Origin: Candidatus Nitronauta litoralis
GTDB lineage: Bacteria; Nitrospinota; Nitrospinia; Nitrospinales; Nitrospinaceae
Assembly: GCA_015698285.1 (NCBI GenBank)
Contig: CP048685.1
Coordinates: 1,860,001-1,924,000, forward strand
Reading direction: 5' to 3'
DNA: 64,000 bases
Shown here: piece by piece, positions 1 to 64,000 of the stretch
Position numbering within the stretch: the stretch's first letter is position 1
Layout: the number at the start of each line of letters is the position of its first letter
The notes under the pieces: generated by a model
What the model saw: only the letters and a program-made list of their open reading frames with translations
The model's database searches: none
Told to the model about the DNA's origin: nothing
Translations under genes and position numbers: made by a program

Positions 1-534
1 AATATCGGCTTTGCTCATCTTTGAGAGTGGCGTGTGTATTTTGAATCGACTGCTGCCTTCAACCCCTGCCTTGGTGGCGAGGTTGGCTAGTGTTTCAAAC
101 GCGCTGATGAATTCCGGGCGGCAATCCGGGTAGCCGCTGTAATCAATCGCATTCACGCCGATAAAAATATCTTCGGCTCCGCAAACTTCCGCCAGTGCAA
201 GGCAGTACGATAGAAATATGGTATTGCGTGCTGGAACGTAGGTGATGGGTATCCCCTCACTCATTTCATCCGTTTCGCGACCTGTCGGTACTTCGATCTC
301 ATCCGTCAGGGCGGACCCACCGAACTGGCGGAGGTCAATTTGGACCACCCTGTGGTCCTCCACCCTGAATGCACGGGCCACACGGGTTGCCGCTTCCAGC
401 TCCACCCGGTGCCGTTGGCCATAATCAAAGCTCAGTGCAACCGTTTGAAAACCTTCGTGTTGTGCGATTGCCAGCACGGTTGTGGAATCGAGCCCGCCAC
501 TGAGCAAAACCACTGCTTTTTTTGGTCTGGAAAT
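1..534 (-). CDS. queC: 7-cyano-7-deazaguanine synthase QueC, 5' part (C-terminus beyond the window)
   Basis: Makes preQ0 from 7-carboxy-7-deazaguanine, ammonia and ATP in the queuosine pathway. The minus-strand reading from the right begins [16 protein letters not shown], the PP-loop of the family, followed by SFDYGQRH and [16 protein letters not shown]; about 178 codons lie in the window. No ATG, GTG or TTG in this frame sits at a sensible distance from the AAGGAGG site at 540-546. An ATT codon at 532-534 lies 5 nt after it and gives a natural N-terminus. The ATG at 537-539 touches the ribosome site and is out of frame because of a 7-A run (517-523). Either an ATT start or an indel in that run is needed. 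The family call is secure; the start is not. Confidence 0.93.
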
Positions 535-562
535 GACATCCTCCTTGTAATTTTGAGGGGGT

Positions 563-568
563 ATTATA
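563..568 (-). promoter_or_regulatory. possible -10 element for queC
   Basis: The minus strand reads TATAAT here, about 29 bp before the proposed queC start. A TTGAGC lies upstream, but the spacing is about 19 bp, longer than ideal. This is a weak call based only on the -10 match and position. Confidence 0.3.
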
Positions 569-736
569 TACTAACGCGCTTATACTAGCTCAAAGTCCCT
601 CCATTAAATGATAAGGGGCCACGAGGCTCCCTTGTTGTAAAACAAGGGTGTGCGAGTAGCCCTTCGGAAATTTTCGGGATTTTTGAAGTCACCCAGAAAG
701 TGTACCTGTTTAACCCGCTTGAAAGGATTACCGCGG

Positions 737-2068
737 ATGTTTGAAAACCTGTCCGGTCGTTTAGAGGACATTTACAACAAAATTAAGGGACGCGGCAAGC
801 TCAAGGAAGCTGATGTCGATGAGGCGTTGAAGGAAATCCGGGTTGCCCTGATCGAAGCCGACGTTTCCCTGCCCGTTATCAAGGATTTCCTCGAGCAGAT
901 TCGCGAAAAAGCGATCGGTCAGGAAGTCATGGAGAGTCTCACTCCGGGCCACATGATGGTCAAGGTGGTGAATGAAGAATTGATTCTCCTGTTTGGTGAT
1001 GCCGCAGTGGGTGTGCAGATATCCCCGGAACCACCGACGATCATCCTCATGGCCGGATTGCAGGGATCGGGTAAAACCACGACCTGCGGCAAGCTGGCAC
1101 GTATGCTCAAAAAGGACGGCAAGAACGTCCTGCTGGTTCCAGCAGACGTGTATCGTCCGGCGGCTATTGAACAGCTCAATGTACTGGGACGTGATCTGGA
1201 AATCGACGTGTTCCAGGCCGGTGATGAAAAAGACCCGGTCGCTATCTGTAAAAATGCCGTGGCTCAGGCGCGTAAGGATGTGAAAGGCGTGGTCATCCTC
1301 GATACCGCAGGTCGTCAGCAGGTCGATGACGAGTTGATGGAAGAGTTGCGCAAGATCAAGGGTGCAACCGATCCGCATGAAATATTGTTTGTGGCCGATG
1401 CCATGATGGGTCAGCAGGCGGCGGAAGTTGCCAAAACGTTCCACGATGCCGTTGGCCTCGATGGTGTGGTATTGACCAAGATGGATGGTGACGCGCGTGG
1501 TGGTGCCGCGCTGTCGATCAAATCCGTAACCGGCAAGCCGATCAAATTCATCGGAACCGGGGAAAAGCTGGATGCGTTCGAAGCATTCCACCCGGACCGG
1601 ATTGTCTCCCGCATGCTCGATATGGGTGATGTGCTCACCTTTATCGACAAGGCACAGGAGGCGTATGACCTGGAGCAGAGTAAAAAGCTCCAGAAGAAAA
1701 TCAAAAAGAACGAATTCGATTTTGACGATTTCCGCGATCAGCTTCGGCAGATTAAAAAGATGGGATCGATGCAGCAGATGCTGGCGATGATCCCCGGAGC
1801 CAGCAAGTTGCTCAAGGGTGTTGAGGTGGATGAGTCGCAGTTCACCCGTATTGAGGCCATGATCGATTCCATGACTCCTTACGAGCGGGCGAACCATCAG
1901 ATGATCAACACCAGCCGGAAAAAACGGATTGCCCAGGGGAGTGGAACCCAGGTCAACGAGGTCAAACGGCTTCTTAAGCAGTTTGTCCAGATGAAAAAAA
2001 TGATGAAGAAATTTTCCTCAGGCAAAATGCCACGCGGACTCAATCTGGGTGGTATGCTGGGGAGGTAG
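737..2068 (+). CDS. ffh: Signal recognition particle protein Ffh
   Basis: GTPase subunit of the signal recognition particle. It binds signal peptides on ribosomes and delivers them to FtsY at the inner membrane. The 443-residue product begins MFENLSGRLEDI. It has the N-domain helices, a P-loop GLQGSGKT near residues 107-114, DTAGR near 189-193 and TKMDGDARGG near 247-256. The methionine-rich M domain carries GASKLLKG, the RNA-binding region RKKRIAQGSG and the tail QMKKMMKKF. The reading frame continues upstream to 650, but ATG 737 follows AAAGGA and gives the family's usual N-terminus and length. It heads a run of translation genes in one direction. Confidence 0.97.
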   Translation: MFENLSGRLEDIYNKIKGRGKLKEADVDEALKEIRVALIEADVSLPVIKDFLEQIREKAIGQEVMESLTPGHMMVKVVNEELILLFGDAAVGVQISPEPPTIILMAGLQGSGKTTTCGKLARMLKKDGKNVLLVPADVYRPAAIEQLNVLGRDLEIDVFQAGDEKDPVAICKNAVAQARKDVKGVVILDTAGRQQVDDELMEELRKIKGATDPHEILFVADAMMGQQAAEVAKTFHDAVGLDGVVLTKMDGDARGGAALSIKSVTGKPIKFIGTGEKLDAFEAFHPDRIVSRMLDMGDVLTFIDKAQEAYDLEQSKKLQKKIKKNEFDFDDFRDQLRQIKKMGSMQQMLAMIPGASKLLKGVEVDESQFTRIEAMIDSMTPYERANHQMINTSRKKRIAQGSGTQVNEVKRLLKQFVQMKKMMKKFSSGKMPRGLNLGGMLGR

Positions 2069-2214
2069 GCTTTGTTCAAGGTAGCGCCATTTCGAATCGT
2101 TAATCAGGCGAAACCGAAATTACAGGATTTGTAGAAAGTTCCCTTGGGGATTTTCTCAAAACTTACCGGGGGCAACCCCTAAATTGAATCTTTTGTGGTC
2201 GAAAGGAGAATGCA

Positions 2215-2460
2215 TTGGCTGTAGTAATCAGATTGAGCCGACGAGGAGCAACAAAAAAGCCCTTCTACCGAGTGGTGGCTGTGGATAAAAGAAAACGCCG
2301 TGACGGACGTTGTCTTGAAGTGTTGGGGACATTCGATCCTCTCACTGAAAACGAACCCTTTAAAGTTGATTTGGATAAAGCCAGGGGTTGGATTCAGAAA
2401 GGTGCCAAACCTTCTGATACCGTTGCATCGTTTCTCAAAAAAGCGGGTGTTGAGGTATAA
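2215..2460 (+). CDS. rpsP: 30S ribosomal protein S16
   Basis: Small-subunit ribosomal protein of 81 residues, the normal length for bS16. It begins MAVVIRLSRRGATKKPFYRVV and continues with KRRDGRCLEVLGTFDP, both strongly conserved in the family. The start is a TTG codon supported by the ribosome site GAAAGGAG at 2201-2208. The order ffh-rpsP-(khpA)-rimM-trmD-rplS is the widespread bacterial arrangement. About 145 bp separate it from ffh and contain a short GGGG/CCCC hairpin near 2170. Confidence 0.97.
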   Translation: MAVVIRLSRRGATKKPFYRVVAVDKRKRRDGRCLEVLGTFDPLTENEPFKVDLDKARGWIQKGAKPSDTVASFLKKAGVEV

Positions 2461-2556
2461 GGGTTTTCCTTCTCAACTGACTTGACCTGAGTTCTCCATT
2501 CGCGTTGAAGATCGAGCGGACCGACACGATGTGTTCCCGTTGCGGAGGGTTTGGGT

Positions 2557-2787
2557 ATGAAGGAACTGATAGAAGTGATCGTGAAAGCGTTAGTGGATTT
2601 CCCCGATCAGGTGGATATTCAGGAAGTTGAAGGAGAAAAGACGACTGTCCTGGAATTGAGGGTCGCCAAAGAAGATCTGGGCAAAGTGATCGGCAAACAG
2701 GGTAAAACGGCGCGAGCCATGAGAACTATCCTGAACGCCAATGCCACCAAATTGAAAAAACGCGCCGTCTTGGAAATTATTGAATAA
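2557..2787 (+). CDS. khpA: KH-domain RNA-binding protein KhpA
   Basis: Small RNA-binding protein of 76 residues, a single KH domain of the YlqC/KhpA family. The GxxG loop is visible as [13 protein letters not shown] near residues 47-59. In other bacteria KhpA pairs with KhpB/Jag and affects cell size and RNA handling. ATG 2557 is chosen because GGAGGG lies about 8 nt upstream; a TTG two codons earlier would sit too close to it. It lies between rpsP and rimM, the usual place, and its stop codon is one base before the rimM start. Confidence 0.9.
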
Positions 2788-2788
2788 A

Positions 2789-3292
2789 ATGCACTGGGTC
2801 CCGGTGGGAAGGCTCGTGAAGCCGCATGGCCTCAAGGGCGAATTTAAATTCAAGCCGGAGATCTCCGATACAACCCTTTTGGGCGACCTGAAAAAGGCGC
2901 GTCTCGAATCGGACCCGGAGACCGCCGCGCCCCGGACTATTTCCTCCCTGCGAGGTCACGGACTTCGCCTTATTCTCAAACTGGAAGGCATCAACAGCAT
3001 CGAAGAGGCCGAACCTCTTTGCGGGTTGTCCCTTCTGGTTTCTCAAGACGAATTTCCCCGACTACCCGACGGTGAATACTACTGGTTTCAGATTCATGGC
3101 CTCAAGGCCTACGATGAAACCGGAAAATATTTCGGGACGGTATCTGAAATTATTGAAACCGGAAGCAACGATGTATACGTGGTACGGGAAGGTTCCAACG
3201 AACTTCTCCTGCCCATGATCGACGAGGTGGTACGCAGTATCGACCTCGACCAACAAAAGCTGGTTTTTCATGCCATCGACGGACTCCTCTAG
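2789..3292 (+). CDS. rimM: Ribosome maturation factor RimM
   Basis: Assists maturation of the 30S head region by binding S19. The 167-residue product starts MHWVPVGRLVKPHGLKGEFKF, the standard RimM opening. It continues with LPDGEYYWFQIHGLKAYDETG and a C-terminal PRC-like barrel ending LLLPMIDEVVRSIDLDQ. ATG 2789 is one base after the khpA stop. No strong Shine-Dalgarno is seen, so translational coupling is likely. Its 3' end overlaps the trmD start by 23 bp. Confidence 0.95.
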   Translation: MHWVPVGRLVKPHGLKGEFKFKPEISDTTLLGDLKKARLESDPETAAPRTISSLRGHGLRLILKLEGINSIEEAEPLCGLSLLVSQDEFPRLPDGEYYWFQIHGLKAYDETGKYFGTVSEIIETGSNDVYVVREGSNELLLPMIDEVVRSIDLDQQKLVFHAIDGLL

Positions 3293-4025
3293 AACCATTC
3301 ATTTCGATATCATTTCCCTCTTCCCCGAAATGTTTGAAGGGCCCTTTCAGGAGAGTATCCTCGACCGTGCGCGGGAGGAAGGTTTGCTCGATGTCCGGTT
3401 ACACAACCTGCGCGACTACACACTGAACAAACATGGCAAAGTGGATGACACTCCGTTTGGAGGCGGAGCGGGTCTGGTCATGAATATTGAACCGATCGAT
3501 CGCGCGTTGCAGGCAATCAAACAGGACCGGCCCCAGGCATTGACGGTTTTGCTGTCGCCCAGCGGCAAACGGTTCGACCAGAAAAAAGCGCGGGAACTGG
3601 CGGATAGCAACCAGATCATCCTTATTTGCGGACGCTATGAAGGTGTTGATGAGCGAGTGGCGGAAACCCTGGTGGATGAACAATTGTCGATCGGTGATTA
3701 TGTGCTTTCCGGAGGAGAAATCCCGGCCATGGTTCTGGTCGATGCGGTGACCCGCCTGATTCCCGGTGTGGTGGGGGATCCCGCCTCATTGGATGAAGAG
3801 TCGTTTGAAAACGGATTGCTGGAATACCCGCAGTACACCCGTCCGCGTGATTATAAAGGAAGTGAAGTGCCGGAGGTTCTGGTCTCCGGCGATCATAAAA
3901 AAATCAAGGAATGGCAGCGCAAGGCCGCACTGAAAAAAACAGCGCGCCATCGGCCTGACCTGCTTGAACAACTCAATCTGAATAATGAAGAACGCGCGAT
4001 GATCGACGAGACGAATAATGAGTGA
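3270..4025 (+). CDS. trmD: tRNA (guanine-N1-)-methyltransferase TrmD
   Basis: SPOUT-class methyltransferase making m1G37 in tRNA, which prevents +1 frameshifting. The 251-residue product has FDIISLFPEMFEGPF near the start, then GGGAGLVM, LSPSGKRFDQKKARELA, ICGRYEGVDERV and the knot region IGDYVLSGGEIPAMVLVDAVTRLIPGVVG. The start overlaps rimM by 23 bp; no internal start gives a complete N-terminus. The end overlaps the next methyltransferase gene by 8 bp, so translation is probably coupled along the block. Confidence 0.97.
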   Translation: MPSTDSSRTIHFDIISLFPEMFEGPFQESILDRAREEGLLDVRLHNLRDYTLNKHGKVDDTPFGGGAGLVMNIEPIDRALQAIKQDRPQALTVLLSPSGKRFDQKKARELADSNQIILICGRYEGVDERVAETLVDEQLSIGDYVLSGGEIPAMVLVDAVTRLIPGVVGDPASLDEESFENGLLEYPQYTRPRDYKGSEVPEVLVSGDHKKIKEWQRKAALKKTARHRPDLLEQLNLNNEERAMIDETNNE

Positions 4026-4602
4026 GGCCATAAAGCCGCGGATCTTCGTCGCGCTGGTGCACTACCCGGTACTCAATAAACAGGGTGATATTGTTACCTC
4101 TTCGGTGACCACTCTTGATGTGCACGATATGTCCCGCATCTGCCGGACATTTGCCGTCGAAACTTTTTTCGTAGTCACCCCGCTGGAATCCCAGCACCAG
4201 TTGGTCGAACGAATGGTGGCGCACTGGATGAAAGGGTTCGGGTCGAGATACAATCCCACCCGCAAAGAGGCCTTGACCTCAACAATGGTGGTTAAAAATA
4301 TTCAGGAAGCCGGTAAGAAAATTGAAGAGGAGGTGGGAAGGGCTCCCAGAATCGTGGTGCCGGATGCCAAGCCCTTTCCCCAGAGCGTGACTTACGATGA
4401 GGCCCGATTGGCTTTTCAGCAGGATGAAGGCCCGTATTTGATCCTGTTTGGTACAGGTTGGGGGCTGGAGCGTAATATGGTAAAGCGGGCCGATATGATC
4501 CTGGCGCCGATTGACGGGATCAATGGCTATAATCACCTGCCGGTACGGGCCGCCACCGCTATAATTCTGGACCGGCTTTTGATAAAGCGGCACGAAGACT
4601 GA
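4018..4602 (+). CDS. SPOUT-type RNA methyltransferase (Methyltrn_RNA_4 / PF09936-like)
   Basis: A 194-residue protein resembling the small SAM-dependent RNA methyltransferase family recorded as Methyltrn_RNA_4, found beside or fused to TrmD in several lineages. Visible landmarks are RIFVALVHYPVLNKQGDIVTSSVTTLDVHDMSRICRT at the N-terminus, then PYLILFGTGWGLE and INGYNHLPVRAATAIILDRLL, which fit a knotted SAM site. The target RNA is unknown. It starts inside the end of trmD (8 bp overlap) and precedes the rplS promoter. The family is assigned by eye. Confidence 0.8.
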   Translation: MSEAIKPRIFVALVHYPVLNKQGDIVTSSVTTLDVHDMSRICRTFAVETFFVVTPLESQHQLVERMVAHWMKGFGSRYNPTRKEALTSTMVVKNIQEAGKKIEEEVGRAPRIVVPDAKPFPQSVTYDEARLAFQQDEGPYLILFGTGWGLERNMVKRADMILAPIDGINGYNHLPVRAATAIILDRLLIKRHED

Positions 4603-4655
4603 TCTGACCAATCCAAGGGGATAACGATTTGAAAAATCAGGGGGAATATTTCCTA

Positions 4656-4684
4656 TTGCCCACCCCCTGGGGACCTGATATAAT
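4656..4684 (+). promoter_or_regulatory. sigma-70-type promoter for rplS
   Basis: TTGCCC at 4656-4661 and a perfect TATAAT at 4679-4684 are separated by exactly 17 bp. The expected start of transcription is about 30 bp before rplS. This gives rplS its own promoter at the end of the translation block. Confidence 0.7.
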
Positions 4685-4722
4685 CACCGTTTTCCAGTTA
4701 CAGGATCACAGGAGCGAAGGTA

Positions 4723-5142
4723 ATGAATCTGGTTGATGCTATTGAAAAGAAAGAGATGAAGGAGCAGCCTCCCGTAGTGCGGATTGGTGACACCGTGAAG
4801 GTGCACATGCGCATTGTTGAAGGGGAGAAAGAGCGCATCCAGGTCATCGAAGGCGTTGTCATCAAAATGCGGGGAGCCGCCAACCGCAAAACCATCACCG
4901 TCCGGAAAATTTCATTCGGAGTCGGTGTGGAACGAATTTTCCCAATCCATTCTCCGCGTGTTGAAAAAGTGGATATTGTGAAGCATGCAAAAGTACGCCG
5001 TGCCAAACTCTACTTCCTGCGCGAACTGCGTGGTAAAGCGGCTCGCTTGAAGGAAATCAAGAAAGCCCCAACGGAGAAGAAAAGTAAAACGCGCAGTCGA
5101 GGCAAAAAAGCCAAGGCAGCCCGTGCGAAAAAAGCCGTTTAA
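4723..5142 (+). CDS. rplS: 50S ribosomal protein L19 with extended basic tail
   Basis: Large-subunit protein at the 30S interface. The 139-residue product contains the bL19 core: [47 protein letters not shown] and [18 protein letters not shown]. After residue about 112 it adds a 25-residue Lys/Arg/Ala-rich tail that many bL19 proteins lack or have in shorter form. The ribosome site AGGAGCGAAGG precedes ATG 4723. A strong terminator follows directly. Confidence 0.97.
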
Positions 5143-5166
5143 GCAACACAACCAACGGACAAATTT

Positions 5167-5206
5167 AAAAAGCCCGCCCCCTTCCTGGGGGCGGGCTTTT
5201 TGTTTC
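5167..5206. terminator. strong hairpin terminator, probably bidirectional
   Basis: A perfect stem AGCCCGCCCCC / GGGGGCGGGCT with a 5-nt loop. It has a run of A on the left and TTTTTGTTT on the right. It ends the plus-strand rplS block and can also serve the minus-strand cytochrome gene, whose stop is at 5237. Confidence 0.92.
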
Positions 5207-5236
5207 AGGGAATGAGGAGGTGCACCCCCTGAAAAA

Positions 5237-5803
5237 TCAATGCCCCCGCTTATCGAAGTACTCGTCGTAACGGTGAGTGAAGTCCTTGGCTTCACCCAAA
5301 GGCATGTGACAACCACGACATTTGGTGTAGTTCGCTTCAATCGGTTTTCCCTCTGCTGAGAACGCAGAAAAAATCCAGTCCCCGTTTTTCAGATCTTTCG
5401 GGGCGTGGGCTCCCCAGCCTTTTCCTTTTTGCATGACATAAATTTTGGCCAGGTTATCTTTAACCACTTTTCCGTGTTCATTCTTGAGGACGTTTCCATC
5501 CTTATCTTTTTTGGCACTGTAGATTTCCATTACCAGAGTGGTTCCATCTGGAAAGGCATCTCCTTTTTTGGTTTTGGAAGCTTCCGGACTAATAAAAAGA
5601 TCCCGTACCATGTTTTTCTTTTGTACCGATTTTAAAAAGGTGGGCCACTCGGAATAGTCCGGGAAAGACAGTTGCCCGTCTTTAGGACCTTCACCCGCGT
5701 TGGCCTGCATGGCAGGGACGAGAATCAATCCGGTAATCAAGGCCAGTGAAGCCTTACCTGCAACGTTTGAAAAATATTGTTTGCAGAAACTTTGAAAGCT
5801 CAT
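5237..5803 (-). CDS. Exported cytochrome of the P460 / cytochrome c'-beta fold
   Basis: A 188-residue exported protein with an N-terminal hydrophobic signal (ALITGLILVPAMQANA) and one c-type haem site CRGCH near residues 162-166. The middle, FPDYSEWPTFLKSV ... PEASKTKKGDAFPDGTTLVMEIYSA, matches the cytochrome P460 family layout. In true P460 a lysine in the DGTxxVKE-like strand cross-links to the haem and supports hydroxylamine oxidation; here that position reads Met (about residue 92). It may therefore act as an electron carrier or NO/ligand binder, as in cytochrome c'-beta. The start at 5803 follows CAGGAG by 8 nt. The alignment is by eye from memory of the Nitrosomonas protein. Confidence 0.78.
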   Translation of the reverse strand: MSFQSFCKQYFSNVAGKASLALITGLILVPAMQANAGEGPKDGQLSFPDYSEWPTFLKSVQKKNMVRDLFISPEASKTKKGDAFPDGTTLVMEIYSAKKDKDGNVLKNEHGKVVKDNLAKIYVMQKGKGWGAHAPKDLKNGDWIFSAFSAEGKPIEANYTKCRGCHMPLGEAKDFTHRYDEYFDKRGH

Positions 5804-5837
5804 TTCTGAGGCTCCTGAAAAATTTTTTTGAGAAAAG

Positions 5838-5875
5838 GACTCCCGGCACCGGTTTGCCATCGAATGCCGGGAGTC
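5838..5875 (-). terminator. hairpin terminator between the DsrE-like and cytochrome genes
   Basis: An 11-bp perfect inverted repeat (GACTCCCGGCA / TGCCGGGAGTC) with a 16-nt loop, followed on the minus strand by CTTTTCTC and a weak T-rich stretch. It would end transcription from the DsrE-like gene before the cytochrome gene. Confidence 0.6.
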
Positions 5876-5956
5876 GCGACTCAGGCCGAATCAGGTCACA
5901 AGACCAGATCCGGTTGGGAGTGCACTTGGGCACAAGCCCGCCTGCACGCCCGGTGG

Positions 5957-6403
5957 TCAATCCTCCTTGGGGGTGGAGGATTGAAAATTTAAAATCACAA
6001 TGCCAGGGCTCAGGTCTTCCACTTTCAAATTCAAGCGATGGACCCAGCTTTGATCTACCCCAATCTGGACCTCTTCATCCTGAAACCATTCGACAATAGT
6101 CTTGAGCTCTTCATCCATTCCCTGTTTTTTGAACCAGACAATTCCTTCCCCGGTCAGCGCCAGACGGATTTCAGGTCGGACCCGGTCCGCATTTTGACGC
6201 ATATGCAAATTCACCTGTGCCAGAGATTCCTTTAGTCCTTCCAATGTGGTTGACTCCACCCGGTACATGAGTTTTTGCGGTATAGATGCTCGTACCACGT
6301 GGGGTTTTGTGGACATTGAAGCCTCTGCCGGTGTCAGCCAGGACCCGGCAAGTAACACAAACATATTGCTCCAGAGAGAAAGATGGCCTTCCATCGTTTT
6401 CAT
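5957..6403 (-). CDS. Exported DsrE-like small protein
   Basis: A 148-residue protein with an N-terminal hydrophobic segment ending near TPAEA, suggesting Sec export. The remainder follows the DsrE/DsrF-like pattern: a first strand (HVVRASIPQKLMYRVES), a helix (LEGLKESLAQVNLHMRQNA), a strand with small residues (EIRLALTGEGIVWFKK), then WFQDEEVQIGVDQSWVHRLNL and DLSPGIVILNF. The cysteine often found after the fourth strand is Asp here (IGVDQS), so sulfur-carrier chemistry is doubtful. ATG 6403 is chosen because AAGGAG lies 7 nt upstream; a GTG two codons earlier is too close. Confidence 0.6.
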   Translation of the reverse strand: MKTMEGHLSLWSNMFVLLAGSWLTPAEASMSTKPHVVRASIPQKLMYRVESTTLEGLKESLAQVNLHMRQNADRVRPEIRLALTGEGIVWFKKQGMDEELKTIVEWFQDEEVQIGVDQSWVHRLNLKVEDLSPGIVILNFQSSTPKED

Positions 6404-6516
6404 GGGCACACTCCTTGTTAAGCCGAGGCCAATAGCAAAGGAAAACCGGCAAAAGACGGAATTCCGCTTTGGGTCAAAAAGGCTTAACTCAATTAAATTT
6501 TATTTGGGATTTGTTA

Positions 6517-6996
6517 TTAGTAAGACAGGAGTGCCCGTTTGGGAGGGGGCGCGATCTTGGGGATAGATCGGGAAAGCAGGGGATGGATTGCAGGAAATAG
6601 TTCCTGATCCGAGCAGTACGTTTCATCCGGGGTGGATACAATTGCAAAATAGGTTGCGTCGGTTTTCACAATGGATGCGCCATGGGGACCCGTATGGCCA
6701 CCACACTCGGCACGAAGCTTTTCAACACCATTGTCATCCATTTTGCGGGACTGCATGTGCGGGCAGGGTTGCTCTGACGAATGCCCGTTCAGAATACAAT
6801 GCAGGGATTGTCCCTCATTTTTGGCCTGAATATGCTGCTTGTGCTGATGAAAGGGAGAATGCGCGCTGTGATCCTGCAATAGAGCAGGGCCCTCATGGAT
6901 ATGAGGCGAGCCCGGATGAGCCCACACAGTACCGGCTGATAGAACTGCCACGACCATAATGGCGGTCTTCAAAATGAGGCGTATTTTCCAAGTCAT
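6517..6996 (-). CDS. Exported His-rich protein of unknown function
   Basis: A 159-residue protein with a clear signal peptide (LILKTAIMVVAVLSAGTVWA, cleavage before HPGSPHIH). The first mature third is very rich in His (HPGSPHIHEG, DHSAHSPFHQHKQHI), followed by four Cys in LHCILNGHSSEQPCPH, ECGGH and ETYCSD. This points to periplasmic metal binding (Cu, Zn or Ni), but no family is recognised. A TATAAT at 7003-7008 lies only 6 bp before the ATG, with no Shine-Dalgarno, so the mRNA may be leaderless. Confidence 0.6.
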   Translation of the reverse strand: MTWKIRLILKTAIMVVAVLSAGTVWAHPGSPHIHEGPALLQDHSAHSPFHQHKQHIQAKNEGQSLHCILNGHSSEQPCPHMQSRKMDDNGVEKLRAECGGHTGPHGASIVKTDATYFAIVSTPDETYCSDQELFPAIHPLLSRSIPKIAPPPKRALLSY

Positions 6997-7104
6997 GAAA
7001 TTATTATATAACGGAAATTTTAAAAAGGTCGAGAAAAATTTTTAACGGCTAAGTTTTTTAAGACTTGAGAGCGCAAAGCGGACAACTTTCAAATTTTTCT
7101 AAAT

Positions 7105-7632
7105 TTATCTTAAGTCAGGATTAATTGGAACAAGTTGCGCTGTCATGTTTTTCTCGTTTGATAAATGATCAAGGGCATCGTAAAGGGAATCGAGACCTTT
7201 GGATACGGTGCCTTCAATATGCACATAATAGGTTGGCTTTTCGCCTTCGCCAATGTTGGAGTCCAGATTCAAAATATTGAGCCCGGCCTCTGCCAGAGCG
7301 GTTGTGATGTCTCCCACGATACCCGGACGGTCGTCGGCATAAAGGCTGATGCGGACATCAGGAGATACATAGTGCTCATGGCTGCCAGCTACGGGTTCGG
7401 CGCTTCCACTCAATTGCAATTGCTGAGAGAGAGTCACAACAAGAACTTCAAACTCCGGACGCTCTCCTTCGAACTCCACCATCACCATGATAGTGAAATA
7501 GTTACCGAGCCTTGCCATGGAGGACGCCCCAAGGTTACAGCCCTTCTGGCATAGTTCAGCAGATAATTGCGCAACAATTCCCGGTCGATCATGACCGATC
7601 ATGGATACCATGTACCACTGGCTCATAGTCAT
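7105..7632 (-). CDS. Two-ACT-domain protein (GcvR-like)
   Basis: A 175-residue protein made of two ACT domains. The first begins WYMVSMIGHDRPGIVAQLSAELCQKGCNLGASSMARLGNYFTIMVMVEF; the second is VRISLYADDRPGIVGDITTALAEAGLNILNLDSNIGEGEKPTYYVHIEG. This is the layout of the glycine cleavage regulator GcvR and related amino-acid sensors. ACT pairs bind amino acids and act through partner proteins; no DNA-binding domain is present. A second possible start, ATG 7626, lies two codons in. No gcv gene is in the window, so the GcvR role is unproven. Confidence 0.75.
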   Translation of the reverse strand: MTMSQWYMVSMIGHDRPGIVAQLSAELCQKGCNLGASSMARLGNYFTIMVMVEFEGERPEFEVLVVTLSQQLQLSGSAEPVAGSHEHYVSPDVRISLYADDRPGIVGDITTALAEAGLNILNLDSNIGEGEKPTYYVHIEGTVSKGLDSLYDALDHLSNEKNMTAQLVPINPDLR

Positions 7633-7734
7633 TACTCGTTTAAGTGAAAGGATGACGTACTCTAACCGATTCGAGTTCGGCCTTCAATTACTATTACAGG
7701 ATGGAGCGGGAGAGGGGGATAAAGCAGCTCAGGC

Positions 7735-8706
7735 TTAATGAGCGTCCAGATGCATGGCAGGGGCTGCCCCACTTGGGGTTGGTCGGGGCGCAGGTTTAAC
7801 TGCAGGCGCTTTCTTTTTTATCAATTTTGTTTTTAACGGGGCGAACAGCGCGTTGGCAGTTTGTCCGGCCTGCTTTGCCTGACTCACCTTCTGCGGCTGA
7901 CCGGAATTGACGAATGAAACACCAAGGCCGTATTTATTAGGATTGTCCCGGTATATTTGCTGTGCTTTTGGAAGCAGCCGTCGAATCTGGTTAATGCGGG
8001 TTGCGTCTGCCGGATGTGTCGATAAAAATTCAGGAGGCTGCTGGGAGCCTGTCTTCACACTGGCAAACCTTCGCCAGAATTGTTCAGCTTCCGCCGGGTC
8101 GTATCCCGCCTTGGCCATGTAGATGGTCCCAATTTCATCCGCTTCGGATTCCATTCCGCGACTGAAGGGCAGCATCACTCCCAGTTGCGCGCCAAGTCCC
8201 AATGCGCCCATGATCATTCCGCGCTGACTGTTGTCGGCCATGCTGATTGCAGCAGTTGCCATGCCTGCCTGTACCACCATGTCCTGGGACATACGTTGTG
8301 CACCGTGTCGGGCGATTACATGGGCAATTTCGTGTCCCATCACCGCCGCCAGCCCCGCTTCATTTTTGCAAACAGGAAGCATGGCGGTGTAGATTGCCGT
8401 TTTACCCCCGGGCAGCGCAAAAGCATTGAGCTGGTCGGATTCAATCAGACGGAATTCCCACTTAAGGTTCGGCATGTTGGTCACTGCAGCAATGCGCCTT
8501 CCCACGCGCTCGACCACCGCTGTGTAGTCCTTATTTGGAGACAGTGTTTCTTTCTCAAGGACCTGCTGAAAGGCCTGCTCGCCAAGCTGCATTTCCTGCG
8601 AGAACGGTACGAGAATAAGCGCACTTTTGCCGGAAACCGGGGTGGTGGTGCAGCCGGTAAGGCTCCAACTGAGCAGAATAAGCAGGGTCGTCAGGAATCG
8701 ATACAT
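7735..8706 (-). CDS. M48-family metalloprotease, lipoprotein
   Basis: A 323-residue zinc protease. The N-terminus MYRFLTTLLILLSWSLTGC has a lipobox (LTGC), so the protein is probably anchored to the outer membrane from the periplasmic side. The catalytic motif HEIAH lies in VMGHEIAHVIARHGAQRMS, with the third ligand in MESEADEIGTIYMAKAGYDP. The segment STHPADATRINQIRRLLP is typical of BepA/LoiP/Oma1-like members, which handle misfolded outer-membrane proteins. The last 70 residues are Ala/Pro/Lys-rich and low in complexity. It is divergent to rnhB, with about 100 bp between. Confidence 0.88.
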   Translation of the reverse strand: MYRFLTTLLILLSWSLTGCTTTPVSGKSALILVPFSQEMQLGEQAFQQVLEKETLSPNKDYTAVVERVGRRIAAVTNMPNLKWEFRLIESDQLNAFALPGGKTAIYTAMLPVCKNEAGLAAVMGHEIAHVIARHGAQRMSQDMVVQAGMATAAISMADNSQRGMIMGALGLGAQLGVMLPFSRGMESEADEIGTIYMAKAGYDPAEAEQFWRRFASVKTGSQQPPEFLSTHPADATRINQIRRLLPKAQQIYRDNPNKYGLGVSFVNSGQPQKVSQAKQAGQTANALFAPLKTKLIKKKAPAVKPAPRPTPSGAAPAMHLDAH

Positions 8707-8803
8707 GCCTCATTATAGGATTTACAGACAGCCAGTTGCAAGGGTCAGTTGAAAGTTGCGGTACCTCTGAGAATCTCATAATATGCGACCCTGGAGAGGG
8801 TAC

Positions 8804-9400
8804 ATGGAAGACTTTGAAAAACAGGCGATAGAACAAGGTTATCAATGCATTGCAGGAGTGGACGAAGCAGGGCGAGGGCCATTAGCGGGGCCCGTCACAG
8901 CCGCTGCCATCGTGTTGCCGCAGGATCCAGATTTACCCGGTCTCGATGATTCCAAAAAACTGACTGAAGAACGTCGGGAATTTTTCTATGACAAACTGAC
9001 ACGGCTGACGGACCTCTGGTTCGTCGCAGTGGTGGATTCCCCCTGCATCGACGAAATCAATATATTGCAGGCAACGCGACTGGCCATGAAACAGGCTGTC
9101 GAAAAATTAAAGGTAATGCCGGATCTTGTATTGGTTGATGGAAATCAGAGAATTGACATACAACCCGACCAGCAAACTCTGGTAAAAGGTGACCAGCGTT
9201 GCCTATCCATTGCCGCTGCCTCTGTGCTGGCGAAAGTAACGCGGGATCGCCTGATGCACGATTACCACCGTCAATTTCCTGTTTATGGATTCGAGCAGCA
9301 CAAGGGTTATGGAACGAAACTCCACCGCGACAGTATTCGCGAACACGGTCCCTGCGAAATTCATCGCAAGTCATTTAAAGGCGTGAAAGAATATCTGTGA
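8804..9400 (+). CDS. rnhB: Ribonuclease HII
   Basis: Removes ribonucleotides from DNA and RNA primers. The 198-residue product has GVDEAGRGPLAGPV, DDSKKLTEERRE, the metal-site region VDGN, VLAKVTRDRLM and the C-terminal HKGYGTKLHRDSIREHGPCEIHRKSF. The ATG at 8804 follows GGAGAGGG; an earlier in-frame ATG at 8783 would add seven residues and is less likely. The stop overlaps the recJ start as TGATG. Confidence 0.96.
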   Translation: MEDFEKQAIEQGYQCIAGVDEAGRGPLAGPVTAAAIVLPQDPDLPGLDDSKKLTEERREFFYDKLTRLTDLWFVAVVDSPCIDEINILQATRLAMKQAVEKLKVMPDLVLVDGNQRIDIQPDQQTLVKGDQRCLSIAAASVLAKVTRDRLMHDYHRQFPVYGFEQHKGYGTKLHRDSIREHGPCEIHRKSFKGVKEYL

Positions 9401-11160
9401 TGCCTGATTCAAAAATAACAGAACCGGATTCATTGTCCCGACTCAACAAGCGGTGGTGTCAAAACCCGGTGGATGCAAAGGCAGCCGCTTCGCTTGAGGA
9501 AGCGCTTCGAGTGTCTCGCACTCTCGCTCATTTGCTTGCCGGGCGCGGTCTTGCCGAAATCGAGGTGGCCCGGTTCTTCCTCGACGCTTCTCTCGATAAT
9601 TTGCACGATCCCTTTTTAATGACCGGCATGCAGCAGGCGGCAGAACGGGTTTGCCAGGCCGTGAATGCCGGTGAGCAGATCACGGTGTTCGGCGACTACG
9701 ATGTTGACGGGGTGACCTCCGCCGCGTTGATGGTGCATTTTTTCCGCGAGCTTGGCGCACCGATCGACTACTACCTGCCCGACCGTAAACAAGAAGGTTA
9801 TGGGGTCAACAACGCCGCACTGAAAGAAATAAAAGACCGGGGTTCCGGATTGGTCATCACAGCAGACTGCGGGATCACAGCCGTAAAAGAAACTGAGTAC
9901 GCTAATGGACTCGGACTCGATGTGATCATCACCGATCACCATCAGGTGGGGGATGAAGGTCTGCCTCCTGCCATCGCCGTGCTCAATCCGCATCAACCGG
10001 ACTGCACCTATCCCTTTAAATTTTTGTCGGGTGTTGGCATCGTTTTCAAACTGGCCGCAGCGATCCGTCGGGCTCTCCACGAAAAAGGATGGGAAAAAGA
10101 TCGCCTGCCGAATTTAAAGCAGCACCTCGATTTATTCACGCTCGGAACAATTGCCGATCTTGCACCACTCACCGGGGAAAACCACGTGCTCACCGTGCAC
10201 GGACTCGAAGCCGTGCGCACCACGCAGAAACCGGGCCTCGTTGCGCTCAAGTCGGTTTCAGGGTGCAGCGGCAGGATCGACGCGTTCTCAATCGGTTTTG
10301 GTTTAGGCCCGCGTCTCAACGCGGCCGGGCGCATGGGCAAAGCGGATACCGGGTTCCACCTGCTGGTGGCGGACGATCTCAACGCCGCGATGGAGCAGGC
10401 GAAGGGTTTGGATGACATCAATACAAAGCGTAAGGAAACACAGGGCTGGGTGCTGAAAGAAGCGGAGTATCTTGTCGAGCGCGAAGTTGATCTTGAGCGC
10501 GATCGTGTGCTGGTGCTGGCTTCGGAAAATTTTCATCCCGGGGTCATCGGCATCGTCGCCTCCAAACTGGTCGATCAATACCATCGTCCGGTGGTGATGA
10601 TCGCGATTGACGATAAAGGCATTGGCAAGGGCTCGGCCCGCAGTATCAAAACGTTCAACCTGCACCGTGCCTTCGGTGAATGTCAGGAACATGTCATCCA
10701 GTTCGGGGGGCATGCCTACGCTGCCGGACTCACCATTGAACAGGAGCGCATCGACAATTTTCGACAGGCGATCAATTCGGTTGGGCACCGGATTTTAAGT
10801 GAACACCATCTGATTCCCGAGATAAGTTGGGATATTGAGCTGGAACTGTCGCAGATTGATTGGAAGTTTTATAAAGAGGTTTCGAAGCTGGAACCGTTTG
10901 GACAACTCAATCCATCGCCAATATTTATTTCAAAGAGTGTGACGTTGAAGGATTTCAGGAAAATCGGTAAGGAAAAAAATCACGTTCGTTTTAAAGTCAC
11001 GCAGGGCAAATCCAGGATTGAAGTGATCGGGTTTTTGATGGCGCACGCTTTCGCGGGATTAAAAGATGGCGACACGCTGGACATCGTCTACCAGCTGCAC
11101 CGCAACGATTTCTCCGGCTCCGCCAAACTCGAACTCAAACTACTGGATTTTAGGGTCTAA
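9400..11160 (+). CDS. recJ: Single-stranded-DNA exonuclease RecJ
   Basis: 5'-3' exonuclease of the DHH family, used in recombination and repair. The 586-residue product shows DYDVDGVTSAALM (motif I), ITADCG, ITDHHQ (motif III), LGTIADLAPLTGENH, LNAAGRMGKAD and the DHHA1-type FGGHAYAAGLTI, in the family order. The C-terminal OB-like part ends KLELKLLDFRV. ATG 9400 shares a base with the rnhB stop (a GTG at 9397 is also possible), so the two genes are translationally coupled. Confidence 0.95.
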   Translation: MPDSKITEPDSLSRLNKRWCQNPVDAKAAASLEEALRVSRTLAHLLAGRGLAEIEVARFFLDASLDNLHDPFLMTGMQQAAERVCQAVNAGEQITVFGDYDVDGVTSAALMVHFFRELGAPIDYYLPDRKQEGYGVNNAALKEIKDRGSGLVITADCGITAVKETEYANGLGLDVIITDHHQVGDEGLPPAIAVLNPHQPDCTYPFKFLSGVGIVFKLAAAIRRALHEKGWEKDRLPNLKQHLDLFTLGTIADLAPLTGENHVLTVHGLEAVRTTQKPGLVALKSVSGCSGRIDAFSIGFGLGPRLNAAGRMGKADTGFHLLVADDLNAAMEQAKGLDDINTKRKETQGWVLKEAEYLVEREVDLERDRVLVLASENFHPGVIGIVASKLVDQYHRPVVMIAIDDKGIGKGSARSIKTFNLHRAFGECQEHVIQFGGHAYAAGLTIEQERIDNFRQAINSVGHRILSEHHLIPEISWDIELELSQIDWKFYKEVSKLEPFGQLNPSPIFISKSVTLKDFRKIGKEKNHVRFKVTQGKSRIEVIGFLMAHAFAGLKDGDTLDIVYQLHRNDFSGSAKLELKLLDFRV

Positions 11161-11289
11161 GAAAGATTAGATAAGAGTTGTCTGGATTTTTAAAAACACG
11201 GTTTTTCTTTTAGGCAGGTTTGTTAGACAATTTTTTCGCATCACTTGTTGTATTGAGAATAGTTGTTTGTAGAGACCAATATAAATAAT

Positions 11290-11679
11290 GTCACCCTGAG
11301 CTTGTCGAAGGGGGGCCTCCTTTATGTTTAATGAAACGTTACCATGTCTATATTTTAAGGTGCCGGGATGGCAGTTATTACACAGGCGTTACGAATGATT
11401 TGACTAAGCGGGTGTGGGAACATCAAAATGGCTTGATCAAAGAATGCTATACGCAGGGTCGAAGACCTGTAGAGTTGGTTTTTTCTGAAATGTTTGCAAA
11501 TATTCATCATGCAATTGAGGTGGAAAAGAAAATTAAGGGATGGAACCGTCAAAAGAAAGAGGCCTTGATTGAAAGGCGGTTTGAAGATTTACCCTTTTTG
11601 GCGAAGAGTAAACCCAGGAAATAACGCTGCCGCCCTTCCCTTCGACTTCGCTCAGGACATGCTCTAGGCTCAGGGTGAC
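11290..11679. mobile_element. candidate GIY-YIG inverted-repeat unit 1 (390 bp)
   Basis: The left edge reads GTCACCCTGAGCTTGTCGAAGG. The right edge contains CCTTCGAC near 11638-11645 and ends CTCAGGGTGAC, its inverted counterpart with a short insertion. Between the edges lies one intact gene, the GIY-YIG ORF at 11331. The length almost equals that of the neighbouring unit 2. No target-site duplication could be assigned. Mobility is an inference. Confidence 0.5.
11331..11624 (+). CDS. Small GIY-YIG nuclease-domain protein (YhbQ/UvrC-N-like), copy 1
   Basis: A 97-residue protein that is almost entirely one GIY-YIG domain: YHVYILRCRDGSYYTGVTNDLTKRVWEH with the canonical VYIL...YTGVT spacing and the conserved Arg and Glu region (EVEKKIKGWNRQKKEALI). 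Such proteins are often annotated as excinuclease subunit C-like, but they lack the rest of UvrC. The gene lies between inverted repeats of the GTCAnnCTGAG type. It is only distantly similar to copy 2. Confidence 0.85.
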   Translation: MKRYHVYILRCRDGSYYTGVTNDLTKRVWEHQNGLIKECYTQGRRPVELVFSEMFANIHHAIEVEKKIKGWNRQKKEALIERRFEDLPFLAKSKPRK

Positions 11680-11844
11680 AGCGAAAAGCTCAGAATGACA
11701 GGAGGGTGTTTTTTGGGTTTGATTGTCAGGAACCATTTTGGACAGAGATGTTTTTTAAAAAAGCACCAAAACTACCGCATGTCATTCTGAGGATCCCGGA
11801 GGGTGACGAAGAATCTCGCCTTTGTTTTTGACTTGGGGTTTTTG

Positions 11845-12123
11845 ATGAAAGAATATTTTGTTTACATTCTGACCAATCCTTCCGGGACTCTTTACACGGG
11901 CGTTACCAATAGCCTTGAGCGAAGAATGGCTGAGCACAAATCGGGAATGTTGCCAGGTTTTGCGAGTCGATACTGCTTAGGCCGTTTGGTGTATTTTGAA
12001 AAAACGGATCAGGTGGAGTCCGCGATTAATCGAGAAAAACAAATCAAAGGTTGGAAACGAAAAAAGAAAATCGAATTGATTGAGTCGATGAATCCAAACT
12101 GGAAAGATTTGAGTAAGGCGTGA
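11845..12123 (+). CDS. Small GIY-YIG nuclease-domain protein, copy 2
   Basis: A 92-residue GIY-YIG domain protein: FVYILTNPSGTLYTGVTNSLERRMAEH, then GFASRYCLGRLVYFEKTDQVESAINREKQIKGWKRKKKIELIESMNPNW. This is the very common stand-alone GIY-YIG form. The frame is open upstream to 11803, but those codons are part of the repeat edge, so ATG 11845 is preferred. Its function is unknown; a nuclease acting at the flanking repeats is one possibility that the sequence alone cannot settle. Confidence 0.85.
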   Translation: MKEYFVYILTNPSGTLYTGVTNSLERRMAEHKSGMLPGFASRYCLGRLVYFEKTDQVESAINREKQIKGWKRKKKIELIESMNPNWKDLSKA

Positions 12124-12137
12124 TTATTTAAAAAGGG

Positions 12138-12173
12138 CAAAGGCGAGATTCTTCGCCTGCGGCTCAGAATGAC
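12138..12173 (-). repeat. 36-nt GTCATTCTGAG repeat, inverted copy (right edge of unit 2)
   Basis: This is the exact reverse complement, over 36 nt, of the copy at 12292-12327. It forms the right edge of GIY-YIG unit 2. Confidence 0.85.
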
Positions 12174-12291
12174 ATACGGTGAATTTGCTGTTTCAAAAAT
12201 GACCTGAAATATCAAAATGGTTTGTAGCAGGCTTTTTCTTTAAGGGCCCCGCTCACCGACCCCTGTCTTAAAATACCAAAAATCCAAATCG

Positions 12292-12327
12292 GTCATTCTG
12301 AGCCGCAGGCGAAGAATCTCGCCTTTG
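12292..12327 (+). repeat. 36-nt GTCATTCTGAG repeat, solo forward copy
   Basis: Reads GTCATTCTGAGCCGCAGGCG then AAGAATCTCGCCTTTG; it is identical to the reverse complement of 12138-12173. No right-hand partner lies nearby, so this is a solo end. The remaining sequence of the 12174-12462 gap is AT-rich and shows no gene. Confidence 0.85.
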
Positions 12328-12462
12328 TTTGTGCTTTTGCTTAGCCGTTTTTAGTGTTTACTGTCAAAATTATCTCTTGGCATTCTTGGGTTTTAAATGA
12401 GAGACGAAGCATAGAAAAAAATTTTGAAATTGTTTTTCAGGAAAACTTGTGGGGAGTAAAAA

Positions 12463-12867
12463 ATGATTTGCGACGAAATTTATGAAGCCATAAACGATCC
12501 CGACGACGATGGGACTCGCGTCAATTATATTGCAGATGAATTCCGTGGCGAACGGGATGCAATTGAAATCCTCGAACTATTAAATTCAAGTGACTCTGAA
12601 CTGATTTCAATAGGAGCGTGGATTCTTGATGAAATTTGCTTCGATAAATATAAAAAGAAAGGGGAAATTATTTTTCGATTGGTTGATCTATGTTCACACG
12701 AGGATAGCAACGTTCGATACAGCGTTCTTGGTGCTTTGTATGCTGTTTTTGAAGTAGATAAACAGTTTGCTCGAAAAATTTTAGGAAAAATGAGACTGGA
12801 TGTTGATGAAGGTGTTCGTAACTCAGTCCAACTCATAACCGAAAAGCTTTCTTTGTATAAAGAGTAG
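12463..12867 (+). CDS. HEAT-like repeat protein, unknown function
   Basis: A 134-residue acidic protein made of paired helices: YEAINDPDDDGTRVNYIADEF, AIEILELLNSSDSELISIGAWILDEICF, IFRLVDLCSHEDSNVRYSVLGALYAVFE and LGKMRLDVDEGVRNSVQLITEKL. The spacing and the DxxVRxxVL-type phrase fit HEAT repeats. Small acidic HEAT proteins of this kind include immunity proteins and protein-protein adaptors; no toxin gene is seen beside it. The ribosome site GGGGAG precedes the ATG. Base composition is lower in GC than the neighbouring genes, which suggests transfer with the repeat island. Confidence 0.7.
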   Translation: MICDEIYEAINDPDDDGTRVNYIADEFRGERDAIEILELLNSSDSELISIGAWILDEICFDKYKKKGEIIFRLVDLCSHEDSNVRYSVLGALYAVFEVDKQFARKILGKMRLDVDEGVRNSVQLITEKLSLYKE

Positions 12868-12925
12868 GGCAAGAATGATTAGTTGGCCAAAACCATTCCG
12901 GCCAACTGATTGAGCTGCATAGAAA

Positions 12926-15505
12926 CTACTCCACCCTCACAGCTTGTTTGGGTTCTAGTTGGGCAGCTATTCTTGCGGGATACAATCCGGCAAGGCCCGC
13001 GATCAGCCAGAAGATGAGCGTTGCGCCGATCAAAAAACCGTAAGGAAAAAATACCTGGATGGTCCAGCCGAAGGACTGTTTGTTGATCACAAAGATCAAT
13101 AGATAAGACACGATCCCTCCTGCAATCAATCCCATCACGGACCCGATCAACCCGAGCAGTCCCGCCTCGATCATCACCATCTTTTTCACCTGTTCTTTAA
13201 AGGCTCCGATAAAACGCAAGATACCGATCTCGCGCCGACGTTCAATGATAAGGGAGATGAGTGTGTTGAACAGGCCGAGCATGGCGACCCCGGCCCCGAT
13301 GATTTCGAGCGAGTAGGTGATGGCAAAGGTCTTGTCAAAAATATTGAGCACTTCTGTTTTCAACTCCGCGTTGGAACGTACCAGAATACGGTGATCGGTC
13401 CCCACTCGTTGCATAATTTCGGCCCGTACTTTTGATAACTCCGCAGGGTTGTCGAGGTAGACGACAAAGCTGTTGACGTTGGGGTCTCTGTAGTATTTTA
13501 AAAATGTAGTGCGGTCGATGATGACGTAACCGCGTTCCTGCGAGTAGTCATAATAGATGGCGACCACTTCCAGGTTGAGGGCTCCGTTGGGTGTGTTCAG
13601 CGGTATGGTGTCCCCTGGTTTGATATCGTGTTTGAGAGAAAACGCTTCCGAGACAATGGCGCGGTTGTGGTTGACGGTGAGTTTAGCCAGCGATTGTGTC
13701 GGCGGCCCTTCCTTGATGACAAGCTGACCATAACGTGACAGCGCGTTGAAATCACCTGATCCTAATATGGCCGGTTCGTCTTCATAACTGATATTGATAG
13801 CGCGGAACAGATCCACGGCCTTGACTCCAGGAGTCTCCCGCAAGGCCTCAACCTGTTTTAGGGGAAGCGTGTAATGGTAGTCGATGTTTTTCCCCGGCTG
13901 GGCACGGACGAACAGGTCGGCTTTTAATGTCTGCCCGATCCACACTTCAACCGTTTGCCGGAAACTGTGCACCATGATGCCCATGCTGATGACCATCATG
14001 AACGCGATGGCAAGTGACGAGACACAAATGGCGTTGCGCCCGACGTTTTGTGCGAGATTGCGACAGGCCAGCAGACCTTCCCCGCGAAACCAGTGTGTGC
14101 ACAGGCCACGAGTGAGGTCGCGTGTCAACAAAAGGGCCGAGGGTGCGAACAATGATAATCCAAGAATTAAAAGCGCCACTGAAAGGAAACCGAAAAACGG
14201 GAAATTGCCAATGGGCGGTAGTTGTGAACTCAATCCGGCCAGTAAAAAAACCATCACGCCACTGCGTGTGAGTCGGCGGTTGCCCCGGAAAACTTTCAGG
14301 TCGTAGCTACCGCGGCGCATCACGATAGTCGGTGGAGTGAGGGCAGCTTCCCTGGCAGGAATAAGAGCCGAGGCCAGTGAAAGACCGAGTCCTAAAAGAA
14401 AATAGGGTCCGGTCTGGTTCCAATGGAAATCGATTTCGGAGGCATGAGTTGGCAGGTAAAGGTTATTGACCGTGATGTTTACCGCATCGAGTGAAAACTG
14501 GGCGAGACCGTAACCGAGGACGATCCCGATGGCCGAGCCTATGGCGCCGATGATCCCGGCTTCCAGAATAAAGATCAATGCGATCAATAGTGGAGTGGCC
14601 CCCATGGCGCGCAAGGCACCGATCTCCATGCGGCGTCGAACGACGGAAAGCGAAATCATGTTGTAGATCAGATAGAGACCCACCAGCAGCGCGACAAAGC
14701 TGAGGGCGGACAGGTTGTATTGAAAAGCCCGCAGCATTTTCTCGACCTGTCTGTTTTTCCGCTCTGGCCGGTCGATGCGTAAAAACTCCGGCAGTACTTC
14801 ACGGATTTTTTCCTGCATGGCATCGAACTTCCCACCATTTTTAAACTCGACATCTATGCGGTCGAGCTTGCCGATTTTATCGAACAGGAGTTGCGCCCCG
14901 GCGATATCCATCAAGGCAAAGTTGCCATTCAAGGCTCTCGCTATACCGGTGTTATCAAGCACGGCGTTAACGTGCAGTTCTTTTTTATGCCCGTTGACCT
15001 GGAAGAAAATTTTCTGCCCCGGACTGTATTGCGTACCGGGAATGAATTTGCCGGGCAGGATGATGCTCTGTGGATCGAGGATGAGTGGCAACAGTCCCAT
15101 CAGGTCGTTGGCCGTGGTCTTCATGGAAAAATCGCGTATCCCGGAATCCTGCAACAGGTCGGTGCCCAGAATTTCGACCACCTCACCCGTGGATTCTTCG
15201 ACGCCATAACCTTCAATAACCGGGTAGGCCTTGATCCATTTTCTAAGCGGTAACAGTTTTTTGAAATGGGTTTCGTCAAACGGCATGCCTTCAGCGGTGA
15301 TCACCGCATCAGCTTTGCCGAGAACGAGGTCGAGGCTCTGGCTGAAAGAAAGCAGGGTCTGATGGTTGGCGAGTTGAATGCTGAGAAAAACGGATACACC
15401 GATCGCGACCCCAAGTGTGGTGAGTCCGGTGCGAAATGGATCGCGCCATAAGGGTCTCAGGATGAGAGCCGTGAACAGATCAAAAAAATATTTTAACGAG
15501 CGCAT
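12926..15505 (-). CDS. ABC transporter permease with two FtsX domains
   Basis: An 859-residue membrane protein of the LolC/E-MacB-FtsX type. The N-terminal segment FRTGLTTLGVAIGVSVFLSIQLANHQ is followed by a large periplasmic domain. Then come three membrane helices with an RRMEIGALRAMGATP coupling loop, a middle helix pair, a second periplasmic domain and a final FtsX block with RRREIGILRFIGAF. Two complete FtsX cores in one chain mean one polypeptide may form the whole membrane part. Its ATPase gene lies 50 bp upstream. Likely role: lipoprotein, lipid or small-molecule extrusion from the inner membrane; the substrate is unknown. Confidence 0.85.
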   Translation of the reverse strand: MRSLKYFFDLFTALILRPLWRDPFRTGLTTLGVAIGVSVFLSIQLANHQTLLSFSQSLDLVLGKADAVITAEGMPFDETHFKKLLPLRKWIKAYPVIEGYGVEESTGEVVEILGTDLLQDSGIRDFSMKTTANDLMGLLPLILDPQSIILPGKFIPGTQYSPGQKIFFQVNGHKKELHVNAVLDNTGIARALNGNFALMDIAGAQLLFDKIGKLDRIDVEFKNGGKFDAMQEKIREVLPEFLRIDRPERKNRQVEKMLRAFQYNLSALSFVALLVGLYLIYNMISLSVVRRRMEIGALRAMGATPLLIALIFILEAGIIGAIGSAIGIVLGYGLAQFSLDAVNITVNNLYLPTHASEIDFHWNQTGPYFLLGLGLSLASALIPAREAALTPPTIVMRRGSYDLKVFRGNRRLTRSGVMVFLLAGLSSQLPPIGNFPFFGFLSVALLILGLSLFAPSALLLTRDLTRGLCTHWFRGEGLLACRNLAQNVGRNAICVSSLAIAFMMVISMGIMVHSFRQTVEVWIGQTLKADLFVRAQPGKNIDYHYTLPLKQVEALRETPGVKAVDLFRAINISYEDEPAILGSGDFNALSRYGQLVIKEGPPTQSLAKLTVNHNRAIVSEAFSLKHDIKPGDTIPLNTPNGALNLEVVAIYYDYSQERGYVIIDRTTFLKYYRDPNVNSFVVYLDNPAELSKVRAEIMQRVGTDHRILVRSNAELKTEVLNIFDKTFAITYSLEIIGAGVAMLGLFNTLISLIIERRREIGILRFIGAFKEQVKKMVMIEAGLLGLIGSVMGLIAGGIVSYLLIFVINKQSFGWTIQVFFPYGFLIGATLIFWLIAGLAGLYPARIAAQLEPKQAVRVE

Positions 15506-15554
15506 GCGTTTCCGGAAACTTCAGAAAAAATAGTTTGGGTTTTGGTCATGAGTA

Positions 15555-16250
<696 letters not shown>

Positions 16251-16438
16251 GAGGCAGAAGTTTAACAATATTCCGTGTTGCAGGCATGCTTTTTCAAAGC
16301 AAGAATTGAGGGAAACGACATAAAGCTTTACCAGATATAGGGTTTGGGCGCAAAAGGGGTTTATTGTCAGCTTGTTATGTAAAAACCATTGATTGACAAA
16401 ATACCATTTGTTGAATAAATTGTTTGCTTGGAATTTGA

Positions 16439-16449
16439 ATGATTATCAT
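16439..16449. promoter_or_regulatory. possible Fur-like palindrome upstream of the beta-barrel gene
   Basis: ATGATTATCAT is a near-palindrome similar to half of a Fur box. It overlaps a weak -10 (TATCAT) with TTGTTT about 18 bp upstream, in the divergent gap before 16564. The match is short, so this is only a candidate. Confidence 0.2.
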
Positions 16450-16563
16450 GGGTTAATTGTTTCTAAAACGGGCAGTTACGAAACCTTTGACCTCCAAAAA
16501 TTAAATTCTGCAAATAGGTTTTGCAGTCCGGGCTAAGCCTGAATGAAGGGGAGGATAGCGAAC

Positions 16564-17451
16564 GTGAAAATAAAAATCGAGGCAGTGATAGTCGGGGCAC
16601 TGTTATTTCTGGTGACAGCCGGAAATGCCCTGGCTCACGATGATGCCAAAATGACATTGAATCAACAAATCGGCCACGGCAATATCACAGCCGAAGGTCC
16701 TACAGGGTTGTTTCTCAATCCCACATCAAACCCATTGGCAGAAGGCGAACTGGTTGTCCAGTACTGTGCCGCTCTTCTGGAGGATGTCGAAAACAATAAT
16801 TTTAACAGCCACAATGCCCTGATTGCCTACGGTATTAAAGACTGGCTGGAAGTCGGCGCCATCGGAAAGGTATTGGACGTCGATAAATTGGGCTCTGGTG
16901 GTGCCGCAGCAAGCGCGCCCTGTGGTCCTGGTACAGGCGGACCCGGAGGCCCGGGACCTGGTCCTGGTGGCCCTGGCGGAGCCAACACTCCCTGTCGCAG
17001 CGATGACTTTGGCGCAGGTGGACCTTTCGCCCGTATCAAGGTTCTCAACGAAGCCAAATGGATCCCGCAAATGGCGGTCGGTGGAATTTCAATTATCGGC
17101 GACGATGCACTGGAACAGCACACCCTGTTCTTCGCCTTGTCCAAAAACTTTTCACTGCGATCAATGGGCCTCCCAGTCGATTTCAAACTGAATGCAGGCG
17201 TGAAGAAGCTCTGGTTCGAGCAGTTGGCCGATGACCATGCAGGCTATTTTGGTGCTGAGGTTAAATTGCCCAAGCATGTTTATCTGGTGGGAGAAATCCA
17301 GCAGGAGACCCAGGGGTCAACGGCGGTTCCATGGTCTGCGGGTGTGCAGGTGCGTCATCCGGAGGGTTACGGATTCAGCCTTGCGGCACTTCAGCCGGGT
17401 GGCAGCAATAATGTTGGTATTTTTATCGGGGTGGGAATCAACTTCGAGTGA
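16564..17451 (+). CDS. Exported beta-barrel-like protein with a Gly/Pro-rich Cys-bounded insert
   Basis: A 295-residue protein with a signal peptide (IEAVIVGALLFLVTAGNALA). The rest has alternating hydrophobic strands and motifs such as GPTGLFLNPTSNPLAEGELVVQYC, resembling YjbH-type or other outer-membrane proteins in which GLxNxPs marks the first strand. Residues 120-144 are a Gly/Pro-rich segment between two cysteines (C120, C144), set in an otherwise ordinary sequence. The GTG at 16564 is preferred because GGGGAGG lies 9 nt upstream; an ATG at 16543 would place that site inside the gene. Its role is unknown. It is convergent with the cyclase gene (3 bp between stops). Confidence 0.65.
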   Translation: MKIKIEAVIVGALLFLVTAGNALAHDDAKMTLNQQIGHGNITAEGPTGLFLNPTSNPLAEGELVVQYCAALLEDVENNNFNSHNALIAYGIKDWLEVGAIGKVLDVDKLGSGGAAASAPCGPGTGGPGGPGPGPGGPGGANTPCRSDDFGAGGPFARIKVLNEAKWIPQMAVGGISIIGDDALEQHTLFFALSKNFSLRSMGLPVDFKLNAGVKKLWFEQLADDHAGYFGAEVKLPKHVYLVGEIQQETQGSTAVPWSAGVQVRHPEGYGFSLAALQPGGSNNVGIFIGVGINFE

Positions 17452-17454
17452 TCG

Positions 17455-20400
17455 TCAAACGCCGAATTCGCGCATCAACGTTTCGGCGCGTTCGACATCG
17501 ACTCGCGCCCCCAGCGTTCGGAACCGTTCCCGGGCCTGCCTGATTTTTTCCTGCGCCTGCTCATTCTCCCCTTCTTTCCATAATGCATGAGCCAGGTGCA
17601 GGAGTGTCCGGGCGGCTTCCTGTTCGCGTTTGAGGTGTTCGTACCGCTCGAGAGCTTTCAAAAGAAAAGCACGGGCCTCTTCCCCTCCCTGTTGCATCAT
17701 GTGGACCCGTCCCAGGCCACGGCAGGCACCCGCGTGAGCCAGTGGATGATTGTCCTCTTTAAACTCTTCGATTACACGGTCAAACACTTCCCTCGCACAA
17801 TTGAAATCATCGCAGGCCAGATAACTTTCCCCCAGGATCACCAGAGATTGTCCAAGCAGCAGGGCGTTACCCGTCGAGCCCAGGTTATTGATAGCCTCCT
17901 GGGCCCAATGCACCGCGTCGGTTCCCTCTTCCAGTTCAATGGCAGCAACGGCAAGGTTGATCTGCGCCAGAGTCACTCCTCGAACATTCCCGATTTCCTG
18001 AAACGCGGTCAATGCTTTCTGGTGATGCTCCCGGGTTAGTTTAAAGTCGCCGAGGCTCATTCCCAGATTGCCGAGGTTGATATGGGCACCGGCGACAAAC
18101 TCGGTCATTCCAATCCGGTTCCAGATTTGGAGCGCTGATTCAAAATGGCGCTGGGCCTCACTGTAATGGCCTTCATCCCGACGGGCATTGCCCATCTGGT
18201 TGCTGGCATTGGCAAGATCAGACAAACTGGATGTCTGCCGAGCCGATGCGTAGGCTTGCGAGTAGAGTGCTACTGCCTGCTGGAACCTGCCTTGCGCGTG
18301 ATGAATCTTGCCTTCAAACAGATCCGCCCTGATCGATGGCACGGTGTCGGTGGGGGGGATCATGGTTCGGTAACGTCCCAGGTATTCGAGTGCCTTCTCC
18401 ATATTACTTTGCAGGTAATGCAGTTCTCCAAGGTCGTATAAAACGTTCATCTGAGTTTTGGGAGACCGGTCATCCTGCATACTGGCTTCCAGGGCCTGAC
18501 TGAGCAGAGCCAGGGCAACATCCGCTTTTCCAAGCTTGAGGCTCACCGCTGCATGCAGGCGGTTGGCTTCTGCCTTGTCATGGCTACGCCGGGCGATGCG
18601 GTGCATGCCTTGCGCCATTTCTTCTGCCTCGGCATAGCGTCCGAGCCGAAGCAAAATTTCTGCAGAGCTTCCAAGCGCCAGTACCTTGATGTGCAGACCC
18701 TTTTCACGCCAGGTTTCAACTTTGGAGATCATTTCCTGGGCGCGGTTGTAACGGGTGAGGGCTTCCTCATTGAGAAACATGGCGGCGGCGCGGTCTCCGG
18801 CGCTGAGGTTGGCCTGTGCAGCCCCCTCCCATTGTTCTGCCCGTTCGTAGTGATGCGCCAGCAATTCCGAAGCAATGTTGAGATCACCACCGGCCGCATC
18901 CAGAAGAGATTCACCAATCTGTCCGTGCAACTCTTTACGATCCTTGATGAGCATGGTCTCGTAACTGGCTTCGCAAAGGAGGGGATGGTTGAAGGTCCAC
19001 CGTGGTACCGAGACGTCCAGGCCCGAGACATCCTGGACCATTGACTTGCCCTCCAGTTGTGGCAGGAGGGAAGGCAAGGGAGGCCCTTGCCATTTGGGTT
19101 GTTCGCGCACCTTCTCGGCAATGTTCAGATTGAATTCATATCCTTGTACAGAGAATTGCTGAAGTAAATTCCGTTCCGGTGCTTCCAGCCGATCGAGTCG
19201 CGAAACCTGGGCGTTAAATAAAGAAGAGGGCAGGACAGCCGCTGTGGCATCGGGACAACAGTACCAGGTGCCATCATCATGAGTCTGGATAATTTCTTCC
19301 GTGACCAGGGCGCGCACAAGTTCTTCGAGAAACTGGGGAACGCCGCTTGCCCGGGTCACCAGGTTGGAACGCAACGCTTCAGACAACTCCGCTCCCCGGA
19401 CCAGTCGGTCCAGCAGGGTGTGCGCCACTTCATCCGAAAACGGCATGAGCTCCAGCGTTTTGCGGTGCGGTCCCATTGAGGGTTCCCGCGTTGTCGCGAC
19501 AATGGGCAAAGGCCAGTGCCCGGTTTTTTCAGCCAGGGAAGTGAAAAACTTTACAGACGCCTCGTCGGCAATTTCCCAGGAGTGCAATACCAGGATGATG
19601 TTGGGGTATTGCCTGCCGAACCTTTCCAGAAGGGCTGTGATACTTTGTTCCAGAATGCGGCGCAGTGTTTGTGGATCGCGGTCCGGTGGCGGAACCGAAA
19701 GTCGGCGCGGGGCGTACAGGTACCACAAGGCATCACCAAAGGTGGCCATGTCGATTCCGAGAGTCGGCTCAAGAGCTTCCAGTTGTTCGCGCTCGGTGGT
19801 CGGGATATGGATGCGTAACACTTTATGGACCAGGGCACGGACCATCAGCTGCACCAGTCCAAATGGCTGGCGCTGTGAGTTTGGTGTTGCGCTGAGAGGT
19901 ACCTGTTGATGCCTGGGGAGGTGCCGCATGGCTTCCTCGACCAACCGGGTTTTACCGACACCGGCTTCGCCGGTCACCTCGATCCACTCCGGATCTCTTT
20001 CTCCAGCATTCAGCAGGTCGATCAGGTTTTGCAGTTCCTTTTCGCGCCCGATGAGTGGAGCGGAAATCGGGTCGCGGTCAATAGCATCCCGTTCCGTTAT
20101 TTCTTTTTCGAGGATGCGTGCTTCAACCGGATGTTCCTTACCCTTGACCTTGATGAACTGGACCGGGCCGAACTGGAACTGGCTGCGGACCCGGCGGGCC
20201 ACTTCACCCGAAACCTGAACGCTGCCGGGAGGGGCGTTCGATTCCATGCGCGAGGCCAGGTTGACTGTGTCACCCATCACCGAATAGTCTTTGCGAAACT
20301 CCGCTCCGATTTCGCCAGCAAGCACCAGGCCGCAATGGATTCCAATCCGCATCCTTAAATTAACGCCGGTTCGAGCCTGGTGTTGCTCACTGAACTCGGC

Positions 20401-20841
20401 CAGAAAAGCCTGCATGCCGAGGGCTGCCCGGCAGGCGCGCTGTGGGTCGTCTTCGTGGGCCACGGGAGCCCCGAACAGCGCCATCACGTTGTCGCCGATG
20501 TATTTGTCGATGTACCCGTCTTCTTCCCGGATGGAAAGTCCAAGCCCTTCGAACACAAGATTCATGATGCTATGAACTTCCTCCGGGTCCAGCTTTTCAC
20601 TCATGGCAGTGAATCCACTGACATCAGCAAATAAAACCGTAACATCGCGGCGCTCGTTCCGGACCAGCGGGGGTTTGGATTCCGTTTGTACAGGGACAGG
20701 TGGTGGTGGAGAGGGAGGTGCCGGTGCCGGGGCTGCTGTGGGTTCAGCCGATGCGGGTCCGGCTTCGGCAAAATTGTGCCCGCAGCCACCACAGAATTTA
20801 AAACCAGGGGGACTCTCGAATCCACACTTCGGGCAATTCAT
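17455..20841 (-). CDS. Class III adenylate/guanylate cyclase fused to AAA ATPase and TPR domains
   Basis: An 1128-residue cytoplasmic signalling protein. Order: zinc ribbon (CPKCGFE...CGGCGHNF, residues 3-22), Pro/Ala linker, class III cyclase domain (about 60-240), P-loop ATPase (REKELQNLI, EVTGEAGVGKTRLVEEA, about 255-560), then at least eight TPR-like helix pairs to the C-terminus. In the cyclase both metal aspartates are present (VLFADVSGFT and YIGDNVMALFG), as is the DTVNLASRM segment with catalytic Asn and Arg, so it is probably active. This architecture is known from soluble adenylyl cyclase-like and SARP/MalT-like proteins. No DNA-binding domain is seen. The ligand and output are unknown. 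Confidence 0.88.
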   Translation of the reverse strand: MNCPKCGFESPPGFKFCGGCGHNFAEAGPASAEPTAAPAPAPPSPPPPVPVQTESKPPLVRNERRDVTVLFADVSGFTAMSEKLDPEEVHSIMNLVFEGLGLSIREEDGYIDKYIGDNVMALFGAPVAHEDDPQRACRAALGMQAFLAEFSEQHQARTGVNLRMRIGIHCGLVLAGEIGAEFRKDYSVMGDTVNLASRMESNAPPGSVQVSGEVARRVRSQFQFGPVQFIKVKGKEHPVEARILEKEITERDAIDRDPISAPLIGREKELQNLIDLLNAGERDPEWIEVTGEAGVGKTRLVEEAMRHLPRHQQVPLSATPNSQRQPFGLVQLMVRALVHKVLRIHIPTTEREQLEALEPTLGIDMATFGDALWYLYAPRRLSVPPPDRDPQTLRRILEQSITALLERFGRQYPNIILVLHSWEIADEASVKFFTSLAEKTGHWPLPIVATTREPSMGPHRKTLELMPFSDEVAHTLLDRLVRGAELSEALRSNLVTRASGVPQFLEELVRALVTEEIIQTHDDGTWYCCPDATAAVLPSSLFNAQVSRLDRLEAPERNLLQQFSVQGYEFNLNIAEKVREQPKWQGPPLPSLLPQLEGKSMVQDVSGLDVSVPRWTFNHPLLCEASYETMLIKDRKELHGQIGESLLDAAGGDLNIASELLAHHYERAEQWEGAAQANLSAGDRAAAMFLNEEALTRYNRAQEMISKVETWREKGLHIKVLALGSSAEILLRLGRYAEAEEMAQGMHRIARRSHDKAEANRLHAAVSLKLGKADVALALLSQALEASMQDDRSPKTQMNVLYDLGELHYLQSNMEKALEYLGRYRTMIPPTDTVPSIRADLFEGKIHHAQGRFQQAVALYSQAYASARQTSSLSDLANASNQMGNARRDEGHYSEAQRHFESALQIWNRIGMTEFVAGAHINLGNLGMSLGDFKLTREHHQKALTAFQEIGNVRGVTLAQINLAVAAIELEEGTDAVHWAQEAINNLGSTGNALLLGQSLVILGESYLACDDFNCAREVFDRVIEEFKEDNHPLAHAGACRGLGRVHMMQQGGEEARAFLLKALERYEHLKREQEAARTLLHLAHALWKEGENEQAQEKIRQARERFRTLGARVDVERAETLMREFGV

Positions 20842-21113
20842 CGATATAAGTCCTTAAAAAGCGCACTGGATGACGTGCTTTTAGGTTCTATCGATGCCTC
20901 ATCTGCCTTTTCCGGTCGGATCATGCTATGCTCTTGCATTCTTTTTTGCAGGACGGAGTGTTAAAGCCGTTTTTGTTGGCGGTTGGCCTCTGTTTACAGG
21001 CACTTCCGGCCACTCATGATCTTAGGGCAACTGGCCGTTCAACCTCCTGCTGCATACTTTAGCATCCTTTAGACGGGGTCTGCTACTGTCAGAAAATTTT
21101 GAGGAAAAGCGTT

Positions 21114-22301
21114 ATGGCCATCTCAAGTAAAGTGCTCGGATTCATGGAAAAATCGTCCTGGATCCGAAAAATGTTTGAAGAAGGAATTCGCCTGAAACAG
21201 GAACACGGTGAAGACAATGTGTTCGACCTGTCACTCGGCAATCCGGTGGTGGAACCTCCTGAGAAACTGATCCAGGTATTGCGGAAAGTGGTGGATGACC
21301 CAACCCCGGGCCAGCATCGCTACATGCCCAATGCGGGATATCCGGAAACCCGGGCGGCTGTGGCCACCTCACTTTCAAAGGAATGTTCGGTTCCAATTGG
21401 GAAAGAAGACATCGTCATGATATGCGGTGCTGCCGGGGGGCTCAATATCACTTTGAAAACCCTGCTGGACCCGGATGACGAGGTGATCATTTTTGCACCG
21501 TACTTTGTTGAATACCTGTTTTATGCAGACAACCATGGCGGCAAGGCGGTGGTGGTAAAGACAAATGAGGATTTTTCGCCGGATATGGAAGCACTGAGAG
21601 AGGCGATCACACCAAAGACCAAGGCGGTAATCATAAGTAGTCCCAATAACCCTACCGGAGTGGTTTATTCGCGCCAGCAGTTGGAGCAAATGGCGGGGGT
21701 ATTGCGTGACAAATCCTCGCAAAATGGCAAGCCGATATACCTGATCTCCGATGACCCTTATAAGAAAATTGTCTACGACGGTGTGGAGACGCCCAGTATC
21801 TTTGACCACTACCAGGACAGCATCTATATTACGTCCCACTCCAAGGATCTTGCAGTGCCTGGTGAACGCATCGGGTATGTTGCGGTTCATCCACTATGTA
21901 CAGACGCCCAAAACCTGATGGCCGGACTGATTTTCTGCAACCGTGTGTTGGGATTCGTCAACGCTCCGGCACTCATGCAGCGTGTGGTGCGTGAAGTGCA
22001 GGATGTGTCGGTGGATGTGGAACCCTATAAAAAGAAACGCGACTTGCTTTGGTCCGAAATGGATCGTATTGGATATGAAGTGGTCAAACCCCAAGGGGCG
22101 TTTTACCTGTTCCCCAAATCCCCGATCGAAGATGAACTGGAGTTTGTCGACCTTCTGGCCAAACACCGGGTGCTGGCGGTGCCGGGGCGGGGTTTTGGCT
22201 CCCCGGGATATTTTCGCCTGGCTTATTGTGTGCCCGACCGGGTGGTTGAAGGTGCCATTCCGGGACTGGAGGCGGCTTTTAAAGAAGCCAGACCAGCTTG
22301 A
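21114..22301 (+). CDS. PLP-dependent class I/II aminotransferase
   Basis: A 395-residue fold-type I aminotransferase. Landmarks: FDLSLGNPVVEPPEKL, PGQHRYMPNAGYPETRAAVA, the GAAGGLN cofactor-phosphate region, SSPNNPTGVVYS, ISDDPYKKIVYDG and the catalytic lysine in ITSHSKDLAVPGERIGYVA; the C-terminal FRLAYC contains the substrate-carboxylate Arg. The substrate cannot be read from the sequence. ATG 21114 follows GAGGAAAA. moeB follows 100 bp downstream, with a weak TTGATA-type promoter between. Confidence 0.88.
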   Translation: MAISSKVLGFMEKSSWIRKMFEEGIRLKQEHGEDNVFDLSLGNPVVEPPEKLIQVLRKVVDDPTPGQHRYMPNAGYPETRAAVATSLSKECSVPIGKEDIVMICGAAGGLNITLKTLLDPDDEVIIFAPYFVEYLFYADNHGGKAVVVKTNEDFSPDMEALREAITPKTKAVIISSPNNPTGVVYSRQQLEQMAGVLRDKSSQNGKPIYLISDDPYKKIVYDGVETPSIFDHYQDSIYITSHSKDLAVPGERIGYVAVHPLCTDAQNLMAGLIFCNRVLGFVNAPALMQRVVREVQDVSVDVEPYKKKRDLLWSEMDRIGYEVVKPQGAFYLFPKSPIEDELEFVDLLAKHRVLAVPGRGFGSPGYFRLAYCVPDRVVEGAIPGLEAAFKEARPA

Positions 22302-22401
22302 TTCCGATATTGATTTAAAGGGGCTTGGACGTATTCCCCCCATTTGATAAGATAGAAATCTATTCCACTAACAAGAGCAAAATTTTTAATTGGACTAAAC
22401 G

Positions 22402-23556
22402 ATGAGCCTCAATCCAGATCAAATTGAACGTTACAGCCGTCATCTGCTTCTGCCGGAAGTGGGTGTTGAAGGACAGGAAAAAATATGCAACTCGAAGGTG
22501 CTTTGTATCGGTACTGGTGGGTTGGGGTCACCGGCCGCCCTTTACCTGGCAGCGGCCGGGGTAGGAAAGCTTGGCCTGATCGATTTTGACGTGGTTGATA
22601 AAAGTAACCTGCAACGCCAGATTGCGCATGGTGAATCCACAGTAGGCGACCTCAAGGTTGATTCGGCTAAGAAACGTATAGCCGACCTCAATTCCGATGT
22701 TGAAGTCGTGGTTTACAACGAACGGTTAACTGCAGAAAACGCCATGCGGGTTTTTGCCGACTGGGACATCATCCTCGATGGTACCGATAACTTTCCAACA
22801 CGCTACCTGGCCAACGATGCCTGTGTTCTACTCGGCAAGCCTTACATCTACGGTTGTATTCTGAGGTTCGAAGGCCAGGTGTCGGTATTTGATGCCAAAA
22901 ATGGGCCGTGCTACCGCTGCCTTTACCCGGAACCACCACCACCCGGACTGGTGCCGAGTTGTGCGGAAGGTGGGGTGCTTGGTGTGTTGTGTGGAATCAT
23001 CGGCAGCCTTCAGGTTAACGAAACCCTCAAGATTGTTCTGGGTCAGGGTGAAACCCTCACGGGACGGCTGGTGTTGTTCGATTCGCTTGGAATGAAATTC
23101 CGCGAAATGAAACTGCGCAAGGACAAGAACTGCCCGATCTGCGGCGAGAACCCGACCATCAAGGAACTGATCGATTACGAGCAGTTCTGCGGAATCATGC
23201 CGCCACAGGAAGAGCCGGACGACAGTGCTCTCGAAATTGAACCGGCGGAAGTCAAACGCATGCTCGATAGCAACGAAGCTTTCAAGTTGATCGACGTGCG
23301 TAACAAGGTTGAGTATGACATCTGCAATATTGAAGGGGCCACGTTGATTCCGCTGGATGAGATTGAAGAACGTAACCCGGAACGGCTGAGCGAATACCAA
23401 AAGGACGAGCCGATTGTCCTGCACTGCAAAGCCGGAGTCCGCAGCATGAAGGCGTTGAAAGCTATGCAGGATATGGGTTACAGCAACGTGAAAAGCATGC
23501 GTGGCGGGATCACAGAATGGTCGGAAAAAATCGATTCTTCTGTTCCAACCTATTGA
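22402..23556 (+). CDS. moeB: MoeB/ThiF-type adenylyltransferase with C-terminal rhodanese domain
   Basis: Activates the C-terminal glycine of a ubiquitin-like sulfur carrier (MoaD, ThiS or similar). Residues 1-250 are the E1-like domain: RYSRHLLLPEVGVEGQEK, ATP site GTGGLGSPAALYLAAAGVG, DFDVVDKSNLQRQ, ILDGTDNFPTRYL, and zinc cysteines in CYRC and CPIC. Residues about 285-384 form a rhodanese domain with catalytic Cys in LHCKAGVRS. This MoeBR/MOCS3-like fusion can both adenylate and sulfurate the carrier protein. Whether it serves molybdopterin, thiamin or cysteine synthesis is not resolved; no carrier gene is next to it. Confidence 0.88.
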   Translation: MSLNPDQIERYSRHLLLPEVGVEGQEKICNSKVLCIGTGGLGSPAALYLAAAGVGKLGLIDFDVVDKSNLQRQIAHGESTVGDLKVDSAKKRIADLNSDVEVVVYNERLTAENAMRVFADWDIILDGTDNFPTRYLANDACVLLGKPYIYGCILRFEGQVSVFDAKNGPCYRCLYPEPPPPGLVPSCAEGGVLGVLCGIIGSLQVNETLKIVLGQGETLTGRLVLFDSLGMKFREMKLRKDKNCPICGENPTIKELIDYEQFCGIMPPQEEPDDSALEIEPAEVKRMLDSNEAFKLIDVRNKVEYDICNIEGATLIPLDEIEERNPERLSEYQKDEPIVLHCKAGVRSMKALKAMQDMGYSNVKSMRGGITEWSEKIDSSVPTY

Positions 23557-23574
23557 TAAAAAAGGATTCGTCTG

Positions 23575-23592
23575 CCCCCGTTTCGACGGGGG
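23575..23592 (+). terminator. short GC hairpin after moeB
   Basis: CCCCCG / CGGGGG stem with a 6-nt loop, 19 bp after the moeB stop. The following tail is only weakly T-rich, so termination may be partial. Confidence 0.4.
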
Positions 23593-23718
23593 TTGACTCT
23601 CCTCCGGGTCAGCGGTAGGGTAAATATAAGGACGTTATTGATTGCGTGAATTGATTTTTGTTCTTTTATTCGGCAGCCCCCAGCAAAAATATCTTCCACC
23701 CTTTTCAAAGGATCAGCC

Positions 23719-24126
23719 GTGAGTGAAGCCAACAGTCCCGAACGCGATTTCGAAAAACTGTCCAAGGCAATCACGGAGGCGGTCATGACGTCCTCCAAAG
23801 TACGCAAGATCGTTGCTGAAATTCAAAAAAAGGATGAAGTCTGTGCCCAGAGCTTCATGGTGCTGGTGCTCCGATTGTCTACACTGACTGAAAACCTGGA
23901 GCCTGATAACCAGGAAGAAACCGAAATCGAAGCGGACACCCTGGAAGAAACGGCAGAAGAAAAACCGAAGAAAAAACAGGTACGGAAAACCAAAAAGAAA
24001 ACAGAAAATCCTTCCCAGTTTATTGATGGAGAAAAGCTGACGCCGCGCGAACAGGATTTTCATGAATTCATCAATCGTGATTTCGACCAGGATGACTGGT
24101 TGAAAAAGAACAAGCTTATTTTCTAA
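23719..24126 (+). CDS. Small charged protein of unknown function
   Basis: A 135-residue, highly charged protein. The first 65 residues look helical (FEKLSKAITEAVMTSSKVRKIVAEIQ ... QSFMVLVLRLSTLTENL). Then comes an acidic stretch, a Lys-rich linker (EKPKKKQVRKTKKKTEN), and a C-terminal motif LTPREQDFHEFINRDFDQDDWLKKN. No family is recognised. It starts at GTG 23719 after AAAGGA. It sits between moeB and pcm in the same direction. The pattern of a helical N-domain, basic linker and short acidic-aromatic tail would fit an adaptor protein. Confidence 0.6.
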   Translation: MSEANSPERDFEKLSKAITEAVMTSSKVRKIVAEIQKKDEVCAQSFMVLVLRLSTLTENLEPDNQEETEIEADTLEETAEEKPKKKQVRKTKKKTENPSQFIDGEKLTPREQDFHEFINRDFDQDDWLKKNKLIF

Positions 24127-24160
24127 ATCAGCGCCTGATATCAGAGGCGCACCTCCTCCC

Positions 24161-24805
24161 TTGTCCCCCAAATTTGAAAAAGAACGTCAGCGCATGGTGG
24201 AAAAGCAGTTGCGCGGTCGTGATATTGTGGACCCGCGTGTACTTTCTGCCATGGGCCGGGTGCCGCGTCATGAGTTTGTGCTGCCTGCCAATTGGTCACG
24301 GGCCTATGAGGATCGCGCGTTACCCATCCGCGAGAACCAGACCATCTCCCAGCCTTACATCGTGGCATTGATGACCCAGTCGGCGGAACTGAAACCGACT
24401 GACCGGGTGCTGGAAGTGGGAACCGGCTCCGGATATCAGGCGGCGGTGCTGGGTGAACTGGTTCAGGAGGTTTACTCGATTGAGATTGTCGAGTCCCTGG
24501 CAAAGGAAGCGTCTGCCCTATTGAAGAAGCTGGGATATTCCAACATTCATGTAAAATACGGCGACGGTTATAAAGGTTGGAAAGAGCACGCGCCATTCGA
24601 TGCGGTCCTGATCACAGCAGCGGCCCCCCGTTTGCCTCAACCCTTGGTCGATCAACTGGCGGTTGGTGGACGACTGGTGGTGCCCATCGACAATGTTCTG
24701 CTTCATCAGGATCTGGTACGGTTCAAAAAAACGAAGGAGGGACTGGTGCGCGATCGAATCACCGGCGTGCAGTTTGTTCCCATGACAGGAGAAATTCGTA
24801 AATGA
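24161..24805 (+). CDS. pcm: Protein-L-isoaspartate O-methyltransferase
   Basis: Repairs isoaspartyl residues in aged proteins using SAM. The 214-residue product has MVEKQLRGRDIVDPRVLSAMGRVPRHEFV, ENQTISQPYIVALMTQ, the SAM site VLEVGTGSGYQAAVLGELV and VDQLAVGGRLVVPI, all typical. The start is uncertain: TTG 24161 gives the usual short lead, while ATG 24194 would begin at MVEKQL. The end overlaps the next gene by 4 bp (ATGA). Confidence 0.93.
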   Translation: MSPKFEKERQRMVEKQLRGRDIVDPRVLSAMGRVPRHEFVLPANWSRAYEDRALPIRENQTISQPYIVALMTQSAELKPTDRVLEVGTGSGYQAAVLGELVQEVYSIEIVESLAKEASALLKKLGYSNIHVKYGDGYKGWKEHAPFDAVLITAAAPRLPQPLVDQLAVGGRLVVPIDNVLLHQDLVRFKKTKEGLVRDRITGVQFVPMTGEIRK

Positions 24806-25617
24806 CAGGCAAGGTACTTCGTGCTCCAGCAGTAGCGGGCCGGTTTTATCCCGACGACCCGGGTACGCTTTCGGAAACGGTGAAGGAATACCTCGGGACT
24901 GAACAGGAAAGGCAGCGTGCTTTCGGTGTGGTGAGCCCCCATGCGGGATATAAATATTCCGGCAATGTCGCCGGGGCGGTGTATGCCCGTGTCGAGATTC
25001 CGGAAACGGTGGTGCTCATGGGTCCCAACCATTCGGGCATGGGGCCTTTTGTCGCGATGAATTCCGAAGGCAGCTGGTCGACCCCGCTGGGAGAAGTCGC
25101 CATCGATGAATCTTTTGCGCAAAAGTTTAAAGAAGCGTTCCCCTGGGCGGAGGACTCCACACAAGCGCATCAGAAAGAGCACAGCCTGGAGACACAGGTT
25201 CCCTTTTTGCAGATGATCCGTCCCGATGTGAAGATCGTGCCAATTGTGTTGAAACGTTTGCAGATAGATGCTGCCATTACCCTCGGGCAGGCTTTGGCGG
25301 AAACGATTGAGAAAGTCGGCGGAAATGTGCTGATCGTTGCGAGTACAGATATGACGCATTTTGAATCGCAGGAAGAAGCGGCAAGGAAGGACAGAATGGC
25401 CATCGAAAAAATGGAGGACATGAATCCGGAAGGGCTGGATGAAACCGTGCGCGGTTACGGCATCAGTATGTGCGGCGCGAATTCAACCTCGGCCATGCTG
25501 CACGCAGCACAGGAACTGGGCGCGGAAGAGTGCAAGCTGATCAAGTATTCCAACTCGGGAAACACCACAGGCGATTTTGATCATGTGGTGGGCTATGCAG
25601 GGTTGGTAGTGACTTAA
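24802..25617 (+). CDS. amrB: AmmeMemoRadiSam system protein B (MEMO1 family)
   Basis: A 271-residue protein of the MEMO1 family, related to class III extradiol dioxygenases. Visible features are RAPAVAGRFYPDDPGTL, VVSPHAGYKYSGNVAGAVY, GPNHSGMG, HQKEHSLETQVPFLQ and ASTDMTHF, which carry the metal-binding His residues of the fold. In bacteria it normally occurs with AMMECR1 and a radical-SAM protein; neither partner is in this window. The biochemical role is unsettled. It is coupled to pcm by an ATGA overlap. Confidence 0.9.
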   Translation: MTGKVLRAPAVAGRFYPDDPGTLSETVKEYLGTEQERQRAFGVVSPHAGYKYSGNVAGAVYARVEIPETVVLMGPNHSGMGPFVAMNSEGSWSTPLGEVAIDESFAQKFKEAFPWAEDSTQAHQKEHSLETQVPFLQMIRPDVKIVPIVLKRLQIDAAITLGQALAETIEKVGGNVLIVASTDMTHFESQEEAARKDRMAIEKMEDMNPEGLDETVRGYGISMCGANSTSAMLHAAQELGAEECKLIKYSNSGNTTGDFDHVVGYAGLVVT

Positions 25618-25681
25618 GAGGTATGGTCAAAATGATTGAGTCTCGTAGATAGGATAGTTTTACTTTTGGGTAGTCATCCGC

Positions 25682-26995
25682 TTACTTATCTGCATTTTTT
25701 ATTGGAAGGTTGGCTTCTACTCTGGTGCCTGTATGAACTTCACTGAAAATATTCAATTTTCCTCCATGAGCTTCGGCAATGATGCGGCATAGATAAAGGC
25801 CCAACCCATACCCTCCAGTCTGTCGCTGGCGTGCCGGGTCCACCCGGTAAAAAGGTTCTGTCAGAAATGGAATATGTTTTTCCTCGATACCTTTTCCGAA
25901 ATCTTCCACAGAGATCACAATTGCATCATCTGTTTTGTTCAACGTCAGTCTGGTTGGGTTCGCACCGTCCGGATTATGTTTGATGGCGTTGTCTAAAAGG
26001 TTTTTCAGCAAGATTTTTATTCGCACCGCATCAACACTGGCGAAAAATTCAGGATCTAAAAGATTTGTTTCCAGGGCCTTGCCCTTAAAATACTCGTCCA
26101 CCACCTCCTGAACCAGACCAGTTAAGGAAACTTCCGATTTATTGAGAGCGCTGTGTCGTGTGGTCAAGCGTTCGGTTTCCAGCAATTCGGTGATCAGGTT
26201 GTCCATTTCTGAAAGGTCATGATTGATTTCCTCCCGCGTCTTTTTATCATTGACCATTTCCAGAGAAACCTTAACCCGCGTCATGGGCGAGCGCAGTTCA
26301 TGGCTGATGGCTAAAAGCAGTTGCCGTTTGGCTTCGAGCATCTGTTGAATATCGTCTGCCATTTTATTGATGCTGTTTGACAGATCCCCCAGTTCGTCGC
26401 GTCGGTTGATTTCAATCCGCTGGCTAAGATTCCCTTCACCGATCAATTCGACTCCGTCTTTTATTGCTTTGATGGGGGCAAAAATCCGCCGGGTGGCACG
26501 ATAAAGAATGACCAGTAAAACCAGAGCAATGGCAAGGGGTATCGCTTTATGCCAAGTCCACGAGGGTCGGGAATGGGGAACAGAAAATGCGAGTGTGTAA
26601 TCCTGATGTTTTCTTACCAGATAGTCCCGGTCTTCAAATTCGCCCAGAGTGTAGTCGACCCCATTTTTGGAAAATCGCTTGTAGTAGTGGATGCCCTCTA
26701 AATCCAGAGGTGTTTCTGTGGAAGACCATTGCCTGTCCTGATCAAAAAGATGAATCTCCACCGGGAGGTCTTTCACGATTTCCTGGGCTCGATTAAAATC
26801 AGGCGGCGTCCCAATATCCTGCTGGATGTACTCCATATAACGGAATAAATGCGGCTTGATGTTTTCTTTGAAGTTGGAGCGGAAAGCGAATCGCATGGAG
26901 CCACCCACCAGCACCAGCAGCACCAGGGCCATGACAATGAACAGAAGAACAAGCTTCGCAGACAGGGAATGTTTTTTTCTTTTAAACAGTGCCAT
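25682..26995 (-). CDS. Sensor histidine kinase, CpxA/BaeS-like
   Basis: A 437-residue inner-membrane kinase. It has a TM helix (LVLLFIVMALVLLVLVGGSM), a periplasmic domain of about 125 residues, a second TM (AIPLAIALVLLVILYRA), a HAMP domain (APIKAIKDGVELIGEGNLSQRIEINRRDELGDLSNSINKM), then HisKA with the phospho-acceptor in AISHELRSPMTRVKVSLEM. The ATPase boxes are NLLDNAIKHNP (N), DFGKGIEEKHIPFLTEPFYRVD (G1/F) and GGYGLGLYLCRII (G2). The gene begins at the last base of the regulator gene, so the two are translated together. It probably senses envelope stress, given the Spy/CpxP-like gene in the same operon. Confidence 0.92.
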   Translation of the reverse strand: MALFKRKKHSLSAKLVLLFIVMALVLLVLVGGSMRFAFRSNFKENIKPHLFRYMEYIQQDIGTPPDFNRAQEIVKDLPVEIHLFDQDRQWSSTETPLDLEGIHYYKRFSKNGVDYTLGEFEDRDYLVRKHQDYTLAFSVPHSRPSWTWHKAIPLAIALVLLVILYRATRRIFAPIKAIKDGVELIGEGNLSQRIEINRRDELGDLSNSINKMADDIQQMLEAKRQLLLAISHELRSPMTRVKVSLEMVNDKKTREEINHDLSEMDNLITELLETERLTTRHSALNKSEVSLTGLVQEVVDEYFKGKALETNLLDPEFFASVDAVRIKILLKNLLDNAIKHNPDGANPTRLTLNKTDDAIVISVEDFGKGIEEKHIPFLTEPFYRVDPARQRQTGGYGLGLYLCRIIAEAHGGKLNIFSEVHTGTRVEANLPIKNADK

Positions 26996-27669
26996 TATTG
27001 AATCTTCCCCGCGAAACAGTATCCCGTTCCCCGTATGGTCTTGATAAATTCTGCCGGTTTTAGCTTCTGCCGCAGACGGCTGACCAGGATGTCTACGGAG
27101 CGTGAAAACACTTCGGTTTCCACGCCTTGAAGATGGTTGAGGATTTCATCACGCGTGAAAGACTTGCCAGGGTGCAAGGCAAACAGTTCCATCAACTGGT
27201 ATTCCATGGAGGTGAGGCTCAACGCCTTGCCCTTAAGCGTTACCTGCCGCAGTTCCGTATCCACAACCAATTCATCAAAACGCAGGACCTTGTTGCCTTG
27301 CGTCTGTTGAGAAGTTCGTTTCAGGATATTTTGAATGCGGGCGACCAGTTCCCGTGGCTCAAAGGGCTTGGGTAAATAATCATCGGCTCCCAGTTCAATC
27401 CCCACCACCCGGTCCATCACCTCGCCACGAGCCGTGAGCATGACGATGGGGATATCGCTTTCCTTGCGGATGGTTTTGCAAACCTCGAACCCGTCCATTT
27501 CCGGAAGCATGACATCCAGGATGACGAGATCGAAATGTCCTTTCTTCAATCGGGCAAACCCCTGTGAAGGGCTGTTGGCGCTTTCCAGTTTGAAGGAAAA
27601 ACGTTCGAAGTACTGGACCAGTAAATCGGCCAGTCGTTCGTCATCGTCAATCAGGAGGATGGTTGGCAT
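26995..27669 (-). CDS. OmpR/CpxR-family response regulator
   Basis: A 224-residue regulator. The receiver domain has the acidic pair in LLIDDDER, the phospho-acceptor Asp in DLVILDVMLPEMDG, MLTARGEV and the Lys in DYLPKPFEPREL. The C-terminal winged helix is LVVDTELRQVTLKGKALSLTSMEYQLMELFALHPGKSFTRDEIL...RSVDILVSRLRQKL. Its likely target is the three-part GTTAC/GAAAC direct repeat upstream of the Spy-like gene at 28263-28287. It is encoded downstream of that gene, past an intercistronic terminator. Confidence 0.93.
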   Translation of the reverse strand: MPTILLIDDDERLADLLVQYFERFSFKLESANSPSQGFARLKKGHFDLVILDVMLPEMDGFEVCKTIRKESDIPIVMLTARGEVMDRVVGIELGADDYLPKPFEPRELVARIQNILKRTSQQTQGNKVLRFDELVVDTELRQVTLKGKALSLTSMEYQLMELFALHPGKSFTRDEILNHLQGVETEVFSRSVDILVSRLRQKLKPAEFIKTIRGTGYCFAGKIQ

Positions 27670-27690
27670 AAATAAATTGAATGGAAATTA

Positions 27691-27722
27691 AAAAAAACGC
27701 CGGGCGAAAATTCACCCGGCGC
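27691..27722 (-). terminator. intercistronic terminator between the Spy-like gene and its regulator gene
   Basis: On the minus strand a GCGCCGGGTG / CGCCCGGCG stem with an A/T loop is followed directly by eight T. It lies just after the Spy-like stop codon and before the regulator gene. It should let the abundant chaperone be made in excess over the two-component pair. Confidence 0.85.
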
Positions 27723-27732
27723 ACTTCTTTGA

Positions 27733-28185
27733 TTAATTATACTTCCTGGAATGTCGACGGTGTTCCATCTTGTCCTTGATTTTTTCACGGAGCGTCTTTT
27801 GCTGTTCCGGTGTGAGGCTATCGAAAAAACCAGCCAGGGCAACCACCACTTCCGGTGCTTTTTCATTCACCGTCCGGGTTTTTTCTTTCACCAAGGATAA
27901 AATCCGATCCTGGTCCAGTTTGGGTTGCTCCAGCATTTCAAAAAAGTCCGTGCGGGTTTGGGTTCGCTGTGCTTTCATTTCCTGCCGGACCTTTAAGATT
28001 TCATTTTTGGCAATGACCAGTTTGCTGGTCTGTTCTTCATTGAGATCCAGCTTGTCCTTGATTTTTTCGACAATGTGATCGGCCCGCTGTTCCGGGCTGA
28101 CGTGTCGGTGCCCGCAACCCACAGCGGTACCCATCAAGAAAAGTCCTGATACGAGAAGACCCACTACAGAAGCTGCTGTTTTCAT
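27733..28185 (-). CDS. Spy/CpxP-family periplasmic protein
   Basis: A 150-residue helical exported protein. The N-terminus TAASVVGLLVSGLFLMGTAVGC ends in a possible lipobox. The mature part HRHVSPEQRADHIVEKIKDKLDLNEEQTSKLVIAKNEIL ... FFDSLTPEQQKTLREKI carries two LTxxQ-type motifs (LNEEQ, LTPEQQ), the mark of Spy/CpxP proteins. These act as ATP-independent chaperones or dampen the CpxA sensor. The C-terminal MEHRRHSRKYN and N-terminal HRH could bind metal. ATG 28185 follows AAGGAG by 7 nt. It is first in the operon with the CpxR/A-like pair. Confidence 0.82.
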   Translation of the reverse strand: MKTAASVVGLLVSGLFLMGTAVGCGHRHVSPEQRADHIVEKIKDKLDLNEEQTSKLVIAKNEILKVRQEMKAQRTQTRTDFFEMLEQPKLDQDRILSLVKEKTRTVNEKAPEVVVALAGFFDSLTPEQQKTLREKIKDKMEHRRHSRKYN

Positions 28186-28224
28186 GATTGTACTCCTTTT
28201 GTTATTCAATTTTTAATTGAAAAC

Positions 28225-28287
28225 AGAATACTCATGAAACGGGTTGCGATCCTTTCGACACCGTAACGAATTGTTTCAGTTTGTAAC
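28225..28287 (-). promoter_or_regulatory. candidate OmpR/CpxR-type operator and promoter of the Spy-like operon
   Basis: On the minus strand GTTAC (28287-28283), GAAAC (28277-28273) and GTTAC (28267-28263) repeat at exact 10-bp intervals, one helical turn, as OmpR-family regulators prefer. A -10-like TATTCT at 28230-28225 lies downstream with no good -35, as expected for an activated promoter. The sites would lie at about -45 to -69. The encoded CpxR-like regulator is the obvious candidate to bind. Confidence 0.6.
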
Positions 28288-28389
28288 AGGCGGCAGGATT
28301 CGAAATATTTTGGGATCTGAAATAATTATATAGTCGAAAAAAAGGACTTGATAGTAAGGGGTTGATACTCAACCTGAAAATAGAGCCCT

Positions 28390-28494
28390 TCATCGCGAGC
28401 GATTGAAAGGAGCGCCGCGATCCAGAGGAGTTTTTTTTCTTCCGGGCGTTGCCCGGCTGGATTGCTTCGTCACGGATGTTTCTCGCAATGACGA
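28390..28494. repeat. MITE-like palindromic repeat, copy 1
   Basis: Starts TCATCGCGAGCGA and ends TCTCGCAATGACGA, with GATCCAG and CTGGATTGCTTCGTC as inner inverted parts. The same ends recur at 46363-46516. No ORF lies inside. It sits between the Spy operon promoter and the phosphomannomutase gene's stop. Confidence 0.65.
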
Positions 28495-28513
28495 AAATAA
28501 ATAGTATAAATTT

Positions 28514-29878
28514 TTAGAGCTCTACCTTAACATCCGGCTCATACTGCTTGAGTTGTTTCGATAAGATATCTTTGATGGCGTTGAGTTTTTCCGGAGTCGA
28601 AGCTTCAGCTCGCAACACCAGTACCGGTTGTGTGTTCGAAGCGCGTATCAGGGCCCAGCCGTCTTCAAAGTTGACGCGCACGCCGTCGATATCGATCACA
28701 TCGTAATCTTTGCGGAAGTGTTCCGTTAGTTCGCTGACAATTTTGAATTTCAGATCATCCGGACAATCGACTCTTATTTCCGGTGTGTTGTGCATGACAG
28801 GGAGGTCTGACAACATTTCGGAAATGGTCTGGTTGCTGTTGGCAACGATCTCAAGAATACGGCAGGCGGCGTAAATCGCATCATCATAGCCATAATAATT
28901 GTCGGCAAAACAGATGTGTCCGCTCATTTCTCCGGCGAGCAGGGCACCGGTTTCGCGCATTTTCTTTTTGATGAGCGAATGTCCGGCGGCAGACATCTGC
29001 GGATCGCCGCCGTGTTTCTTGATATCTTCGTACAGGTTTTGCGAACACTTCACCTCGCCCACAACAGCGGTGCCCGGATGTTGTTTCAGTACCGCGCGTG
29101 CAAACAGGATGAGCAGTTCATCGCCCCACAGCAGGCGACCTTTTTCATCGACCACACCGAGGCGGTCGGTATCGCCATCAAACCCGATACCGATTTCCGC
29201 GCCTTCTTGTTTAACGCGGTCCATCAACGGGATCATGTTTTTCTCAACGGTCGGGTCGGGGTGATGGTTGGGAAAGGTGCCGTCGGGTTCGCAAAACTGC
29301 TCGATAGGGTCCATGCCCAGTTCGCGGATCAGGCGTGGCCCGGTGATGCCGAAGCACCCGTTGCCTCCGTCCAGCACCACCTTGACCGGGCGTTTGATGT
29401 TGATGATGCTTTTGACCTTGGCGCAATAAGCATCCTGTATGTCTTCTTCCCGGGCAGACCCGCTACCGGTTTCAAAGTCGTTGTTTTCGATGAGCGCTTT
29501 TAATTCCTGGATGCGTTCTCCGTAGAGGCTGTGTTTCCCCGCGCTTAATTTGAAGCCGTTGTACTCCGGGGGATTGTGACTGCCCGTGATCATCACTCCG
29601 CCATCCGGATTGAGATGGTGCAGGGAGAAATAGGCGAGGGGGGTCGCCACCTGTCCGATGTCGATGACATCACAGCCGGTGGAGTTGAGCGCGCGTGTGA
29701 TGATGTCGCGGAACCCGCGTGAACTGGCGCGGACATCCCAGCCGAGGGTGAGGGTTTTGCCTCCCTGCCTGCGGATGCAGGTGCCGACTGCTTTGCCGAT
29801 CTTTTCGACCACGTCGGGGAGGAGGTCGGTCTCCACAAGACCGCGAATATCGTACTCTCTGAAAATCTGGGGATTCAT
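28514..29878 (-). CDS. Phosphomannomutase/phosphoglucomutase (AlgC/ManB type)
   Basis: A 454-residue alpha-D-phosphohexomutase that interconverts hexose 6- and 1-phosphates for nucleotide-sugar synthesis. It has FREYDIRG at the start, the phosphoserine loop MITGSHNPPEYNG, the metal loop GFDGDTDRLG, the sugar loop GEMSGH and the phosphate-binding RASNTQP near the C-terminus, all intact. Which sugar is preferred cannot be decided from these motifs. Confidence 0.93.
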   Translation of the reverse strand: MNPQIFREYDIRGLVETDLLPDVVEKIGKAVGTCIRRQGGKTLTLGWDVRASSRGFRDIITRALNSTGCDVIDIGQVATPLAYFSLHHLNPDGGVMITGSHNPPEYNGFKLSAGKHSLYGERIQELKALIENNDFETGSGSAREEDIQDAYCAKVKSIINIKRPVKVVLDGGNGCFGITGPRLIRELGMDPIEQFCEPDGTFPNHHPDPTVEKNMIPLMDRVKQEGAEIGIGFDGDTDRLGVVDEKGRLLWGDELLILFARAVLKQHPGTAVVGEVKCSQNLYEDIKKHGGDPQMSAAGHSLIKKKMRETGALLAGEMSGHICFADNYYGYDDAIYAACRILEIVANSNQTISEMLSDLPVMHNTPEIRVDCPDDLKFKIVSELTEHFRKDYDVIDIDGVRVNFEDGWALIRASNTQPVLVLRAEASTPEKLNAIKDILSKQLKQYEPDVKVEL

Positions 29879-29927
29879 AGTCTTTCCTGTTAGTTAAATG
29901 AGCTTTGTGTATTCCCTAAAATCAAAG

Positions 29928-29960
29928 CAAAGGCGGATACTTCACTTCGTTCAGAATGAC
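29928..29960 (-). repeat. degenerate solo copy of the GTCATTCTGAG repeat
   Basis: Reads CAAAGGCGGATACTTC...TTCAGAATGAC, the inverted form of the 36-nt repeat with several changes. It lies between two minus-strand genes. Confidence 0.5.
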
Positions 29961-29983
29961 AGTTTTTTTAATTTACGGGTTGT

Positions 29984-31237
29984 TCAAGATTCTTCAGGTT
30001 TTTTAACCAGTATGGCTTCAATGTCGATGATTTCGCCTTCGCGGAAGATCCCCAGCAGAATTGTTTTGCCGGGGGTCAGGCCGAGGAGCTTGCGTCGGAA
30101 AAGGAGAAAATCGTCCATGGTCTGGCCGTTCAGTTCGATGATGATATCGTCCTTTTGCAATCCTGCCTTTTGAGCCGGACTTTTCTCTGACACCTCGTGG
30201 ATGAGAATGCCCGAGGAGTCGGGGTAATTCAGGCGCACCGCATCTTTGGTGGTGAGCGGGATACCGGCGGCACCAAACCAGCCGCGACCGGTCTGTCCGG
30301 TGATCAACAGCGGCATCACTTCCTTCACCGTGTTCATGGGGATGGCGAACCCGACCAGTTGAGCATCGGAAATGATCGCGGTGTTGACTCCGATCACTTC
30401 GCCGTACAGGTTGATCAGCGGACCCCCGCTACTGCCGGGGTTGATCGCCGAGTCGGTTTGCAGGAAGTCGAGGACCTGCCCGCCCTGTCCCGGAATCACC
30501 CGTTGTTTGGCGCTGATCAGGCCGGAAGTCATCGTGTGCGTCAGGCCCAGGGGATTCCCGATGGCAATGACCATTTCACCGACTTTAAGGGCATCGGAGT
30601 CGCCGAGAGGCAATGCCTGCAGTGGAAATCCAGCTTCAGCTTTTAACAAGGCGGTGTCGGTTATCGGGTCCATTCCGATGATCCTTGCGGGTATCTGCTG
30701 GTCGTCTCCCGACAAGACGACGCGAATTTCTGTGGCGTTGGCTGCAACGTGAGCATTGGTGAGAATGTATCCCTCTTCGTTGATGATGAACCCGGAACCC
30801 AGGCTGATACCCTGTGATTGCTGGGGCAGGGGAACTTTCCACGGAACGACGTCAATCAGATCGGACAGCAGGGGAATGCGAAGCGGTAAAATGTCGTTGG
30901 GTGAAAGGCCAAAGCGGATATCGTGTTCTTCCAGTTTGAGCGTGTAGATGTTCACCACACCGCTTTTTACTTCGTCAAGTAATTCCGTGTAGGTGCTGTT
31001 GCTGATGATGATGGGTTCTCTTTCTTCTGAAGATGCCGGGTCTTCATCCCAGAAGTTGGACAGGTCGATGTCTTCAATATTGATTTTACGGAACCGTTTG
31101 TCGAACACTTCCGCATCCTCCGACACCAGCTTTTTGGTCGGTGCTTTCGGATTGTTGGCAACACTGCATGCATTCATTATTAGAGCGGTGATCAGGATGG
31201 CGGCTGACTGATAATATTGTTGTTTTGCAAGAAACAT
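29984..31237 (-). CDS. HtrA/DegP-like serine protease with PDZ domain, lipoprotein
   Basis: A 417-residue periplasmic protease. The N-terminus SAAILITALIMNACS looks like a lipoprotein signal. The trypsin-like domain has His in LTNAHVAANATE, Asp in DPITDTALLKAE and Ser in INPGSSGGPLIN. A PDZ domain follows (SGILIHEVSEKSPAQKAGLQKDDIIIELNGQTM). The chain has one PDZ domain, so it is of DegS/HtrA type. ATG 31237 follows AAGGA; the frame runs 37 codons further upstream into the neighbouring gene, which does not fit a signal peptide. Ten bp separate it from the SDR gene upstream. Confidence 0.9.
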   Translation of the reverse strand: MFLAKQQYYQSAAILITALIMNACSVANNPKAPTKKLVSEDAEVFDKRFRKINIEDIDLSNFWDEDPASSEEREPIIISNSTYTELLDEVKSGVVNIYTLKLEEHDIRFGLSPNDILPLRIPLLSDLIDVVPWKVPLPQQSQGISLGSGFIINEEGYILTNAHVAANATEIRVVLSGDDQQIPARIIGMDPITDTALLKAEAGFPLQALPLGDSDALKVGEMVIAIGNPLGLTHTMTSGLISAKQRVIPGQGGQVLDFLQTDSAINPGSSGGPLINLYGEVIGVNTAIISDAQLVGFAIPMNTVKEVMPLLITGQTGRGWFGAAGIPLTTKDAVRLNYPDSSGILIHEVSEKSPAQKAGLQKDDIIIELNGQTMDDFLLFRRKLLGLTPGKTILLGIFREGEIIDIEAILVKKPEES

Positions 31238-31247
31238 ATTAGATTCC

Positions 31248-32045
31248 TTAATAAGGTTGGCGCAGAACGCCGCCATCGACGATGAAATTGGATCCGGTGA
31301 TCCATGAAGCCTGGACTGATGAGAGAAAGAGGACAAGTCCGGTAACATCTTCCGGCAGCCCCATCCGTTTCAGCGGTACCGTAAGGGCCGTGGAACTTCG
31401 GATTTCTTCCGCCATTTCTGAAACATTTTTGCCACTGGCCTGCGCTGCCTGTTCGGCTTCCTGTTCCCAGGACCGGCTCCAGACCGGGCCAGGTGAAACC
31501 GTATTGACCCGGATGCCATCTTTTGCAAGGGTTATTGATAGTGAGGCGGACAGGGCCGACATTCCGGCTTTCATGGCGCAATAATGCGGAAAGATTTCGC
31601 CCGGGCGGCTGGCGGCAATGGACGATATATTGATGATGCCAGGGGAATCCGATTTTTTCAGGGCCGGAATGAAAACACGTGACAACCTGACGGCTGACAG
31701 GAGATTGACTTCGAACGCTTTCTGCCAGTCATCATCGTCGAGTTCAAAAAACGTGGCCAGTTTGCCGATAGCGCCGGCATTGTTGACGAGGGTGTCGACT
31801 TCACCCCATGCCCCCTCGATTTTTTCAAAGAACTGTTGAATGTCTTCCGCGCTGGTTACATCGGCAGTTTCGAACAGGTGTCCGGTGCCCGTAATTTCAG
31901 TGGACAGGGATTTCAGCCGGTCGGCGCTGCGGGCGCATCCTGCTACCTGGGCTCCTGCTTCTGCAAAGGCCAGCGCCAGGGCACGGCCAATACCGTCACC
32001 AGCGCCGGTGACGACTACTTTACGATCTTTGAGAGAGAGTTCCAT
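31248..32045 (-). CDS. Short-chain dehydrogenase/reductase
   Basis: A 265-residue NAD(P)-dependent oxidoreductase of the classical SDR type. It has the cofactor site VVTGAGDGIGRALALAFAEAG, DV near residue 63, NNAGAIG, catalytic Ser in INISSIAAS, and Tyr/Lys in HYCAMKAG, then RVNTVSPGPVWS and the C-terminal ITGSNFIVDGG. The motif set is complete, so it should be active. The substrate is unknown. It is transcribed toward the HtrA-like gene and is probably in one operon with it. Confidence 0.88.
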   Translation of the reverse strand: MELSLKDRKVVVTGAGDGIGRALALAFAEAGAQVAGCARSADRLKSLSTEITGTGHLFETADVTSAEDIQQFFEKIEGAWGEVDTLVNNAGAIGKLATFFELDDDDWQKAFEVNLLSAVRLSRVFIPALKKSDSPGIINISSIAASRPGEIFPHYCAMKAGMSALSASLSITLAKDGIRVNTVSPGPVWSRSWEQEAEQAAQASGKNVSEMAEEIRSSTALTVPLKRMGLPEDVTGLVLFLSSVQASWITGSNFIVDGGVLRQPY

Positions 32046-32066
32046 GTTAGTATCTGTTTTTATTTT

Positions 32067-32125
32067 GCTCGTACGAAAACTTTTAGAACGTCAAATTTGC
32101 TTGTACAAAAACTTTTAGAACGTCA
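32067..32125. repeat. 32-bp-spaced tandem repeat in the divergent SDR / membrane-protein gap
   Basis: Two nearly identical 27-nt units, GCTCGTACGAAAACTTTTAG and GCTTGTACAAAAACTTTTAG, each continuing AACGTCA, start 32 bp apart (32067 and 32099). Each holds a 6-8 bp palindrome (CGTACG, TTGTACAA). They sit just before the ATG at 32131 and just upstream of the minus SDR gene. Confidence 0.75.
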
Positions 32126-32130
32126 TCGAA

Positions 32131-32484
32131 ATGTTTGCTGAAGCCTTTCCCAATATAGCCAACTCGCCTTCACTGGTCTGGGTGGTGGCATCGATTTGTC
32201 TGCACATCGTCAACACCTTCATCGGGTTGACCATGGCGTTTCATAAATCGACCCCGTCCCGGGTGCGGATGCACCTGGTTTTTTACTGCTGTATTCTGCT
32301 GTGCCTGTCGATGTACCTCGTGCTCAACGGTGTGCATGGGGAAAACACGATTTTCGACTATGGAGTCGGGCTTTACTTTATCACAATCCTGCCCCTGAGC
32401 GTGAAATGGGACAATCTGGTGCACGGATTGGTCGCGGTGGTGGGATTGACTCTATTGCCGGTGTTGATTTTACTGCAGATATAA
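32131..32484 (+). CDS. Small four-helix membrane protein, unknown function
   Basis: A 117-residue protein with hydrophobic segments around SLVWVVASICLHIVNTFIGLTMAF, MHLVFYCCILLCLSMYLVL, TIFDYGVGLYFITILPLSV and LVHGLVAVVGLTLLPVLILL, so probably four inner-membrane helices. No family is recognised. It is divergent from the SDR gene, and its 5' flank holds the tandem repeat. No clear Shine-Dalgarno is seen. Confidence 0.6.
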   Translation: MFAEAFPNIANSPSLVWVVASICLHIVNTFIGLTMAFHKSTPSRVRMHLVFYCCILLCLSMYLVLNGVHGENTIFDYGVGLYFITILPLSVKWDNLVHGLVAVVGLTLLPVLILLQI

Positions 32485-32603
32485 ATTCAGGTTATTTCCG
32501 AGCCATATTATTTAATGTGATTCCCTGGATCTCTGGCAAATCGCACTTGTTGCGATACCCATGAAAAGCCAAAATGAGATTCTTCTCAGAGTATATCCTG
32601 CGC

Positions 32604-32635
32604 CTGTCGAAGGGCTTCACATCGTTCAGAATGAC
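32604..32635 (-). repeat. degenerate GTCATTCTGAG-type repeat, inverted copy
   Basis: Reads CCTGTCGAAGGGCTTC...GTTCAGAATGAC. It lies 74 bp before a forward copy, in a 290-bp gap that shows no credible gene. Confidence 0.55.
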
Positions 32636-32708
32636 ATGCTGTGGTTCTAGGGGTTTTAAGACAGCAGTCAACAGACCCCGGTAATTAAAAACCAAACTTC
32701 AACAGATT

Positions 32709-32744
32709 GTCATTCTGAGCCAAAGGCGAAGAATCCAGCCTTTG
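32709..32744 (+). repeat. GTCATTCTGAG repeat, forward 36-nt copy
   Basis: Reads GTCATTCTGAGCCAAAGGCG then AAGAATCCAGCCTTTG. It has the same length as the 12292 copy, with a few changes. Confidence 0.75.
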
Positions 32745-32774
32745 TGCTTGAGTCGAAAAAGAGGGGAAGGAGGG

Positions 32775-33080
32775 TCAGTCGACGAGCTTGGCCTTGATGG
32801 TGATATCGCCGTAGACTTTGGTTCGGCAACCGAGCTTTTTGTTGTCGCCGATCTTGTGCAGTTTTTCGATGATGGTATGACCGTCGACATTTTCCAGAGG
32901 TTCGACCTCAATCAGGCAGGTGCCGCAGGACCCCATCCCGTGGCAGTTGAGTTGTTCGTTCATTCCCTTGTAAAGGCTGATGCCCTTGGACTGGGCAGCC
33001 TCGCGCAGGTTGCCCCCATATCCAATTTTGAAAGTCTGGGTTTTGCCGGTTACGGAATCTTCAACAGTGATTTTAGGCAT
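32775..33080 (-). CDS. [2Fe-2S] ferredoxin
   Basis: A 101-residue electron carrier. The cluster ligands are seen in NCHGMGSCGTCL (C-x5-C-x2-C) with the fourth Cys in KLGCRTKVYGD, the plant/adrenodoxin-type pattern. ATG 33080 gives MPKITVEDSVTGK; an upstream in-frame start would add ten poorly conserved residues. It follows cysN by about 100 bp in the same direction, so it may feed electrons to sulfur assimilation, although the linkage is only positional. Confidence 0.85.
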   Translation of the reverse strand: MPKITVEDSVTGKTQTFKIGYGGNLREAAQSKGISLYKGMNEQLNCHGMGSCGTCLIEVEPLENVDGHTIIEKLHKIGDNKKLGCRTKVYGDITIKAKLVD

Positions 33081-33177
33081 ACTGTGCTTCCCTGAAAAAT
33101 TTGAGCCCACATTGTGACTGGATAGCGAAAAATGTCAAATGCTTTTTCCGCCGACCCAGAGCCTGCAATAACTCTCT

Positions 33178-35007
33178 TTAAATTGAATAGTTATGGCCGA
33201 CTAAAATTTTTTCATCCTTAAGGTAATTGACGATTCGGTCCACTGCCTTGTCCACCTGCCGGGCTTCATCAATGGTCATCACCAATTGTGGCACTCCCTT
33301 GGGAACGGCATCGTTGGTGACCTGGATTTCAATCACAGGATTGGGTGCGACCAACAGGTCGAGCGATGAGTGGTCTTCCTGATTGAAGACGTTTGACGTG
33401 GAGATCACCACGTGTCCTGCATCGGTGAACAGTTTGGCCACTTCCCCGAAGCGTCGAACCGATTCATGCGTCTGCCGCACCTGATCCAGAGTGAGATCGG
33501 CGGCAACGCTGAGTTGCATGTTGCGTCCGTCAAGCAGGTAGCTCTGAAAATTCTGGTGGAACAGTTTTTCTTCAAGGCGATGCGCCAGCTCTGCTTTACC
33601 GACACCGGGTTTTCCGGTGAACAGGATGAGCGCCGGACGGTGCCCGTTGCGGTACGCCCGCATTTCCGGAGTGACGCTGCCCTGTACCCAATGCGAATCG
33701 CGGTAGCGGGTTTCGTCGCGTAACCGATCGACTTCTGTCATCGGTGTGTAATGGGTGATGATGCCGCCGCCGCAGACATCGTATTCGTCGACCAGAACAA
33801 AGCGTCCCGTTTCGGCGACTGTACCGAACAGGTCGAATGCTACCGGTTGCCGGGTCTTCAAGACAAGCTCTGCAACGTCGTTGCGGTTGATGTAGTCTTG
33901 ATTGGCCAGAGTTTCAAGGGTTGAAGCGTCGATAGCGCGTTTGAATTCCTCAACTTCGCATTCAACGTTTTGTGTGGTCAGTTTTAGAAAATAGGTTTTG
34001 CCTTTTTCGAGTTTATTCTTGCCCATCCAGAACACGTTGGCTTCGAACGTGGTCGTGACGATCGGGGACTCTTCAACCAGGCTGGCGATCTGTCCGCGCT
34101 CGACGAAGATCTGCTCTGTCAGGGTAAAGCCGGTTGAGTCTGCCGCTTCAGCGGATTGAGGGAGTTCCGGAACATTCCAGCCTTCAATCGATTTAATGGT
34201 TCCGCGTTTGTTGGAAGGCGAGAACACGATTTCGTCGCCCACCTTGACCTTGCCGGATTCCACGCGGCCCGCGATGATGCGCCGGAGGTCGAACTTGTAA
34301 ACGTCCTGCACCGGCATTCGAAACGGGCGGTTGACCTGCGCTGCTTTGCCAGGGAACCGGTCCACCATTTCGAGTACTGTTGGGCCATCGTACCAGGGCA
34401 TTTCGTCTTTTGCAGGATTGGCGATGTTGATGCCAAGCTTGGCGGAAACGGGAATGAAATCCTTGGCCTTGACATCAAGGGATCCAAGAAAGTTGGTGTA
34501 CTCTTCCCTGATTTTGTCGAAGACATCCTGTTTGTAGTCGACAAGATCCATCTTGTTGACCACAACGGCGACTTCAGTTAGGCCCAGCAGACGCAGGATA
34601 TAGCCGTGTCGCCGCGATTGTTCCTGCACGCCTTCGTTCGCATCGATGAGCAGCAAGGCCGCTTCTGCACTGGCCGCCCCGGTCACCATGTTTTTCAAAA
34701 ACTCTTTATGGCCGGGTGCGTCTATGATGCAGTAAGGACGTTTCTTCGTCTTAAAAAAGATCTGCGAGGTGTCGATGGTGATGCCCTGCTCCTGTTCTTC
34801 TTCCAGAGCGTCGAGCAGAAAGGCGAATTCAAAAGTTTTACCCTGCTGGTTGCAGATGTCCTTAATGAACTCGAGTTTGCCCTCGGGAAGACTTCCAGTG
34901 TCCGAAAGCAGACGGCCTACCAGGGTTGACTTGCCGTGGTCAACATGACCCACGATGACAAGCCGCATGAGCTTGCCAGCTGGAGAACTACCATTATTTT
35001 CGGGCAT
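33178..35007 (-). CDS. cysN: Sulfate adenylyltransferase subunit 1 (CysN) with degenerate APS-kinase-like C-domain
   Basis: GTPase subunit of ATP sulfurylase, which with CysD makes APS from sulfate. The 609-residue product has the EF-Tu-like GTPase ([44 protein letters not shown]), beta-barrel domains II and III, then from about residue 455 a CysC/NodQ-like domain. In that domain the P-loop reads GKPGVGKAE, with Ala in place of the Mg-binding Ser/Thr, and the family's DGDN is DGRN; the [18 protein letters not shown] part is kept. The kinase is therefore probably inactive or altered. It starts one base into the cysD stop (TAATG). Confidence 0.93.
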
Positions 35008-35810
35008 TACATATACCCTTTCGCGCGAAGTTTCTGCATGGCGTAGGTATCTTCCTGGTCCTGTGCCCGGCCTGATCGCTCGGAGGTCGACGTGTTGTTG
35101 CGCAGCTCCTCGATAATCTCCTCTACATTACTGGCGTTTGAATCAATGGACCCGGTACACGGGGCGCAACCGAGTGAACGGTACCGCTTGCCCTCTTTTG
35201 AAAAATACAGGTCGATGATCGGCATCTTTTCACGTCCGATGTATTCCCAGACATTCAACTCGGTCCAGTGCAGCAGCGGGTGGATGCGGATATGCGTGCC
35301 ATCCGCGAACGTGGTTTTGAATTGATCCCACAATTCCGGTGGCTGGTCCTTGAAATTCCATTCGAAGTTTTTGTCACGCGGAGAGAAATAACGCTCCTTC
35401 GCACGCGTGCCTTCTTCATCACGACGGATGCCGAGAATAAGACCGGTGAATTCATGCTCTTCCATTACAGAGGTCAGTCCGTTGGTCTTGAGTGCTTCAC
35501 AGCAGACGAGGCGGCCCATTTCGTGGTTCATGCCTTCATCAAGGGCCTTCTTGTTTTGTCCAACGATGAGGTTCAGGTTCCACTCCTTGGCCATGCGGTC
35601 CCGGTACTCGATCATTTGCGGGATCTTGTAACTGGTATCGATGTGCACCAGCGGAATGGGCACGTGACCATAGAAAGCCTTGCGGGCAAGCCACAACATG
35701 ACGGTCGAGTCTTTACCAATCGACCAGAGCATCGCGAGGTTTTTAAAATTCTTATAGGCCTCGCGCAGAATGTAAATACTTTGATTTTCGAGTTCGGTTA
35801 AATGGTCCAT
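35007..35810 (-). CDS. cysD: Sulfate adenylyltransferase subunit 2 (CysD)
   Basis: Catalytic ATP pyrophosphatase-type subunit of ATP sulfurylase, 267 residues. It has [22 protein letters not shown] (PP-loop), [67 protein letters not shown] and the end RCxxPCT-like [11 protein letters not shown], typical of CysD. The ATG at 35810 gives [19 protein letters not shown]; the upstream in-frame extension of 24 codons is poorly conserved. It lies 24 bp after the DUF2851 gene and is fused by overlap to cysN. Confidence 0.95.
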
Positions 35811-35833
35811 TTTATTTTTTTTGAAAGTCTGTT

Positions 35834-37375
35834 TTATGAAAAGTACTTGTCCACCACTTCCGGAAACCGGCAGCGCAGACAATTGTTGTTGTTTTTTGTG
35901 CAGAAGTCCTGATAGACCTGCATCAGCCCCTGGGTGTGCCGGTCACTTTTCAGGATGTCCAGCATGCGTTGCTTCTCGCCCAGGATGTACCGCTTCATGA
36001 ATCGCAGCCACTGGTTGTCGGCCAGGGAAGACTGCGTGGAAAACCCCCGGTGCAGAAATGCCTCCAGGGGTTGGGACCGGCTGGCCCTGGCGTAGATCAG
36101 GCAAATGGGAACAGCAATATTGATAAAAATGTCCCGTGCCCGGTCCGGGCCAATAAGCTTTTGATTTCCTTGAAGTTTCTTCCCATCAACTGTGTAGTGA
36201 CGGGACCAGAAATCGTCTTCTTCAAGGAAAAAATACTGGGTGGCCTTCTTTCCGGTGCGCTCATTATAACCTTTGGCCTGGGAAATAGAAACCATTGTAT
36301 TCACGAAACTAACAAAATCCTGAAACAGCCCGGAGCCGCTGTGTTTCACCACCAGATGGGCCAGGGCAGCGATCCGGCGATAGGGGAAGTTGGCAGGACG
36401 CATGCCACCGAATTTCCAGGCGGTTGGATCGTCCATTACCTGATCGACAAATCGTCTTTTGTGTTTCTTCCAGAGTTTCTGCACGTTTTGAACATAAAGA
36501 AGGCCTTCTCCCTCAAGCTCCGATGTTTCGGGAATACGGTTTCCGAGCAGGCCGGAGACTCCAAGCAATACTGCCTGTAGCGGCAGTGCTTTTTCTGCGG
36601 GTGTCCCCTTTTTGGAAACAAGCCTGACCAGTTCAGCGAAAGGGACGCGCTCCGCGAGATCCCGAAATGGATATTTATTGGAGGGGTAACCCAGTGCTTC
36701 GGCAACTCCTTCATAAAACGTCTGCTCATAACCATTCAAAATGATGCGGTCGTGGAAGCGGTCCATCTTGTTCTGAATCCGTGCATCACCGGCATTGCTG
36801 AGCAATTCTTCAAGGCGAGACTTTGATAACCTTGAAAGCGGGCCGTGGCATAACCCGGTGTTGAACTGGTTGAGCAGCGGATAGCTGTCGAAATCCAGTT
36901 CTTCATTCAGTTTCAGAAGGCCGTCTTTAAGGTATTTTTTGAGTTCCAGCTCGACGATATGGGGCCGGGATTGGGACGGAGTATCTTTTCTGGAACCGCT
37001 GCTGCCCCGCCGATCCTGCCACAGGAAGACGTGCAGGATGACATCATCGTACTCGTTATTTTCAGAATGTCCGTGGGCTCTCCAGTCACATCCGTAGATA
37101 TGGAGTTCGACATCCCCCTCCTGGATTTGCCCGTCAATCCGGATGACGGCGTTTTTAAAATCGGGACCCGCGCCAAAATTCCAGTGGCCGGAGGACACCA
37201 CTTCAATGGCGTGTCCCTGTGTGGATTGGAGGTGGGGGGTGTTGAATAGTTGGTCGTTCCAGACGCAACGGAGGACCTTTTCTGGAATTTGCGGCGCGTC
37301 TTCCTCTTCCACCAGAGTGCGCTGGTAGACTTCGGTGAATTTCCGATAGATATCCGTGAAAACGGCGGCGGTCAT
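35834..37375 (-). CDS. DUF2851-family protein
   Basis: A 513-residue protein of the DUF2851 family (function unknown). The N-terminal phrase [42 protein letters not shown] is its best mark, and resembles a nuclease-like strand arrangement with acidic residues. The C-terminus holds the Cys pair in [13 protein letters not shown]. It overlaps cysS by 4 bp and precedes cysD by 24 bp. That placement inside a cysteine/sulfur operon is unusual and may be incidental. Confidence 0.8.
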
Positions 37376-38808
37376 TTGAGGGTCCAGGTTGGTCCTTTGG
37401 GAGTATCTTTTAAAACGACGCCCAGGGCATCAAGTTCGTCTCGCAGGCGATCCGCTTCAGCCCAGTTTTTGGCTTTGCGGGCGGCTTCGCGTTCCTCAAC
37501 AAGCGTTTCAATTTTTTCTGTATCGTGGTCCTGCCCACTTGTTTTCAATGCCAGCGATTCTTCGCGATAAGTGCCGGGTGAACGGTGGAACAGGCCGACC
37601 AGTTGCCCAACCGCAAAAAGTCCTGCTGCGTCGCGGTCGAAGGCGGTCCAATCCTGGGAATCTGAAGGAAGTTCACTGCACAGTTTGTTGAGTCGGCGCA
37701 ATTCTTCATTCATATGGCCCAATGCCGCTGCCGCATTGAAATCATCGTCCATGGCTTCGTCGAACAGGGACTTTATTTTTGCATCCGCGTCAGGAGTCGG
37801 CGGTATAGTGGCCAGTTGTCTGTTTTCTTCCATCCAGCTGTAAAGTTCATAAAACCGGTCGAGCATTTTGATGGCTTCATCGAGATAGGAGTCAGCGAAA
37901 TCGATGGGGCCACGGTAGTGGTTGGTCAACAGGAACAGGCGCAGGACTTCCGGGTGGAATTTTTCCAGCAGGTCGCGGATGGTGAAAAAGTTGCCGAGCG
38001 ATTTCGACATCTTCTCCTGATTGATATTGACGAATCCATTGTGCAGCCAGGTTTTGACGAACGGTTCGCCGGAGCAGCCGCAGGATTGCGCAATTTCATT
38101 CTCGTGGTGCGGGAATACGAGATCTTTGCCGCCACCGTGGATGTCGAAATAGTTGCCGAGGTATTTTTCGCTCATGGCGGAGCACTCGATGTGCCAGCCC
38201 GGGCGTCCACATCCCCAGGGGCTTTCCCAAAAGGGCTCACCTTCCTTGCTTTTTTTCCAGAGCGCGAAGTCCAACGGGTCGCGTTTGCGGTCGTCCACCT
38301 CCACGCGGGCGCCGGATCGAAGGTCGTCTACATTTTTCCCGGACAGTTTGCCGTACTCAGGAAAAGCACGTACCGCAAAATAGACGTCCCCCTCAACTTC
38401 ATAGGCACGGTCTTTTGCAATGAGACCGTTAATGAGGTCGAGCATTTCCTGGATATGATCTGTGGCCTTGGGTTCGACATCCGGTCTTAAAATATTGAGG
38501 CGGTCCATGTCCTCATAAAATGCCGCGATGTATTTTTCTGTGACTTCCTGCCAGCCGATGCCTTCTTCGTTGGCACGTTTGATGATCTTGTCGTCGATGT
38601 CGGTGAAGTTGCGGACGTAGGTGACCGGGTAGCCTTTGTATTTCAGGTACCGGTAGATCGTGTCGAACACGATTGCGGAACGGGCATGGCCGATGTGGCA
38701 CAGGTCGTACACGGTAACCCCGCAAACATACATGCCAACTTTGTCTTCCCGGATCGGTTGAAACGGTTCCTTTTGTCCTGTCTGGGTATTAAAAATGCGT
38801 AAGGCCAT
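37372..38808 (-). CDS. cysS: Cysteinyl-tRNA synthetase
   Basis: Charges tRNA-Cys. The 478-residue class I enzyme has the zinc and HIGH region [50 protein letters not shown] in [12 protein letters not shown] and the DALR-type C-terminal domain ending [21 protein letters not shown]. Length and motifs are normal. It is first in the order cysS-DUF2851-cysD-cysN-ferredoxin. Confidence 0.97.
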
Positions 38809-38947
38809 AAAGTAAAATTAGGACTCCAAATTAATAAGATCAAAAAAGGGGGCAGGGTTTTCAAAAATGCGCTGCCACCCTCCGACTGAGCTCAGGGTGA
38901 CAGCACAAAAACTTGAATTCTATTGTATTAATTAAAGTGGATCTGGC

Positions 38948-40957
38948 TCAGCCACCCGCTCCGGCACCCACAGGTTTCCCGGCTTTCTCTGGAGCTATAC
39001 GGGCATACAGTTCCTGCACATTATTTTTAAGTTGCGCGACGGCACGTTTCGCCAGGCCCCGGAGTTTGGCTTCAGTGGCTTCATCCGGTTCCTTTTTACG
39101 ATTCGCAATGATTTTGCGAATTTCGTCCAGCGATTTTTCCAGGTGGTCACTGCGCTTGACACTGAAACTTTTCGCGATAGCCCCTTTGAGTCCGCCTCCA
39201 TCAAAGTAATAGGTGATCGCTTTAAGCATGCGCTTGTGGGAAAGGTATTTCTTTCCAGCTTTCCAGTCCTTGATGGCCTGTCCCATTTCCTGTTCAATGC
39301 TTGTAACCAGCAGGTTGTAGTCAGTCTGGTCCACCATGTCGTGGATTTCACCTGGGTCGGACTTACTGGTAATATCGAAATCCATCGTGTGGTCGACCCC
39401 GGTCAGGGCGGCGTTCTTCATGTTTTTGTTAACTTCTTCAGGAGCCAGTCGGGGATGCCAGAATTGCATGATGTACTCCTGACTCTTGACCTTGTCGAAT
39501 TCATAAGCCCCATTTTCATCCAGCTTGGAATAGTAACCATTGGGCACAACAAACAGGGTGCCGACCATGTCCTTGTGCAGGTTGCAGCGCAGGATGATGG
39601 GCCCCGGTTGATCCAGTGTTATGGATTTCGATGTTCCGGAGGCCATGGCGCCAAGGTTGAACTGGTTGTTGCGTGATTTCGAAAAGATGTTGTGAACTTC
39701 GGTGTCGTCGTTCACAAATTCGACTGTAGAACCCACCATTACCACTGAGTTTTTCGGGGCAAAGTTCAAGCCACGCTGGAAAATTTTTAATGTCTGCTTT
39801 TCCTGTTTGGGCACTTTGAGTTTACTTTTTGACTCCAGAATAACCAGACCTGGAGATGACACCGGTTCGCCGTTAATCTTCACTACACCCTTAATGGTGG
39901 TGATCGGTTTCACAATCTTTTTGTCAGAACCTTCAGAGCCTTCCTCTTTTTTATCGTGGGCCTCTTTGTGATCAGCTTTTTTGTCATCCTTCTTGTCGGA
40001 GGTTTTTTCTTCCCCGGTCTTATTCTTGTTCTTCTCAACTACTTTCAAGTCATCCCTTTTGCCCTTGCCATTGCGCAGGCCCATGGCGACCAGAAACTGG
40101 TTGACGAAGGGCTTGTCAAATTGCTTGTCCAGTTCAATGGCACGGACAAAATGGGGGCCGGCATCGTCAAATTTTTTCATCAAACTGAGCGTCACGGCCA
40201 GGTTAAAATGGGCCTGGGCAAAATCCTCTTTTAATTCCAAAGCTTTTTTGTAGGAGGCCGATTCGTTTTTGTAGTCTTTGGTCAGGCCATAGCTTTTCCC
40301 AAGGTAGTTGTAGGCCATGTAATGTTTTGGATCGAGTTCGATCGTTTGCTTGAACAGTTTGACCGCTTCTTCAGAGTTTTTTTCCTGCAGCCGCGTCATC
40401 CCCCAATTGAAGGTGATTTCTTCATCGTCTGGTGCCAGTTCGTGGGCCCTGGCGAAGCGTTTGTTGGCTCCTTCAAATTTGCCCTGCATTCTGTGGGCCG
40501 CGCCCCAGATGGCATAAAGTTCTGATGAATTCGGGCTCAGCTCGGCTGCTTTTTCAAACTCAAGTTCAGCCAGTTCATACTTGCCTTGTTCCGAGAGACC
40601 CATTCCCTTGGAGATATGTTCCAGAGTTTTGCGTGGCAGATCAGTGCCCGGCTTTTTTTGATTAGTGAGCTGTGCGAGCTCCAGGTCTTCCTGCTTTTTC
40701 TTGAGATCACTCAAAGTTTCCTCTTCCGTAGTGATCTCTAATGGACGTTCCCCGGAAGAATCATTCTTGTCCGCGATTGTCTGGGAAGCTTTTTTGATCC
40801 GCGATTCCTTGTACTGGTCGTAGGGAATCATTTTGCTTTCCTGTTCGGAAAAAAGGATTCCAGCTCCGAAAAGGGCGGCTAGTGCTACCAGGCCGAAAAG
40901 GGCTTTGGTCCAGCTTGATGAAGGTTTTTTGCGTTTGGAAGAAGTGTTTTTTCCCAT
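38948..40957 (-). CDS. Membrane-anchored TPR protein fused to a cupredoxin domain
   Basis: A 669-residue protein. An N-terminal anchor (LFGLVALAALFGAGILF, about 20-36) is followed by a coiled-coil stretch, four or five TPRs (about 112-275), a Lys/Glu/Asp-rich linker (300-345) and a cupredoxin-like domain (about 395-475). The type 1 copper ligands appear as H422 in TEVHNIFS and C458, H461 and M464 in LRCNLHKDMVG. The rest (to 669) is helical and ends in a Gly/Ala tail. Such MauL/plastocyanin-like domains are usually free proteins; fused to TPRs it may hold electron-transfer partners together outside the inner membrane. No operon partner is obvious. Confidence 0.8.
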   Translation of the reverse strand: MGKNTSSKRKKPSSSWTKALFGLVALAALFGAGILFSEQESKMIPYDQYKESRIKKASQTIADKNDSSGERPLEITTEEETLSDLKKKQEDLELAQLTNQKKPGTDLPRKTLEHISKGMGLSEQGKYELAELEFEKAAELSPNSSELYAIWGAAHRMQGKFEGANKRFARAHELAPDDEEITFNWGMTRLQEKNSEEAVKLFKQTIELDPKHYMAYNYLGKSYGLTKDYKNESASYKKALELKEDFAQAHFNLAVTLSLMKKFDDAGPHFVRAIELDKQFDKPFVNQFLVAMGLRNGKGKRDDLKVVEKNKNKTGEEKTSDKKDDKKADHKEAHDKKEEGSEGSDKKIVKPITTIKGVVKINGEPVSSPGLVILESKSKLKVPKQEKQTLKIFQRGLNFAPKNSVVMVGSTVEFVNDDTEVHNIFSKSRNNQFNLGAMASGTSKSITLDQPGPIILRCNLHKDMVGTLFVVPNGYYSKLDENGAYEFDKVKSQEYIMQFWHPRLAPEEVNKNMKNAALTGVDHTMDFDITSKSDPGEIHDMVDQTDYNLLVTSIEQEMGQAIKDWKAGKKYLSHKRMLKAITYYFDGGGLKGAIAKSFSVKRSDHLEKSLDEIRKIIANRKKEPDEATEAKLRGLAKRAVAQLKNNVQELYARIAPEKAGKPVGAGAGG

Positions 40958-41146
40958 GTGTTTTTAATGACCGTTGTTAAAAATTTATGAAGACCCGATT
41001 GTTTTTTGGGTTAAGCACCACTTTGGACATATTGGTCGCGGTGGCTGGAGGTTCCGATTATTGGCTTGGTAAATTACTAATGAATGCACCCCAAACTGTT
41101 TCCCTTTGGTTTTGCGCCGATCCCCCTATAGATTGTGGAGAGCGAA

Positions 41147-41395
41147 CTAATATTCCGAAATATGACGGGGTCTGGGAAGTTTGAAGATTTCTTTATCTGG
41201 ATAATCGTCCGCCGTGGCAGGTTTCACCCCTTTTCTGGGGACACCCTGCACCTTGCCCACACAGGAGGATAACTGCGGTTTGACCGCGCTGGATCCGCAG
41301 TGTTCGCAGGTGGTTTCATCTTTATTCGTGCTTAGAGATTGCAACAGGGTGAAATCGGCCTGGCAATCATCGCAATGGTATTCGTACAGGGGCAT
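41147..41395 (-). CDS. FmdB-family zinc ribbon protein
   Basis: An 82-residue protein of the FmdB/CxxC putative regulatory type: MPLYEYHCDDCQADFTLLQSL then TTCEHCGSSAV, giving two CxxC knuckles for one zinc. The acidic C-terminus ends PRPRHISEY. Function is unsettled; the family was first noted beside formamide and amide catabolism genes. The gene sits alone between two larger genes. Confidence 0.85.
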   Translation of the reverse strand: MPLYEYHCDDCQADFTLLQSLSTNKDETTCEHCGSSAVKPQLSSCVGKVQGVPRKGVKPATADDYPDKEIFKLPRPRHISEY

Positions 41396-41554
41396 GGGGA
41401 TTCCACAAGTGCTGGTAAAATCTTGGGTTGCAAACTTTTGAATAATAGGATTTAATCATAGCTTCGAACAGCCTGTCAATGGGATTTTCCAGCCTGTCCC
41501 GCGCCCCGGAACCCACTTTTACCCAATTTCAAACGCTACGGTCTCAAAACCCTC

Positions 41555-42721
41555 ATGAAAGATTCATTTTTGGACGCGATTAAGGGGCAATCCGGCTATT
41601 TACCCTATCAGTATATCAAGAAAGCCTGTCAGAACGGGATTATCAGCTCAAACGATAAAATTACGCCCGCCCAATTACAGCCGGTAAGTCTGGACCTGCG
41701 CCTTGGGTCGAAGGCTTACCGCATCCTGAGCAGCTTCCTGCCCGAGAATGAGTCCGTTGAGCAAAAGCTGAAGGACCTGAAGCTGTATGAGGTTGATCTA
41801 CGTTCGAATAATAAGGATTCCGGTTTTCTGGAACGCGGCGGGATTTACCTGATTCCGCTCAAGGAGGAATTGAATTTCCCCAAAAACCTTTATGGTTATA
41901 CCAACCCGAAAAGTTCCACAGGCAGGTTGGATATGTTCACCCGTGTTATCGTGGACAAGGGACACCGGTTTGATGAGATCCCCAGGGGCTATAAGGGGAA
42001 AATGTACCTGGAAGTCATCACCCGTTCCTTCCCGGTCAAGGTGAAGGAGAATCTGTGCCTCAATCAATTACGTATTGCCCAGGGGCCGCCCACCACCATG
42101 GGCAAACAAAGCCTGGAGCCTGATTACCGGAAATTTCCTATCCTGTTTGATCGAAGTGGATTTGCTGTTCCCTTTAAAGATGTCAAAGTACAGGGCGGCT
42201 TGTATGTTGGTGTTGACCTGATGGGGAGTGATGACAAAGACATCGTGGCGTACAAGGCGAAGACCAACAGCAGTTTTATAGACTTGTCCAAGAAGAATCA
42301 TTACGATCCACAGGATTTCTGGGAACCGGTATATTTAACCAGTAAACGCAAGAAAAGGATCGTGCTGGAGCCCGAGAGTTTTTACATCATGATGTCGAAG
42401 GAGAAAATCTGCATCTGGCCGCACCTGCTGGGTGAGATGGTGGCTTACGAACCCAACAGTGGCGAACTTAGAACTCACTACGCTGGTTTTTTCGATCCAG
42501 GGTTTGGCTGGAATGGAACGGAAGAGCCAATGAACCAGGGAGCCCACGCTGTGATGGAAGTGAGGCCGCACGATGTTCCCTTCATGATTGAGCACGGTCA
42601 GACATTCTGCCGCCTTAAATTTGAAAAAATGATTGAGCAGCCAGCGAGGGCATACGGGCAGGAAATCGCATCGAATTACCAGTCGCAGCAACTCAAGCTG
42701 AGTAAATACTTTAAAAGTTAG
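41555..42721 (+). CDS. Long-form dCTP deaminase (PF06559-like)
   Basis: A 388-residue protein of the long 2'-deoxycytidine 5'-triphosphate deaminase family, about twice the length of ordinary Dcd. The N-terminal half has QLQPVSLDLRLGSKAYRI and the active-site phrase YTNPKSSTGRLDMFTRVIVDKG, shared with trimeric dUTPase/dCTP deaminase folds. The C-terminal half repeats the theme (HYAGFFDPGFGWNG, HAVMEVRPHDVPFMIEHGQTFCRLKFE). Expected reaction: dCTP to dUTP plus ammonia, feeding thymidylate synthesis. Confidence 0.85.
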   Translation: MKDSFLDAIKGQSGYLPYQYIKKACQNGIISSNDKITPAQLQPVSLDLRLGSKAYRILSSFLPENESVEQKLKDLKLYEVDLRSNNKDSGFLERGGIYLIPLKEELNFPKNLYGYTNPKSSTGRLDMFTRVIVDKGHRFDEIPRGYKGKMYLEVITRSFPVKVKENLCLNQLRIAQGPPTTMGKQSLEPDYRKFPILFDRSGFAVPFKDVKVQGGLYVGVDLMGSDDKDIVAYKAKTNSSFIDLSKKNHYDPQDFWEPVYLTSKRKKRIVLEPESFYIMMSKEKICIWPHLLGEMVAYEPNSGELRTHYAGFFDPGFGWNGTEEPMNQGAHAVMEVRPHDVPFMIEHGQTFCRLKFEKMIEQPARAYGQEIASNYQSQQLKLSKYFKS

Positions 42722-42782
42722 ATCCGGTTTGGGAATAATTTGTTATCCTGACTATAATTGAAAAGAAACAGGCTCACACTTC

Positions 42783-43421
42783 ATGGAAAGAACCGAACTC
42801 AAAGCTATAATTGAAAATCTGCTCCTCGCGTCGGATCAACCGGTTTCACCGGAGTCTCTTGCCCAGACCCTTTTGGGAGGCGGCGATAAAAACGAACTGC
42901 GCGGGTTGCTGGAAGAGCTGCAGGAAGATTTTGCTGACAAGCCTCTCCAGGTCATAGAGGTCGCCGACGGGTTTCAACTGTGTACCCGGCCGGAATATGC
43001 CGAGTGGGTGCGGAAATACCTCAAGCTCGATAAAACATTTCGCCTGTCACAACCGGCTCTGGATACTCTTTCCATTGTCGCCTATAAGCAACCGCTCACG
43101 CGCGCCGAGGTCGATGAAATAAGAGGAGTGGATTCCGGTGGTGTGTTCCGGACCCTGCTCGAGAAAAAAATTGTGGCTCCGGCAGGGCGAAAAGATGTTC
43201 CGGGTAAGCCTTATATGTACCGCACCACCCAGAAGTTCCTCGACTACTTTGGCCTGCGTGATTTAAGCGAACTTCCCACCCTTGAGGATTTCGGCGAAGG
43301 CGAAATTGAAGGCGAAGCAGGGCCAGAGCAAACCGAAATTGAATTTGCGGCTGCCGATCAAAACGGCGGCGAACAGGGGGAAGCGCCCACCGCAGAGGCT
43401 CCCACGACTGAAGATTCCTGA
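42783..43421 (+). CDS. scpB: Segregation and condensation protein B
   Basis: Kleisin-associated winged-helix protein of the SMC condensin complex. The 212-residue product shows ERTELKAIIENLLLASDQPVSPESLAQ, GFQLCTRPEYAEWVRKYL, RLSQPALDTLSIVAYKQPLTRAEVDEIRGVDSGGVFRTLLEK and YMYRTTQKFLDYFGLRDLSELPTL. The last 40 residues are Glu/Ala-rich and disordered. scpA, the usual partner, is not adjacent in this window. rluB follows 9 bp downstream. Confidence 0.93.
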   Translation: MERTELKAIIENLLLASDQPVSPESLAQTLLGGGDKNELRGLLEELQEDFADKPLQVIEVADGFQLCTRPEYAEWVRKYLKLDKTFRLSQPALDTLSIVAYKQPLTRAEVDEIRGVDSGGVFRTLLEKKIVAPAGRKDVPGKPYMYRTTQKFLDYFGLRDLSELPTLEDFGEGEIEGEAGPEQTEIEFAAADQNGGEQGEAPTAEAPTTEDS

Positions 43422-43429
43422 TAGATTCC

Positions 43430-44173
43430 ATGAAGATACGTCTCCAAAAAATTATTGCCGAGGCCGGCCTGGGCTCGCGTCGCGAAGCCGAAGGATGGAT
43501 TGAAGAAGGCAAGGTGACTGTGAACCGGCATGTTGTAAAAAAGCTGGGCACAACCGCAGACCCTGAAAAAGACCAGATCAGGGTAAAGGGAAAGTTGCTC
43601 CCAAAGCCGGAGGAAAAGGTTTATTTGATGTTCAATAAACCAAAAGGCTGTCTCACCACGGTCCGCGATGACCGGGCGCGGGCAACGGTTATGGATTATT
43701 TTGAAAAGCTTCCTTTCAGGGTATTCCCGGTGGGCCGCCTCGATTTCAATACGGAAGGCTTGTTACTCCTGACCAACGACGGAGCGCTTTCAAAGAAATT
43801 GCTGGACCCAAAGGGTGGTGTAGAGCGGATTTACAAGGTCAAGGTCCGGGGAATCCCGGATGAAAAAGATCTCAACCGCCTGCGCCGGGGGGTTAGCCTG
43901 GATGGGGTCAAGACCGGTCCGATGCAGGTGAAAGTCGAACGTAGTACCGGTCGCAATTGTTTTCTCATCGTGACCCTGACCGAAGGCAAGTACAGGCACA
44001 TCAAACGTGTCTGCGAAACTGTGGGTCACCCGGTAGTGAAACTGAGCCGCACCCATTTTGGCGGACTCAGCCTTGCGCGCCTTCCCTCGGGAGCGTTCCG
44101 GTTTTTAACTGACCGGGAGTTGAAATCCCTGCGTCGCCTGGTTCGTCCTGCCAGAAAAACGGATGTGGCCTGA
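43430..44173 (+). CDS. rluB: RluB-type 23S rRNA pseudouridine synthase
   Basis: Makes pseudouridine in 23S rRNA. The 247-residue product begins with an S4 domain (MKIRLQKIIAEAGLGSRREAEGWIEEGKVTVN). It continues MFNKPKGCLTTVRDD, the catalytic Asp in FPVGRLDFNTEGLLLLTNDG, and EGKYRHIKRVCETVGHPVVKLSR. The gene order scpB-rluB is common. RluB and RluE/RluF types are close, so the exact site is inferred from context. Confidence 0.9.
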   Translation: MKIRLQKIIAEAGLGSRREAEGWIEEGKVTVNRHVVKKLGTTADPEKDQIRVKGKLLPKPEEKVYLMFNKPKGCLTTVRDDRARATVMDYFEKLPFRVFPVGRLDFNTEGLLLLTNDGALSKKLLDPKGGVERIYKVKVRGIPDEKDLNRLRRGVSLDGVKTGPMQVKVERSTGRNCFLIVTLTEGKYRHIKRVCETVGHPVVKLSRTHFGGLSLARLPSGAFRFLTDRELKSLRRLVRPARKTDVA

Positions 44174-44177
44174 TTTA

Positions 44178-45200
44178 ATGCAAGCCCGCCTGATTATACG
44201 GCTGCCCTTTTTAATAGTAGTCTTGTTGTGCTTTCTTGTCTGCCCGGCTCAATCAAATGCCCAACTGGGCGTTCTCACCACATACGAGTCTGAGGGTAAA
44301 GCCCCTGCAAAAAAAGCGAATTATGTGAAGGCAAGAAAAAGTGCCGTGTGGAGGGCTCTGCGGGGTGCCGTTTTGCAGGCGCTGGAAGACCTTCTTGGTA
44401 AAGAGACCAGGGTGCAGTCGCGCCCCCAGGTGAAAAAGATTCTGTCTTCTCCCCAGAAGTATGTGAAGTCCTACCGTTTTCTGGAATCCGTGGATGATGA
44501 CCTGGAAGGGGAGTCCCGTGTGCGGTTGGAAGTGGTTTTGTGGACAGACGCCCTCAATAAGGCCCTCAATTCTGCCGGACTGGTTTCTTCTGCTGTTAAT
44601 CAGAAGGCCGTGGTGGTTCTCATCCTGGAGCGTAGTTTTACGGCGCGCCCAACCGGAAGGTTCTGGGATTATGTCCCCATGTCAGAAATTTCCCTCGCTC
44701 AAAACCTGATGAGTGGAGGCATTCATGTGATCCGGCGCGACCGAGTGGCCAATACCGTGTCGGAAGACAGGGTGCGGTTTGCTGCCCGTGGGGATGTAAC
44801 CGCTGCAGTCGACATCGGGCTCAAGGCCGGTGCAGGAATCGTCATTGTTGGTAATGCTGCTTCGACCAGCCGGGCAGGTTCTGCCAAAGGACCCGTCAAC
44901 GTACAGGCAAACCTCAGTGTGAAGGTAGTTTCCGTGATCGATTCCAAAGTTATCGCCGCCAAAAGTGATTTTGCCTCGGCGCGGGCGGTTGATCCGGTCA
45001 ACGGGGAACTGCAGGCGTTTGAAATTGTCGGGGAAAAGATGGGGGATTTTCTGGAATCTACAATCAAGCGTTACTGGCAACCTCAGGAGAAACAGGCGGC
45101 TCCAGCTATGCAGGGAGAGTCACCGAAAGTCGTACCCACGCCGCCCCCCAAACCTGCAGCACCGCTTCCAAAAAAGCCGGGACTCATGGAGGATTTATGA
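44178..45200 (+). CDS. Exported protein of unknown function (FlgT/LPP20-like N-domain)
   Basis: A 340-residue exported protein: the signal LIIRLPFLIVVLLCFLVCPAQSNA is followed by VKARKSAVWRALRGAVLQALEDLLG, a pattern seen in FlgT-like and LPP20-like secreted domains. Then come alternating strands and helices (VVLILERS, AAVDIGLKAGAGIVIVGNA, VNVQANLSVKVVSVIDSKVI). The C-terminus is Pro/Lys-rich. ATG 44178 lies just after the rluB stop; ATG 44163 is also possible. No motility gene lies in the window, so a flagellar role is not supported. Confidence 0.6.
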   Translation: MQARLIIRLPFLIVVLLCFLVCPAQSNAQLGVLTTYESEGKAPAKKANYVKARKSAVWRALRGAVLQALEDLLGKETRVQSRPQVKKILSSPQKYVKSYRFLESVDDDLEGESRVRLEVVLWTDALNKALNSAGLVSSAVNQKAVVVLILERSFTARPTGRFWDYVPMSEISLAQNLMSGGIHVIRRDRVANTVSEDRVRFAARGDVTAAVDIGLKAGAGIVIVGNAASTSRAGSAKGPVNVQANLSVKVVSVIDSKVIAAKSDFASARAVDPVNGELQAFEIVGEKMGDFLESTIKRYWQPQEKQAAPAMQGESPKVVPTPPPKPAAPLPKKPGLMEDL

Positions 45201-45252
45201 GGACTCCCTTATAATGAAACCAGCAGTAAATTTCTTGTCGGAGGCAGTTTGA

Positions 45253-46314
45253 TTGAAAGAGGATAAACGTTTCCGGTATTTTCTGTTCGCAGCCCTCGCC
45301 GTTTCTTTAGTGGCGCTCTACCTTGCGCGCAATGTGCTCACCCCTTTTGCCATTGCGTTTGCTCTCGCTTATCTGCTGGATCCCCTCGCTGACAAGCTGG
45401 AGCGCTGGAAACTGTCGCGCACCTTGTCGGTTTCCACAATAATTGCCTCGTTTTTTCTGTTGGTGGTGATTGCCCTCATCGTTCTGATTCCTCTGCTCCG
45501 TATTCAGGTGGAACACCTTGCCGCCAATCTTCCAGATTACATGGGGAAGATCATGGCCTGGTTGCAACCGATTCTTGACCAGATATCGTTGATCGAACCC
45601 GCAAAAATCAAAACGCACCTGAAAGAAATTTTTGAAAAGCTGGGCACTGTGCCACTCACCGCGTTGGGGTCTGCTACAGAGATGCTTTGGAGTTCTCTGT
45701 CTGGCCTGATGGGCATTATCCTGATGCTGGTCAATATCCTTATCATTCCGGTGGCGATGTTTTACCTGCTTCGCGATTTCGACGGCATCAATCGCAAGCT
45801 GGTACAGCTCATTCCTCCCAAATATAGAAGAGAGACAGTTGGAATCGTAAAAGAAATCGATGAAGTTCTATCAGGATTTGTACGCGGTCAGTTGATGGTT
45901 GCGACTCTCATGTCCGGGTTGTACACGCTCGGATTATTTCTCTGCGATACACCGATGAGCTTGTTTATTGGTCCGCTGGCGGGTTACGCCAATCTGGTGC
46001 CTTACCTCGGATTGATCTGTGGTTTTGTGCCGGCTGCAATTCTGACGTTGTTGCAACATCATGACGTGATGTCGTTACTGGGAGTTGTGATTGTCTTTGG
46101 ACTGGTACAGATGTTGGAAGGCATGGTGATCACCCCGCGCGTGGTGGGAGACAAGATTGGACTGCATCCGGTGGTGATTATGCTGGCAGTTCTGGTTGGG
46201 GGCGAGTTGTTTGGTTTTGTCGGGGTACTGCTTGGTGTTCCTGCGGCTGCGGTGTTGAATGTGTTGCGCAGGCGGACGATCAAAGAATATAAAAAATCCA
46301 CTTTGTTCCGTTAG
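45253..46314 (+). CDS. AI-2E family / PerM-type membrane transporter
   Basis: A 353-residue membrane protein of the AI-2E transporter (PerM) family. It has two N-terminal helices (FRYFLFAALAVSLVALYLARNVL, FAIAFALAYLLDPL), a helical pair (VSTIIASFFLLVVIALIVLIPLL), a central amphipathic domain, and C-terminal helices with FVRGQLMVATLMSGLYTLGL, SLFIGPLAGYANLVPYLGL and GMVITPRVVGDKIGLHPVVIMLAVLVGG. Members export small molecules or act in Na+/H+ exchange; the substrate is unknown. TTG 45253 follows GGAGG at a good distance. Confidence 0.85.
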   Translation: MKEDKRFRYFLFAALAVSLVALYLARNVLTPFAIAFALAYLLDPLADKLERWKLSRTLSVSTIIASFFLLVVIALIVLIPLLRIQVEHLAANLPDYMGKIMAWLQPILDQISLIEPAKIKTHLKEIFEKLGTVPLTALGSATEMLWSSLSGLMGIILMLVNILIIPVAMFYLLRDFDGINRKLVQLIPPKYRRETVGIVKEIDEVLSGFVRGQLMVATLMSGLYTLGLFLCDTPMSLFIGPLAGYANLVPYLGLICGFVPAAILTLLQHHDVMSLLGVVIVFGLVQMLEGMVITPRVVGDKIGLHPVVIMLAVLVGGELFGFVGVLLGVPAAAVLNVLRRRTIKEYKKSTLFR

Positions 46315-46362
46315 AGACTCTGGCAAAACTCGAAAAAAAATTGACCAATGTTTGGGATTCCG

Positions 46363-46516
46363 TCATCGCGAGCGACCAGAATCAGCGTGGCCGAGGTATT
46401 TCCCTTAAGATATAGTGCCCCGAAGGGGTAGATCCAGAGTTTTTGTTGGCAGAAAAATATCTTCCTCCGAGTACCTGGCTGGATTGCTTCGTCGCTTTAG
46501 CCCTTCGCAATGACGA
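46363..46516. repeat. MITE-like palindromic repeat, copy 2
   Basis: Starts TCATCGCGAGCGACCAGAAT and ends CTGGATTGCTTCGTC...CTTCGCAATGACGA; its ends match the element at 28390-28494. It fills most of the gap between a plus and a minus gene and contains no ORF. Confidence 0.65.
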
Positions 46517-46557
46517 GAGCCAATAGATTCGTTATCGCAAAGCGAAAAGTATTTGGC

Positions 46558-47634
46558 TCAGGTCACGTGAGCGTATTGCATATTGCGCCGTTGCGGCACA
46601 AAGCCCCCATCTTCGATCAGCCTGCGGATTTCTTTTTCATTTAAATTGTAGGTTGTCCCGGCAGCACTCACCACGTTTTCTTCAAACATGGTACTACCCA
46701 TGTCGTTGGCTCCAAAGAAAAGCGCCATCTGACCCACCTTGGGTCCCTGTGTGACCCATGACGATTGATGATTGTCGATGTTATCCAGAACGATGCGACC
46801 AATGGCCAGGGTTTTTAAATATTCCCAGCCCGTTGTGTTTTTCGGACCGATGTCTTTTGCCAGCGGTGTGTTGCCGGACTGGAACGGCCAACAGATGAAA
46901 GCCGTGAACCCGCCGGTTTTGTCCTGCTGATCCCTTAAGCGCATGAGATGTTCGACGCGGTCTTCAAGAGTTTCGACATGACCGAACATCATGGTTGCCG
47001 TGGTCGGGAGGCCCAGTTCGTGAGCGGTTCCCATCACATCCAGCCACTGATCCGTTGTGCATTTTTTCGGGCTGATGATGTCGCGAACCCGATCGACCAG
47101 GATTTCGGCACCTCCTCCTGGAATCGAGTCAAGTCCTGCATCCTTCAATCTGGCAATCGTATCTTTAAGAGACAAACGGGATAGTTTGCTCAAGTGAACT
47201 ATTTCCGGAGGTGACAGGGCATGCAGGTGGATACCAAAATTTTCTTTAATAAAGCGAAACAGGTTTTCGTAGTAATCGATTTTTAAATCGGCATTGTGCC
47301 CGCCCTGCAGGAGGATCTGGAGGCCGCCCTGATCCTGAACTTCCCTGATTTTTTCGCCAATGGTTTCATTTGGTAGCACGTAGGCTTCCGAGTCGCCTGC
47401 CTTCCTGTAGAACGCGCAGAACGAACAATCCGTCACGCACACATTGGTGTAGTTGATGTTGCGGTCGACAATGTAAGTTATGGTTTTGCCTTGCGTGGCG
47501 AGACGTTTCCGGTACAGGCGGGTAGCGACGTTTCCAAGCAGGGTGATGTCCTGGCAGTCATACAGGGCACGCGCTTCATCTGCATTGATGCGTTCGCCGT
47601 CGAGGGCTTTTTGTAAAATCGATTCGTGATTCAT
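46558..47634 (-). CDS. mqnC: Cyclic dehypoxanthinyl futalosine synthase MqnC
   Basis: Radical-SAM enzyme that closes the spiro ring of dehypoxanthine futalosine in the futalosine route to menaquinone. The 358-residue product has the cluster motif CVTDCSFCAFYRKAG (CxxxCxxC), then LQILLQGGHNADLKIDYYENLFRFIKENF, SPPEIVHLSKLS and a C-terminal AGTTYNLNEKEIRRLIEDGGFVPQRRNMQY. ATG 47634 gives MNHESILQKAL; the upstream extension of the frame overlaps the VOC gene. No other mqn gene is in the window. Confidence 0.92.
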   Translation of the reverse strand: MNHESILQKALDGERINADEARALYDCQDITLLGNVATRLYRKRLATQGKTITYIVDRNINYTNVCVTDCSFCAFYRKAGDSEAYVLPNETIGEKIREVQDQGGLQILLQGGHNADLKIDYYENLFRFIKENFGIHLHALSPPEIVHLSKLSRLSLKDTIARLKDAGLDSIPGGGAEILVDRVRDIISPKKCTTDQWLDVMGTAHELGLPTTATMMFGHVETLEDRVEHLMRLRDQQDKTGGFTAFICWPFQSGNTPLAKDIGPKNTTGWEYLKTLAIGRIVLDNIDNHQSSWVTQGPKVGQMALFFGANDMGSTMFEENVVSAAGTTYNLNEKEIRRLIEDGGFVPQRRNMQYAHVT

Positions 47635-47659
47635 ATCAGGAGTTTGGGTAGGGAAATAA

Positions 47660-48046
47660 TTACGCTTCGTCGAAATGGATTTCCAGGTGGTTGCCGTCCG
47701 GGTCGTTGAAATAAACCGACTGGCCTTCACCGCGTTTAACCGGACCTTCTACATCTGCAACTTGTTCTTTCAGTCGGGCGACGACCGATTTGAACGCTTC
47801 CGCACTGGTTCCGAATGCGAGGTGCTGATAACCGTCTTCACTGAGTTTGTCGATGGCCTGACCTGTTTCGAGTTCGGGAGTTTCAAACAGGGCGAGGTGC
47901 GAATTGCCGGTAAACACCATGGAGTGCCGCAATCCGGTTGAAAATCGATGGGTGACCTTGAAACCCAATACCTCGGTGTAGAATTTTTCCGAACGATCCA
48001 GATCTTTTACATTCAAGGCAACATGGTGAATTCCGTTGATCGCCAC
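47660..48046 (-). CDS. VOC-family (glyoxalase-like) protein
   Basis: A 128-residue protein of the vicinal-oxygen-chelate fold, two beta-alpha-beta-beta-beta modules: INGIHHVALNVKDLDRSEKFYTEVLGFKVTHRF and YQHLAFGTSAEAFKSVVARLKEQVADVEGPVKRGEGQSVYFNDPDGNHLEIHFDE. The candidate metal ligands (H in HHVAL, H in YQHLAF and E in HLEIHF) are kept. The start is GTG 48046 with AGGA nearby. Its substrate is unknown. It lies between the parvulin and mqnC genes. Confidence 0.83.
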   Translation of the reverse strand: MAINGIHHVALNVKDLDRSEKFYTEVLGFKVTHRFSTGLRHSMVFTGNSHLALFETPELETGQAIDKLSEDGYQHLAFGTSAEAFKSVVARLKEQVADVEGPVKRGEGQSVYFNDPDGNHLEIHFDEA

Positions 48047-48047
48047 G

Positions 48048-48398
48048 TTATTTGATTCCTACAGTATGCAGGCCATCGATTCCCATATCACCCAGTTCTT
48101 CTTCTTCTGTTACGAGAAAAACGTGGTAGCCAAATTTACTTTGGATCGGTCCGCCTATCACGCCTACAGGTGTGGCCATGGCCGCTTCTTCCAGTTCACG
48201 CGCGTTGGTGTTGAATTCGATGAAGCCTATATCTCCGCCCTTGTTGCGCGAGGCACAGGCGCTGTATTTGGCGGCCAGTTTCCCAAACATTCTGAAAAGG
48301 AGTTCCTTATTGTCTTCGGTTTCTTTGAGGGAGTCATGAATGGTGACCGCAAGGTCTTCAGTGGTCAACAGAATATGGCTCACTCGAATAGAGCGCAT
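48048..48398 (-). CDS. Parvulin-type peptidyl-prolyl isomerase (stand-alone domain)
   Basis: A 116-residue protein that is a single PpiC/parvulin domain: IRVSHILLTTEDLAV, FGKLAAKYSACASRNKGGDIGFIEFNTNARELEEAAMATPVGVIGGPIQSKFGYHVFLV. The conserved Cys of the active region (SACASRNKGG) and the GYHVF end are present. No signal peptide is seen, so it is probably cytoplasmic. Other in-frame starts lie at 48404 (ATG) and 48410 (TTG). Its stop is one base from the VOC start. Confidence 0.8.
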   Translation of the reverse strand: MRSIRVSHILLTTEDLAVTIHDSLKETEDNKELLFRMFGKLAAKYSACASRNKGGDIGFIEFNTNARELEEAAMATPVGVIGGPIQSKFGYHVFLVTEEEELGDMGIDGLHTVGIK

Positions 48399-48508
48399 GG
48401 TCATAAGCAATTATTGGAAATGGCGGGTGTGCCTTTGTGGATTCAGTGATTACTTATTGTATCCCGACCCGGGAAAATCACCAAGGCCAATGCGGGGTTG
48501 GTGGTCGA

Positions 48509-49327
48509 TTACAGAGCGTGGCGCACCATGCCCATCACGCGGGGAATCAGCTTGGGCCGGGCCAGTCGTTTGTCATAGGGGGCCAGTCGCCGCCGATTTT
48601 CTTTGAGGCACAGCTCAATAAAACCCTTGGCATTGAGCCCGGAAGAGCTTTCGTACTGGGTTGCCTGTGCGGTGAAGGCAGAACCCCCGAGGTCTTTCAT
48701 TTCCATCAGCCGGGAGATTCCAGAATTCAGAAACGCGTACATGGTCAACAGGAAATGAAACGGCTGCACCAGGAAGGAGCGGGTGTAACGCTGGTAGTAA
48801 AGCCAGTTCTGGATGAACAGGATGTGCCGTGCTTCTTCCTGAACAATCGGCTCCATCGCCTCGATCAGTTCGAGAGGATAATCTTCAGTGGACTTGGAGA
48901 CCTGAATAAAACCGAAAGCAAAAAACGAATCGATGCATTCCCCGGTGCCGGTGGTCATGAAACACCACTCGAGATTGGACGGTAATCGTTTGTCCGGGAT
49001 TTCCTTGAACGGGATGCCGTAACGGTTCAGGAAATAGCGCAGGATGTCAGCGTGTCGGCCTTCTTCATAAGCCTGCAGGGCCATCGCCTCTTTCAGGAGC
49101 GGGTCCTCTATTTCTTTTGCGTAGGCCGTCAGTTTGTTGAACACCTGTCGTTCGGTATGGATTGCGTAGTCCCAGATGGGAAAACCGGCGAGCTTGTCGA
49201 TCACTTCCTGGCTGAGTTCCGGCCAGGGCAGGTCTTCCGGTTCAAACGGTTTATGGGAGTCGATGAACTGGCGGCAGAACAGTTGTTTATGCTCTTCTGT
49301 GCCGTATTGAATGGGCGCTGCTTCCAT
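48509..49327 (-). CDS. Ferritin-like di-iron protein of unknown function
   Basis: A 272-residue helical protein whose two Exx(H) helices fit a carboxylate di-iron site: AIHTERQVFNKLTAYAKEIED, LQAYEEGRHADILRYFLNRYG, GECIDSFFAFGFIQV and PIVQEEARHILFIQNWLYYQR. Such folds include desaturase-like, demethoxyubiquinone-hydroxylase-like and rubrerythrin-like enzymes; none can be chosen on motif alone. ATG 49327 begins MEAAPIQYGTEE; the frame includes two earlier codons. It is first of a minus cluster: ferritin-like, parvulin, VOC, mqnC. Confidence 0.7.
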   Translation of the reverse strand: MEAAPIQYGTEEHKQLFCRQFIDSHKPFEPEDLPWPELSQEVIDKLAGFPIWDYAIHTERQVFNKLTAYAKEIEDPLLKEAMALQAYEEGRHADILRYFLNRYGIPFKEIPDKRLPSNLEWCFMTTGTGECIDSFFAFGFIQVSKSTEDYPLELIEAMEPIVQEEARHILFIQNWLYYQRYTRSFLVQPFHFLLTMYAFLNSGISRLMEMKDLGGSAFTAQATQYESSSGLNAKGFIELCLKENRRRLAPYDKRLARPKLIPRVMGMVRHAL

Positions 49328-49333
49328 AGTCAT

Positions 49334-49564
49334 GAGGCCTTTATCCTGAAAGGGTTAAGGAATATTTCTAACACACTCAGCGAGTTTTGGTCAACTCCTC
49401 GCCGAAGGGGCGACTGACTGCTCCTCGCCGGTCCTGCGCCTACGGCGAACGGGGTTTGCGGTCAGCTATGGGGAAATATTTTGCGATGCGCTTAATATTC
49501 CCTCTTTTAGAAGAGGGACGCGAAGCAGGGTGATTTGTAACCTGCATTTGAATCAAAACGGATT
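49334..49564. other. gene-free gap with decayed repeats
   Basis: A 231-bp gap between two minus genes. It contains CCCTCTTTTAGAAGAGGG as a short palindrome (49500-49518) followed by ACGCGAAGCAGGGTGA, and a region of CTCGCCGAAGGGGCGACTG / CTCCTCGCCGGTCCTG. These look like decayed interspersed repeats. No gene is seen. Confidence 0.4.
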
Positions 49565-49600
49565 TAAAAAACGAGGGAGGCGCATTTAACACCTCCCCTC
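49565..49600 (-). terminator. terminator of repeat-protein gene A
   Basis: On the minus strand GGGAGGTG...CGCCTCCC forms a stem over GTTAAATG, followed by GTTTTTT, directly downstream of gene A's stop. Confidence 0.75.
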
Positions 49601-49633
49601 CATTGCGATACTATTTAATTTAAATCAAGTGCA

Positions 49634-50689
49634 TTAAAAATCTTCAAACAAGCTACCGGCAGCCCAGTCGTTATGGCCAGTAGCATCTCGGCTCACTCCG
49701 CCTCCCACGGTAGAAAATGAACCAGAAGCCTCGTTACTCTGTCCACCACTGACGGTGGCAGAACCACCCGAAGCCCTATTTAGATCTCCACCACTGACAC
49801 TGGATCGATTGGCGGAGGCGATATTGTTTCGTCCACCACTGATGCTGGATTGTAAACCGGAAGCCTCGTTGCCTTGCCCACCACTAACACTGGACATGAT
49901 TCCAGATGCGGTGTTGTTCTGCCCCCCGCTAACATTGGACCTGGGACCGGAAGCTACGTTGTTCTCTCCACCATTTACACTTGAGATTAAATCTGTAGCC
50001 GTGTTGTTTTCACCACCAGTGATACTGGAAGAACTGCCCGAAGCAGTGTTACCCAATCCTCCGCTGACACTGGAGGAATCTCCGGAGGCTGTGTTGAGAA
50101 CACCACCGGTGACCGTGGCAAAATTCGCGGTCGCCTTGTTCCGGTTGCCTCCAGTGGCGGCGGTGTAATCGGCACCGGCAATGTTGTTGAGACCGGCAGC
50201 GATTGAGCCGAAACTGGTGTAGTTCAGTCCTTTACCAACAATCAAATTGTGGGAGCCGGTTTTGTCACTCGCCGGAAGTCCGCCCCCCTCATAGGCAAAA
50301 ATATCTTCATTGTATCCAATAATGACATTTCCTTTTCCATTCACTGGCGCATCGGTAGCGCCGGAACCGGAGACCACCTGCAGGTTCATGTCGGTTAAGA
50401 GCAACGTATCGCCGGTCCGTGAAACACCATTGAGACGGGATTGCAATTCACCCATATCCGCTTGCAGAGTCGCAACGTCCAATGCCTGAGCAGACAGTGC
50501 ATTGAGGATAGCGGTGATATCCGGCTGTAAGGCCGAGAACAGTTGGAACAATTGGGTTGATAGCAACTCGACATTTGCCATCTGACCTTCCAGTGCGGTC
50601 ACTCGTTCCTCAAGAGTTTGGGCTTGTGCAGGCAAGGCCAATAAAAATGAAAACAATAGAATGGTACTTAAACGAAATAGTTTTTTCAT
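49634..50689 (-). CDS. Exported 15-residue-repeat stalk/head protein, paralog A
   Basis: A 351-residue protein, the first of five paralogs. It has a signal peptide (LFRLSTILLFSFLLALPAQA) and a short coiled-coil (LEERVTALEGQMANVELLSTQLFQLFSALQPDITAILNALSAQ). A connector follows (NVIIGYNEDIFAYEGGGLPASDKTGSHNLIVGKGLNYTSFGSIAAGLNNIAG), then about 11 repeats of the form SGGxxNTASGxxSSV, and a tail DWAAGSLFEDF. The mature part has no Cys. The repeat pattern resembles the beta-roll heads of trimeric autotransporters (YadA/Hep_Hag type), but no translocator barrel is present. Its role is unknown; a surface or released fibre is one possibility. A 203-nt tract is identical to paralog B. Confidence 0.85.
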   Translation of the reverse strand: MKKLFRLSTILLFSFLLALPAQAQTLEERVTALEGQMANVELLSTQLFQLFSALQPDITAILNALSAQALDVATLQADMGELQSRLNGVSRTGDTLLLTDMNLQVVSGSGATDAPVNGKGNVIIGYNEDIFAYEGGGLPASDKTGSHNLIVGKGLNYTSFGSIAAGLNNIAGADYTAATGGNRNKATANFATVTGGVLNTASGDSSSVSGGLGNTASGSSSSITGGENNTATDLISSVNGGENNVASGPRSNVSGGQNNTASGIMSSVSGGQGNEASGLQSSISGGRNNIASANRSSVSGGDLNRASGGSATVSGGQSNEASGSFSTVGGGVSRDATGHNDWAAGSLFEDF

Positions 50690-50779
50690 TTGGATCCCCT
50701 CCCAATATTGAACAAACTGTAGGTAGTAGTTTTGCCCCTATGGACAAAAAATAATCTTCCTCTGGAAATTTCTATCGAG

Positions 50780-50808
50780 AGTATTAGTGGATGGGGATAT
50801 TCTGTCAA
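50780..50808 (-). promoter_or_regulatory. promoter of repeat-protein gene A
   Basis: The minus strand reads TTGACA (50808-50803), 17 bp, AATACT (50785-50780). The flanking block GATATTCTGTCAAGGAT on the plus strand is shared with the promoter of gene E. The 5' leader to the ATG is about 85 nt. Confidence 0.8.
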
Positions 50809-51067
50809 GGATGACTTTGGAAAATTAAAGTGATGATGAGTCTTAAGGTTAGGGAAACAATTGAAAATCAAAGAGAGAAGGCAGCCTGGTATTTTTTGGA
50901 CTTCGCTATCAAAAATCGTTAAGAATTTAATTTTCTTCTTGCGAAGAGGTCATTGCAAAACCTGAAAAACCAGATCTTAAAGCGTGGTTCAGGTTTTATC
51001 CTGGGAATAGCCAAAGGGAAGAGATATCCGGTCTCCGGTTTTTGTAATAATATTTTTTTAAAGGTCT
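50809..51067. other. gene-free gap between paralogs A and B
   Basis: Low-GC sequence upstream of the gene A promoter and downstream of gene B. The segments TAATTTTCTTCTTGCGAAGAGG and GGTTTTATCCTGGGAATAGC have partial matches at 57208-57290, the corresponding gap beyond gene E. Duplicated flanking DNA therefore accompanies the paralogs. No gene is seen. Confidence 0.45.
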
Positions 51068-51106
51068 CAAAAAAAACAGGGGGAAGCGCGATGCGCGCCT
51101 CCCCCA
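51068..51106 (-). terminator. terminator of repeat-protein gene B
   Basis: GGGGGAAGCGCG / CGCGCCTCCCCC stem with a short loop. On the minus strand it is followed by TGTTTTTTT. It lies just after gene B. Confidence 0.85.
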
Positions 51107-51140
51107 GAAAACTAGTTTTGAAAACGGAAACTAAAAAGAG

Positions 51141-52388
51141 TTATTGGGTTTCGAACAAACTTCCGGCGCGCCAATCCTGGCTGCCTGTGCTGGCACGGTT
51201 AAATCCTCCGCCTACAGTCGATGCGAAACCGGATGCCTGATTGCCTTCGCCGCCACTGACCTGGGAACCATTGCCGGAAGACGTGTTACTGCGACCCCCG
51301 CTCACACTGGAGTTTTCACCCGAGGCAGTATTGCTGAATCCGCCGCTGACACTTGAGAAAGACTGGCTTGCCGTATTTTCACGTCCGCCACCTACACTGG
51401 AGGAAATTCCTGTCGCGATGTTTTCCCTTCCTCCGCTGATACTTGAAATAATGCCGTTGGCGGTATTCAATTGGCCGCCCAGAATGCTGGACCGGGATGC
51501 AGAGGCGATGTTCTCTTCGCCGCCACTGATGCTTGAAACCAGGGCGGATGCCGTGTTGTCTTCCCCTCCACTGATACTGGAAGAACTGCCCGAAGCGGTG
51601 TTACCCAATCCTCCGCTGACACTGGAGGAATCTCCGGAGGCTGTGTTGAGAACACCACCGGTGACCGTGGCAAAGTTGGAAGTGGCTTTATTGCGGTTGC
51701 CCCCTGTAACAGCAGTATAGTCGGCACCGGCAATGTTGTTGAGACCGGCAGCGATTGAGCCGAAACTGGTGTAGTTCAGTCCTTTACCAACAATCAAATT
51801 GTGGGAGCCGGTTTTGTCACTCGCCGGAAGTCCGCCCCCCTCATAGGCAAAAATATCTTCATTGTATCCAATAATGACATTTCCTTTTCCATTCACTGGC
51901 GCATCGGTAGCGCCGGAACCGGATACCACCTGCAGGTTCATATCGGTTAAGAGTAAGGTATCGCCAGTACGGGAAACGCCGGTGAAACGTGTCTGCAGTT
52001 CGCCAACGTCCGAGGTCAGTGCTGCGGTGTCCGTTTGCAATCCGGAAATAGACGTGTTTTGGGCCGTCTGTCCAGATTGAATGGTGGAAACATTTCCCTG
52101 TAAAGTTGTTACATCCGATTGAATGCCGGTCAAGCTGGTTTGTAAACCCGTAACTGCAGTTTGCAGTGCGGCAACTTCTCCCTGCTGTGCTACCAGTTCA
52201 TTCAGGATCGCCGCAATATCAGGCTGCAGGGCGGAGAATAGTTGAAACAACTGTGTGGAAAGTAATTCCACATTTGCCATCTGGGTTTCCAGTGTGGTCA
52301 CCCGTTCTTCAAGAGTTTGGGCTTGTGCAGGTAATGAAACAATTAGTGCAAAAATAAAAACGATACAACCTGTTAATTTTCCTTTCAT
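51141..52388 (-). CDS. Exported 15-residue-repeat stalk/head protein, paralog B
   Basis: A 415-residue protein. It has a signal peptide (LTGCIVFIFALIVSLPAQA) and a long coiled coil with heptad-like repeats (LQTSLTGIQSDVTTLQGNVSTIQ ... GLQTDTAALTSDVGELQTRF). The shared connector NVIIGYNEDIFAYEGGG...GLNYTSFGSIAAGLNNIAG follows, then 12 SGG-type 15-residue repeats and the tail DWRAGSLFETQ. Mature Cys is absent. The stalk is much longer than in A, while the connector and the first repeats are nearly identical at DNA level. The strong ribosome site GGGGAGGGG precedes the ATG. Confidence 0.85.
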   Translation of the reverse strand: MKGKLTGCIVFIFALIVSLPAQAQTLEERVTTLETQMANVELLSTQLFQLFSALQPDIAAILNELVAQQGEVAALQTAVTGLQTSLTGIQSDVTTLQGNVSTIQSGQTAQNTSISGLQTDTAALTSDVGELQTRFTGVSRTGDTLLLTDMNLQVVSGSGATDAPVNGKGNVIIGYNEDIFAYEGGGLPASDKTGSHNLIVGKGLNYTSFGSIAAGLNNIAGADYTAVTGGNRNKATSNFATVTGGVLNTASGDSSSVSGGLGNTASGSSSSISGGEDNTASALVSSISGGEENIASASRSSILGGQLNTANGIISSISGGRENIATGISSSVGGGRENTASQSFSSVSGGFSNTASGENSSVSGGRSNTSSGNGSQVSGGEGNQASGFASTVGGGFNRASTGSQDWRAGSLFETQ

Positions 52389-52479
52389 GGCAGACCCCTC
52401 CCCAAGTTTGAAATATTGCTGGAAATTTTTGTTTGAAGTAAAAAGTTCAGATTAAAACTTCTCCCCAGGATATGATTGT

Positions 52480-52508
52480 GATTATGGAGCGAGATGGTTT
52501 TATGTCAA
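52480..52508 (-). promoter_or_regulatory. promoter of repeat-protein gene B
   Basis: TTGACA (52508-52503), 17 bp, ATAATC (52485-52480) on the minus strand. The 5' leader is about 85 nt, as in the other four genes. Confidence 0.75.
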
Positions 52509-52575
52509 GAAAGGAATCGGATTGATAGAAGGAAACTGGATATAGATCTTGAATTAGGAAACCCTGGATTCGCAA

Positions 52576-52614
52576 GAAAAAAAGGGGAAGGCGCATGGCG
52601 CACCTCCCCCTTTT
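52576..52614 (-). terminator. terminator of repeat-protein gene C
   Basis: GGGGAAGGCGC / GCGCACCTCCCC stem with a short loop. On the minus strand it is followed by a T-run (TTTTTTTC). It lies downstream of gene C. Confidence 0.85.
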
Positions 52615-52652
52615 CAGAAGAGACGTTTGAAATGTATTGACTTTACTACGGC

Positions 52653-53954
52653 TTACTGGGTTTCAAACAAGGACCCAGCTCGCCAATCGTAAATGTTAAT
52701 AGATGATCGGTTGAATCCTCCGCTGACGGAGGCGCGGCTTCCGGAAGCAGTATTTGAATTGCCACCGCTGACACTGGACCCGATGCCCGATGCCTGGTTG
52801 ACTACACCGCCACTGACCGTGGAAGAAACCCCGGAAGCGGTGTTGGTTCCTCCCCCCAGTACACTGGAGAAGTTTCCGGTTGCGTTGTTGTTAAAACCGC
52901 CACTGATGCTGGAAGAATCACCGGATGTTTCACCGCCTTGCCCACCACTGATACTGTTGTTGATACCTGCGGCTGTGTTAAGGTTCCCGCCACTGACACT
53001 GGAGTTCTCTCCAGATGCGGTGTTGTTTAGACCGCCACTCACGCTGGAATAAACTCCGTCGGCTGTGTTATCCCTGCCGCCACTCACACTGGAAAAGTTA
53101 AAGGCAGCGGTGTTATCCCTGCCGCCACTGACGCTGGATTGTAAACCGGAGGCAGTATGGCCGCCACCGCCGCTGACGCTGGATAAAAATCCGGTTGTTG
53201 TGTTGCTGGACCCACCGCTGATAATGGAATTTTGCCCTTGGGTCGTGTTGAGTAATCCCCCGCTGATGGTGGAAAGAAACCCCGTAGCCTGATTGCGGTC
53301 CCCGCCTGTGACAGAGGCGTACATACCACTGGAAACATTATTCAAGCCGGCAACCAATGCTCCAAAGCTGGAATAATTGAGGCCCTTTCCAACGACCAGG
53401 TTATGCGAACCCCTTTTATTACTGACAGGAGTTGTTCCACCGGGTAAAAACGGAAAGATGTCTTCGTTGTATCCAATGATGATGTTGCCGTTGCCATTGA
53501 CGGGTCCATCCGTATCACCAGACCCTGAAACGACCTGCAGGTTCATGCCCGTTAACAGCAGCGTGTCTCCTGTACGGGTCACACCATTGAAACGGGTTTG
53601 CAGTTCGCCAACATCGGTGGTCAGGGTGGAATTACTGGTTTGCAATGCAGTAATGTCGTTATCCTGCGTCGCATCGTTTGTTTGCAAAGTACTGACATCT
53701 GATTGAACTGTTGTCATCGATGCTTGAAGTGCGGCGACTTCTCCCTGTTGTGTGGCCAGGGCATTCAGGATGGCCACGATGTCTGGCTGTAATGCAGAAA
53801 ATAAATCGAACAGCTGGGTGGATAACAATTCCACATTTGCCATCTGGCCCTCAAGTGCGGTCACCCGTTCTTCCAACGTCTGTGCCTGTGCGGACATGGA
53901 AATTAGTAAGCCGCAAAACAAAGCCGCGACCTTCAGATAAAGTTTATTCATCAT
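52653..53954 (-). CDS. Exported 15-residue-repeat stalk/head protein, paralog C
   Basis: A 433-residue protein. It has a signal (YLKVAALFCGLLISMSAQA), a coiled coil of medium length (LQASMTTVQSDVSTLQTNDATQDNDITALQTSNSTLTTDVGELQTRF) and the connector NIIIGYNEDIFPFLPGGTTPVSNKRGSHNLVVGKGLNYSSFGALVAG. Then come 14 SGG-type repeats and the tail DWRAGSLFETQ. It differs from A and B in the connector (PFLPGGTTP, NKRGS). Its start is a double ATG after AGGAGG. Confidence 0.85.
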   Translation of the reverse strand: MMNKLYLKVAALFCGLLISMSAQAQTLEERVTALEGQMANVELLSTQLFDLFSALQPDIVAILNALATQQGEVAALQASMTTVQSDVSTLQTNDATQDNDITALQTSNSTLTTDVGELQTRFNGVTRTGDTLLLTGMNLQVVSGSGDTDGPVNGNGNIIIGYNEDIFPFLPGGTTPVSNKRGSHNLVVGKGLNYSSFGALVAGLNNVSSGMYASVTGGDRNQATGFLSTISGGLLNTTQGQNSIISGGSSNTTTGFLSSVSGGGGHTASGLQSSVSGGRDNTAAFNFSSVSGGRDNTADGVYSSVSGGLNNTASGENSSVSGGNLNTAAGINNSISGGQGGETSGDSSSISGGFNNNATGNFSSVLGGGTNTASGVSSTVSGGVVNQASGIGSSVSGGNSNTASGSRASVSGGFNRSSINIYDWRAGSLFETQ

Positions 53955-54036
53955 GATTTCCTCCTGATTTATTCTGTATGAGTAAAACTCAATTCCGTTT
54001 TATGGAGATCTGATTTTCTATAACGAGACTTGGAGG

Positions 54037-54065
54037 GATTATCCGCCGCGCTGAATTGTTGTCAA
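54037..54065 (-). promoter_or_regulatory. promoter of repeat-protein gene C
   Basis: TTGACA (54065-54060), 17 bp, ATAATC (54042-54037) on the minus strand, about 83 bp before the start codon. Confidence 0.75.
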
Positions 54066-54137
54066 TAGTAGGAAAGATACACCGGTGTAGGGGGAAGTGT
54101 GAAGGCGAGGAAGGTGAGGCAGCACTAACGTATGCTG

Positions 54138-54167
54138 AAATAAAGGGGAGACGCTTTGCGCCTCCCC
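54138..54167 (-). terminator. terminator of repeat-protein gene D
   Basis: GGGGAGACGC / GCGCCTCCCC stem with a TTT loop. The minus-strand tail CTTTATTTC is a moderate T-run. Confidence 0.7.
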
Positions 54168-54204
54168 GAGTTGTATCCGGTTAGTGATTCAGTATCGAAA
54201 ATGG

Positions 54205-55356
54205 TTATTGGGCTTCGAACAGACTCCCGGCTTGCCAGTTAAAAATGACCGGGGCGGTTCTCTGGAGTCCACCTCCAACCGTAGCTGCGTTCCCGGATGC
54301 TTCGTTTTGCCTGCCTCCACTGACAGTGGAGTGATCTCCAGATGCTGTGTTTAAATAACCCCCGCTGATTGAAGAATGATCCGCTGAAGCGGAGTTTTCA
54401 CGTCCGCCACTGATGTTGGACCGGGGGCCTGAAGTGATGTTGAGTCTGCCTCCGGTTATAGAAGAAATATCACCTGAAGCCGTATTTTGTTGTCCTGCAG
54501 TAATACTTGAGGAATTGCCGGAAGCGGTATTGATAAAACCGCCGGTGACCGTGGAATAGGCTCCGGTTGCCTGGTTGCGGTTGCCTCCGATAACGGATGC
54601 GTATTGTGCGCCTGAAACATTATCCTCACCTGCCACCACTGCGCCATAGCCCGAAAAGTTCAATCCTCTGCCCACCACCAGATTGTGCGAACCGGTCTTG
54701 TCGCTTGCGGGGAGCCCGCCGCCCAGAAATGGAAAGATGTCTTCGTTGTAACCGATGATCACATTGCCTGTGCCGTTAACTGTGCTATCCGTAAAGCCAG
54801 CTCCGGAGACCACCTGCAGGTTCATGCCCGTGAAAAGCAGGACATCTCCTGTTCGTGTTACGCCGGTGAAGCGGGTTTGTAATTCCCCGACGTCCGTATT
54901 CAGGCTAGCAGTGTCGGTTTGCAATCCGGAAATAGCTGTGTTTTGGGCGGTCTGTCCGGATTGCAGGGTAGAGACATTGCCCTGGAGATTCGAGATGTTA
55001 GTGTCCTGGATTGCGTTATCGGCTTGCAAAGTGCCAATATCCGTTTGCACAGTGGAAACGTCAGTCTGCAACGTGCCTACATCGGTCTGCACGGTCGAGA
55101 TATCTGATTGAACCGTTGTCATGGAAGCTTGAAGAACAGCGATATCCAACTGCTGGGCCGCCAGAGCGTTTAGGATGGCAACGATATTAGGCTCCAATGC
55201 CGAAACCAGTTGAAACAACTGGGTTGATACCAGTTCGACATTAGCCATCTGTGCTTCAAGCGTGTCCAGTCGTTCTTCCACAGTTTGCGCCTGAGCAGGA
55301 AGAGAAACGGACAGCATGAGAATAGAAAAAGTACCCCAGAGAAGAAATTTTTTCAT
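54205..55356 (-). CDS. Exported 15-residue-repeat stalk/head protein, paralog D
   Basis: A 383-residue protein with the longest stalk of the five. After the signal peptide (LLWGTFSILMLSVSLPAQA) and the common N-terminal coil comes a run of near-perfect 7-residue units (VQSDISTVQTDVGTLQTDVSTVQTDIGTLQADN). The connector NVIIGYNEDIFPFLGGGLPASDKTGSHNLVVGRGLNFSGYGAVVAGEDNVSG follows, then only eight SGG-type repeats and the tail NWQAGSLFEAQ. ATG 55356 follows GGAGGGG. Longer stalk with shorter head suggests the two parts vary independently. Confidence 0.85.
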   Translation of the reverse strand: MKKFLLWGTFSILMLSVSLPAQAQTVEERLDTLEAQMANVELVSTQLFQLVSALEPNIVAILNALAAQQLDIAVLQASMTTVQSDISTVQTDVGTLQTDVSTVQTDIGTLQADNAIQDTNISNLQGNVSTLQSGQTAQNTAISGLQTDTASLNTDVGELQTRFTGVTRTGDVLLFTGMNLQVVSGAGFTDSTVNGTGNVIIGYNEDIFPFLGGGLPASDKTGSHNLVVGRGLNFSGYGAVVAGEDNVSGAQYASVIGGNRNQATGAYSTVTGGFINTASGNSSSITAGQQNTASGDISSITGGRLNITSGPRSNISGGRENSASADHSSISGGYLNTASGDHSTVSGGRQNEASGNAATVGGGLQRTAPVIFNWQAGSLFEAQ

Positions 55357-55442
55357 GATGAACCCCTCCAATAATTGGCGCGGCGGTCAAAGCTGTCTCG
55401 CTCAGACGCCCGCGAAAAATTATCTCCCCCAGAGATACTGGC

Positions 55443-55471
55443 GATTATCCTTGGCGAGGGATTTATGTCAA
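55443..55471 (-). promoter_or_regulatory. promoter of repeat-protein gene D
   Basis: TTGACA (55471-55466), 17 bp, ATAATC (55448-55443) on the minus strand. The transcribed leader carries CTGGGGGAGATAA, also seen in the gene E leader. Confidence 0.75.
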
Positions 55472-55585
55472 GAGTAGTTAGGGGGATGCTAAGGAATGGG
55501 TTTCAAAAAATAATATAAAGCAGTTAAATACAACCCGGTAAGACAGGAAATCGGGTGAGTTTTTTGTTAGCCGACCGCTAGGTCT

Positions 55586-55619
55586 AAAAAAAGGGGAAGG
55601 CGCATGAAGCGCCTCCCCC
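55586..55619 (-). terminator. terminator of repeat-protein gene E
   Basis: GGGGAAGGCGC / GCGCCTCCCCC stem. The minus-strand tail is TTTTTTTAGACC. It lies directly after gene E. Confidence 0.85.
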
Positions 55620-55655
55620 GGTTGGAACAGGTTGGATTGGAAATTTTCTCTTTAA

Positions 55656-56966
55656 TTAATTATCTTCAAACAAACTTCCTGCAACCCAGTCGTCTAGCCC
55701 TGTGGCATTTCGGGAGTTTCCACCGCTGACACTGGAAGAAGCTTCTGATGCGGTGTTGCTGTTCCCGCCACTGACGCTGGAATTCCTTGCGGAAGCGGTA
55801 TTTTGAACGCCACCACTGACGCTGGATCTGACGCCAGATGCGGTATTGTTTGTACCTCCACTGACACTAGCAGATTCATTGGAAGCGGTATTTTGAAGGC
55901 CGCCACTGACACTGGAATGAAGTCCGGATGCTATGTTGTTTTGCCCGCCACTAATGCTTGCATAAAAATTCGAGGCATTATTACCTTGACCTCCACTTAC
56001 GCTGGAACTTGGACTAGATGCAGTGTTTCCTTGTCCACCACTGACACTGGAATTATTCCCGGAAGCGGTGTTATACCAACCGCCACTCACACTAGAGTAT
56101 TGCATAGAGGTATTGTTGTTCTGGCCGCCACTCACACTGTTTCCAATTCCGGAAGCTGTGTTATTAAAACCGCCACTTACACTGGAGTATGCTCCAGTGG
56201 CAGTATTTTGAAGGCCGCCACTGACGTTGGCAATGACACCGGAAGCTTCGTTTCCTTTCCCACCACTGACACTGGAGTGGGACCCGGAAGCGATGTTCTC
56301 CCCACCTCCACTGACGCTGGAGTTAAAATCAGAAGCGACATTTCTATTTCCACCACTGACACTTGAATAAGTGCCCGTCGCCCGGTTACGGTTGCCACCC
56401 GTGACCGATGCATATTCTCCGCTGGAAACATTGTCGCGACCCGCAACTATTCCTCCAAAGCTGGAATAATTGAGGCCCTCTCCCACGATCAGATAATGAG
56501 AACCCGTTTTGTCGCTGGCTGGTAAGGCTGGAGTTCCGCCAAGAAAAGGGAAAATGTCTTCGTTGTATCCAATGATTACGTTGCCGAGTCCGTTCACCTG
56601 TGTGGTCCCCGTATTATTTGGGTCACCATCGGTTGCGCCGAGGCCATTCGTCACCTGCAAATTCATACTGTCAAATTGCAATACATCACCGTTGCGCGAC
56701 ACCCCGTTGAAGCGTGACTGTAGTTCACTCATATCCGCTTGAAGTGTAGCAACATCCAACTGCTGGGCTGCCAGGGCATTCAGGATAGCGGTGATATCCG
56801 GCTGTAAGGCCGAGAACAGTTGGAACAATTGGGTTGATAGCAACTCGACATTCGCCATGGATGTTTCAAGAGCAGTCACTCGTTCTTCCAGAGTTTGTGC
56901 CTGTGCAGGTAATACGATTAAAAGTGAAAACACTAGAACGATACTTCCCAAAAATAATTTTTTCAT
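55656..56966 (-). CDS. Exported 15-residue-repeat stalk/head protein, paralog E
   Basis: A 436-residue protein with a short stalk and the longest head. It has a signal (LFLGSIVLVFSLLIVLPAQA), coil (QTLEERVTALETSMANVELLSTQLFQLFSALQPDITAILNALAAQQ), a slightly longer connector (DGDPNNTGTTQVNGLGNVIIGYNEDIFPFLGGTPALPASDKTGSHYLIVGEG), 16 SGG-type repeats and the tail DWVAGSLFEDN. A 71-nt tract encoding part of the coil (56782-56852) is identical to paralog A at 50505-50575. First in the direction of transcription of the array, but it has its own promoter and terminator. Confidence 0.85.
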   Translation of the reverse strand: MKKLFLGSIVLVFSLLIVLPAQAQTLEERVTALETSMANVELLSTQLFQLFSALQPDITAILNALAAQQLDVATLQADMSELQSRFNGVSRNGDVLQFDSMNLQVTNGLGATDGDPNNTGTTQVNGLGNVIIGYNEDIFPFLGGTPALPASDKTGSHYLIVGEGLNYSSFGGIVAGRDNVSSGEYASVTGGNRNRATGTYSSVSGGNRNVASDFNSSVSGGGENIASGSHSSVSGGKGNEASGVIANVSGGLQNTATGAYSSVSGGFNNTASGIGNSVSGGQNNNTSMQYSSVSGGWYNTASGNNSSVSGGQGNTASSPSSSVSGGQGNNASNFYASISGGQNNIASGLHSSVSGGLQNTASNESASVSGGTNNTASGVRSSVSGGVQNTASARNSSVSGGNSNTASEASSSVSGGNSRNATGLDDWVAGSLFEDN

Positions 56967-57056
56967 TTGGGTCCCCTCTCAATTTTTGAAATAGCGCAAG
57001 ATCAATATGAAAACTCAACCGCAGACAGTTATCTCCCCCAGAGATTTTCAGGCTCG

Positions 57057-57085
57057 AGTATTGGCGGTTCGGGATATTCTGTCAA
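57057..57085 (-). promoter_or_regulatory. promoter of repeat-protein gene E
   Basis: TTGACA (57085-57080), 17 bp, AATACT (57062-57057) on the minus strand. Its surroundings match the gene A promoter closely. The remaining sequence to 57274 is AT-rich and shows no gene. Confidence 0.8.
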
Positions 57086-57274
57086 GGATTGCTTCGGATT
57101 AATTAAGTTTGAAATGAGATTGAGATAGATTGAACTCGTTGATAAAAAAGGGGGAAGGTTGCAAATAATAATATTGGAGAATTTTTGATAGAAATTTCTT
57201 AGAGATTTAATTTTCTTTTTACGAAGCAATCTTTTTGTAACTCAAAAAATAAATGGAAAGGCGGGATCTGGATT

Positions 57275-58819
57275 TTATCCTGAGTTTGCCGAAGGGAAGT
57301 GGGATTCCATGGCAGTGAGCAGGCCTTCGACTGTGTATTCTTTGGCCTGAACACCAACAGTTAATCCAAGGTTTTCTGCTGTCTTTGCAGTGACCGGGCC
57401 GATGCAGGCCAGGGTTACCTTTTCGAGTGAATCTTTTAACTCTGGCCCAATCATCTCCACAAAATTTTTGACTGTGGAAGATGAAGTGAAAGTGACGACA
57501 TCAATGTTGCCCGCCTGCAGTCTTTCTTTTAGTTGTGAGATATCCGTGTCTGGCAGGACGGTTTTGTAGGCGGGAGCAACATCCACTTCAGCACCCAGCT
57601 TGCGCAGTTCATCCGGCAACACTTCGCGCGCGACTTGCGCCCGTGGTAATAAAAAACGCTTGCTGGCGATGTTTTCTTTCCCGATGTGTTCGATGAGTGA
57701 TTCTGCAACGAACTCTTCTGGAACCAGATCCACCCGGATGCCGAGATCTTCAATCTCTTGTCCCGTTTTGGGTCCGATACAGTAAACGCGAACGCCCTTG
57801 AGTTCCCGAATGTCGAGGTCCTGTTGCTTAAGCCGTTTCATGAACCATCGCACTCCGTTGACACTGGTGAAAATCACACCGTGATATTGTCCGAGGTTTT
57901 GCATCGCCTGGTCCAGCATTGTGGCGTCATCGGGCTCCACCATTTCAATAACGGGAAATGAAAGCGGTTCGGCGCCTCGCTCATACAATTGTTCTATGAA
58001 ACTGTCGGCCTGATTTCCGGCGCGGGTGACCACAACGGATTTCCCAAACAGGGGACGCGATTCGAACCAGTCGATATCGAGTTTGAGGTCAACGACTTCC
58101 CCAACGATGGTGAGTGCCGGGGGAGCGATCCTCTCCCGTTCTGCGATGCCAATGATACTGTCCAGCGTGCCTTTCCAGGTTTTCTGTTTGAAGGTAGTGC
58201 CCCATTGAATGACCGCGATTGGTGTTTCGGGTGACTTCCCGTGTTCCATCAGTTTGGCCGCAATACGTTTTAATTTCCGTGCCCCCATCAGGAACACCAG
58301 GGTTCCGCTACGGCTGGCGATTTTTTCCCAATCGAGATGGAGATCTTCATTTCCTTTTTCATTACTGCCGGTGATGATCGAAACGGTCGAAGAGCAATCG
58401 CGGTGGGTCAATGGAATTCCGGCGTAGGCAGAAACGCCGACAGGAGAAGCCACACCCGGCACAATAACGAATGGGACTCCCGCCTCTGCCAATGCGGACG
58501 CTTCTTCGCCACCGCGTCCAAAGAGAAACGGATCGCCACCTTTTAGTCGAACAACAGTTTTGCCTTGTCGTGCTTTATCGACGAGAAGCTGCGAGATCTC
58601 TGCCTGGGTGATTGTGACAACGCCTTCTTTTTTACCGGCGTAAATGGCTTCAACGTGATCTGGTGTGTATTTCAATAGCCGTTTGTTGGCGAGGTAATCG
58701 TAGACCACCACATCCGCCTTTTTCAGCCAGTCGCGACCCCTCACGGTAATGAGTCCCGGATCGCCAGGTCCGGCTCCGACCAGAACGACAGTTCCTGCTT
58801 TGTGGGTGGTGTCAGTCAT
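57275..58819 (-). CDS. Fused uroporphyrinogen-III C-methyltransferase / uroporphyrinogen-III synthase
   Basis: A 514-residue bifunctional CobA-HemD protein of tetrapyrrole synthesis. The N-terminal part is a SAM-dependent methyltransferase: VVLVGAGPGDPGLITVRG, VVRLKGGDPFLFGRGGEE, VPGVASPVGVSAYAGIPLTHRD. From about residue 250 comes HemD: KSVVVTRAGNQADSFIEQLYERGAEPLSFPVIEM, IFTSVNGVRWFM, VTFTSSSTVKNFVEM. It supplies both uroporphyrinogen III and precorrin-2, for haem, sirohaem or cobalamin. ATG 58819 overlaps the rsmA stop by 8 bp. Confidence 0.93.
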   Translation of the reverse strand: MTDTTHKAGTVVLVGAGPGDPGLITVRGRDWLKKADVVVYDYLANKRLLKYTPDHVEAIYAGKKEGVVTITQAEISQLLVDKARQGKTVVRLKGGDPFLFGRGGEEASALAEAGVPFVIVPGVASPVGVSAYAGIPLTHRDCSSTVSIITGSNEKGNEDLHLDWEKIASRSGTLVFLMGARKLKRIAAKLMEHGKSPETPIAVIQWGTTFKQKTWKGTLDSIIGIAERERIAPPALTIVGEVVDLKLDIDWFESRPLFGKSVVVTRAGNQADSFIEQLYERGAEPLSFPVIEMVEPDDATMLDQAMQNLGQYHGVIFTSVNGVRWFMKRLKQQDLDIRELKGVRVYCIGPKTGQEIEDLGIRVDLVPEEFVAESLIEHIGKENIASKRFLLPRAQVAREVLPDELRKLGAEVDVAPAYKTVLPDTDISQLKERLQAGNIDVVTFTSSSTVKNFVEMIGPELKDSLEKVTLACIGPVTAKTAENLGLTVGVQAKEYTVEGLLTAMESHFPSANSG

Positions 58820-59603
58820 TTTTGGTTTCCAGAGCGTTGGTGATCTGAGCAAACTGTTGAAGGGTCAATTCCTCTGCCCGGCGGTTGGGGTCGATCCCCA
58901 TATTCTCAATCGCAGACATGGCAATGTGAAAACGCCCGTTGAGTTCCTTTAAATTATTGCGGAGGGTTTTCCGCTTATGGAGGAAAGCCGTGTGGATCAA
59001 CTGGAAAAGGTTGGTCTCACTGTTCACAACTACGGGAGGGAGTTGGCGCGGGGTGAGTCGTATGACAGTGGAATCGACCTTGGGTTTTGGATAAAAACAT
59101 TCGGCCCCCACTTCCAGCAGACGCCTGGCTTCGCAATGATATTGGATGAACAGTGTAAGTGAACCGTATTCGCGCGTTCCTGGTTTTGCTGTCATGCGTG
59201 CCGCCACTTCGCGTTGCAGCATGAGGACCATGTCGGTTATATGTTTCCGGTAATGGATGAGACGTTTGATGATCGGAGTCGCTGCGTAGTAGGGTAGGTT
59301 GGAGACCACCTGAAAACGCGGGGCAAGACTTCCATAATCTATTTTCTGGGCATCTGCCTGGACGAGGTGGAAATTTTCGCGGTCACCGTATTTTTTCTTG
59401 AGTCCACGGCACAGGATGGGATCGATTTCCAGGGCGATTAACTTTGAAGTCAGTGGCAACAGGTCATGCGTCAATACACCCTTGCCGGGACCGATTTCGA
59501 CCAGACATCCATCATTTTTCACATGGGCCAGGTGCACGATCTCTTTGGCGGCATTGAGGTCGACCAGATAATTTTGTCCAAAAGGTTGTTTGCGTTTTTT
59601 CAT
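58812..59603 (-). CDS. rsmA: 16S rRNA dimethyladenosine methyltransferase RsmA (KsgA)
   Basis: Dimethylates two adjacent adenines near the 3' end of 16S rRNA. The 263-residue product has FGQNYLVDLNAAKEIV, the SAM site VEIGPGKGVLTHDLLP, the catalytic VVSNLPYYAATPIIKRLI (NLPY) and VMLQREVAARMTAKPGTREYGSLTLF. The C-terminal TAFLHKRKTLRNNLKEL is normal. It lies between pdxA (0 bp gap) and the cobA-hemD fusion (overlap). Confidence 0.95.
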   Translation of the reverse strand: MKKRKQPFGQNYLVDLNAAKEIVHLAHVKNDGCLVEIGPGKGVLTHDLLPLTSKLIALEIDPILCRGLKKKYGDRENFHLVQADAQKIDYGSLAPRFQVVSNLPYYAATPIIKRLIHYRKHITDMVLMLQREVAARMTAKPGTREYGSLTLFIQYHCEARRLLEVGAECFYPKPKVDSTVIRLTPRQLPPVVVNSETNLFQLIHTAFLHKRKTLRNNLKELNGRFHIAMSAIENMGIDPNRRAEELTLQQFAQITNALETKND

Positions 59604-60563
59604 TTAGTTGGTGCCCATTGTTCGTTGTGCGAGCCTGGCGGCAAGGTTGAGGGCGTGCAGCAAGCTGTCAGGTTTTGCCATCCCTGTTCCGGCAATGTCG
59701 TAGGCTGTGCCGTGGTCCACAGAGGTGCGGATGATGGGCAATCCAAGAGTGACATTGACTGCGCGATCCTGCGACGCCATTTTGATTGGGATCATTCCCT
59801 GGTCGTGATACATGGTGACGATGGTGTCGTATTGTCCTGCCTGGTAACGACCGAACAAGGCGTCTGCTGAAAAGGGCCCGGCAATAGCTAATCCTGAAGC
59901 TTGCGCCTCTTTAATTGCTGGAATAATTGACTCCTCCTCCTCTTTGCCAAACACGCCACCGTCCCCGCAATGCGGGTTCAGTCCGGTAACCGCGATACGC
60001 GGCAGTTTTATGCCAATGCCGGCAAGCCACTGATGTGTCAACTTCAAGGTTCGGAGCACCCGTTCGTGTGTGATCAAAGGTTTAATATCCGAAAGGGCGA
60101 CGTGGGTTGTGGTGAGCACCACGCGCATTTCATCCGAGGCCAGCATTAATAAGGAATAGGGGACATCGGTCAGGTCAGCCAACAGTTCTGTATGCCCTGG
60201 GTAGTTGTACCCGGCAAGGTTTATGGCTTCTTTACTAATCGGTGCCGTGACGATGGCATCGACTTCCTGCTTCAGGGCAAGATCAACGGCAGTTTTAATA
60301 TAGGAAACAGAAGCTGCACCGCTTTCCCTGGTGGGAGCTCCGGTAGTTAATGAATCTGGAACATTATCAAGATCGATCACTTGGACGTCGTCCAGTGCAT
60401 CGGGCAACTCGAGGTAGCGAGCGGTATTTTGTAATATTTTTTGATCACCGATGATTACAGGTCGGCAGGAATCAGGGCGGGTATGCAGTGCCTTGATAAT
60501 AATTTCCGGGCCAACACCTGCAGGATCGCCCATGGTGATTGCAAGACGAGGAAGAGGTTCCAT
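59604..60563 (-). CDS. pdxA: 4-hydroxythreonine-4-phosphate dehydrogenase PdxA
   Basis: NAD-dependent step of pyridoxal 5'-phosphate synthesis. The 319-residue product begins RLAITMGDPAGVGPEIIIKAL and has APISKEAINLAGYNYPGHTELLADL, VVLTTTHVALSDI, RIAVTGLNPHCGDGGVFGKEE (metal-site His) and ALFGRYQAGQYDTIVTMYHDQGMIPIKM, then IIRTSVDHGTAYDIAGTGMA. The pdxA-rsmA order is found in many bacteria. Confidence 0.95.
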   Translation of the reverse strand: MEPLPRLAITMGDPAGVGPEIIIKALHTRPDSCRPVIIGDQKILQNTARYLELPDALDDVQVIDLDNVPDSLTTGAPTRESGAASVSYIKTAVDLALKQEVDAIVTAPISKEAINLAGYNYPGHTELLADLTDVPYSLLMLASDEMRVVLTTTHVALSDIKPLITHERVLRTLKLTHQWLAGIGIKLPRIAVTGLNPHCGDGGVFGKEEEESIIPAIKEAQASGLAIAGPFSADALFGRYQAGQYDTIVTMYHDQGMIPIKMASQDRAVNVTLGLPIIRTSVDHGTAYDIAGTGMAKPDSLLHALNLAARLAQRTMGTN

Positions 60564-60732
60564 GAGTTTTCCGTGAAGAAGGATAATGAAGGATGGATCC
60601 CGGAAAAGAGGTTTAAGATAATCTCAAAAAACTGGATTTCCCGTTCGGCTGCTACAAGCCGGGATTACCCGATCCTGGTTGCGGCCAAATCTGAATTTTT
60701 GAGACGCTCTTAAAAACTTGACCGTTAATTAC

Positions 60733-60760
60733 AACGGCCCCCACTAATGTGGGGGCCGTT
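60733..60760. terminator. GC-rich hairpin downstream of pckA
   Basis: AACGGCCCCCAC / GTGGGGGCCGTT with a 4-nt loop. It lies 87 bp after the pckA stop on the minus strand; the T-run after it is short (TTGTAATT). It separates pckA from the pdxA operon. Confidence 0.7.
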
Positions 60761-60847
60761 AAAAGATAACCCACTCTTCAAAAACTAATCATTTTGATAT
60801 CCCGATCCATTTTTGCTGTCTTACTGGTCAGGAATCGTGAGCGAGTT

Positions 60848-62488
60848 CTATTTTGTATGCAGGTTTGCTACCTTGGCAGCCTGTACCTGCGGGCCAGCGG
60901 CTTTAATTTCCGGGCTGGTCCCTTCTTCGTATTGTTTGAAGTTTTCGATAAATTGGGCCGCCAGTTCGCGGGCCTTTTCATCGTAATCCTCAGGACGTTT
61001 CCAGGTGTTCCGTGGATTGAGGACTTCGGATGGTACATCCGGGCACTCTTCCGGAACGGACAATCCAAAAATCGGATCCGTCCAGGTGTTAACTTTACTC
61101 AGGGTGCCATCGAGGATGGATTTGATCATCGCACGGGTGTGTGCGATTTCCATCCGGGACCCGACACCATAAGCGCCACCAGTCCAACCCGTGTTGAGCA
61201 ACCAGCAGTTAACGTTGTGTTCAGAGATTCGTTCACCCAGCAGCTTGGCATAGACCGATGGATGCAACGCCATGAACGGAGCGCCGAAACAGGTACTGAA
61301 AACTGCAGACGGTTCACGACTCATACCACGTTCTGTTCCTGCAACCTTTGCTGTGTAACCTGAGATGAAATGATACATGGCCTGTTCCGCCGATAGTTTG
61401 GCTACAGGCGGCATGATTCCATAGGCATCGCAGGTCAGCATGATGACATTATTAGGATGTCCGCCGCGACCTTCAGGAATGGAATTCGGAATATGAGTCA
61501 GCGGGTAAGCGGCCCGCGTGTTTTCCGTCCGGCTGTTGTCGTCAAGGTCCAGTCGCCGGGTGAGCGGGTCGATAACAACATTTTCCAGGACCGTTCCAAA
61601 TTTGCGCGTGCAGTCGTAAATAAAAGGTTCGGCTTTTTTCGACAGGCGAATCGCTTTCGCGTAACAACCGCCTTCAAAATTAAAAACGCCTGAGTCGCTC
61701 CAACCATGTTCGTCGTCACCGATCAGCTTGCGGTTCGGGTCTGCCGATAAGGTGGTCTTTCCGGTGCCCGACAGGCCAAAGAAAATAGCTGTGTCGCCTT
61801 CTTCGCCAATATTGGCCGAGCAGTGCATGGACAGGACCTGGTGTTGGAACGGAAGCAGGTAATTGAGTACTGAGAAGACAGACTTTTTGATTTCGCCGGC
61901 GTAACTTGTTCCACCGATCAGCACCAGTTTTTTCCCGAAGTCTACAATAACAAAAGTCTCGGAATTGGTGCCGTCAATTTCAGGGACCGCCTGGAAGCCA
62001 GGAACCTGAATGATAGTGAAGCCGGGTTGATGAGTTTCGATTTTTGCCTGGTCATGAATCTGGATGAACATGTTGCGTGCAAACAGGCTGTGCCAGGCAG
62101 TTTCCGTCACCACACGGATGTGCAAATTGTAATCCGGATCAGCACCGGCGATGCAGTCCTGAACATAAAGCCTTTTGTGCTGCATGTAGGCCAGAACGCG
62201 ACCATACAACGCTTCGAATTTGTCGATTGGAAACGGACTGTTGACCTTGCCCCACCAGATATTTTCCTGGCTCGAAGATTCCTGGACGATGAATTTATCG
62301 TTGGGCGAACGTCCAGTGTGTTTGCCGGTATTAACCACTACCGGTCCGAGATGGCTTAACTCACCTTCTCCGTTTTTAATAATATGTTCATATAATTCGG
62401 GGGTGGACAGGTTCCAGAAGGTTTCTTTAGTATTCCGGACGCCATGGTGTTCCAGGCCGATTTTATGTTTCAAACTCTGGTTGGGCAT
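60848..62488 (-). CDS. pckA: ATP-dependent phosphoenolpyruvate carboxykinase
   Basis: Converts oxaloacetate plus ATP to PEP, for gluconeogenesis or, in reverse, CO2 fixation. The 546-residue product has VNTGKHTGRSPNDKFIV, YAGEIKKSVFSVLNYLLP, HCSANIGEEGDTAIFFGLSGTGKTTLS (kinase-1a P-loop), IGDDEHGWSDSGVFNFEGGCYAK and VENVVID-like FGTVLENVVIDPLTR, all ATP-type. ATG 62488 follows AAGGAG by 8 nt. An own promoter in the 240-bp divergent gap is likely but not resolved. Confidence 0.96.
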   Translation of the reverse strand: MPNQSLKHKIGLEHHGVRNTKETFWNLSTPELYEHIIKNGEGELSHLGPVVVNTGKHTGRSPNDKFIVQESSSQENIWWGKVNSPFPIDKFEALYGRVLAYMQHKRLYVQDCIAGADPDYNLHIRVVTETAWHSLFARNMFIQIHDQAKIETHQPGFTIIQVPGFQAVPEIDGTNSETFVIVDFGKKLVLIGGTSYAGEIKKSVFSVLNYLLPFQHQVLSMHCSANIGEEGDTAIFFGLSGTGKTTLSADPNRKLIGDDEHGWSDSGVFNFEGGCYAKAIRLSKKAEPFIYDCTRKFGTVLENVVIDPLTRRLDLDDNSRTENTRAAYPLTHIPNSIPEGRGGHPNNVIMLTCDAYGIMPPVAKLSAEQAMYHFISGYTAKVAGTERGMSREPSAVFSTCFGAPFMALHPSVYAKLLGERISEHNVNCWLLNTGWTGGAYGVGSRMEIAHTRAMIKSILDGTLSKVNTWTDPIFGLSVPEECPDVPSEVLNPRNTWKRPEDYDEKARELAAQFIENFKQYEEGTSPEIKAAGPQVQAAKVANLHTK

Positions 62489-62730
62489 GTTCAACGCTCC
62501 TTATGCGGCTTTGGACCGCTTTAATCAGTCAACCTTTCAAAAGAAAAAGACTTTTTGCTGTGTCGGGGTAGTCTGTCTGTAAAACAATGAGTATTCCTTA
62601 TGCTATCATAACGCCTGTGCTTTGAAAAGGTTTGAGATCAACAAGTTGCCTCTATTTCGCTGTCTCGCCAAAGGACCCGGCCACCGAATTTCCGAGACTC
62701 TTTGATTCTGCTTAATTTACTGCCGCTAAA

Positions 62731-63660
62731 ATGCCAAAACCCGAAACTCATGCCAATTTACCGAAAACCAATCTGAAGGTCCTGGCTCGCGCCCGCACCC
62801 GTTTCAACGACATTTTTGTTATCGAAGACGGAATCAAACGGGAAATGTGGTTCAATGGCAGTGGCAAGTTTTTTTTACAGTCCCGTGTTGATACGAGGAA
62901 GCCGAAAACCCCCTCCCTCATCTATTCAAAGATGATCCTGGCTGCTCTTTTGATTCAACCAAACCCGCAAAGAATTTTAATAATTGGACTTGGCGGGGGA
63001 GCGTTATCGAATTGCCTGGCGGCCTGGTACCCGGCTTGCCGGATCGATGTGGTCGAGATCGATCCGAAAGTCATAGCCTTGGCCAAGAAATATTTCCAGG
63101 TTGAGGAAGGGCCAAATTATAAAATCCATGAAGCCGATGGCCGGTTATTTTTACAGAATCAGATTAAGAGGGGTGAGGCCTACGATATTATTTTTCTTGA
63201 CGCATTTAAAAGCGGTTCGATTCCTTTCCATCTCAAAACTTTCGAATTTTACCGGGACCTCAAGTTGGCCCTGACAAATGGCGGTGTGGTCGCTTCCAAC
63301 TTGTACGGCAAGAGTAACAATATGAAACCACACGACCGGCAGACGTTTCTGAAAGTGTTCCCGGAAATTTTTGTGTTTGAGGATGAAAAGAGGGTGGCTA
63401 CCGTTTCAATTGCGACACAGGAGGTCCTGGGTTGGGGGCTCGACCAGTTTGAAATACGCGCCAAAGCTTTTGAACCCCCACCCGGAATGGATGTCTCCAT
63501 GCAGGAGGTCGTGGGCAATTTCCGCCACAATGCATTTGCTGATGAAAAGGCAAAAGTATTGAGAGATGATTTCGCTCCCGATGAAATCCAGACTGCCATT
63601 GAGCAAAACAACCGGCAGAGCACACTAACGCGGCAATATCCAATCAGTAACGTCAGCTAA
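62731..63660 (+). CDS. Spermidine-synthase-like methyltransferase-fold protein
   Basis: A 309-residue protein with the aminopropyltransferase/methyltransferase core: RILIIGLGGGALSNCLAAWYP, IDVVEIDPKVIALAKKYF, IHEADGRLFLQNQ, YDIIFLDAFKSGSIPFHLKTFEFYRDLK and VVASNLYGK. The N-terminal strand region QSRVDTRKPKTPSLIYSKMILAALLI fits the family. The C-terminal RDDFAPDEIQTAIEQNN is common in uncharacterised relatives. The usual spermidine-synthase Asp-pair is only partly clear, so the true substrate is unknown. It is convergent with queG, with 18 bp between stops. Confidence 0.8.
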   Translation: MPKPETHANLPKTNLKVLARARTRFNDIFVIEDGIKREMWFNGSGKFFLQSRVDTRKPKTPSLIYSKMILAALLIQPNPQRILIIGLGGGALSNCLAAWYPACRIDVVEIDPKVIALAKKYFQVEEGPNYKIHEADGRLFLQNQIKRGEAYDIIFLDAFKSGSIPFHLKTFEFYRDLKLALTNGGVVASNLYGKSNNMKPHDRQTFLKVFPEIFVFEDEKRVATVSIATQEVLGWGLDQFEIRAKAFEPPPGMDVSMQEVVGNFRHNAFADEKAKVLRDDFAPDEIQTAIEQNNRQSTLTRQYPISNVS

Positions 63661-63678
63661 CCCATTTATGATTTGAAA

Positions 63679-64000
63679 TCAGCCAGTAGGGGATAAGCGT
63701 TTTATTTCCTCGGTTACATCAGGGTGGGTTTCGTTCGTCAGGATAAAGCGAATTGTTGAAACTGCCTCTGCACCTAATAGTTCTCCCAACGCCCAGACGA
63801 CATGTGCCCTGATGAGGGGTTCATCATCGGCAAGAGCATCCTTAAGTACCGGTATCGCTCCAGCATCGCCTGAGTTTCCTAACGCCACTGCCACGTTGCG
63901 AAGCAGCCCCCGCCGTTTAATCCGTTTGACCGGACTTTTCCGGAACCGCTCACGAAAGCCGACATCGTCGAGCAACATCAATTCGGTGAGCAGTTTGGTC
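63679..64000 (-). CDS. queG: Epoxyqueuosine reductase QueG, C-terminal part (5' end beyond the window)
   Basis: The last 106 codons of QueG, which reduces epoxyqueuosine to queuosine in tRNA. The end of the chain reads TKLLTELMLLDDVGFRERFRKSPVKRIKRRGLLRNVAVALGNSGD, a very characteristic QueG segment. Two HEAT-like helix pairs follow (AIPVLKDALADDEPLIRAHVVWALGELLG). The frame is open through the right edge, so no start lies here. The cobalamin and iron-sulfur parts lie outside the window. Confidence 0.9.
   Translation of the reverse strand, partial: TKLLTELMLLDDVGFRERFRKSPVKRIKRRGLLRNVAVALGNSGDAGAIPVLKDALADDEPLIRAHVVWALGELLGAEAVSTIRFILTNETHPDVTEEIKRLSPTG

Follow-up and report, generated by a model that had tools for sequence, protein, structure and literature searches.

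Five adjacent genes of Candidatus Nitronauta litoralis EB encode exported proteins in which a coiled coil precedes a head of 15-residue repeats, and none of them carries a membrane anchor. What kind of protein is this, and how might it leave the cell and stay at its surface? The genes lie in a stretch of 64,000 nucleotides (the window; contig CP048685.1, positions 1,860,001 to 1,924,000) of a genome of 3,921,641 bases in one contig. Strain EB is a nitrite oxidiser from warm coastal sediment of Elba that grows at 28 °C (PMC8026999), and no other known marine nitrite oxidisers are as abundant as those of its phylum, Nitrospinota (PMC10839748). We consider it fairly probable that the proteins form Sec-exported, barrel-less homotrimeric adhesive fibres in which the end serving retention is constant and the far end varies.

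The five open reading frames (351-436 codons) occupy positions 49634-56966 of the window, on the minus strand throughout. From A to E, the order of parts is the same, i.e., signal peptide, helical N-terminal module, coiled coil, neck, 15-residue units and a final WxAGSLFE motif. An earlier note on this DNA had described such an array of paralogs, and both the reading frames and the sequences agree with it; the limits given there (49565-57085) coincide with the terminator of gene A and the promoter of gene E. Read by eye, the signal peptides of A-D are laid out like that of E, i.e., they end in AQA. The neck consensus of the five is MNLQV..GSGxTD..VNGxGNVIIGYNEDIF...GSHNLIVGxGLNYSSFG. Cys is absent from all five mature chains, as had been noted, and occurs solely within two signal peptides, those of B and C. 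The repeat period is far above chance: gene E shows 136 lag-15 residue matches compared to 34.7 ± 5.3 (maximum 51) in 2000 shuffles, with similar results for the other four genes.

The five top promoter-like sites of the region (scores of 10 or 11 out of 12) are located one upstream of each fibre gene, and downstream of every one of the five a hairpin rich in GC precedes a stretch of T (Table 1). With one promoter and one terminator to each gene, the array consists of five separate transcription units and is not an operon. It is flanked by housekeeping genes (mqnC-like, glyoxalase and PpiC on one side; a fused cobA/hemD, ksgA and pdxA on the other).

Table 1. Features of the fibre gene array (window positions).
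Feature	Position	Strand	Remark
E sigma-70-like promoter	57057..57085	-	TTGACA-17-AATACT, 10/12
Fibre gene E	55656..56966	-	436 aa; 61-aa stalk, about 16-17 head units
E signal peptide	56895..56966	-	residues 1-24, AQA before Q24/T25; read by eye
E constant N-terminal helical module	56745..56894	-	residues 25-74
E beta-roll head	55689..56504	-	GSHYLIVG (residue 155) onward, through 15-residue units
E C-terminal cap motif WVAGSLFEDN	55659..55688	-	from sequence; motif common across phyla
Hairpin terminator 3' of E	55593..55619	-	scan; conserved in paralogs
D sigma-70-like promoter	55444..55471	-	11/12
Fibre gene D	54205..55356	-	383 aa from ATG; alternative TTG start possible at 55371
Hairpin terminator 3' of D	54145..54167	-	scan
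C sigma-70-like promoter	54038..54065	-	11/12
Fibre gene C	52653..53954	-	433 aa
Hairpin terminator 3' of C	52584..52610	-	imperfect stem, then T run; from sequence, missed by scan
B sigma-70-like promoter	52481..52508	-	11/12
Fibre gene B	51141..52388	-	415 aa; neck 92% identical to A, recent duplicate
Hairpin terminator 3' of B	51079..51105	-	scan
A sigma-70-like promoter	50780..50808	-	10/12
Fibre gene A	49634..50689	-	351 aa; short stalk, about 11-12 head units
Hairpin terminator 3' of A	49574..49598	-	scan

We are highly confident that the heads adopt the left-handed parallel beta-roll of UspA1 from Moraxella catarrhalis (3PR7, 3NTN; PF18792), with which they share the 15-residue unit and its frame GGxxNxAxGxxS(T/S)(I/V). 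A phmmer search with the head retrieves UspA1 3PR7 at E=1.3e-20, the only adhesin matched by sequence, and the family profile reaches E=1.1e-35, while the reversed head used as control has no match at E<=10. With regard to the Pfam repeat family UspA1_rep (PF18792), the best score of the window proteins (20.6 bits) stays under the curated cut-off of 27, which is exceeded by two distant relatives scanned singly (L068, 50.6 bits; L057, 31.5 bits). This is also reflected in the predicted structures. The head-only AlphaFold2 model (mean pLDDT 81, pTM 0.78) has UspA1 3pr7 as its top PDB fold match (probability 0.94, though E=0.01) and superimposes on 3ntn with 0.8 Å over 51 columns at 49% identity. 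The full-length model likewise shows a beta solenoid, most of the head reaching a pLDDT close to 90; as a monomer it has no significant match in the PDB, which we attribute to its long helix. That is, the likeness to trimeric autotransporter heads that the earlier note had seen holds for sequence, profile and head-only fold, and the beta-roll whose absence from a structure prediction it had named as refuting is present in the head-only model.

Preceding the head, the full-length model shows a single helix across residues 2-85, and the stalk sequences have hydrophobic peaks at lag-7 and lag-14. It was these coiled coils alone that gave rise to matches in PHROGs (minor head protein, tail needle), which were discarded. 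Stalk and head lengths vary independently, as had been claimed for the array: gene D combines the longest stalk of the five (138 aa) with the fewest head units (about 9), gene E a 61-aa stalk with about 17 units, and overall stalks of 60-184 aa and heads of 9-19 units show no significant correlation (rho -0.38, p 0.13).

What stands N-terminal to the neck is exchangeable among relatives, i.e., it is a coiled coil, a collagen triple helix (102 triplets at most), a set of FG-GAP repeats or a domain similar to the N-domain of the Bdellovibrio mosaic adhesive trimer (MAT) fibres. Uninterrupted Gly-X-Y runs of 102, 45, 24, 20 and 15 triplets stand ahead of the same neck in place of a coiled coil, and 5/72 relatives have a Pfam Collagen match. 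Coiled coil and collagen are both normally trimeric in such fibres. Their exchange makes a homotrimer very likely and is the best argument at hand, such that we regard the fibres, judged by their sequences, as very probably homotrimeric.

The window array holds only a quarter or so of the family in this genome: the whole-genome search that the earlier note had called for finds about 20 fibre gene copies at several loci, not just five. Eight are located at 402.8-414.7 kb (one interrupted by stops), and single copies stand at 809.8, 870.4, 875.0 and 896.3 kb. The window array apart, the remainder are a divergent copy at 1129.4 kb and a pair at 1942-1946 kb that includes a head-head fusion (823 aa). 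A relative of the same genus has at least nine copies, and the neck is present in only 8/77 genomes of the phylum. In a tree of the necks, many branches of which are weak, the copies from Nitrospinota group together. Genes A and B make up a recent tandem pair there, while C, D and E are nearer to copies from other genomes, which implies a diversity older than this species.

The proposed search of all genomes was run as well. Scanning 84,980 prokaryote genomes yielded 278 stretches encoding a relative, of which 79 loci were kept (Planctomycetota, Deltaproteobacteria, Binatia, Myxococcota, Armatimonadota, Chloroflexota, Patescibacteria and others). The family is hence widespread rather than unique; its neck and head are shared by many phyla, always without a barrel, and it has no name in Pfam or NCBIfam.

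The opposite ends of the copies differ in constraint. The first 50 mature residues show a mean identity of 80.5% among 18 paralogs at saturated synonymous sites (pS 0.72, pN 0.13). This N module occurs in these fibre genes only, 19 times in the present genome (G000), 10 times in one relative of the genus (G002) and nowhere else among the phylum's 77 genomes. Within the 15-residue units (pS about 0.75), the repeat frame is under purifying selection and the exposed positions vary freely: pN is about 0.25 for ten constrained and about 0.7 for five exposed positions, a contrast that is partly built in, since the two sets were picked from the same data. Recent slippage was rejected as the origin of the repeats, given that units of one gene share only 34-58% amino-acid identity with saturated synonymous sites; TRF reports just two weak arrays, both within gene E.

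We also compared the order of parts with known systems. Type Vc trimeric autotransporter adhesins share the coiled-coil stalk and beta-roll head, but they are arranged as signal, head, neck, stalk and anchor, while the window proteins run from signal via coil, neck and head to the end. UspA1 itself follows the former order (head, stalk, then C-terminal YadA anchor). None of the five window proteins has a Pfam hit to the YadA anchor, and neither YadA_anchor (PF03895) nor YadA_head matches anywhere in the genome, such that the reported absence of a YadA barrel extends from the proteins to the whole genome. Lipobox and sorting signals are likewise absent from the five. Among relatives, a hydrophobic N-terminal stretch is found in 65, the frequent Pfam hits include no anchor and no barrel, and only one of the 76 with a complete end has a C-terminal stretch that is barely transmembrane-like. 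A motif of W-[AG]-G type within about 16 residues of the C-terminus is present in 52/76 of these; being common to relatives across phyla, it led us to reject WxAGSLFE as an array-specific sorting tag. Bacterial collagen-like adhesins (Lcl, Scl) resemble relatives from the same phylum, which place a Gly-X-Y triple-helix stalk before the same head, but differ from the window proteins by the coiled-coil stalk and missing LPXTG anchor of the latter.

Similar in layout are the MAT fibres of Bdellovibrio bacteriovorus. These barrel-less trimers are exported via Sec and displayed at the surface with their C-termini outward; they combine a constant N-end with a diversified C-end and count 21 copies in HD100 (PMC10769870). 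The window family, as read from its genes alone, shares the Sec-type export, the missing barrel, the constant N-end with diverse C-end and the number of about 20 paralogs. MAT fibres differ in their beta-rich N-domain of roughly 130 aa (NF053851), for which the five window proteins have no match at E<=1 and six distant relatives have matches below the NCBIfam cut-off, as well as in their tips (S74, TNF-like or C-type lectin compared to the UspA1-type roll). We suggest by analogy that the fibres may work like MAT fibres but, since the N-domain was not found, do not class them as such.

No anchor in the chains also fits a structural role, i.e., trimers without specific retention that are released or build a fibrous layer in the extracellular or periplasmic space and are no adhesins. 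We consider this rather unlikely. The many similar copies, the chemically bland heads rich in S, T, G and N, and the occurrence of the family in phyla with quite different envelopes are in accordance with such a matrix, but the near-invariant, genus-specific N module is under more constraint than the plain start of a coiled coil should need, and the MAT precedent provides barrel-less trimers that are held at the surface (PMC10769870).

That the proteins bind ice or inhibit its recrystallisation is very improbable. The window proteins have sub-threshold LbR_Ice_bind matches (two distant relatives lie above its cut-off) and match the ryegrass inhibition protein 3ULT at E=5e-5; the profile match to UspA1 is far better, however (1e-35 vs 9e-6), the exposed positions are highly variable and form no flat regular Thr array, and the warm origin and growth temperature of EB (PMC8026999) speak against it. 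A type Vc-like or two-partner arrangement with the barrel supplied in trans, for which the autotransporter-type head and stalk and two ShlB/TpsB-type transporter genes could speak, is largely refuted and still less probable: besides the lack of a YadA anchor in the genome, no haemagglutination domain is reported for the five proteins nor do they have the N-terminal TPS domain of type Vb exoproteins, both transporter genes (97 kb and 2519 kb) are distant from every copy, and there are relatives in Patescibacteria and Chloroflexi, lineages generally taken to have no outer membrane. The most unlikely reading is that of fibres from phages or phage-derived particles. The stalk-then-head order and the predicted folds of collagen-stalked fibres from phages and giant viruses resemble the window proteins; against this reading speak the signal peptides, the adjoining housekeeping genes, the absence of any match among 50,697 phage records and the mere 4 loci from IMG/VR.

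For the favoured barrel-less adhesive fibres, we looked for an export partner. The search for a dedicated secretion gene, as suggested earlier, came out negative for the expanded copies, i.e., their loci have no partner gene in common according to recurrent neighbours; a possible partner adjoins divergent copies only. About a dozen bases downstream of the copy at 1129.4 kb lies a gene whose exported product (253 aa) looks, by eye, like the short N-terminal (STN) domain of secretins and TonB systems, a resemblance for which Pfam and PDB profiles give no support. Homologues are located directly 3' of head genes in several other Nitrospinota. The gene is single in the genome, the other fibre copies being without it, and its homologues in 38/77 genomes of the phylum are commoner than the heads, such that it may serve other fibres as well. 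The genome furthermore encodes five strong secretin homologues, for which no link to the fibre proteins was seen.

Taken at face value, the parts suggest the following working. Sec would export the chains, and the outer membrane would perhaps be crossed via a general secretion route. The near-invariant N module would probably nucleate the trimeric coiled coil and probably hold the fibre at the cell or present it there. The stalk, a coiled coil whose length varies, and the conserved neck after it would carry the head outward, where the beta-roll of 9-19 coils with its WxAGSLFE cap would form the far end pointing away from the cell. This head may bind surfaces, glycans or neighbouring cells, and some 20 copies with own promoter and terminator would provide fibres that differ in reach and head surface. 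A location outside the cell seems probable to us. As to adhesion, i.e., attachment to surfaces or other cells, we lean slightly towards it; EB showed no visible aggregates in respiration tests (PMC8026999) and hence no sign of strong self-adhesion in culture, which counts against it.

Judged by titles and abstracts, the literature found describes neither a surface adhesin of Nitrospinota nor this family, and nothing was found there on the repeat sequence. Of the reading in the earlier note, the anatomy is borne out, and the context has been filled in. The parts are known already; their combination and expansion are not described in that literature. Tentatively, the family may represent a class of barrel-less, reverse-ordered trimeric adhesins of many phyla, within which Nitronauta would own a private N-terminal docking module, a MAT-like recognition repertoire of about 20 members and its own surface receptor. 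UspA1-like heads of pathogens carry a membrane anchor, whereas the fibres of this marine nitrite oxidiser do without one, and the occurrence of anchorless UspA1-type fibres across many phyla implies that heads of autotransporter type also circulate in proteins of a different build. Thanks to the constant N module, it becomes testable how barrel-less trimeric fibres, including those of the Bdellovibrio MAT type, cross the envelope and stay on it.

Roughly a dozen bases downstream of the divergent fibre gene (the family copy at 1129.4 kb) lies a gene for an exported protein of 253 aa, whose resemblance to the secretin or TonB short N-terminal (STN) domain found no support in Pfam. Homologues of this protein are present in 38/77 Nitrospinota genomes, and in several Nitrospinota they directly follow fibre genes.

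Mutually related large ORFs, kinase-like by eye, adjoin fibre genes at ten loci, mostly from Planctomycetota; a small gene resembling a sigma factor is common to three of these as well (L055, L057, L091). Near the fibre genes of two genomes of the genus, a formylglycine-generating-enzyme-like protein is encoded.

Coordinates of fibre-gene neighbours, unusual fibre copies and other genes (L-numbers, loci with fibre-family relatives)
Feature	Locus or window	EB genome	Remark
Exported protein, 253 aa	L035:5468-6229	1130467-1131228	STN-like by eye
Kinase-like large ORFs	L055, L056, L057, L061, L069, L072, L085, L087, L091, L113		
Exported formylglycine-generating-enzyme-like protein	L034:2569-3528; L042:8246-9184		by eye
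Fused double fibre protein, 823 aa	L037:3715-6186	1943714-1946185	
Degraded fibre copy	L031:7966-8732	406965-407731	in-frame stops
Second fibre-gene fragment		895879-896046	
274-aa ORF	window 48509-49333, minus		conserved-looking; between housekeeping genes
TpsB/ShlB-type transporters (two)		96775-97686; 2518823-2519776	

The fused protein joins one fibre protein to another: where its first head ends in the cap W-x-GGSL, a second neck and head follow without a break. The degraded copy sits within the eight-gene cluster (402.8-414.7 kb).

The neck at L043 (Nitrospinaceae OFTM387, an order-level relative) is 93% identical to that of window gene D, despite this genome being classed in a different family; transfer or a binning error may account for the closeness.

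The 274-aa ORF has no Pfam match at 1e-5 and looks CADD/heme-oxygenase-like by eye only. Given its two TpsB/ShlB-type transporters, the organism does have two-partner secretion, for other substrates.
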